The position numbers and the translations under genes were made by a program. This document shows, piece after piece, positions 1 through 30,738 of a stretch of DNA of 30,738 nt. Positions within the stretch are counted from its first letter, which is position 1; each line of letters begins with the position of its first letter. Location of the stretch: positions 1 to 30,738 of the IMG/VR virus record IMGVR_UViG_3300038701_001584, one strand, 5' to 3'. This DNA is from a virus. Below the pieces are notes generated by a model that did no database searches, had not been told where the DNA came from, and saw only the letters and a list, made by a program, of their open reading frames with translations.

Positions 1-732
1 GAGTCTCAGTACAACATTGACTACTTTGGAAACAAGGCAGTACCTCGTTATGTTGTAACTCTTAAGGGAGCAAAACTTTCTTCTGACGCTGAGGATAAAC
101 TGTTTAGATTCCTTCAAACAAATCTTAAGGGTCAGTCTCACAGAACTCTTTACATCCCGCTACCTGGCGATTCTGATACAAACAAAGTTGAGTTTGAGAT
201 GAAGCCCATAGAAAACGGGGTACAGGAAGCATCATTCAAAGAATATAGAACACAAAACCGTGACGATATTCTTATTGCACACCAAGTACCTCTGTCAAAA
301 ATTGGTGGTGGGGATAAATCTTCTATAGCTGCTGCCCTGGCACAAGATCGTACATTCAAAGAACAGGTATCGAGACCTTCTCAAAGAAATCTTGAGAAAA
401 TTATTAATCGTATAGTAAAAGAGCAAACCGACCTTGTTGAGTTTAAATTCAATGAACTTACTCTGACAGACGAAATTGCTCAAGCACAAATTCTTGAAAA
501 GTATGTTAAGACTCAGGTAATGACTCCAAACGAAGCAAGGGAGCAGCTTGGGTTGCCACAGAGAGCAGATGGTGATGATCCATTCCAAATGAACTCTAGA
601 CAAGCAAGTGATATGAGAGCTAACACAGCTCAGAATAGGGCAAGGGATACGGAGAGAGCCAATAATCAGGCTGATAGTCCTGCCACAGTAGATGGTCGCA
701 ATGCACAAGGTGAGGGCGCTGCGACGGAATAA
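1..732 (+). CDS. Phage portal protein, C-terminal part (5' end outside window)
   Basis: The frame is open from the first base, so the gene starts upstream. The visible 243 residues begin with a conserved portal stretch (YFGNKAVPRYVVTLKGAKLS), continue with a segment rich in aromatic and charged residues, and include the motif AHQVPLSKIGG, which resembles the part of PBSX/HK97-type portals that lies near the clip and wing. A long helical segment follows (about codons 120-180), with TPNEAREQLGLPQ, a motif typical of portal C-termini. The tail is a polar, disordered extension rich in Asn, Ala and Gln. Portals form the dodecameric DNA channel at one capsid vertex and bind terminase and the head-tail adaptor. 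The position just before protease and capsid genes fits. Portal assignment is firm; the exact family is from memory of motifs. Confidence 0.9.
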   Translation, partial: ESQYNIDYFGNKAVPRYVVTLKGAKLSSDAEDKLFRFLQTNLKGQSHRTLYIPLPGDSDTNKVEFEMKPIENGVQEASFKEYRTQNRDDILIAHQVPLSKIGGGDKSSIAAALAQDRTFKEQVSRPSQRNLEKIINRIVKEQTDLVEFKFNELTLTDEIAQAQILEKYVKTQVMTPNEAREQLGLPQRADGDDPFQMNSRQASDMRANTAQNRARDTERANNQADSPATVDGRNAQGEGAATE

Positions 733-741
733 ATAGCCTAT

Positions 742-767
742 TATAACATTTTTATAAAAAGGTTATA
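742..767. repeat. AT-rich imperfect inverted repeat between portal and HNH gene
   Basis: TATAAC (742-747) and GTTATA (762-767) are exact inverted copies, and the bases between them contain TTTTTATAAAAA, itself nearly palindromic. The whole could fold into a weak AT-rich hairpin directly downstream of the portal stop. It has no GC-rich stem or following U-tract, so it is not a convincing terminator. It may mark the junction where the endonuclease gene entered, or influence translation of that gene. Confidence 0.4.
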
Positions 768-771
768 TAAT
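766..771 (+). promoter_or_regulatory. Possible -10 element upstream of HNH gene
   Basis: TATAAT lies nine bases before the ATG at 781. No -35 box and no TG extension are visible, and it overlaps the 3' arm of the AT-rich inverted repeat. A short TGGAG (771-775) sits between it and the ATG and could be a weak ribosome site. It belongs to a set of TATAAT-like hexamers found in several gaps of this window, which is the main reason to record it. Confidence 0.35.
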
Positions 772-780
772 GGAGTAAGC

Positions 781-1263
781 ATGACTATTTTAAATTGTAG
801 TGTAGAAGGCTGCGAGAAGTCCAGAAGAAGAAATGGACCGAACAGCCTTTATTGTCATATGCATTACAGAAGGTCAAGACTCTTTGGAAATCCTGGGGAA
901 GCTTCAGCTAGAAAAGTCTCAAGTTATAGAGATGTCGTTTGCGAAGTAAATGGTTGTGAAAGTGATGCAAAGAAAAAAAATCTTTGCGTAAAACACTATG
1001 ACGAATCAAAGAATACCACAAAGACTGCTCAAGAAATTTTTGAAATGAAAAAGGGTGGATGTGAAGTTTGTGGATCTCACGAGAGACTAACGCTTGACCA
1101 CGATCATTCTTGTTGCCCAACTGGAAAGTCTTGCAACAACTGCATAAGAGGAATACTCTGCCATAAGTGCAATACGGCAGCAGGACTTCTGGATGATGAT
1201 ACAGAAAGAATGGTATCATTAGCAGCGTACATATTGAAAAATAAGGAGGGAAGTTATGTCTGA
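781..1263 (+). CDS. Endonuclease VII-like HNH endonuclease with zinc knuckles
   Basis: This 160-residue protein has two N-terminal zinc-knuckle units (Cys6/Cys11/Cys25/His28 and Cys54/Cys59/Cys69/His72), probably for DNA binding. The C-terminal nuclease core has Cys94-x2-Cys97, the DHDH motif at 107-110, Cys127-x2-Cys130 and the following Asn131, matching the recombination endonuclease VII branch of the His-Me (HNH) fold. Phages carry such proteins as free-standing homing endonucleases or packaging-associated nucleases. The gene sits between portal and protease, where head modules normally run without interruption, so homing insertion is likely. Its last codons contain the ribosome site of the protease gene, and the two genes overlap by eight bases. 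The fold is clear; homing versus packaging role is undecided. Confidence 0.85.
   Translation: MTILNCSVEGCEKSRRRNGPNSLYCHMHYRRSRLFGNPGEASARKVSSYRDVVCEVNGCESDAKKKNLCVKHYDESKNTTKTAQEIFEMKKGGCEVCGSHERLTLDHDHSCCPTGKSCNNCIRGILCHKCNTAAGLLDDDTERMVSLAAYILKNKEGSYV
1243..1250 (+). promoter_or_regulatory. Ribosome binding site of protease gene inside the HNH gene
   Basis: AAGGAGGG lies five bases before the ATG at 1256 and is read as Lys-Glu-Gly codons at the end of the endonuclease gene. It fixes the protease start and shows that the two genes are translationally interlocked. Confidence 0.8.
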
Positions 1264-2623
1264 TTTTTCTAAAGCTATCGTCAAATCAAAAGACAAAGAC
1301 ATGGCGATCTCTATGCCTTTCACAAAGGTAGATCAAGAAAGAAGAATTGTTTCTGGTTTTGCAACTACTGATGCAATCGACAAACAAAACGACATTGTTA
1401 CAGCCGAAGCTTCAAAGAAGGCTTTCTCAAATTTTAGAAACAATATCCGCGAGATGCACCAGCCAGTTGCTATAGGAAAAATGGTAGCTTTTAAAGAAGA
1501 CAAGTATTTTGATCCAGAGACAAACAAATTCTATAATGGAATTTACGTTTCCGCCTATATCTCTAAAGGTGCACAGGATGCTTGGGAAAAAGTTCTTGAC
1601 GGCACATACACAGGTTTCTCCATTGGTGGAAAAATGCTCAATTGGGATGACGCTTATGACGAAAAGATGGAATCTGAAATTCGTGTCATTAAAGAATACG
1701 ACCTAGTCGAACTCTCTTTGGTAGACTCTCCTGCCAATCAGTTCGCCAGTATTCTTTCTGTTGAAAAGGTTGACGGGGTAGACATTCTTAAAGGCATCGA
1801 TGCAGACACTCAAATCGAAAATGTGTTCTGGGACTCCGAGTCTGACCTCGTCCTTCTTTCTGAAAATGAAGCAGAGCTAAGCCCAAGCACAGGTGAGCCA
1901 ATGCAAAATATAGGTTTCGTTGAAAAAAATGATAACGAAAAAAAGGAAATGATAAAATTCTTAATTGATGGTGCTAAAGGCATTAATACAGTTAAGATAA
2001 CAAAGGAGGTAAGTCCTATGACTGATGAAACACTAGATCTAACAGAAAAGGCTGACGAAGCAGTTTCTGAAGAGGTCGTTGAAAAATCAGAAGAGGTCGC
2101 TCCAGAGGCAGATGCCGTTGAATCTGAAGTTGAAAAGTCTGAAGACATGGATGACAAAAAGTCCATGAAAGACAAGCAGATGGAAGAGGAAGAGGACATG
2201 GAAGACGAAGCCGAAAAATCCTATGACGAAATGGAAGAGGATGAGGCCAAAAAGTCTGACGAGTCTGAAGAGGTATCGAAAGCTGATGAATCAATTGCCG
2301 TAGAGGCAGTTGCTGAAATCAAAGACACTCTAACATCAGCCTTTAGCGACCTAGCAGAAACAGTTAAGTTCCTCAATAGCCAAATTGATGAGCTAAAAAA
2401 GTCAATCGGAGCTGTCTCCGAAGATGTTTCTGCAACAAAACAAAATCTCAGTAATGCTACTGAGCGTTTTGATGAGTTTGGAAAGCGTGTCGATGCCGTA
2501 GAGCAAGACACAGCATTCCGCAAGTCTGGCGATCTTGGCGAGATCGTGCAGGATCAACCTGACATGGTTGAGAAATCCCTATGGGGCGGTCGTTTCCTCA
2601 AAACTGCCGACTTGTTTAAGTAA
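1256..2623 (+). CDS. Prohead maturation protease (XkdF-like, S78 group) fused to scaffold
   Basis: Residues 1 to about 175 match the capsid maturation serine protease fold. His68 (in REMHQPVAIGK) and Ser122 (in TGFSIGGKM) are the expected catalytic pair, and VELSLVDSPANQ (151-162) is the conserved strand after them. A linker follows, then from about residue 255 an extremely acidic Glu/Asp/Lys segment with repeated (E/K)KS units, a predicted coiled coil (about 345-425) and a conserved-looking C-terminus ending LWGGRFLKTADLFK. The second half has scaffold character: charged, coiled coil, capsid-interacting tail. The protease would cut scaffold and itself during prohead maturation. An internal in-frame start with a strong ribosome site at 2018 should also yield free scaffold. 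It lies directly upstream of the capsid gene. Protease role firm, scaffold role likely. Confidence 0.87.
   Translation: MSDFSKAIVKSKDKDMAISMPFTKVDQERRIVSGFATTDAIDKQNDIVTAEASKKAFSNFRNNIREMHQPVAIGKMVAFKEDKYFDPETNKFYNGIYVSAYISKGAQDAWEKVLDGTYTGFSIGGKMLNWDDAYDEKMESEIRVIKEYDLVELSLVDSPANQFASILSVEKVDGVDILKGIDADTQIENVFWDSESDLVLLSENEAELSPSTGEPMQNIGFVEKNDNEKKEMIKFLIDGAKGINTVKITKEVSPMTDETLDLTEKADEAVSEEVVEKSEEVAPEADAVESEVEKSEDMDDKKSMKDKQMEEEEDMEDEAEKSYDEMEEDEAKKSDESEEVSKADESIAVEAVAEIKDTLTSAFSDLAETVKFLNSQIDELKKSIGAVSEDVSATKQNLSNATERFDEFGKRVDAVEQDTAFRKSGDLGEIVQDQPDMVEKSLWGGRFLKTADLFK
2002..2010 (+). promoter_or_regulatory. Strong internal Shine-Dalgarno for nested scaffold
   Basis: AAAGGAGGT is an almost perfect anti-16S match. 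It sits seven bases before an in-frame ATG at 2018 inside the protease/scaffold gene. It is as strong as any ribosome site in the window and so is unlikely to be incidental. Confidence 0.75.
2018..2623 (+). CDS. Nested scaffold protein (internal start in protease/scaffold gene)
   Basis: The ATG at 2018 is in the same frame as the upstream protease start (Met255 of the long product) and gives a 201-residue protein. It begins MTDETLDLTEKADEAV, continues through the acidic (E/K)KS-rich segment and the coiled coil, and shares the long form's C-terminus. Such nested scaffolds are known for lambda Nu3, which lies inside the C protease gene, where free scaffold must outnumber the protease-linked form. 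The evidence here is the near-perfect ribosome site with ideal spacing and the coincidence of the start with the boundary between protease and scaffold-like sequence. Confidence 0.7.
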   Translation: MTDETLDLTEKADEAVSEEVVEKSEEVAPEADAVESEVEKSEDMDDKKSMKDKQMEEEEDMEDEAEKSYDEMEEDEAKKSDESEEVSKADESIAVEAVAEIKDTLTSAFSDLAETVKFLNSQIDELKKSIGAVSEDVSATKQNLSNATERFDEFGKRVDAVEQDTAFRKSGDLGEIVQDQPDMVEKSLWGGRFLKTADLFK

Positions 2624-2648
2624 AAAAAAATCACTTAGGAGGTGACAA

Positions 2649-3776
2649 ATGTCGGAAGAAATTAAGAAGAATCAGCCAGGTGAATCTGGTGAACTCGGAG
2701 GAACTGCACCAGGTGCTTACCAGGCACAAGGTGGTTTCGCATCGGGTGGCATCGGAGGCGTAACAGATCCTGGTGCTGATACACTTGGTAACATTCCAAC
2801 CGCCGAATTTGGCGTGACAACTGGTCCAAATGCTGTAAATCCTTCGGGTGATGCTGCAAGCGGTATTCTACGTCCAGAACAGGCTCGTCGTTTTATCGAC
2901 TACGTCTGGGACGGAACAGTTCTCGCCAAAGATGGTCGCCGTGTAACTATGCGTGCAAACACCATGGAACTTGAAAAAGTTAACGTTGGTGAGCGTGTTA
3001 TTCGTGCAGCTGCTCAAGGCGTTGGAAGCTATTCCAACACTGGTGCACAGTTCAGCAAAGTTGAACTAACCACCAAAAAGATCCGTCTCGACTGGGAGGT
3101 TACAGCAGAGGCACTCGAAGACAACGTCGAGGGTGCAGCTCTAGAAGACCACCTAGTTCGTTTGATGACCAATGCATTTGCAAATGACATCGAGGATCTA
3201 GCTATTAACGGTGATGGAACAACTGGAGACTTCCTTTCAATTATGAATGGATTCGTCAACCGCGCAACAGCCGGAGATGCTCATGAAGCAGCCGTAACTG
3301 TTACCGATGACGCTTGGACTCCAGAGGTTATGCAGGACATTATTCTTGCCATGCCACGTAAGTACCGCGCACTTAAGAACAACCTTAAGTTCTACGCTGG
3401 TACCGACGTATTCCAGGGTATCGTTAAAAACAATGGAACACTAGCTGACGCAATTGCTGAAGCTTTCGCTGGTCAGGTTTCTGGTACTGAAGCTAACGCT
3501 CAGTCCTACCTAGACGGCGTTGGACAGACATTCGGTGGAGCACGTACAACTCGTGTTCTCGGAATTGACGTCATGGAGGTTCCATACTACCCAGCAGGCT
3601 ATGTTGATCTAACTTTCCCACAGAACCGTATCTGGGGATTCCAGAGAGACATCACAGTCAACCGCGAGTATGTTGCAAAGAAAGACACAGTGGAGTACAC
3701 CGTGTTTGTTCGCTTCGGAATCCAATGGGAAGAAGAAGACGCAATTGCCTACGGTGACGCAGCTGCTGATAGCTAA
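2649..3776 (+). CDS. Major capsid protein, HK97 fold
   Basis: The 375-residue protein is preceded by AGGAGGT (2637-2643), five bases from the ATG. Residues 1 to about 70 are Gly/Pro/Ala-rich and probably disordered; no long helical delta domain is seen, as expected when scaffold is a separate protein. From LRPEQARRFIDYVWD onward the sequence follows the HK97 capsid plan: N-arm, E-loop segment (about 100-150), a spine-helix-like region with EDHLVRLMTNAFANDIEDLAINGDG, then the A-domain and a final beta segment VEYTVFVRFGIQWEEEDAIAYGD. It is followed by a terminator. Arg codons are almost all CGT or CGC, unlike most neighbours, as expected for a very highly expressed protein. Position after protease/scaffold and before connectors supports the call. 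Confidence 0.9.
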   Translation: MSEEIKKNQPGESGELGGTAPGAYQAQGGFASGGIGGVTDPGADTLGNIPTAEFGVTTGPNAVNPSGDAASGILRPEQARRFIDYVWDGTVLAKDGRRVTMRANTMELEKVNVGERVIRAAAQGVGSYSNTGAQFSKVELTTKKIRLDWEVTAEALEDNVEGAALEDHLVRLMTNAFANDIEDLAINGDGTTGDFLSIMNGFVNRATAGDAHEAAVTVTDDAWTPEVMQDIILAMPRKYRALKNNLKFYAGTDVFQGIVKNNGTLADAIAEAFAGQVSGTEANAQSYLDGVGQTFGGARTTRVLGIDVMEVPYYPAGYVDLTFPQNRIWGFQRDITVNREYVAKKDTVEYTVFVRFGIQWEEEDAIAYGDAAADS

Positions 3777-3798
3777 ATCTAATTAAATATCCCGATTA

Positions 3799-3828
3799 GG
3801 GGGCAGGGCTTCGGCTCTGCCCCCTTTT
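3799..3828 (+). terminator. Rho-independent terminator after capsid gene
   Basis: The arms GGGGGCAGGGC (3799-3809) and GCTCTGCCCCC (3814-3824) form an 11-pair stem with one G-U wobble, closed by a TTCG tetraloop and followed by TTTT. It lies 22 bases after the capsid stop codon. The UUCG loop is exceptionally stable and the same loop closes the second terminator near 7480. Confidence 0.92.
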
Positions 3829-3836
3829 CAATTAGC

Positions 3837-3845
3837 TGATATAAT
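3837..3845 (+). promoter_or_regulatory. Extended -10 promoter after capsid terminator
   Basis: TGATATAAT matches the extended -10 consensus TGnTATAAT. No -35 box is evident at 17 bases upstream, where the terminator stem lies. A start about seven bases after the hexamer falls at 3852, the first base of AGGAGG (3852-3857), so the transcript would begin with its ribosome site. Confidence 0.6.
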
Positions 3846-3861
3846 TATTTTAGGAGGAATG

Positions 3862-4206
3862 ATGACTGAAAAGAAAAACCCTGTTCCTAAAAATTTTCAA
3901 AAAGATAATTTGATAACAGGCTCTAAGGGGTCTAAAAAACAAGAGATTCAGGTTATTGCCCAAACTGATAGCGGCGCTATTGGTACGGGGACTAGAAAAG
4001 TAACAGCTAAGAAACAAGAAATCAAAGAAACAAAAGAGTACGATAAGGTAGCTATTCATTCTACTAAGAATGTCTTTCTGCCAGGGGTCGGTAAAGTATT
4101 AAAAGGATACAATATCGTAAAGAGAGACGCTGCTGAGAAGTGGCTAGCTCGTGATCACATAAGAGAGGCCACTCCAGAAGAGATTGCTAGGGAGTATGGT
4201 CTTTAA
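3862..4206 (+). CDS. Small conserved phage protein after capsid, unknown function
   Basis: I do not recognise a defined domain. The product is about 114 residues. The first half is Lys/Thr/Gln-rich and probably disordered. The C-terminal half is compact: VFLPGVGKVLKGYNIVKRD, then a helix with EKWLARDHIREATPEEIAREYG. Similar small proteins often lie between capsid and adaptor genes in phages, and might decorate the head or assist the connector; that is inference. Two adjacent ATGs exist at 3859 and 3862. AGGAGG ends at 3857, only one base before the first, so the second (four bases away) is preferred. It is the first gene after the capsid terminator and probably of a new transcript. Confidence 0.8.
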   Translation: MTEKKNPVPKNFQKDNLITGSKGSKKQEIQVIAQTDSGAIGTGTRKVTAKKQEIKETKEYDKVAIHSTKNVFLPGVGKVLKGYNIVKRDAAEKWLARDHIREATPEEIAREYGL

Positions 4207-4208
4207 TA

Positions 4209-5087
4209 ATGGATATTCTAAGAGTTCCTTCACTTGCCACTAATGCAAGCATTGCTGGTCTTTCTGCATCTACAGAATATGACTACACAGTTTTGGATGA
4301 TGTTGATCATCATCTTATTGAGGGGACAGCTACCTCTGATGCCAATGGTAATCTAAGCATTACCCTTCCTTCAGAGTATGACAATTCTTATACTGTGACG
4401 GTAGATGGTGATGAGCATTATTTTAATGTTACCCGCCCATACGTTGATCCTACGACTAAGGCCGAAACAGCGTCAGAAATTTTGGAGTATCGCAAAAACG
4501 AAGAAATAGCTAGAGCAATTATTGACTCTGTCGTTGATGATGGATTCTACTATCGTAAAAGGTATATTCAGACAGTGGGCATTGGTTCTGATTATATACC
4601 TGTCTGGAAGCGCGTAAAGAAGGTTTTAAAGCTATATGAGAACAACGTGCTAATGTATGATGCCTCTAATCCAGATGACTACACAGTGTCTTATGCGCTT
4701 ACCGCCGATAAGACAGCAATTATCGAAAGCTATGATGAACAGATTAATAGGCTTGAGGGAGCACAACTTGCTTTGCCAATGGCCCCATCTGATATCTATG
4801 ACGTAAAGTATTACTATCGCGGATTCCCAAAAACCTTTGATTACAGAATTCTTGTAACACATGGCTTTACTTCTGTGCCTTCCGATATTCAAAGAGCCAC
4901 AGAACTTTTGGTGGAAGACATTTCTTGCGGTAGGTTAGAGTATCAAAACAGATATGTTACAGAGTATAGAACAGATCAGTATCAGATAAAGATGGATCAG
5001 GCTGCTTTCTCTGGTACAGGAAATCTCGTGGTAGATAAAATCCTATCCAAATATGTACAGCCTATCTATACTCCTGGAGTTTTTTAA
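4209..5087 (+). CDS. Head-tail connector/adaptor with N-terminal beta-sandwich-like domain
   Basis: The 292-residue product has an N-terminal segment of about 75 residues with alternating beta strands (LSASTEYDYTVLDD, NGNLSITLPSEYDNSYTVTV) that looks like a small Ig/FN3-like domain. From RPYVDPTTKAETASEILEY the sequence turns helical with the pattern of phage head-tail adaptor proteins: helices with charged residues, a middle beta hairpin (KLYENNVLMYDAS) and a final helix bundle (PSDIQRATELLVEDISCGRL). Adaptors add a ring under the portal. The gene follows the preceding stop by two bases and abuts the next gene exactly. No good ribosome site is close to the ATG, so coupling to the upstream gene is likely. 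The adaptor call rests on position plus general pattern. Confidence 0.7.
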   Translation: MDILRVPSLATNASIAGLSASTEYDYTVLDDVDHHLIEGTATSDANGNLSITLPSEYDNSYTVTVDGDEHYFNVTRPYVDPTTKAETASEILEYRKNEEIARAIIDSVVDDGFYYRKRYIQTVGIGSDYIPVWKRVKKVLKLYENNVLMYDASNPDDYTVSYALTADKTAIIESYDEQINRLEGAQLALPMAPSDIYDVKYYYRGFPKTFDYRILVTHGFTSVPSDIQRATELLVEDISCGRLEYQNRYVTEYRTDQYQIKMDQAAFSGTGNLVVDKILSKYVQPIYTPGVF

Positions 5088-5534
5088 ATGAGTTGTGACA
5101 CAGGAGATTTTCGCTACCCATTACAGGCTCATCTATACTATCCAATAGTTGAGCAATCAGCTTACGGCAATATAGATAAGCAGTGGAACTTTGATCGAAA
5201 TATTCACTGTAGCCTTGTGCCAGCAGGTAGCGGATTTAAAGAAGAAATAGACCCAGATGTCTTATTGTCAAGGGATCAGATACTTGTTGGAAGATTTAAA
5301 GAAGACATTCGTAATAGTTCTTTTGGCGAAAGCTTTGAGACAACAAACATACTAATCACCAATGTTGTTGATAAATCATGCAATTTGGTCTACAGAGAAA
5401 CGGGTGGCCCAAGGTCAGAAAAGGGCACACTCTTTGAAGTGGCAACCCTTCAGCCCTTTCTTAACCCTTTTGGCAGGATAGAATATTATAAAGTAATACT
5501 TAAGCGCTCCGAGAATCAGGGGGCAAATCTATGA
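5088..5534 (+). CDS. Probable head closure (stopper) protein
   Basis: This 148-residue protein begins directly after the previous stop codon. Its content is mostly beta: FRYPLQAHLYYP, the repeated WNFDRN and IHCSLVPAG strands, then LLSRDQILVGRFKEDIR and an end of strands with FEVATLQPFLNPFGRIEYYKVILKR. Small beta-barrel proteins in this place in siphovirus head modules are head closure proteins that stop DNA leakage and form the platform for the tail. No motif proves it; the call depends on size, fold impression and gene order. It overlaps the next gene by four bases (ATGA), a sign of translational coupling. Confidence 0.6.
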   Translation: MSCDTGDFRYPLQAHLYYPIVEQSAYGNIDKQWNFDRNIHCSLVPAGSGFKEEIDPDVLLSRDQILVGRFKEDIRNSSFGESFETTNILITNVVDKSCNLVYRETGGPRSEKGTLFEVATLQPFLNPFGRIEYYKVILKRSENQGANL

Positions 5535-6211
5535 TTTCAGTAAGGTTTGACGCCGATAAAGCATTTGCTCGTCAAATGCAAAATCTCATATCTTATTCCG
5601 AAGGTTTTTTCGATGGGGCTGAGGGTGGAATGCCTTTCTTTAAAGCTACTGTAGGAGAAAAAACAAAAGAGATATTGGAGATGTATATAGACTCTAACGC
5701 TAGAACAAACCCAGATTCTTTGCATCACGTTTATGAGTGGTATCAGACTGGATCTCCAAGTGCTAGGTTATTTGATATTGATTACAATATTAGCTCTTTT
5801 GGATTATCTTTTAATTATAGCTTTACACAATCTCAGTCTATCAAGCAGGGGTCTAGAGAGCCATTCTATGACAAAGCTAAGATAATGGAAGAGGGTATCG
5901 GTGTAACCATTACCCCCAAAAAATCATCAGTCTTGGTCTTTGAGGATGGCGGCAAGACAGTCTTTACAAAAAATTCTGTAAAGGTTGATAACCCTGGAGG
6001 GGCAGCAACCAGAGATAGCTTTGATAAAACTTTTGAAACATTTTTTCTAGCTTACTTTAGACAGTCATTTTTAGAAACTAGTGGTCTTAGGTCACAGCTA
6101 GGAAGTGTTTCTGCATTTACAAAAAGTTTGCCAGCTGGTCTAAAGTCTGGAAGATCTGCTGGAGTTTCTGCGGGAGCCGAATGGATTAAAAGTATTGGAG
6201 TAGGTACATGA
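5531..6211 (+). CDS. Probable neck/tail completion protein (HK97 gp10-like position)
   Basis: The 226-residue protein starts in an ATGA overlap with the stopper gene and ends in another ATGA overlap with the next gene. It opens with a beta strand (MISVRFDADK) and a helix. It contains SLHHVYEWYQTGSPSARLFD, resembling the aromatic helix of gp10-type neck proteins, a beta-rich middle (VTITPKKSSVLVFEDGG) and a Ser/Gly-rich C-terminal segment. Proteins in this place link the connector to the tail terminator. The family link is weak by eye, and the protein is longer than typical gp10 proteins. Confidence 0.55.
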   Translation: MISVRFDADKAFARQMQNLISYSEGFFDGAEGGMPFFKATVGEKTKEILEMYIDSNARTNPDSLHHVYEWYQTGSPSARLFDIDYNISSFGLSFNYSFTQSQSIKQGSREPFYDKAKIMEEGIGVTITPKKSSVLVFEDGGKTVFTKNSVKVDNPGGAATRDSFDKTFETFFLAYFRQSFLETSGLRSQLGSVSAFTKSLPAGLKSGRSAGVSAGAEWIKSIGVGT

Positions 6212-6750
6212 TTTCTTATCCACCAATAATTCTTAATGAATATTTAGCAGAAAAGGTTCCTCAAAGAGTATCTGGTTTCAAGGGAGATTTTAGATTTTTC
6301 CCTACAAGGCCAACAGACATAAATAGTATTACGGAGCAGTTCCCTGCACAATCAAATGATGTTTTCGCGGTATATGACAGAATGTTTAGGCTAAGAAGAG
6401 ATCCCTTTCCACATGTCAAAAAAGAACAAATACTTTATTATCTTTACAAGAAGAATGGTGATCCAGAGGCACTAATAGAAACTGTTCAAATTCTTCAAGA
6501 CTTGATGGATAGGGGCGATGAGTCTGCTCAAGAGATCAATGCTTGGACTGCCTCAAAAGTAAATGCGCAAGGAATCTTAGAGTTTGGTTCTGGTCGGGGT
6601 AAGAGACAATTTAAACCAGTATTCTTTCATGAAACAAAAATATTTCAATTAGAAGAAGCTAGGGATATTGAAGCTTTTGATTCCAATAGTACATTCTCTG
6701 CTAGCAAGTTAATTATTAATTACGACTATCACGTAAAAGATTATTCTTAA
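6208..6750 (+). CDS. Probable tail terminator / tail completion protein
   Basis: A 180-residue protein coupled by ATGA to the previous gene. The middle is helical with LIETVQILQDLMDRGDESAQEIN, followed by strands and FKPVFFHETKIFQLEEARDIEAFD and a last strand pair (SASKLIINYDYHVKDYS). A helix over a beta sheet with a C-terminal strand is the general plan of tail terminators, which cap the tail tube at the head end and set the stop of tube growth. It lies immediately before the tail tube gene, where the terminator normally sits. Function by position and pattern only. Confidence 0.6.
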   Translation: MISYPPIILNEYLAEKVPQRVSGFKGDFRFFPTRPTDINSITEQFPAQSNDVFAVYDRMFRLRRDPFPHVKKEQILYYLYKKNGDPEALIETVQILQDLMDRGDESAQEINAWTASKVNAQGILEFGSGRGKRQFKPVFFHETKIFQLEEARDIEAFDSNSTFSASKLIINYDYHVKDYS

Positions 6751-6760
6751 TAAAAGCCTG

Positions 6761-6766
6761 TATAAT
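6761..6766 (+). promoter_or_regulatory. Likely -10 element upstream of tail tube gene
   Basis: A perfect TATAAT lies in the 67-base gap before the tail tube gene. A TG is directly adjacent rather than one base away, so it is not a strict extended -10. Predicted start near 6773 would give an mRNA leader of about 45 bases, longer than for other promoters here. Confidence 0.5.
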
Positions 6767-6817
6767 TGTAAATGAGGAAACACGCCCAATTTCATTATAG
6801 AAAATGAGGTGAAAATT

Positions 6818-7459
6818 ATGGCATATACTCGTGGTAATAGCTCGCAAATCATTGTGGGTGCTGCTGCGCTATTCACTTACGAAAACGGTGAAATGGCAGA
6901 TACTGATCTGCCAGACGTTGTCGAAGATGTATCCTTCAAGGAGACACTCTCTGACGATGCCGATTTCCGTAACGTTGGATACACTATGAACGGTCTAGAG
7001 ATCGTCTTCCAGCCTGACTTCGGTGAGGTACAGGTAGACCAGGTTCTCGACGTTGCCAAACTATACAAGCAGGGTATGCAGGTTAACCTTAACACTGCAT
7101 TCGCTGAGGCAACTCTAGAAAACCTATTGGTCTCTATCGCTGGTCGAGATGACGACCTTGCTACCGCTTCTACCGGTCCATTTACAGGTAACCCAGTTAT
7201 GAATCTTTCTGCTGGGGACATCGGTGAATGTCCAGTCGAGCGTGGTATGGTTGCAGTTGGTCCAGGTACTGGTGACTGTGCAGCTTCTGAATCCATCGAG
7301 CGCGTTTATGTTGCATACCGTGCACTCTCAATTGAGAATGTTACAGTATCCGCAAAGCGCGACGAGCCCACTATGTTCGAAGTTTCGTTCCGTCTTCTTC
7401 CAAATGACTCAGCGTCATACGGAAAGATTGTTGACAGAACGCTATCTCTCGTATCATAG
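6818..7459 (+). CDS. Major tail tube protein
   Basis: The start is the ATG at 6818: GAGGTG (6806-6811) is six bases away. A GTG at 6809 in the same frame overlaps this ribosome site and is rejected. The 213-residue product begins MAYTRGNSSQIIVGAAALFTY and has the beta-rich, Gly/Asp/Val-rich content of siphovirus tube proteins: strands with EDVSFKETLSDDADFRNVGYT, a helix-loop (VDQVLDVAKLYKQGM), and the end strand pair VTVSAKRDEPTMFEVSFRLLP. The product stacks as hexamer rings around the tape measure. Its own promoter, its own terminator and strong CGT-type codon choice suggest very high expression. It sits between terminator protein and chaperones, the canonical place. Confidence 0.85.
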   Translation: MAYTRGNSSQIIVGAAALFTYENGEMADTDLPDVVEDVSFKETLSDDADFRNVGYTMNGLEIVFQPDFGEVQVDQVLDVAKLYKQGMQVNLNTAFAEATLENLLVSIAGRDDDLATASTGPFTGNPVMNLSAGDIGECPVERGMVAVGPGTGDCAASESIERVYVAYRALSIENVTVSAKRDEPTMFEVSFRLLPNDSASYGKIVDRTLSLVS

Positions 7460-7478
7460 TTAAGCAATAACTTAATAG

Positions 7479-7509
7479 AAACCGCCCAGGATTCGTTCTG
7501 GGCGGTTTT
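7479..7509 (+). terminator. Rho-independent terminator after tail tube gene
   Basis: AAACCGCCCAG (7479-7489) pairs with CTGGGCGGTTT (7498-7508); two further weak pairs (G-U, A-U) extend it to a TTCG tetraloop at 7492-7495, with a run of T at 7506-7509. It lies 19 bases after the tube stop. It uses the same tetraloop as the capsid terminator. Confidence 0.92.
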
Positions 7510-7513
7510 GCTT

Positions 7514-7522
7514 TGGTATACT
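7514..7522 (+). promoter_or_regulatory. Extended -10 promoter giving a predicted leaderless mRNA
   Basis: TGGTATACT fits TGnTATAAT with one change. Counting seven bases from the hexamer places transcription start at 7529, the A of the ATG of the chaperone gene. There is no Shine-Dalgarno in the gap. No -35 box is seen, because that region is the terminator stem. The same nine bases recur at 28012-28020. Confidence 0.6.
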
Positions 7523-7528
7523 TAACTA

Positions 7529-8245
7529 ATGGCTAAAAATGTATACGATAAATCTAGGGTACAGCTAATTGATGGAACAAGATTAGAGCTAGGCCCACTC
7601 AATATTAAACATCTAAAAAAATTTATGGATGTTTTTTACCTTGTAGATTTTGCTACTACTGAAGATGAGTCAATCAGCATATTGACAGAATGTGCTGCTA
7701 TTTGTATGCAACAGTATTATCCAGTTTTGCAAACTCGTGAAGACGTTGAAGATAACTTTGACCTTCCTACCGTTTACAGAATTCTAGACATTTGCGGGGG
7801 AGTAAAAATTGATCCAAATAAAACTGAAGAAATAGACGATCAGGCCAAAAAGCAAGCAAAAGAAAACAAGAATACGTGGAAAGACCTAGACCTGGCAGAG
7901 CTGGAGGCAGAAGTTTTTCTGATTGGAAGTTGGAAAAATTTTGAAGAATTGGAGTATAGCCTTACTATGCCTGAGCTTATTGTTATTTTAGAACAAAAGC
8001 GTGAAAGCGAGCAAAATGATCGCAAGTTCCACGCAGCAATTCAGGGGGTAGACTTAGACAAGCATACAAGACAGGCTTCCGATCCTTGGGAAGAGATGAA
8101 GTCTAGAGTATTCAGTGGTGGACAAAGTAGTGATCCAAATGATATAATTTCATATCAGGGATATAAAGCACAGCAAGCTGGATTCGGAATAGGTATGGGT
8201 CTGGACTATGTTGACATGAAAAAAAAGCCTGAAAAATCAGACTAG
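7529..8245 (+). CDS. Tail assembly chaperone, fused long (GT-like) form
   Basis: The 238-residue protein has two parts. Residues 1 to about 100 are the chaperone N-domain (VQLIDGTRLELGPLNIKHL, then VEDNFDLPTVYRILDICGG), shared with the next gene. Residues 110-238 are the second domain that other siphoviruses reach by a programmed frameshift: WKDLDLAELEAEVFLIGSW, LTMPELIVILEQKRESEQ, DRKFHAAIQGVDLD. Here both are joined in one frame with no slip needed. Chaperones of this kind coat the tape measure and recruit tube subunits. There is no Shine-Dalgarno before ATG 7529; an extended -10 predicts a leaderless message. It is followed by its short paralogue, which seems to supply the G-only product. 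Confidence 0.8.
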   Translation: MAKNVYDKSRVQLIDGTRLELGPLNIKHLKKFMDVFYLVDFATTEDESISILTECAAICMQQYYPVLQTREDVEDNFDLPTVYRILDICGGVKIDPNKTEEIDDQAKKQAKENKNTWKDLDLAELEAEVFLIGSWKNFEELEYSLTMPELIVILEQKRESEQNDRKFHAAIQGVDLDKHTRQASDPWEEMKSRVFSGGQSSDPNDIISYQGYKAQQAGFGIGMGLDYVDMKKKPEKSD

Positions 8246-8250
8246 CTATA

Positions 8251-8259
8251 TGTTATAAT
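8251..8259 (+). promoter_or_regulatory. Extended -10 promoter between the two chaperone genes
   Basis: TGTTATAAT is a perfect TGnTATAAT. A start about seven bases downstream (near 8266) gives a leader of about 24 bases that includes AAAGGAG (8272-8278) before ATG 8290. No -35 box is evident. It would let the short chaperone be expressed independently of, and more than, the long one, and also drive the tape measure. Confidence 0.65.
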
Positions 8260-8289
8260 TAATATACCGACAAAGGAGAAAAAAGCAGC

Positions 8290-8604
8290 ATGGCAACTAA
8301 CATTAATCAAGAAACAACAATCACACTAGTTGATGGGCAAGAGGTCAACATTCGCCCATTAAAAATCTCACTGCTTCGTACTTTTATGAAAAAATTTGAG
8401 GGAATTCAAGAGGTGGCAAATGACAACGACAAGTCAATGAACATTCTTATGGAGTGTGTACAGATCGCTATGAGGCAGTACAAGCCAGAACTTGCTGAAG
8501 ATCGTAAAGCACTCGAAGACAATATTGATTTACCAACAGTATATCGTATTGTCGAGGAAGCATCTGGAGTAAAACTCTCAGACTCTAACCTCATCAACGT
8601 GTAA
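8290..8604 (+). CDS. Tail assembly chaperone, short (G-like) paralogue
   Basis: The 104-residue protein aligns with the N-domain of the gene just upstream: LVDGQEVNIRPLKISLLRTF against LIDGTRLELGPLNIKHLKKF, the shared pattern IL.EC...M.QY.P, and ED-N-(I/F)-DLPTVYRI in both, ending at a similar GVKL/GVKI. It lacks the second domain altogether. It has its own ribosome site (AAAGGAG, 8272-8278) and own promoter. In most siphoviruses one gene gives a short G and a frameshifted GT product; here the two appear as separate paralogues. It stops 18 bases before the tape measure gene. No frameshift route into another chaperone domain is visible past its stop. Confidence 0.8.
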   Translation: MATNINQETTITLVDGQEVNIRPLKISLLRTFMKKFEGIQEVANDNDKSMNILMECVQIAMRQYKPELAEDRKALEDNIDLPTVYRIVEEASGVKLSDSNLINV

Positions 8605-8622
8605 CAAGAGGAGTGCCACTGA

Positions 8623-11600
8623 ATGGCTGATGCACAGGCCAATATTAATGTAAATCTTGATGCAACAAGGGCTATAGCACAGCTAAAAGTTCTGCAAAGA
8701 CAGATTTCATCCTTTCATCAGTCGATGGCAATCGGCGGTGCAAAAGCACGAGCAGAATCATCACAGCTTGCCCAAACATTAATTAACAATGTTAATGCTT
8801 CGGGCAAGTTTTCTGCTTCTATTCAAAGAACACTATCTACCACCGAAAGTTTCACCAATTCCCTTGAGCGTAACAAGCTTTCAATGGGGCAATACTTTAA
8901 GTTTGGGATGGGCGCTACCAAATCTTTTGGTAAAATGTTTTCTTCTGAATTTAATACAATCAATAAGGTAGCACGAGAAAGAACAAAAACTCTACAGACT
9001 CAATACATTCAAATGGGTAGAGACGCCAGTGGCGCAATGCAATCCATTGCTGTTAGACCTCTCACCTTGGATATGAAAAACCTGGGCACCCAGGTAATGA
9101 TGAATTCTCAAAGACAACAAATCTTTAACCAACTACTCAGGCAAGGTTCCACCAATCTTCTAAACTTTGGTAAAAACACCCAATGGGCTGGTCGTCAGCT
9201 TATGGTTGGTTTCACGATACCGCTATCTATTATGGGTGCTACTGCTGCTAAAGAGTTTATGAAGCTAGAGGAGCAAGCTGTTAAATTCCGTCGTGTTTAT
9301 GGCGACATGTTTACTACGGATGCAGAAACAGAAAAGGCGTTGGCCAACGTTAGAGAGCTTGCTGATGAATTTACGAAATACGGCATAGCTGTAGAAAAAA
9401 CTATTGACCTCGCTGCCAAGGTGGCCCAGATGGGTAATATGGGAGATGCCCTTGAGGCACAGGTTACCCAGGCCACCAGGCTGGCGGTATTGGGTGGACT
9501 AGAGCAGCAAGAGGCCTTAGATACAACTATCTCGCTTACAAATGCATTTGGCGTCTCCGCCCAAGATCTTGCAGGAAAAATTGCATTTCTTAATGCTGCT
9601 GAAAACCAAACAATTTTAGCAATTGAAGATTTTAACGAAGCTATTCCAAAAGCTGGTTCCGTTGTTCAGCAACTTGGTGGTAGCGTTGAGGACTTAGCAT
9701 TTTTCCTTACCGCTATGCGTGAAGGTGGCATCAACGCTTCTCAGGGTGCCAACGCACTAAAGTCTTCTCTAGGTAGATTGATTAATCCTACAGAAGCAGC
9801 CAGAAGCGAGCTGGCGGGATTTGGAATAGACATTCTATCTATTGTAGAAAACAATGCCGGAAACCTCAGAGATATGGTTATGGATCTTGGTGGCGAGTTA
9901 GACAAGCTTGACCCACTAAACAGAGCCAGAGCTATTGAGCAACTATTCGGTAAGTTTCAGTTTGCACGTATGTCTACAATGTTCCAAAACATTACTAAAG
10001 ATGGAAGCCAAGCTCGTAAAGTTCTTGACCTAACGGCGCAAAGCACAGAAGAGCTAGCGATCCTTGCTGAGCGAGAATTGTCCAGGGTAGAAGATTCTAT
10101 AGGTTTTAAGTTCAAAAAACAGCTTGAAAACTTGCAAGCATCATTGGCACCAATAGGTGGTGAATTCATTAAAGCAGTTACCCCAATTATTGAGGGGGCA
10201 ACAAAAATTCTTAAATGGTTCAACGGTCTTGGCGATGGGGCAAAACAATTTGCAGTAATCGCAGTAGCTGCAGTTGGTGTAATAGCTCCAACTTTTCTAA
10301 TGCTTTTTGGTCTAGTCGCTAACGGGTTTGCCAACTTCATTAAGGGCATTTCTAAAGTAGGCTCTTTCCTCGGAGTGCTCTCTGGTCAAAGCAAGATGGT
10401 TGGCGGAAGCATCAGCTATATGACTCAAGAGCAAATTGAAGCTCAATCTGTATCTTCATCTCTAGAACAAACACATCAAAGACTTTATCAATTATTTACT
10501 TCTGAGTCGGCAGCTGTTGATACGCTTGCGGCGGCTTATGGCAGAGCCGCCGCACAAATGTCTTCGCTTAATTCCGCAGGAGCTGGAAGAGCAGCCGCAG
10601 GTGCTGCTGGAGCAACTTCTGCGGCAGGAGCAGCATCTACAAAAAGATACAACCCCTTCATTCCTCCCAAAAAATACAACAAGGGTGTTGTTATGGTACC
10701 AGGGCCAAAGGGTAAGGGGGATATTGTTCCGGCAATGCTTACTCCCGGCGAAGCGGTAATCCCAGCGGAAGAAACAAGAAAATATTTACCACTAATTAAA
10801 GGTATTGTTGACGATAACTTGCCTGGGTATCAAGAAAGCAATGTTGACCAGATCACTAGGCAACTAGGTGGAAAATCCTTCAATGTGAGGCCAGGAACCG
10901 ATGTCTCTAAAGTAGACATCAAGCTAGCTAGACTTGCCGGAGCCGAACAGACCGCACCAGGTGTTTCGGGAATGGTTGCTGATGAGCTGGGTGAGGTTCA
11001 GCTCAGTGTAGGAGCTTTAGATACCGCAATTAAAAAAGTAAATGATTCTGCCAACAATTTTGTAAGAATTGTTCAAACTTTGCCAGAGGCAAACGCTCCT
11101 GCATCAAAACAAGGCGTGATCGCAAGTCATGGCACAGGTCAGACAAAGTATTCTCCAGAGGAGGCGGGTACTATGGCTACCCAACTACCACAGGGTCAGC
11201 TGAGGTCGGCCCTGGAAGAAGCTTCCACAACAGGCAAACGCGCAACAGGGTATAGCGAGTTGGTCTTTGGAGAATCTGCAGCATTTAATGAAAATATTGC
11301 AACTGGAGAAGAGAGGGGTGACTTCTTCAGAAAAAATCAAGATATTACCTCTGCACCTATGCAAGAGTCTGGGTACCTTAATTTAGAAGATTCTCAGCAG
11401 GCAACAGACTACAGTGAGTTTACTAATTTGGTTGCTACTAAATTAGAACAGGCGGGTAGTCAGGCTGTTTCAGAAAGTGATTTTCAACAAATTGTTGCCA
11501 ACTCATTGGAAGAAATGACAGAGGGAGCAGCAAAACAAGGAATGCAGGCTGCTTCTCAAGAAATAAAATCTGTTTCTATTGAAGGCAAGAAAAAGGAAAG

Positions 11601-14600
11601 CGGTCAGCCAGACAAAAGAAGGTTTGAAGTACCAGGCGGAAAAGCTTTTACAGGTTCAAAGCTTTCTAAATCTAAAACAGAAAGAGGTGGATATCAGTCT
11701 CATACTGCAAAGGTTAGGAAAAAATTTGATGAGAGAGCTAACCAAGCTACTAGAGATCTTGTAACTAAGAGAGTTCAGGGAGCAGGCAAGGGTGACGTTT
11801 CTGGGATAGTCTCTAAAGACGCACAGGAAGATGCTCAAGAGTACAGCCAAACATTAGAACAGGCTCTAGAGTCAACGTCTCAAGATCCCTACATGTACGT
11901 TCGAGACAGAATGAGCCCACACGAAATGTCAGGGCCAGACGGTAAATCCGATGCTACAGAGTATGGAACAGAGTTTGCGAATACTTTAAATCAACAATCA
12001 AGTAACCTAACTCCACCAGCACCACCATCAGCAGGAAGCCAGCCGAGCAGTCGCTTTTCTAAATTCAAAGATAGAGCTAAGAGCTTCGGCACTCAGGCCA
12101 TAGATAGGTTTATGGAAACTGCTCCAGGTCAGAGTGTAGGAAATTATTTTGCTGAAACTAGTGGTGCAAACATTACTAATAGCAAGGGAGAAGTTGTTGC
12201 ATCTCCTACAGAGCAGGCACCAACACAAATAGTTCCAAGACAGTATCCACCAGGCCAGTCCCCCTCAGAAATACAGGCTAGAAACCAAGCTCTTGTAGAT
12301 AATAAATTAGCTACATTTGATGCCGAAACCGGAACAATGTTTGCTACAACTACTGGAAAAATACAGGGTCTTAAAGATTCGTTTAGCGTATTGGATACAG
12401 AAATTTCAGAGCTTGGAGATACCGCTCAGGATTCTGCTTTTGATGTGGATAATCATACTCAGTCAGTAAAAGAGAATGGGGATACCGCCCAAAGAGCTGC
12501 AGGGCAGCAAGAATTAGCTCCAGATCCTCGTACCGGAGAAATGGTTCCCAAAGCACAAGCTGACAAAATTGCTCGTAAAGAAGACAGGAGGCAGAGGCGA
12601 CAGTCTAGAGCTAGTAAAGCGATGATGGGGTTCGGAGCTGTTACCGGTGGTCTAGCCGCAGCTACACAGCTTAATGTTGAAATACCAGGGATTGGGAACA
12701 TCGGAGAATTTGCTCAAAAGCTTTTGCCAGTTACTGGTGCCTTGACAGCTATTGCACCAATTCTGCTGGCATTGCCACTACCCATAGCGGCTCTTGTGGC
12801 GGTAATTGGTGCTGGTGTTTATTTATGGATGAGGCACAACAAGCAGCTAAAAGAAGCTACAGAAAAAGCTAGAAAACTAGCGGTTGGCCTGGGGGTCGGA
12901 AACGATGCTATGCAAAAATTTGCAGAATTTGCTGGCACCGTTGCTCCAACGGAGTTGATGAACGAAAGAAGACAGCTAGGCACGCTACCTATTGCCGCAG
13001 GAAAAAGTGAGTTTGGAGAAAGCTTTATTGGAAGCGAGCAAGGTAGCGAATATGTTAAAACAGTTGAGGAAGGTATTACAGAAATTGGCAGGTCGGGAGT
13101 AATTGAAAAGCTTGGTCTTCAACTTTCTACCGCAGTAGCATCAAATGTTTTAACTCAAAAGCAAGCAGCTGGAATAGCGGTTGAGTTAGGTCGTGCGGTA
13201 GGAGATCTCAGTCTTGGAGTTGGAATTGCTGCCGAGATTTCTAAATTTGTCGGCCCCAACGGTGAAGAAGAGCCTTTACCTGTTGAAGTTTTTGCAAAAA
13301 TTATAGAGGCTTCTTCTGAGGGTGTCGCAGAAACTCTAGAAGACTTAACGGCCAAAGCTTTAGACGAAGATGCCTTTACAGGATTCTTTAATTTTGATAA
13401 AGAGACTTTACAGTCTGAGCTAGCGGCGGGAATTTTAGGTCAAGCAGAACAGGTTCAGCAAGCTATTGATGCTCAAACGGTTGCCACCAATGATAGAGTT
13501 AAAGCCTTGCAAGAAGAGGGTAGGCAGCTTGCCGCAAATGGAAAGCAAGAAGAGGCTAATGCAAAATTTGATGAGGCGAGAACGGCTCAGCGAGAAGGGG
13601 ACGCCGCTAGATTATCTCTTCTTGAAGAACAAAGAAAAACTTTAGAATCAACAACAGGAGAAATGTTTAGAGTTTTTGAAGCTTCAAAGCTGGTGAGCAG
13701 AGAAATGCAGAATGCGCTTGCAGTCTCGGATGACAAAGGGCTTTCAGAAGAAATTGATAGGCAGGTAAGAGAATCTTTACTAGCAATTGAAAAGTTGAAT
13801 AATGTTGATTTTGGAGATGTTGAAAATATGTCTCAGTCAGAACTTGCAGATGTATATTATGAAGCTTATGAACAAGCTGTTGCGTTAGACAAACAGCAAG
13901 AAGCTTACAACGGAACTTTAACCGAAATGGGGAAAATTCTAGAAGAACGTTTCGGTGCTGACTCAACTGCTTTTGAAAAAATTGATCAAATTATTACAAA
14001 TGGCGATCTTGACTTTGAACTTAAATATAATCTTGTTGTTGGAGTGGGCTCAGAATCATTAGACCTTAATGACGTTGATGACTTTTTGCAAGCTACAACA
14101 CTTGATCCAGAAAATATTTCTCAAGAAGAAGTTTATGAATATCAGATAGGGCAAGGCGGATTTGCTCAAGATCTTACACCAGAAGCTGAAGCTGATATCA
14201 AAGAAGAGATAGCGGCGTATAACAAGAGTATACAAGACGCTTTTTCAAACATCGACTCCTCTTTGGGCGACGACGCCAGCTCAAAAATAACTCAGATATT
14301 CGGAAAATTAGAAAATGATGAGTTTGCTAAAGAACTTACCCTACAGGTAAATACTTTAATTGACGAAGGGGATGAGGAAAAGGCACAAGCTCTGCTAGAC
14401 ACTATGGGCCAACTTGCTGCCTATGACGCAGGCCCAATAACTCCAGAGGTTATCCTTGATACCTATCTCAATGACCCCAAAGCTTTAGAGGAAATGCAGG
14501 CAGCGCTAGCAGAAATTGAAACTTTTTTCGGAGAAAATGCCGGGCCAGATGGCAAGGTTACGCACGAACAAGTAATTTCTCAAGATATAATAAGGGGCGG

Positions 14601-16974
14601 GGTTGCGCTAGAAACATTCAAACAGGATTCAGAATACTTTAATAGTCTAGATCCATTCCAGCAATATCTTTACGTTCAGACTCTTCTTACCGTAGAGGAC
14701 ACGCTGGATATGGACGAATATCAAGCCTGGCTCGCTAAAAATCCCACCCTTGCAAGAAATGTTAGCGAGGGAAGGATTGAAGCTGGTTATTCTCTCCAAA
14801 TGTATCTTAGAGAAACTGCCCAGGATGTTGTGGGCTCGGGCATGGATCTAGGTGGTGACGATGGCGGAGATCCACCAGGACCAGAACCAAAAGGGGGAAG
14901 CGGGGAGGCCAAAGACACTTCAATTCTGGATCCCATCGTAAAATCAAGCAGAGACTTTGGAAATTCAGCTCAAGAGTTAACGACTGGTTTTGAAGCTTCT
15001 CTTGCAGCTATTATGGAATTTTCTGAGGGAGGGGCTTGGGGTCTGAATGGACTTGCCCGTCAACTTCGTAATGTTAATGTTTCAGAAACAATGATTGAAA
15101 AATTCCTCGGTATGGAACCAGAAGAATGGGATAAGTACAAAGACAAGCTGTTTGAAGTAGACGAAAATGATAACATTGTCGGCTTGACCGAAGAGGGTGA
15201 AGCTGTTCAACAAGCAGAAGCTAGCGCAACTATTGCTGAAGAAACAGATAGTATTGAAGCTCAAACAAAAGCTACACAGAATCAGCTAACAGCTTTTGAC
15301 AAATTAGTTGCTGGCGGTGCTAGCGTTAAAATGGCTTATGACATGATTCAAAATGAGAATATTGCTTCTGCTGTGGCTACTTCAAAAAATACCGCGGAAG
15401 TTAAGAGACTTATTTCAGCACAGCAAGAGCTTGCAAAGCTTGAAGCAGAACTTGAAGAAATTGACGAAGAAGAGCAGAGAAAAGAAAGAATTCGTGATGC
15501 CATTAAGGACATGAACAAAGAATTTGATGATCAAGTTAAAGCTCTTAATAAGATTAGAAAAGCTACTGATGAATATTCTGATGCTCAAATAGAAGCAATT
15601 ATGGGTAACAAAGATTTGCGTTCGCTTTTCTTGGAGCCAAATATTGCCAAGGGAGCACTAAAGAAAGCTCTAGAAAACGCAGAGAAGAGAGAACAGCTTG
15701 AGCTAGATATTCAGCTTCTTACTTTCGACGGTAGAGAAAACTTCTTAAACGAAGCATTCAAAAAAGCTAAAGACAAATTTTCTGCTGAAGAAACTAGAAT
15801 AGAGCTTGAGTTTGATGCTGATGTTGCAGGGGCAGAAAGTATAATTCAAGAAGCTGAGAATGAAATAAACAGCATGACCTATGCGATTGATGACTACCAG
15901 GCCCAGCTTGATGAAATTCAATACCGCGAAGATGAAATCAACGAAAAGTATGATAAGAGATTTGAAGCATTGGACAAGATTGCATCAATTAATGACAGGA
16001 TTGCAGCACAGCAACAGACACAGCTAGACCTGGCCGAAGCTCTTTCTCGTGGTGACATTGCAGCGGCAGCACAGGCCGCACAAGCTTCTCGTGAGCAGGA
16101 AATGACTGACAACATGGAAGCTCAAAGAGAAATGCTAGAGATGAGAAGAGAAGCAGAGCTAGAGTCCCTAACATTGGGCGGTATGACAAGAAAACAGCTA
16201 GAAGATCAGATAGATACTCTTAATAGAAGAATTTCTGAAATTGAAGAAACAAGATTAGAGCCACAAGAGGAGTACATCAGATTAGCAGAGCTAAGAAGAG
16301 ATGCAGAAATTGAAAACCTTGAAGTTATGGGAAGGTCAAGCTCTCAATGGGATCAAATTCAAAATGCTTTGGATGTTGCTCGTACTCGTAACTTTGAGTT
16401 TATGAATGAAATGCAAAGGCAATTCTCCATGTACCCAGAAATTTTGGCTAAGTATTTGGAGGGCGAACCCCTACCGCCACCACCCAAACTTCCACCACCA
16501 CCGCCACCACCCAGAAGAAGGGTAAGCCGACCATCTAAGTGGGAGGGCGGAAGAAAGAACGGTAGATCCAGAGAAGATCCCCCAGGTCCAGGAGGTCACA
16601 GCGCCGCCATGGGAGGACTCATTACCAAGAAAATGGCAATGGGGGGGATGATGAAGGGCGGAATGTTTAAAAAGATGAGCCTAGGTGGAATGGTGCCTAG
16701 ATATCTTGCATACGGTGGAAAGGCTTTAGGAAGTGACACTATCCCAACTATGCTAACCCCAGGAGAGTTTGTTATTCGTCGTCCCGCTGTAAATGAGTTT
16801 GGCGTGGATAACCTAACAGACATTAATCGCGGAACATACCAAGGCAATTCCATGTATAATTATAACTTAAGTGTTAACGTAAAATCTGATTCTAATCCAG
16901 AACAAATCGCTAACACAGTAATGAGAGAAATCAAGAGAGTTGATTCTCAGAGAATGAGGAATAACAGATACTAA
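8623..16974 (+). CDS. Tape measure protein, very long (2783 residues)
   Basis: Ribosome site AGAGGAG (8607-8613) supports ATG 8623. Residues 1 to about 600 hold the tape measure core with helical, Gln/Ala-rich sequence (FNQLLRQGSTNLLNFGKNTQ, AKEFMKLEEQAVKFRRVYGD, LTAMREGGINASQGANALKS). A hydrophobic membrane-like segment lies at 543-570 and a second at about 1367-1402. An Ala-rich linker (about 640-670) leads to MLTPGEAVIP at 705. A Gln/Ser-rich, probably disordered stretch follows (about 730-1330), then long helical regions and coiled coil (about 2267-2576), a proline run (about 2617-2632), a Met/Gly-rich patch, and a second MLTPGEFVI motif at 2710. The protein sets tail length and may form a channel in the host membrane. 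Its length predicts an unusually long tail. Confidence 0.93.
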   Translation: MADAQANINVNLDATRAIAQLKVLQRQISSFHQSMAIGGAKARAESSQLAQTLINNVNASGKFSASIQRTLSTTESFTNSLERNKLSMGQYFKFGMGATKSFGKMFSSEFNTINKVARERTKTLQTQYIQMGRDASGAMQSIAVRPLTLDMKNLGTQVMMNSQRQQIFNQLLRQGSTNLLNFGKNTQWAGRQLMVGFTIPLSIMGATAAKEFMKLEEQAVKFRRVYGDMFTTDAETEKALANVRELADEFTKYGIAVEKTIDLAAKVAQMGNMGDALEAQVTQATRLAVLGGLEQQEALDTTISLTNAFGVSAQDLAGKIAFLNAAENQTILAIEDFNEAIPKAGSVVQQLGGSVEDLAFFLTAMREGGINASQGANALKSSLGRLINPTEAARSELAGFGIDILSIVENNAGNLRDMVMDLGGELDKLDPLNRARAIEQLFGKFQFARMSTMFQNITKDGSQARKVLDLTAQSTEELAILAERELSRVEDSIGFKFKKQLENLQASLAPIGGEFIKAVTPIIEGATKILKWFNGLGDGAKQFAVIAVAAVGVIAPTFLMLFGLVANGFANFIKGISKVGSFLGVLSGQSKMVGGSISYMTQEQIEAQSVSSSLEQTHQRLYQLFTSESAAVDTLAAAYGRAAAQMSSLNSAGAGRAAAGAAGATSAAGAASTKRYNPFIPPKKYNKGVVMVPGPKGKGDIVPAMLTPGEAVIPAEETRKYLPLIKGIVDDNLPGYQESNVDQITRQLGGKSFNVRPGTDVSKVDIKLARLAGAEQTAPGVSGMVADELGEVQLSVGALDTAIKKVNDSANNFVRIVQTLPEANAPASKQGVIASHGTGQTKYSPEEAGTMATQLPQGQLRSALEEASTTGKRATGYSELVFGESAAFNENIATGEERGDFFRKNQDITSAPMQESGYLNLEDSQQATDYSEFTNLVATKLEQAGSQAVSESDFQQIVANSLEEMTEGAAKQGMQAASQEIKSVSIEGKKKESGQPDKRRFEVPGGKAFTGSKLSKSKTERGGYQSHTAKVRKKFDERANQATRDLVTKRVQGAGKGDVSGIVSKDAQEDAQEYSQTLEQALESTSQDPYMYVRDRMSPHEMSGPDGKSDATEYGTEFANTLNQQSSNLTPPAPPSAGSQPSSRFSKFKDRAKSFGTQAIDRFMETAPGQSVGNYFAETSGANITNSKGEVVASPTEQAPTQIVPRQYPPGQSPSEIQARNQALVDNKLATFDAETGTMFATTTGKIQGLKDSFSVLDTEISELGDTAQDSAFDVDNHTQSVKENGDTAQRAAGQQELAPDPRTGEMVPKAQADKIARKEDRRQRRQSRASKAMMGFGAVTGGLAAATQLNVEIPGIGNIGEFAQKLLPVTGALTAIAPILLALPLPIAALVAVIGAGVYLWMRHNKQLKEATEKARKLAVGLGVGNDAMQKFAEFAGTVAPTELMNERRQLGTLPIAAGKSEFGESFIGSEQGSEYVKTVEEGITEIGRSGVIEKLGLQLSTAVASNVLTQKQAAGIAVELGRAVGDLSLGVGIAAEISKFVGPNGEEEPLPVEVFAKIIEASSEGVAETLEDLTAKALDEDAFTGFFNFDKETLQSELAAGILGQAEQVQQAIDAQTVATNDRVKALQEEGRQLAANGKQEEANAKFDEARTAQREGDAARLSLLEEQRKTLESTTGEMFRVFEASKLVSREMQNALAVSDDKGLSEEIDRQVRESLLAIEKLNNVDFGDVENMSQSELADVYYEAYEQAVALDKQQEAYNGTLTEMGKILEERFGADSTAFEKIDQIITNGDLDFELKYNLVVGVGSESLDLNDVDDFLQATTLDPENISQEEVYEYQIGQGGFAQDLTPEAEADIKEEIAAYNKSIQDAFSNIDSSLGDDASSKITQIFGKLENDEFAKELTLQVNTLIDEGDEEKAQALLDTMGQLAAYDAGPITPEVILDTYLNDPKALEEMQAALAEIETFFGENAGPDGKVTHEQVISQDIIRGGVALETFKQDSEYFNSLDPFQQYLYVQTLLTVEDTLDMDEYQAWLAKNPTLARNVSEGRIEAGYSLQMYLRETAQDVVGSGMDLGGDDGGDPPGPEPKGGSGEAKDTSILDPIVKSSRDFGNSAQELTTGFEASLAAIMEFSEGGAWGLNGLARQLRNVNVSETMIEKFLGMEPEEWDKYKDKLFEVDENDNIVGLTEEGEAVQQAEASATIAEETDSIEAQTKATQNQLTAFDKLVAGGASVKMAYDMIQNENIASAVATSKNTAEVKRLISAQQELAKLEAELEEIDEEEQRKERIRDAIKDMNKEFDDQVKALNKIRKATDEYSDAQIEAIMGNKDLRSLFLEPNIAKGALKKALENAEKREQLELDIQLLTFDGRENFLNEAFKKAKDKFSAEETRIELEFDADVAGAESIIQEAENEINSMTYAIDDYQAQLDEIQYREDEINEKYDKRFEALDKIASINDRIAAQQQTQLDLAEALSRGDIAAAAQAAQASREQEMTDNMEAQREMLEMRREAELESLTLGGMTRKQLEDQIDTLNRRISEIEETRLEPQEEYIRLAELRRDAEIENLEVMGRSSSQWDQIQNALDVARTRNFEFMNEMQRQFSMYPEILAKYLEGEPLPPPPKLPPPPPPPRRRVSRPSKWEGGRKNGRSREDPPGPGGHSAAMGGLITKKMAMGGMMKGGMFKKMSLGGMVPRYLAYGGKALGSDTIPTMLTPGEFVIRRPAVNEFGVDNLTDINRGTYQGNSMYNYNLSVNVKSDSNPEQIANTVMREIKRVDSQRMRNNRY

Positions 16975-17645
16975 TGGCTACACTTCCATACATGCAGGGT
17001 CGTAAGAGATACGCTAGACCACAGGCAATGCTTTTTGCAGATAACCCTGGACAAATTGTGGAAGACACCAGCTCGGGATCTCCTACAGAGGGGCAGTCTT
17101 TTTATATACCGCTAGGAAACGAAATTGGTTCAGCAAATTTTGATGAAAGTGATCCATATGAGTTCTTAATACTGTCTGATGACAATAGGCAACCTATACA
17201 ATTTAGACCCACAAGAATCGAAACAAAAGAGAGAATGGCAAATGGTAGAATGAGATCTTACCATATTGCTGATAAGCTAAGCATATCAACAGCTTGGAAC
17301 ATGTTGCCATCAAGGTCGTATTCGTTAAACCCAGATTTTAACATAGAGGGAAGCTCCCCCTACAAAAATGTCACTAACGCAGAGTTTACTAGTGATGGAG
17401 GTGCTGGGGGTGTAGAGCTTTTTGACTGGTACAGCAAATACACTGGATCCTTTTGGGTTTACCTGTCTTACGACAAATATACCAATTTCTCACATGATAA
17501 TAATCCTGACGAAATGTTTCAAAATTTAAACAAATATAGTCAAGTTATCGAGGTATTCTTTGGAAGTTTTGATTATTCAGTTGAAAAACGCGGAGGAAGC
17601 AACTACGATTTCTGGACTATTAACCTCAGCTTGGAAGAGGCGTAA
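16974..17645 (+). CDS. Probable distal tail protein
   Basis: The ATG shares one base with the tape measure stop (TAATG), so translation is coupled. The 223 residues are beta-rich: FYIPLGNEIGSANFDESDPYEF, then QPIQFRPTRIETKERMANGR, and an aromatic segment FDWYSKYTGSFWVYLSYDKY, ending with FFGSFDYSVEKRGGSNYDFW and NLSLEEA. The last part, with a strand carrying a tail-tube-like edge, is common in distal tail proteins that join the tube to the tip. Gene order (tape measure, this gene, hub) is the canonical order for Dit-type proteins. I see no carbohydrate-binding insertion. It ends in a second TAATG coupling to the hub gene. Confidence 0.6.
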   Translation: MATLPYMQGRKRYARPQAMLFADNPGQIVEDTSSGSPTEGQSFYIPLGNEIGSANFDESDPYEFLILSDDNRQPIQFRPTRIETKERMANGRMRSYHIADKLSISTAWNMLPSRSYSLNPDFNIEGSSPYKNVTNAEFTSDGGAGGVELFDWYSKYTGSFWVYLSYDKYTNFSHDNNPDEMFQNLNKYSQVIEVFFGSFDYSVEKRGGSNYDFWTINLSLEEA

Positions 17646-20600
17646 TGTTTAAAAATGAAAAATTGCAAGAGCACCTAGAGACATCTTCCAGTATTAATTC
17701 TCAGCCAGCAGTAATTGCTGAATGGAACATGAGTGTTGCTGAAAATATTGCTACAATTGGCAACTACAGATATCGCCCAAATGCTGATCCAGCAGGAGAC
17801 GACGGGGTATTTCTTTTAATCAATGATCAGTATGATCCTAATGATGCAACCAATGATGTAAAGTTCTATACAGATGCCACTTATGCAGATACCGTCGTAG
17901 ATGGCGGACTTGACGATAACGATCAGCCAATTGCTTTTGTTTCTGACAATGAAAAAGAAAGACTTTTATATTCTTTAGAAGATTGCTTCAACAGATTTAG
18001 GCCACGATCTGGAATTAACAAGCTTAGATATTTTGAAAATAATTTTACTCACCACACTAATAGGGACATGGCAAAAAGGCCAAGATACTATATGCCTAGT
18101 CGTGAAGATGCTTTTAAGTATTGGACTTCTTATAGAAAAGAAAACGGCATAGAAAGAGGGATTGCTACAGAACTTTTTGGTGTAGATCAATACTACATCC
18201 ATGACGCTGCCCCCTTTGTCGTTTATAAAGAGCCCATACCAGTAAACAAAATTGTTGTTAAAATGCAAACGCATGTTGGCGAAGTCAATCTAGGCCCATT
18301 TCAAAATGGTTCTGAAGAAATCGAAGATCCATTTTTTGGTGAAAGCAATAAAAAAACTCCAGCAAGGTGGAAGATTCAGTATTTAAATGAAAATAATTGG
18401 GTAGATGCCATATCTTTTGATGAGTCTTCTGTCAGAGAAGACAACTCTCCAGTTATAGGCTCAGATGGTTACGTTGAAGTTTCTTATGGGTTAATAATTC
18501 CAGAGCAATACCGTGAAGGCTTTTACTTTGTAGATTCTTACATTTCGGCATCCTTGTTGCCAGATAATCCAATAAGTGGAAGCGCTTATCTTGTCGGGGC
18601 ATCAGGGGATAGCCTGGGCACATTCTATATTTGGACGGGTAGTCAGTATGAAACTTTTCTTCCAAACTATGGATGGTCGCTATCTAAAGAAACGCTAGAC
18701 GGAAAAACCCACCTAGTAAACACATTAACTAATCCAGAGCAATATCCAAATTCACTTTCCGGCCAGCGAGATTATAGAGAAATTCAATATATTCGTGGTA
18801 TTCGTATTGTTGTAGAAACAATGGACACTCAAAACTCTAGCTTTGATTTAATAGAAATATCTCCAAGATTAGCCGCAAATCTTACAGATAAAGTGCAATC
18901 TTTTTCTGTTGATAAAAGTGCTTCCGATCTAGGTGTAAGTGGTATGCCAGTTGGACAATTGCTTAGCTCGGTTGGATCGTTAGAAATTTTTGACTATGAT
19001 CAGTCTTTTAACAAAAAGAATACCAATAGCATTATTTCTAAATACTTAGAAGTTAATCTTCAGGTTAAGTTTTATGAAATAATTAATTTTGTAGAAGACC
19101 AAGACTTTTACGAATATTACGTTCCTATAAAAACCATGTATGCTGATTCGTTTCCAGAAATCTCTTCAAGTACCAGGAAGACAACAGTAAGCCTTAGAGA
19201 TTTATTCTTTTATTTTGAGTCTACGACAGCCCCTCAAATTTTTATAGAGAATGCTTCTTTAAGTTACGCTATTTCTTTGTTGCTCGATTCGATAGGTTTT
19301 TCCAATTATTCTTTTTTGAGAGTAGACGAAGAAGATGACCCAATCATACAATATTTTTTTGTAGCCCCAGATCAAAGTGTAGCAACTATATTACAACAGT
19401 TAGCTGTGTCAACTCAGTCTGCAATGTTTTTTGACGAATATAACAATTTTATTGTAACAACAAAAAACTACATTATGCCAACAGAAGAACAAAGACCAAC
19501 TGATCTAGTTCTTAAAGGATCTAAGGATCAAATAAAATCGGGGCAGCTGGAAAATGATTCTAGCTCTACTAAGCTTTCAAACATAATAGAGATGTCTTCT
19601 TCTGAAAACAAAATCTTTAACGATGGCTCTATAAACTATACATCTAGGTACATTCAAAAAACATATGGATCATTAAAACAGGCGAGCATAATAGACAGAG
19701 ACAAGACATGGATATATAAGCCAGTACTACTATGGGAAGTTTCTGGAGAAGAGATTGCTAGGTCTAGGGAAGAGTCAATAGAAACCTCAAGCTCTTACAC
19801 GCTTTCTGCTATACCACTCAACTCTGATATCTTGGCGACACCTCCTTCTGTTGTAAATGGAGAGGTTGTAAACAATATCATCGACCTGGGGGAAGGTGTC
19901 TACTGGCTTGGAAGATATAACGGATATTTCTACGCTAATGGAGAAATTATTAAGTTTGACGCTGTCGAATATAGTGTTTCTGGAGTGGGAAATGTTTGGG
20001 TATCAAGCGTTAGGGAGTATCAGAATTATTTTGCACAAATAGGATTTAACGGAAAGCTTTACCCAACAGGAAGAGTAAAAATTTACGCGGAACCAAATTA
20101 TGAAGAAATCGGCGGAATCACAGTTCTTTCTAACGGAGAAGTCGCCAAACACGGTAGAGGTCAATTTGGAACACCAATAGTTTTTCATCCAGCTGGACTA
20201 GACGAATACTGGTCGGACAATACAGCTGCTGCGTCGGTAAATGGTGTAGAAATGGACTCAAAGTATTTATTTTCAGAAACGCTTGAAACAGACCTAAGTG
20301 GTATATATAACGAAGGAAGCAACAAGGGTAGAGTTTTTGCTGAAATAGAAGATCCAGAAAAAATATTTGCTATTACATATGCTAATTCTCAGTGGGTCGG
20401 TGCGGGGAACTCTGGAAAGTTTAGACTATCGGATAATGGCCTAGACTGGGAAACTCTGGTAGATTCTGATATTGCAAACAGTGTTGTGTTCAATTCCATT
20501 GCATTAGGAAAGGATGGATCCAACAATGATTTGTGGATAGCCGCAGGCACCAAGCAGATTGGGGAAGACTCTAGTGAAGCATTTATGGCTTCTTCGCCAG

Positions 20601-23600
20601 ACTATACAGATTGGTCAGTAGTTAGTAGTGGTTTTGCTTCAGACACAATTAACGAAGTTAGGTATTTAAACAATAAATGGATAGCTGTAGGAAAAGTTAG
20701 CGAAGTTAGGGTTTCTGAAGATGGAGCTAGCTGGACAACCAAAACTCCAAATTTTGATTTAAATCCAAAAACTATTACAGCAATATCCAGGGCAAGCACT
20801 GTTAATCTTTCTAGCATTAGCAACGGTACTCCAGCAGAGTTTACCCTCAATGGACATGGGCTAAGGCATAACGATAAAATTGAATTGCTCACAACAGGCA
20901 CTTTACCAACAGGGCTAAATACCTCAACGACATATTATGTTCAATTTGTAAGCGCAAACTCTTTTTATGTTGCGACATCTCCCGATGGTGCTACAGTATC
21001 TACCACGTCTGCCGGAAGTGGGACGCACAGCTTCAGGTTGCTTGGAGCGGTTATAACAGCAAGCAATCACGGTATGCAGGACAATAATGTTTTTCATATT
21101 ATCCCAGATGGATCGTTACCCTCTGGTATAGAAGAAAAAAAGATATATTTTGCTAGAAAGATTGACAACAACAGATTTTATTTTTCAGCAGAGCAGAACG
21201 GTATCCTTGTAGACTTTATCAATTCTCAATCTGGAGTAAGTCACACTCTTAATAGATTTGGAGAAACAAATCTTCAGACCGCCGCCTTTGGAGATGGAAA
21301 ATGGCTAGTTGCTGGAACAAATGGTCAAATTTCAATAACTGAAGACTTGGATAACTGGACAGCAGTTAGCTCTGGATTTAGTCTTACCTCAATTAACAGT
21401 GTAGTTTATGCAAATAATTTATGGGTCGCCGTCGGAAATGCTGGAAAGATTAGAACTTCTACCAACGCAACATCTTGGACAGGAAGAACCTCAAACTTTG
21501 GATCAACAAATATTAATTCAGTAGCATTTGGAAATAATCTTTGGGTAGCCGCGGGAGATGCCGGAAGGCTAAGCACTTCCCCAGACGGCCTTTCTTGGAC
21601 GGCACGAACGACTAAGTTTGCATCAAATATTTTTGAAGTAGCATATGGTAATAGGTGGGTTATTGTAGGAGACAGACTTCAGGTTCAATCATCAACCAAT
21701 GGCTCAACCTGGGTAGATCAGAGTCACGACAATGCTGGCCCAGTAATATTTGAAACAGAATTATCTCATAACCTAGAGCCATTTGATTATGTGCAGTTTA
21801 AGACAAATGGGGCCTTGCCATCGGATGAACCCAAAGAAAAGCAAGTTCTTAATTTGATTAATCAGGGAGATCCTACCGAAGATAATCCAGATCCTTCTTT
21901 TGGGATAGAGTGGGCAACTTTCATAAGAATTGGACATGGCTTATCTACTGGAGACACAATTAAGCTTTTTACAACAGGAACTTTGCCAGCACCACTAAGT
22001 ACAGAAAAGGTGTATTACGTTACAGTTGTAGACTCTAATGGGTTCAATGTTAGCGAGAGCGATGGCGGTCCTCTGGTAGAAGTTACTGGCAGCAGCTGGA
22101 GCTATGATCCCAATGGAGTGATAGATAGTTATTCTGAATTTTATGTCGGAGGTGTTCAGCCAAACAGAAGGTATTACGTTACCCCAGCAAAGCTTGACAA
22201 TTACCAGTTTACTGTTGCTGAAACAATTGAGGACGCAAGGAATGGCAATATTTTAACTGCTGGCGGAAGTCAGAGTGGAGAACATTCCCTTATACTAGAC
22301 ACAGTTGAAGATATTCTCCTTATAGAAAGTTTTGATAATAACCCTGGTGAAGTACTTACAATTAGTACAGAGTCTAATCACAATCTTGAAGTTGGCGACA
22401 GGGTATTTTTTGAAATGCATATAGGTTCATTTTATTCTGACAATAATTTACCAGCTGGACTTGCCAAATATGCAGAATACTACGTTAACAGCGTTTTGTC
22501 AGGAATATCGTTTACAGTATCAGAAACAAGACAGGGTAATGCCTTTTTAGCAAATGGTTATGCTGGACAAATAGACTCAGAGAATAGAGCATACATTGCC
22601 AAAAATGTGACTAATGGCGTTTTGGGGTCTACAATATACGCTCCTTCACTTTCAGATATAAGATCTGGAAGTCTTGTGGAGATAACTTCTGGCAATGGAG
22701 AACTACTTGCAGATACCAGAGTCTCAGCTACTAGGCCAGCTAGTAGGATATCATTTAACATCGATAGCTTTACCTTCGATTCAGAGTACACAATATTTAA
22801 TTCTAGCAATCATCAGCTTTTTACTGGTGATGACGTTAGCTTGTCAACAACTGGATCTTTTCCAACAGGAATTAATCCAAGCTTGATATACTATGTAGAG
22901 AAAATAAGCAACAACTCTTTTGCTTTAAGAATTTCTCCAGATGGAGATTACGTAATAGCTATAGATTCAGGACAGTCTGGGTCACATTCAGTTTCAAAAA
23001 CTTTAGGATCTTCTGACAAAATTATTATTTCTAAAGAAGTTCAGGAGTTGTTGCTCAAAAACGACGAAATGTTTTTTAGCGAAAACACAGTAATCGGAAG
23101 TACACCGACTGAGGTATATTTCGAAAACTCTATACTTGTAACGGATGAGCCTGCGGTAGTTAATTCTGGGAAAGCTGGACAAAGTGATGAAAACTTTGAG
23201 CTAGCCAGGTCTTCTTCTCGTAATGGAATTATTAAAAACTTCTTGGCCAAGACATCTTTTAGTGAGTCCGACGTTAACAAGTTTTACTCAACTCAGGCTG
23301 GCACAATCCAGTCCTCCGCTCTGGTAATGACTGGTCCAAGCTTTAGAACAGAAATCGAGGCAGATCAAGACAAGAACCCCCTTAACTTTGTTTCTTATGT
23401 ATACAAAGAGCTAGATAATAAGTTTACTCATTTTGGAACCAGGATGAGAATTATCGGACGAATGAGTGCTGAGGATAGATTGCAAACAGCTTTTAACAGC
23501 ATAAACTATTATCAAGCTTTAACCGAAAATCCTAGCGACCCACTCTCTTTTTCTGGAAGCTCTGGTGGCATAGCCTGTATGATAAATCCAGAAACAAATA

Positions 23601-24883
23601 TGGGGTATTATTTTGAAATTGTTGCTCTTTCGGAAAGCAATGTAGAAGATTATTCTGTTGATGGAGTGTACAACATTTTGTTCTACAAACTAACAAGAAG
23701 GGCTTCTTCTGAGGGCAACGAGCAGGTCAATGACTCTAGCAAAGCTATCCCTGTCAGACTATTTGCGGGGGCAACAAGCATTTCTGTTGATGATGGCACA
23801 CTTGTTGGTCAATTTAGAATGACCAATGAGTCCAATCCTAGCGTTTATGACTTAGCCGTAGAATATGAAGATATTGACAACAACACTAGAAGATTTTACT
23901 TATACATTAATAACAGAGTTGTGGGTGTTGTTGATGATACCAACCCATTGCCCGTTTATAACAATATGGCTCTTTTTGTTCGAGGAGAAGCAAGGGTAAT
24001 GTTTGAAAACATTTACGCAATAGGGAACAACTATAGTCAAAATACTGTAGCACTTCTGGACACCCCAATAAATTCAGTATTTGGTAAAAACAATATTAAC
24101 GTTTCCGAATCTTTTAGAAAGTATAGCATGAGCGGTTTGGTGCAGGCTACCTATTTGGCTGGCATAGGTACTAACGAACCACCAAAATATAACATTTACT
24201 TTGATGAATTTGGAACAATAATGAGGGAAGCCTCATACTTTAATGTTAGATATGATAAGGCTTATCCAGCACTTCATGCTCAGATATCTCCAACATTTAA
24301 TAACATAAAGGGGTATACGGTTTCAGGCTTTGTGCCACATGCTTATGGCGCAGAGTTTTTAGTTTTTAACCACACAGACACCGCAATTAGCTTGGACGAG
24401 ACTAGCGGCAACTATCTGAGAATTCAGGGGGTAACGTTTACTCAGCAATCTAATAATGAGCTAACGGTAGACGATTATTTTGAAAACATAAGTAATTTTT
24501 CCACACCAGAGTATAAGGAAGATGGAACAATAATATCTCCAGTTAGAGCAAAACAAGAATATCAGGATATTAAAAATAGCAGAATAACAAATGGTAAATT
24601 TGACTTCACCTTGGAGGCACCATATATCCAGAGTCAATCTGAGGCCAACGATTTAATGAGTTGGATTATATCAAAAGTTTCCAAGCCAAGAAAGGCCCTA
24701 GGCCTTAGCGTTTTTGGATTACCAACAATGCAGCTGGGAGACATAGTTGAGGTTGATTATGTCGATAACGAAGGTGTTAACCAGATAACTCTAGGAGATT
24801 CTCGTTTTGTTGTTTACAAGATTGACTATCGAAGAGATGCTAGTGGACCAAAGACAAGCGTATACTTAAGCGAGGTGTTTTAA
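17645..24883 (+). CDS. Giant tail-tip/hub minor tail protein with propeller and repeated modules
   Basis: 2412 residues, translated from a TAATG overlap. The N-terminus (EWNMSVAENIATIGNYRYRP) and about 900 following residues resemble hub proteins of actinophage tails, with LTDKVQSFSVDKSASDLGVS and a hub-like domain near residues 540-620 (SLSYAISLLLDSIGFSNYSF). Residues about 904-1360 form seven WV.AG-type blades (a BNR-like beta-propeller), interrupted after blade three by two HGL modules. Residues about 1368-1785 hold more HGL modules. A jelly-roll, concanavalin-like region follows (about 1896-2129, with FTHFGTRMRIIGRM, MGYYFEIVAL and FYLYINNRVVGVVDD). The last 60 residues return to a tail-hub pattern (MQLGDIVEVDYVDNEGV). 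Likely role: baseplate hub and host surface binding. No enzyme motif is evident. Confidence 0.8.
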   Translation: MFKNEKLQEHLETSSSINSQPAVIAEWNMSVAENIATIGNYRYRPNADPAGDDGVFLLINDQYDPNDATNDVKFYTDATYADTVVDGGLDDNDQPIAFVSDNEKERLLYSLEDCFNRFRPRSGINKLRYFENNFTHHTNRDMAKRPRYYMPSREDAFKYWTSYRKENGIERGIATELFGVDQYYIHDAAPFVVYKEPIPVNKIVVKMQTHVGEVNLGPFQNGSEEIEDPFFGESNKKTPARWKIQYLNENNWVDAISFDESSVREDNSPVIGSDGYVEVSYGLIIPEQYREGFYFVDSYISASLLPDNPISGSAYLVGASGDSLGTFYIWTGSQYETFLPNYGWSLSKETLDGKTHLVNTLTNPEQYPNSLSGQRDYREIQYIRGIRIVVETMDTQNSSFDLIEISPRLAANLTDKVQSFSVDKSASDLGVSGMPVGQLLSSVGSLEIFDYDQSFNKKNTNSIISKYLEVNLQVKFYEIINFVEDQDFYEYYVPIKTMYADSFPEISSSTRKTTVSLRDLFFYFESTTAPQIFIENASLSYAISLLLDSIGFSNYSFLRVDEEDDPIIQYFFVAPDQSVATILQQLAVSTQSAMFFDEYNNFIVTTKNYIMPTEEQRPTDLVLKGSKDQIKSGQLENDSSSTKLSNIIEMSSSENKIFNDGSINYTSRYIQKTYGSLKQASIIDRDKTWIYKPVLLWEVSGEEIARSREESIETSSSYTLSAIPLNSDILATPPSVVNGEVVNNIIDLGEGVYWLGRYNGYFYANGEIIKFDAVEYSVSGVGNVWVSSVREYQNYFAQIGFNGKLYPTGRVKIYAEPNYEEIGGITVLSNGEVAKHGRGQFGTPIVFHPAGLDEYWSDNTAAASVNGVEMDSKYLFSETLETDLSGIYNEGSNKGRVFAEIEDPEKIFAITYANSQWVGAGNSGKFRLSDNGLDWETLVDSDIANSVVFNSIALGKDGSNNDLWIAAGTKQIGEDSSEAFMASSPDYTDWSVVSSGFASDTINEVRYLNNKWIAVGKVSEVRVSEDGASWTTKTPNFDLNPKTITAISRASTVNLSSISNGTPAEFTLNGHGLRHNDKIELLTTGTLPTGLNTSTTYYVQFVSANSFYVATSPDGATVSTTSAGSGTHSFRLLGAVITASNHGMQDNNVFHIIPDGSLPSGIEEKKIYFARKIDNNRFYFSAEQNGILVDFINSQSGVSHTLNRFGETNLQTAAFGDGKWLVAGTNGQISITEDLDNWTAVSSGFSLTSINSVVYANNLWVAVGNAGKIRTSTNATSWTGRTSNFGSTNINSVAFGNNLWVAAGDAGRLSTSPDGLSWTARTTKFASNIFEVAYGNRWVIVGDRLQVQSSTNGSTWVDQSHDNAGPVIFETELSHNLEPFDYVQFKTNGALPSDEPKEKQVLNLINQGDPTEDNPDPSFGIEWATFIRIGHGLSTGDTIKLFTTGTLPAPLSTEKVYYVTVVDSNGFNVSESDGGPLVEVTGSSWSYDPNGVIDSYSEFYVGGVQPNRRYYVTPAKLDNYQFTVAETIEDARNGNILTAGGSQSGEHSLILDTVEDILLIESFDNNPGEVLTISTESNHNLEVGDRVFFEMHIGSFYSDNNLPAGLAKYAEYYVNSVLSGISFTVSETRQGNAFLANGYAGQIDSENRAYIAKNVTNGVLGSTIYAPSLSDIRSGSLVEITSGNGELLADTRVSATRPASRISFNIDSFTFDSEYTIFNSSNHQLFTGDDVSLSTTGSFPTGINPSLIYYVEKISNNSFALRISPDGDYVIAIDSGQSGSHSVSKTLGSSDKIIISKEVQELLLKNDEMFFSENTVIGSTPTEVYFENSILVTDEPAVVNSGKAGQSDENFELARSSSRNGIIKNFLAKTSFSESDVNKFYSTQAGTIQSSALVMTGPSFRTEIEADQDKNPLNFVSYVYKELDNKFTHFGTRMRIIGRMSAEDRLQTAFNSINYYQALTENPSDPLSFSGSSGGIACMINPETNMGYYFEIVALSESNVEDYSVDGVYNILFYKLTRRASSEGNEQVNDSSKAIPVRLFAGATSISVDDGTLVGQFRMTNESNPSVYDLAVEYEDIDNNTRRFYLYINNRVVGVVDDTNPLPVYNNMALFVRGEARVMFENIYAIGNNYSQNTVALLDTPINSVFGKNNINVSESFRKYSMSGLVQATYLAGIGTNEPPKYNIYFDEFGTIMREASYFNVRYDKAYPALHAQISPTFNNIKGYTVSGFVPHAYGAEFLVFNHTDTAISLDETSGNYLRIQGVTFTQQSNNELTVDDYFENISNFSTPEYKEDGTIISPVRAKQEYQDIKNSRITNGKFDFTLEAPYIQSQSEANDLMSWIISKVSKPRKALGLSVFGLPTMQLGDIVEVDYVDNEGVNQITLGDSRFVVYKIDYRRDASGPKTSVYLSEVF
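20355..21722 (+). repeat. Seven-blade beta-propeller repeats in hub protein
   Basis: Blade units share the pattern (A/V)-(Y/F)-x-N-x-x-W-(V/I)-A-x-G, then a strand with S-x-D/N-G-x-x-W. Three lie at about 20355-20760 and four at about 21270-21722; examples are ITYANSQWVGAGNSGKF, VVYANNLWVAVGNAGKI and VAFGNNLWVAAGDAGRL. Seven is a normal propeller number. The gap between blades three and four holds two HGL modules. Confidence 0.7.
20839..22998 (+). repeat. HGL modules: repeated 60-70 residue beta units in hub protein
   Basis: Units carry HGL/HNL..GD.(I/V).(L/F).T.G.LP.G(L/I), then YYV, (N/D)xF.(V/A), and a final G.H(S/T). Approximate positions are 20839-21040, 21050-21255, 21748-21840 continued at 22147-22305, 21930-22110, 22350-22600 and 22788-22998. 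Clear examples are TTGTLPTGLNTSTTYYV and TTGSFPTGINPSLIYYV. Similar modules occur in tail and fibre proteins of other phages; their ligand is not known to me. Confidence 0.7.
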
Positions 24884-25384
24884 TTGGTATCGGCTATTCC
24901 TAATCAACCAGAGCCAGGAAATCCTTATTACTCACAGAGGGATAATTCTACAAAAACTGGAGATCCGCAGTTTTTTGTTTTAACAGATCCAGCTGCCACC
25001 GTTGAGGAAATGGAAAATGCCATATGGCAAAATATTGGAGGGCACGAGATAATCAGTCTTGCAAGAAGAGACCTTGTTGACGGTATAAATCTTGATTATA
25101 ATTTAATTAATAACTTAAAAAGTCTACAAGAAGAATACAATCCTCAAACAATATTCCCTATAGAAGACATAATAACGAAATACTTTGAAAGGTTTGGTCT
25201 AAAGTTTCAAGACTTTGTGCCCGATCCAGAGTCTTTATCCAGGATAGATGACGGAATCGATTCTCCAGTTATTCTAGATGATAATGGCGACATTGTGATT
25301 TATGTAAAAAACATAAAGGACAACCAAGAAGTTGAGATACAAATATTAGGTTCTCAAGAGCTTCTTCGTGATACAATTTATTAG
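24884..25384 (+). CDS. Minor tail protein, TTG start
   Basis: No ATG fits; a TTG directly after the hub stop gives MVSAIPNQPEPGNPYYSQRD. GAGGTG (24872-24877) lies six bases before it, so TTG is the likely start. The 166-residue protein has a Pro/Asn-rich head, a helical part with EEMENAIWQNIGGHEIISLA, and LKSLQEEYNPQTIFPIEDII, ending in strands (DIVIYVKNIKDNQEVEIQIL). I recall similar small proteins after hub genes in actinophages, with no assigned function. Location between hub and fibre-like genes suggests a tip component. Its stop overlaps the ribosome site of the next gene. Confidence 0.7.
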   Translation: MVSAIPNQPEPGNPYYSQRDNSTKTGDPQFFVLTDPAATVEEMENAIWQNIGGHEIISLARRDLVDGINLDYNLINNLKSLQEEYNPQTIFPIEDIITKYFERFGLKFQDFVPDPESLSRIDDGIDSPVILDDNGDIVIYVKNIKDNQEVEIQILGSQELLRDTIY

Positions 25385-25391
25385 GAAAACT

Positions 25392-26585
25392 ATGATTACA
25401 GATACAGGGAAAGATATACTAGCGCGCTACCTCTTAGGGCATACGTCGTCTTACGCCTCACATATCGCTGTTGGCTGTGGGCCACGACCATTGAGCTTTC
25501 TAGAAGACCCTCAAGACTATGCCTCTGAGTATAAAGCAAAAAGCAGTCTCGACTTTGAGATGTTTCGCGTTCCTATATCTTCAAGAGGTTTTGTTGAAGA
25601 TGCTGGAAAGTCCTTTGTTGTATTTACAGCAGAGCTGCCAACCCAAGAGAGATACGAGATATCGGAGCTGGGACTATACTCTGCTGGCTCAAACCCATCT
25701 GCTGGCTCAACTGACAGCAGGCTTCTTTATTCTTTTTCTCAAGAAGAAAATTGGGAGTATCACTCGAATCTTGCTGCAACAGAGATACCTTTGGTGAATA
25801 CTAGATTAGACGAGCCTGGCACAAATTTAATAACAGCTCCAGGAGACGTTAGTGCTTTTCAAGCAAATTCAGACAATGTTTTGTTTACATATGAAGACAG
25901 AATCTTGAGATTAGAAACACCCAGATTTTTAAATAGCTCAGTTTTTGTTAGAGGAGACTCTGCCATTCTTTCTCTTAATTCTCAAGGGAACTTGGTTCCA
26001 GATGAGTCAATCTCTTCTCATATACACTTAACGGGAACTTCTGTCAATCTAGACAGTAACGCACCTACTGATCAAATAAAGTTTGCATTTTCTATAATTA
26101 ACAACGAGGGAGATAGCCCATTAACAGCAGGAGTTAATGAAGCTGCAGACCCAGAGCAGGTCAGAATAATGATAGAGTTTGCTTCTGGAGAAACTGGATC
26201 AGTAGATTCTGCAAAGCTTGACGTGGTGCTTACAAATGGAGAAGACGGTGTAGACTTTTCTGAAAACAGATATTTTGTAGTAACAAAACAGCTACAAGAG
26301 TTGAATAAGACTATCGGATTTTCTTGGGATTCTGTAACTATAGTAAAGGCCTACTGTTCGGTTCTTTTTGGAACTGGACTGGAGCCATCCCAGAATTACT
26401 GGGTAGCTCTAGATGGAATAAGGCTAGAGAATGTCACCACCGTTAATCCTCTATATGGACTCACTGGCTATTCGGTAATTAAAAATGATAACGGAAGCAC
26501 TGTAGCTAAAAGATCAAATACTACAAATTTTGTAGAGTTCCGCTTTGCCTTTGACACTGATATATCGGAATCCGGTAATAGCTAA
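25392..26585 (+). CDS. Minor tail protein, probable tip/fibre component
   Basis: The start is ATG 25392 (AGGA at 25383-25386). An upstream in-frame GTG at 25368 would overlap the previous gene and is less likely. The 397-residue protein begins MITDTGKDILARYLLGHTSS, a form seen in tip proteins of actinophages: it starts with a helix and then an (A/S)HIAVGCGP strand. The middle holds strands with DFEMFRVPISSRGFVED and YEISELGLYSAG, followed by a jelly-roll-like portion (about residues 210-340) with LTGTSVNLDSN, FAFSIINNEGDSP and the pair KLDVVLTNGEDGVDF, perhaps a carbohydrate-binding fold. No catalytic motif is visible. It ends in a TAATG coupling to the next gene. Confidence 0.7.
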   Translation: MITDTGKDILARYLLGHTSSYASHIAVGCGPRPLSFLEDPQDYASEYKAKSSLDFEMFRVPISSRGFVEDAGKSFVVFTAELPTQERYEISELGLYSAGSNPSAGSTDSRLLYSFSQEENWEYHSNLAATEIPLVNTRLDEPGTNLITAPGDVSAFQANSDNVLFTYEDRILRLETPRFLNSSVFVRGDSAILSLNSQGNLVPDESISSHIHLTGTSVNLDSNAPTDQIKFAFSIINNEGDSPLTAGVNEAADPEQVRIMIEFASGETGSVDSAKLDVVLTNGEDGVDFSENRYFVVTKQLQELNKTIGFSWDSVTIVKAYCSVLFGTGLEPSQNYWVALDGIRLENVTTVNPLYGLTGYSVIKNDNGSTVAKRSNTTNFVEFRFAFDTDISESGNS

Positions 26586-27073
26586 TGGCAGACATAATAA
26601 AAAAAACCATTATCCCAGCCGAGTCTTTGACGGAATTGGACTGGGAAGCTAATGGTTATTTGGTTAGGTATAGAATTAAGTCAGAAAACAAAAATTTAAG
26701 TTCACACTGGTCACCAGTTTATATTGTCCCCGTAGCAGATTTTCCAGATGTTGAGGGTAGTTTTTTTGAAACAGTGGGGGAAGATGGACAAACAAATGTC
26801 ACTGTAGTTTGGGATGACATTGTAGAGAGGCCAAACTATGATGTATTCGTTTCTTTTCGAGGACTGACACTATTTAATACTTTTGACTATGACGGAGACA
26901 CTTTTATTTATCATGGAACTTCTCCAACACATACATACTCTTTTGTGAAAAAATCAGGAACAGAGTCTTTGAGAATAGTCGTTCAGCCATCAGCAGATAA
27001 AAAAATAATTAAGTCTAATTTTGTTATTTTTGACACAAACTATCCTATCGAGGATTTCCCAGAATACTCTTAA
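26585..27073 (+). CDS. Minor tail protein with FN3-like domain
   Basis: Coupled to the upstream gene through TAATG. The 162-residue protein has a short N-terminal segment (ELDWEANGYLVRYRIKSEN) typical of fibronectin type III strands: W.....YLVRYRI, HWSPVYIVPV. A second beta domain follows (VTVVWDDIVERPNYDVFVSF, FIYHGTSPTHTYSFVKKSG). Tip proteins with FN3-like domains usually bind host surface glycans weakly. I see no enzyme motif. Its role as an accessory tip or fibre protein is inference from position and fold impression. Confidence 0.65.
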   Translation: MADIIKKTIIPAESLTELDWEANGYLVRYRIKSENKNLSSHWSPVYIVPVADFPDVEGSFFETVGEDGQTNVTVVWDDIVERPNYDVFVSFRGLTLFNTFDYDGDTFIYHGTSPTHTYSFVKKSGTESLRIVVQPSADKKIIKSNFVIFDTNYPIEDFPEYS

Positions 27074-27075
27074 TC

Positions 27076-27084
27076 TGATACAAT
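27076..27084 (+). promoter_or_regulatory. Extended -10 promoter before last tail gene
   Basis: TGATACAAT fits TGnTATAAT with one change, in a 28-base gap. Seven bases further is 27091, the first base of AAAGGAG (27091-27097), so the message would start on its ribosome site, as predicted for the gene at 3862. No -35 box is seen; that region is coding sequence. Confidence 0.5.
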
Positions 27085-27101
27085 TGTAAAAAAGGAGAAT
27101 C

Positions 27102-27536
27102 ATGGCAAGAGTACCAATACCTCAGCAGGGTCAACCACTAGATGTGTCGTATATCGCTACCCTAGCGGAAGCAATCAACCAGCTGTCTGAAGAAGGGTCA
27201 GCATTAGCACAGGGAAATAATTTTATTTTAAAGGGTAGGCTTTCTGAAACAGCCTCCTCCTATAAGCTTTATGGCGCTCAGCTATTTGCACAAGAAATAA
27301 ACTTGATCGCTGGAACGTCCAGTATTGCTGAGCAAAACATTAGCTTTAGCCCATACAACTTTTCTAACCCACCGATTGTTACCGCCAGCTTAGTAAATCC
27401 CTCAGATCCAGAGGCAAACGTATACGTAAAAAATATAACGTCTGGCTCAGCTACGATAATTATCCAGTTTTCTGGATCAGAAAACAACTCTGCAGCAGTT
27501 AACGTTATCGCTGTCGGAGTTCCGTCAAGCACTTAA
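27102..27536 (+). CDS. Minor tail protein / probable receptor-binding domain
   Basis: Preceded by AAAGGAG (27091-27097), four bases from the ATG. The 144-residue product has a helical N-terminus (DVSYIATLAEAINQLSEEGS) that may trimerise or dock, then a compact beta domain: ISFSPYNFSNPPIVTASLVN, then EANVYVKNITSGSATIIIQF and VNVIAVGV at the end. This H-type beta domain pattern, PPIVTAS...VYV..IT..SATI...F...V.(V)IAVG, is common at the ends of phage fibre proteins. It is the last structural gene, which suits a receptor-binding tip. The binding target cannot be read from sequence. Confidence 0.65.
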   Translation: MARVPIPQQGQPLDVSYIATLAEAINQLSEEGSALAQGNNFILKGRLSETASSYKLYGAQLFAQEINLIAGTSSIAEQNISFSPYNFSNPPIVTASLVNPSDPEANVYVKNITSGSATIIIQFSGSENNSAAVNVIAVGVPSST

Positions 27537-27540
27537 TATT

Positions 27541-28068
27541 ATGGCATTCGATAGAGAGGCGTATAACTCTGCCCCAGTAATCACTGGGAACAAGAGGGTG
27601 TTTTTTTTAAACGGTGACCTTGTGCGCAAGCACCACATCAATAGGGCTAGCGGGATAATGTCTGTTTACAACATTACAAAAGATCGTATCGAAAGTTGCC
27701 TGGTAGCCGACTTCAAAAGAAACAGCGAAAAGGCATACACAGTAAAAGAAACGGCAATTCTTGTAAACCGTCATCAAAAATATTTGCCGAGGCTGATGAA
27801 AAACGGATCGATACCTTTTCCCACGGGTGCACAAAAAGATGGGGTAAGAGAGTGGAGAGTTAGGTCTTACTATTCGGCATCACAGGTTAAGGAAATCAGA
27901 GACGTTCTGGCGACATTCAATATGGGTCGCCCAAGAAAAGACGGACTAACAAACAACAATAACACTCCCACAATTCAAGAGTTGAATCGTAGGATGGGAA
28001 GTGGTATACTGACTTATACGAAAACAGAAGACGGAAACTTTGTTCCACTTTGGACAGAGAGTATTTAG
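27541..28068 (+). CDS. HTH DNA-binding protein with AT-hook-like motif
   Basis: The 175-residue protein has a MerR-like helix-turn-helix at about residues 64-96 (AYTVKETAILVNRHQKYLPR, then NGSIPFPTG), followed by a second helix SASQVKEIRDVLATF and GRPRKDG (129-135), which has the GRP core of an AT-hook with basic flanks. The C-terminus YTKTEDGNFVPLW is a conserved-looking tail that I recall from HTH proteins of actinophages. It is placed exactly at the change from tail genes to replication genes. It has no Shine-Dalgarno; the ATG follows the previous stop by four bases. A regulator of that switch, or a replication/segregation factor, is possible; neither is proven. A promoter-like site lies near its 3' end. 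Confidence 0.7.
   Translation: MAFDREAYNSAPVITGNKRVFFLNGDLVRKHHINRASGIMSVYNITKDRIESCLVADFKRNSEKAYTVKETAILVNRHQKYLPRLMKNGSIPFPTGAQKDGVREWRVRSYYSASQVKEIRDVLATFNMGRPRKDGLTNNNNTPTIQELNRRMGSGILTYTKTEDGNFVPLWTESI
28012..28020 (+). promoter_or_regulatory. Candidate internal promoter for replication genes
   Basis: TGGTATACT is identical to the extended -10 before the chaperone gene (7514-7522). It lies in the coding region of the HTH gene, about 60 bases before the next ATG (28081), which has its own ribosome site AGAGAGGG (28067-28074). It could start a separate message for the replication genes. It may also be chance within coding sequence. Confidence 0.35.
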
Positions 28069-28080
28069 AGAGGGTATATT

Positions 28081-28287
28081 ATGGAAAACAGCAACACAAA
28101 GGTTAATGTTCTTCTTGGCTACACAATGAACCTTGGTAACTTCCAATCGTTGCGCATTGACATTGGAGTCGAAGATCAGGTACGCGATGGAGAAAACGTA
28201 CAGGAGGGCTTTGATCGAGTGTATAAATTCGTAGAAGAGCAGCTCGGTCAAAAACTACAAGAAGCTAAGTCTGAGATTGCGGAGTAA
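28081..28287 (+). CDS. Small conserved phage protein, unknown function
   Basis: A 68-residue acidic protein with its own ribosome site (AGAGAGGG, six bases before ATG). One beta-strand-rich half (VNVLLGYTMNLGNFQSLRID) is followed by a helix (GFDRVYKFVEEQLGQKLQEA). Similar small proteins recur in front of helicase and primase genes of actinophages; I know of no function. The pattern of a strand hairpin plus one amphipathic helix would allow dimerisation or binding to a replication partner. It is coupled to the next gene by TAATG. Confidence 0.7.
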   Translation: MENSNTKVNVLLGYTMNLGNFQSLRIDIGVEDQVRDGENVQEGFDRVYKFVEEQLGQKLQEAKSEIAE

Positions 28288-28595
28288 TGGCCACACGTCA
28301 AGAGCGTATGGCATTACTATCTCGTTACATAAAGCTACACACTGCACACTATCAAGAAAAGCCATCGCTTAACCTAAACACAGAGCAGTGGGCTTCAGAT
28401 ATGCTGATTGAGTCCTATGGGCTTCCAATGTGCTATGACATCCTGCACTATTATTTTGAGGCAGCGCAGCGACCTAGTTGGAAGTATTTCGCTAATTATG
28501 CTCAAAAAATCATTGAGGCAAAAGACAGCATTGAAAGAGACAAGCAAGAAAGAGCAGAGCTTAGGAAGAAAGCAAAGGCGTGGGTAAATGAATAA
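28287..28595 (+). CDS. Small helical protein, possible helicase loader
   Basis: 102 residues, nearly all helical. It starts MATRQERMALLSRYIKLHTA, has WASDMLIESYGLPMCYDILH in the middle, and then YYFEAAQRPSWKYFANYAQK, a pattern loosely reminiscent of the C-terminal domain of DnaD-type loaders. The C-terminus is a basic helix (ERAELRKKAKAWVNE). It overlaps the helicase gene by eight bases (ATGAATAA), and phages often encode the loader next to the helicase. Function is inferred from position, size and helical content; there is no decisive motif. Confidence 0.55.
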   Translation: MATRQERMALLSRYIKLHTAHYQEKPSLNLNTEQWASDMLIESYGLPMCYDILHYYFEAAQRPSWKYFANYAQKIIEAKDSIERDKQERAELRKKAKAWVNE

Positions 28596-29808
28596 TACAG
28601 AATCAAAAGTAATTTCTGCTGTACTAGAAGACAAACAAATTCATGTTCTTCTTCAGGCTAACGTAGACAATCTTCTTCGTACACATAAAGATATTTGGGA
28701 ATTTGTTCGAAAGTATTTTGAGCAGAATTCCTCAATGCCTCCTGCCTCATTGGTGATAGAAAAGTTTAGGGACTTTGAGCCCGTTTCGGGGGTAGGTGCC
28801 ACCAAGCATCACCTAGAAGAGCTTCAAACAGAGTATCTAAACGACTCACTAAAAGAAATTGTTAGGGTAACTGCTGCTGATCTTCAGTCTGGCAACGGTA
28901 CTCATGCTTTAGAAGAGATTCTAAAAAAGACTTCTGAGCTTCAGAAAAATACTTCTGCAATCAAAGATGTTGATGTTACAGACTTAAACTCTGTGCTTGC
29001 CTATTTTGAAGAAGTAAAGAAAAAGCAAGCTCTGGGAATTATGGGCATCAGGACTGGCCTTCCAGGATTTGACGATTATCTACCAGCAGGTATCATGCCA
29101 GGACAGCTTGGCGTATTTCTTGCTTATCCAGGAATCGGTAAGTCTTGGCTGTCTCTTTACTTTGCTGTTCAGGCTTGGAAACAGGGCAAGTCTCCAATGA
29201 TCATTAGTCTTGAGATGTCTGAGACAGAGGTTCGTAACCGAGTTCTTACTATCATGGGAGAAGGTCTCTGGACGCATAGAAAGCTTAGTGCTGGAGAGGT
29301 CGATGCTGAAGACCTGAAGAATTGGTACAATCAGCACATGGAGGGCAAGCCAAAGTTCAATATTATCTCCAATGATGCGGGTGGAGAAATTACTCCATCA
29401 GTTTTGCGAGGAAAGATTGATCAATACAAGCCAGACTTCGTTGTCGTTGACTATCTTCAGCTTATGAGTCCTAACCAAAAGTCTGAAAATGAGACGGTAA
29501 GGATGAAAAACCTTTCTCGTGAATTAAAACTGATGGCAATTAGCGAAGAGGTTCCCATCATCGCTATTTCTTCAGCTACGCCCGATGATGTAACAAAGCT
29601 TGACACTGTTCCCACACTAGGACAAACAGCTTGGTCGAGGCAGATTGCCTATGACTCTGACTGGGTTATCGCAATGGGTCGTGCCACTAATAGTGACGTA
29701 ATCGAAGTTGCCTGGAGAAAGAATCGTAATGGTATGATGACCGATTTCTTCATTCAGGTTGATTTCAATAAAGGTTGGTTTAAGTACAAGGATATAGAAG
29801 ACATCTAG
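28588..29808 (+). CDS. DnaB-like replicative helicase
   Basis: 406 residues. The N-terminal helical domain (about 1-140, with NTESKVISAVLEDKQIHVLL) resembles the DnaB collar domain. The RecA-like motor follows: GLPGFDDYLPAGIMPGQL, Walker A AYPGIGKSW (about 179-187), IISLEMSETEVRNRVL, Walker B FVVVDYLQLM (about 284-293), and the basic finger WRKNRNG (376-382). The Walker A begins with Ala, not Gly. After the sensor strand the usual SQ is SSATPDD. The catalytic residues Lys and Asp are present, so activity is expected: 5'-3' unwinding at the phage fork. The primase downstream and the possible loader upstream complete a replisome cassette. Confidence 0.9.
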   Translation: MNNTESKVISAVLEDKQIHVLLQANVDNLLRTHKDIWEFVRKYFEQNSSMPPASLVIEKFRDFEPVSGVGATKHHLEELQTEYLNDSLKEIVRVTAADLQSGNGTHALEEILKKTSELQKNTSAIKDVDVTDLNSVLAYFEEVKKKQALGIMGIRTGLPGFDDYLPAGIMPGQLGVFLAYPGIGKSWLSLYFAVQAWKQGKSPMIISLEMSETEVRNRVLTIMGEGLWTHRKLSAGEVDAEDLKNWYNQHMEGKPKFNIISNDAGGEITPSVLRGKIDQYKPDFVVVDYLQLMSPNQKSENETVRMKNLSRELKLMAISEEVPIIAISSATPDDVTKLDTVPTLGQTAWSRQIAYDSDWVIAMGRATNSDVIEVAWRKNRNGMMTDFFIQVDFNKGWFKYKDIEDI

Positions 29809-29814
29809 TATAAT
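29809..29814 (+). promoter_or_regulatory. -10 element giving a predicted leaderless mRNA
   Basis: Perfect TATAAT, five bases before ATG 29820. Transcription starting about seven bases after the hexamer falls on or next to the ATG, and no Shine-Dalgarno lies in between. No TG extension or -35 box is visible. The hexamer straddles the end of the helicase gene. Confidence 0.5.
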
Positions 29815-29819
29815 GAAGT

Positions 29820-30143
29820 ATGCATAATTTGCATCACAAGCCTTTAAAAAGATTTGGATTAGATGGTAGCATCTACACAGATTCCGCCATTCCAAGGCTA
29901 AGGCAGGAATATACTTCTTTGCTTAAGATGGAAATGAAGATGTGCGGGTATGTTCCAAGAATAGATATTGACCCAGACTTTACAATAGAGTATAATTCAA
30001 GGGGTTACTTTTATTTTGAGTTATCAATATACGGGGTATTTGTAGGAAAGAGAAAAAGCGAATGGATTATGGGAATAGACGGAACAAGGGTAATTCCTAT
30101 TCAGAAGAGCAGGTTAAACGAGTTCTCGTCGGAAGCGGCATAG
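29820..30143 (+). CDS. Small conserved phage protein before primase, unknown function
   Basis: 107 residues, predicted leaderless. A helical stretch SAIPRLRQEYTSLLKMEMKM is followed by strands (GYVPRIDIDPDFTIEYN, GYFYFELSIYGVFVGK) and an end with EWIMGIDGTRVIPIQKSRLN. I recall comparable proteins in phage replication regions, without an assigned function. Its last 82 bases overlap the start of the primase gene in another frame, which is a long overlap but both reading frames look coding. Confidence 0.7.
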   Translation: MHNLHHKPLKRFGLDGSIYTDSAIPRLRQEYTSLLKMEMKMCGYVPRIDIDPDFTIEYNSRGYFYFELSIYGVFVGKRKSEWIMGIDGTRVIPIQKSRLNEFSSEAA

Positions 30144-30738
30144 ATGTTGAAACAGAACTAGATTCTGACTTTCTTATCTTTTGTCCTTTCCACGGTAACT
30201 TTAGAACACCAGCAGGAGAAGTAAACAAAGACTCTGGGATCTTTTTTTGTTTTTCTTGTCAATATACCGCTGACCTGGTAGAGCTGGTAATGAAGCAAAC
30301 TGGCAGGACATACTTTGAGTCTGTCAGGTTTATTGATGGTAAGTCTGCAAGCAAAAACTTTGAGCAAGAGATAGAGTCTAAGCTAGTAAAAAAGCCAGAC
30401 TTTGTGCCCTTCGATGATGTTTTGATTAAAAGACTTAGTGTTCAAGCACTAGCTTCACCTAGAGCTATGAATTATTATAGGTCTAGGCAAATTACAGAGG
30501 AATCTGTAAAGAGGTTCTCCCTTGGGTATTCTGAAAATCAAGACATGGTGACTATCCCAGTCACTTCCCCAGACGGCATCATGCTGGGTTTTGTGGGTAG
30601 GTCTATTGAAGGAAAAGAATTCAAGAATACTGTAGGTTTGCCTAAAAGCAAAACAATGTTTAATTTAAGTAGAGTTAAGACTTCTCGTAAAGTGTATGTA
30701 GTAGAATCATCTTTCGATGTTATTAGGCTAGACCAGCC
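30062..30738 (+). CDS. DNA primase, DnaG-type, 5' part (runs off window)
   Basis: An ATG at 30062 opens a frame with no stop to the end of the window (225 codons). AGGAAAGAGA before it is a plausible ribosome site, and no later start precedes the conserved zinc ligands. Cys41-x2-His44 and Cys63-x2-Cys66 form a CHCC zinc-binding domain of DnaG-type primases (FCPFHGNF ... FFCFSCQYTAD). A helix-rich link follows, then PVTSPDGIMLGFVGRSIEG, typical of the RNA polymerase domain, and at the end KVYVVESSFDVIRLDQ, the first TOPRIM strand with its catalytic Glu. It makes RNA primers next to the helicase. The gene overlaps the previous one by 82 bases. Confidence 0.88.
   Translation, partial: MDYGNRRNKGNSYSEEQVKRVLVGSGIDVETELDSDFLIFCPFHGNFRTPAGEVNKDSGIFFCFSCQYTADLVELVMKQTGRTYFESVRFIDGKSASKNFEQEIESKLVKKPDFVPFDDVLIKRLSVQALASPRAMNYYRSRQITEESVKRFSLGYSENQDMVTIPVTSPDGIMLGFVGRSIEGKEFKNTVGLPKSKTMFNLSRVKTSRKVYVVESSFDVIRLDQ

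Follow-up and report, generated by a model that had tools for sequence, protein, structure and literature searches.

The frameshift in tail assembly chaperone genes is among the best-conserved viral recoding events; the usual explanation is that a fixed ratio is required between the short chaperone, G, and its extended form, GT. Wide conservation of the G/GT frameshift has been documented with T4 as an exception, and phage lambda makes a short G together with a minor GT (PMC5009743). A mechanism other than frameshifting is proposed for T4-like chaperones by Vladimirov et al. (2022, Virology 566:9-15), and a study of Microbacterium phages reports the absence of an evident frameshift from some members of cluster EA (Jacobs-Sera et al. 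2020, PMC7302621). With regard to expression, actinobacterial promoters show a TANNNT motif whose centre lies 7-12 bp ahead of the transcription start, and translation from a 5' ATG is common in these bacteria (PMC3898074). Within the literature searched, largely outside subscription journals, there is no description of a siphovirus with an in-frame GT fusion and a G paralogue, nor of a chaperone pair with one leaderless and one leadered message.

The locus considered here lies in a 30.7-kb uncultured virus record, referred to below as the window. Its tail genes run in the order major tail protein, a long chaperone-like gene (F), a short one (S) and tape measure protein (Table 1), i.e., F and S occupy the position of G/GT chaperones. 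The structural genes resemble those of Streptomyces phages of the Stanwilliamsviridae: the two chaperone genes match annotated tail assembly chaperones of that family with E-values down to 1e-34 (tblastn), and the orthologues of the large ORF behind S are annotated there as tail length tape measure protein. As one part of the joint best explanation, the phage is quite probably of the siphovirus type and related to the Stanwilliamsviridae. The tape measure protein would be the expected client of the F and S products, and the major tail protein the expected partner of the C-terminal domain of F. A profile of S run against 84,980 bacterial and archaeal genomes recovered no relative and no link to a host or prophage. 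Elsewhere in the window, a DnaB-like replicative helicase (PHROG 19) is encoded at 28588-29808, shortly past the tail module, and at 3837-3859 an extended -10 element (TGATATAAT) lies 13 nt 5' of an ATG with AGGAGG between them, which would give a very short leader to a 115-aa gene 3' of a virion structural protein gene.

Table 1. Features of the chaperone locus, with positions in the window
Feature	Position	Strand	Basis or remark
Major tail protein (Ig-domain)	6809..7459	+	PHROG 2175, E 4.7e-29; PHROG 885 'major tail protein', E 0.0027; isolate annotations
Intrinsic terminator after the major tail gene	7480..7509	+	10-bp stem AACCGCCCAG/CTGGGCGGTT plus U-tract, read directly
Predicted F promoter, extended -10 TGGTATACT, 6 nt before ATG	7514..7522	+	Directly past the terminator hairpin
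F, GT-like tail assembly chaperone fused in frame, 238 aa	7529..8245	+	PHROG 10504 and PHROG 10474; alignment; AlphaFold2
Parts of F: N-domain, residues ~1-95; linker, ~96-116; T-domain, ~117-238			
GAT CCA AAT, broken heptamer TCCAAAT	7814..7822	+	Comparison with canonical GAC CCA AAT
Predicted S promoter, extended -10 TGTTATAAT	8251..8259	+	Seen in all 66 distinct relatives, 17-58 nt upstream
S Shine-Dalgarno, AAAGGAG	8272..8278	+	Present in 64/66 distinct S leaders
S, stand-alone short chaperone, G-like, 104 aa	8290..8604	+	PHROG 10504; groups with canonical G of L118/L124
Tape measure protein, 2783 aa	8623..16974	+	ORF; immediately 3' of S

The two genes stand exactly where the first-pass annotation of this DNA had placed them, and its reading of the long one as carrying both chaperone domains in a single frame is borne out by profile comparison: F matches PHROG 10504 (E 2.7e-23) and, at residues 135-193, PHROG 10474, two families that in the canonical relatives correspond to the G ORF and to the T ORF in the -1 frame, respectively. 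S matches PHROG 10504 (E 5.6e-21) and has no match to PHROG 10474, in agreement with the proposal that it is a paralogue of the N-domain only. Aligning the two N-domains, as had been suggested, reveals strong homology (43% identity and 64% similarity over 96 aa; BLASTP E 5e-24), and the shared motifs quoted at that time, EDNFDLPTVYRI in one protein against EDNIDLPTVYRI in the other and ILTECAAICMQQYYP against ILMECVQIAMRQYKP, were read correctly. Thus, a short form (N) and a long form (N plus a C-terminal part) of one domain are both present in the window. Neither protein has a meaningful match in Pfam, and a sequence search of the PDB with F and S returned chance matches only (E > 0.3).

Structure prediction with AlphaFold2 (pLDDT 73.5 for F and 71.8 for S) gives the S model and the N-domain of the F model an identical order of secondary structure elements, two strands plus helices. 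Foldseek against the PDB detected nothing significant for F. In fold comparison, YqbN and HK97, both known chaperones, come at or close to the top, with Z-scores below 5 that are weak matches: F against YqbN (3klu) reaches Z 4.6 over 84 residues and against HK97 (2ob9) Z 3.5, and S against the HK97 gp13 fold (2ob9) Z 4.5 over 87 residues. Several viral proteins named tail assembly chaperone also appear among the fold matches.

Relatives of each protein were fetched from IMG/VR and from isolate genomes, and every locus was classed by the frames of its N- and T-domains. N and T share a single open frame at 113 loci, and the search for the same pair advised by the first-pass annotation found S downstream at 112 of these; the one of the 113 without it (L101) is on a contig that ends directly past F. 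At a further 43 loci, including those of five isolate phages, T lies in the -1 frame, and none of them has a second copy of the N-domain. A scan with a T-domain profile added 75 loci of the fused type with S (on contigs that are partly repeated), two canonical loci without S (L215 and L217), two fused loci truncated by the end of their contig, and one contig that begins inside T and carries S, as does that of L053. Mixed architectures are absent among the classed loci: the fused gene goes with S and the canonical gene with no second copy. This co-occurrence reflects one evolutionary origin and not many independent ones. Among isolate phages, each of the 127 matching records has a single copy, and the duplicated form is known here from metagenomes only. 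Three loci that might have been taken for fused genes with an in-frame stop (L201, L214, L231) turned out to be ordinary fused genes in which the match had overrun the gene's own stop. A separate point of annotation concerns phage Faust (L002), in which the deposited second chaperone is a 19-aa CDS (3591-3650) while the T ORF in the -1 frame spans 3294-3650, so that the annotation misses the frameshift product.

The two architectures differ correspondingly in the slippery site. An in-frame X XXY YYZ heptamer (CCCAAAT/C, GGGAAAC, AAATTTA, TTTAAAT or CCCAAAA) occurs in the overlap of 26 of 29 distinct canonical G genes as against 11.0 expected under synonymous codon shuffling, from which all expected counts were derived. 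The three exceptions are isolates, Coruscant, Braelyn and Mandalore (L001, L004, L005), whose frameshift overlap has CCCGGAA where the others have CCCAAAT. The linkers of 76 distinct fused genes contain eight heptamers against 9.2 expected, i.e., no excess, at scattered positions, and no conserved slip site was found across them; in the window, the T-domain is in frame with the N-domain and not in the -1 frame behind a heptamer. A functional slip inside F giving a short product, or a lack of homology between the two N-domains, had been named as what would tell against this reading; the sequences offer no conserved heptamer for the first, and the homology is strong. At 7814-7825 the window reads GAT CCA AAT AAA, which is one base short of matching the canonical CCCAAAT and is followed by a -1 stop, and the heptamer position may be a decayed remnant of the canonical slippery site. 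Two other fused genes (L041:3250-3939 and the equivalent positions of L043) have an in-frame CCCAAAT at codon 95 with a -1 TAA immediately after it; a slip there would give a product consisting of the N-domain only, and the site may be either a relic or live. A slip in the A-rich terminal part of F (A AAA AAG, ~8217-8223) was also considered; it would meet a stop one or two codons later and could not divide G from T.

The direction of the change emerges from a tree of the major tail and tape measure proteins, in which all fused loci form one group (support 98; 90/74 in a second tree). Their nearest relatives are the canonical loci L118, L215 and L217, joined to them at 100/100, and this joint group is nested among other canonical phages. 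The three sister loci encode G and a -1-frame T with the heptamer GGGAAAC or CCCAAAC and have no paralogue. From this nesting it follows that the frameshift is the ancestral state and was probably lost a single time, with duplication plus fusion as its probable replacement. The gene duplication put forward in the first-pass annotation is thus well supported by the sister lineages, the lost heptamer and the presence of S at all fused loci that are sufficiently long. In the N-domain tree, F forms one group (96) and S joins the canonical G of L118 and L124 (95), with F outside the group of S and the L118 G instead of next to S. A clade of F and S is not rejected (AU p 0.229), so a duplication after the split from L118 is possible and would be the simplest reading. 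The two copies have since behaved differently: S is the better conserved in 498 of 500 genome pairs (mean identity 74%, versus 50% for the N-domain of F), and both genes are under purifying selection, with dN/dS < 0.2 in all close pairs for which it could be computed. Judged by these comparisons, S is the conserved G and F its diverging partner, and it is S, not the upstream N-domain, that appears to retain the ancestral G sequence along with its expression signals.

These signals separate the two genes further. The promoter and ribosome-binding site attributed to S in the first-pass annotation are indeed there, and F and S have separate predicted promoters. The F promoter and the missing Shine-Dalgarno sequence of the window F had escaped attention. 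Among the relatives of F, the -10 box (TATACT, TACAAT, TATAAT, TACACT or TAGAAT, in most cases with a TGn extension) ends 5-7 nt 5' of the ATG in 62 of 62 distinct sequences, and at exactly 6 nt in 58; a Shine-Dalgarno sequence was found in none of the 62 upstream regions. The further loci from the T-domain scan have this spacing at exactly 6 nt in 60 of 73, with the rest at 5-9 nt by eye, and spacing of the leaderless type occurs in 4 of 302 other ORFs of the same loci, which served as a control. A terminator-like hairpin, ending just ahead of the promoter, is present in 59 of 62 distinct 70-nt regions 5' of fused genes versus 11 of 62 shuffled ones. The F mRNA is thereby predicted to be leaderless, with transcription starting at the ATG, under promoter rules that are assumed and may not be those of the host. 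Terminator and promoter are shared by the canonical G genes: the terminator lies 53-79 nt upstream in 24 of 26 of them and at 129 nt in one more, the -10 is mostly 23-43 nt before the start, and a Shine-Dalgarno sequence is present in 25 of 25. Terminator-like sites 5' of S are few: 6 of 70 loci within 160 nt, or 9 of 66 within 70 nt in a laxer scan. It appears that F lost its leader and that S kept the ancestral G layout of promoter, leader and Shine-Dalgarno sequence. In mycobacteria, translation of leaderless mRNAs is about as efficient as that of mRNAs with a Shine-Dalgarno sequence (PMC8485053), so leaderlessness alone need not lower the amount of F, and its effect is not predictable.

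The reading favoured here, at a probability of roughly 0.8, is that F supplies GT and S supplies G after a duplication from a frameshifting ancestor. An ancestor with one locus would have produced G and GT by -1 programmed ribosomal frameshifting, and a tandem duplication would have doubled that locus. G and T would then have been joined in one frame in the upstream copy, where the slippery site would have decayed, leaving only the GT form (F), while the downstream copy would have lost T and retained only the G form (S). Beyond the terminator of the major tail gene, F would be transcribed from its own promoter only, starting at the ATG, and S from its own promoter as well as from that of F; with S served by two promoters and F by one, an excess of S over F would be expected, given comparable promoters. 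The level of F may be further tuned by its leaderless start. Because F looks leaderless and S leadered, the G:GT ratio probably depends on translation initiation in addition to promoters. The sequences themselves show the homology, the architecture, the lost slippery site, the exact co-occurrence, the polarity given by the sister group and where the promoters and Shine-Dalgarno sequences lie; chaperone function, transcription starts and both direction and size of the ratio are inferred. The fuller statement, that the frameshift was escaped via duplication and that the ratio is now set by a leaderless GT message and a leadered, Shine-Dalgarno-bearing G message, is offered tentatively, at slightly less than even odds.

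Several alternatives bear on different parts of this account. F might still yield a short product by slippage in the manner of dnaX, in which slippage leads to an early stop, with S as an accessory and not the source of G. The CCCAAAT sites of L041 and L043 with their -1 TAA would suit this, as would, in the window, the derived TCCAAAT with its -1 TAA and an AAATTTT at codon 136 that is directly followed by a -1 stop; it is nevertheless highly improbable given that the heptamers of the fused linkers do not exceed expectation and are unconserved among close relatives, and that S exceeds the N-domain of F in conservation and has kept the signals of the ancestral G. S could alternatively have taken up a new role (e.g., as a co-chaperone for one end of the tape measure protein), with F alone doing the work of G and GT as a homopolymer. 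The 57% difference between the N-domains of the window pair and the faster evolution of F leave room for functional divergence of this kind, but the copy that clusters with the canonical G and has been conserved is S, not F, and S is found at every fused locus with enough sequence, which makes such a role unlikely.

The genes might also be as described while the ratio results solely from read-through of transcripts and the stability of the mRNA, with no regulatory role for the leaderless start of F. The comparable output of leaderless and Shine-Dalgarno reporters in mycobacteria (PMC8485053) speaks for this, as does the scarcity of terminators before S, which would place S on both transcripts. 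Yet the spacing of the F promoter is near-invariant over a divergent clade, unlike that of the leadered S and G, and this suggests selection, so that read-through alone seems somewhat unlikely as the full explanation. As for the in-frame fusion being an error of assembly or sequencing, single-base indels are common and would create just such a fusion; the comparative data refute it, with 80 distinct fused versions with varied linkers from many metagenomes, all of them open, and low dN/dS across the gene, and its chance is vanishingly small.

If duplication did relieve the frameshift in this way, a large clade of uncultured phages has replaced a ribosomal slip by two genes, one apparently with a leaderless and one with an ordinary message. 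Sister lineages that have the frameshift can then be set against those that lack it, as a natural experiment on how a protein ratio is set, allowing a direct test of whether selection acts on the ratio itself or on the slip; the comparison also illustrates how a ratio encoded in elongation can move to transcription and initiation. For the annotation of these phages, the practical rule would be to take the gene before the tape measure gene as the G chaperone and to seek no frameshift.

Set against the described systems, the locus resembles those of the Stanwilliamsviridae (Coruscant, Faust, Annadreamy, Braelyn), with which it shares both the N- and T-domain families and the placement of the chaperones between the major tail protein and the tape measure protein, and it would follow the logic of lambda, with its short G and minor GT (PMC5009743). 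Both the Stanwilliamsviridae and lambda use one locus with a -1 frameshift, whereas in the window T is in frame and G would come from a second gene. The leaderless mRNAs of Actinobacteria (Cortes et al. 2013, PMC3898074) combine a TANNNT -10 with translation from a 5' ATG, as predicted for F; that set comprises cellular genes, whereas the window has a phage pair, one predicted to be leaderless and one leadered, in which the ratio matters. Paralogous chaperones that dispense with the frameshift are probably already known from T4-like phages. The T4 chaperones, which we take to be gp26 and gp51, belong to one Pfam family (PF12322). Like them, the pair in the window consists of two paralogous, frameshift-free chaperone genes that would be separately expressed, with separate promoters predicted; the T4-like pair differs in belonging to an unrelated sequence family and to a myovirus and in being divergently transcribed.
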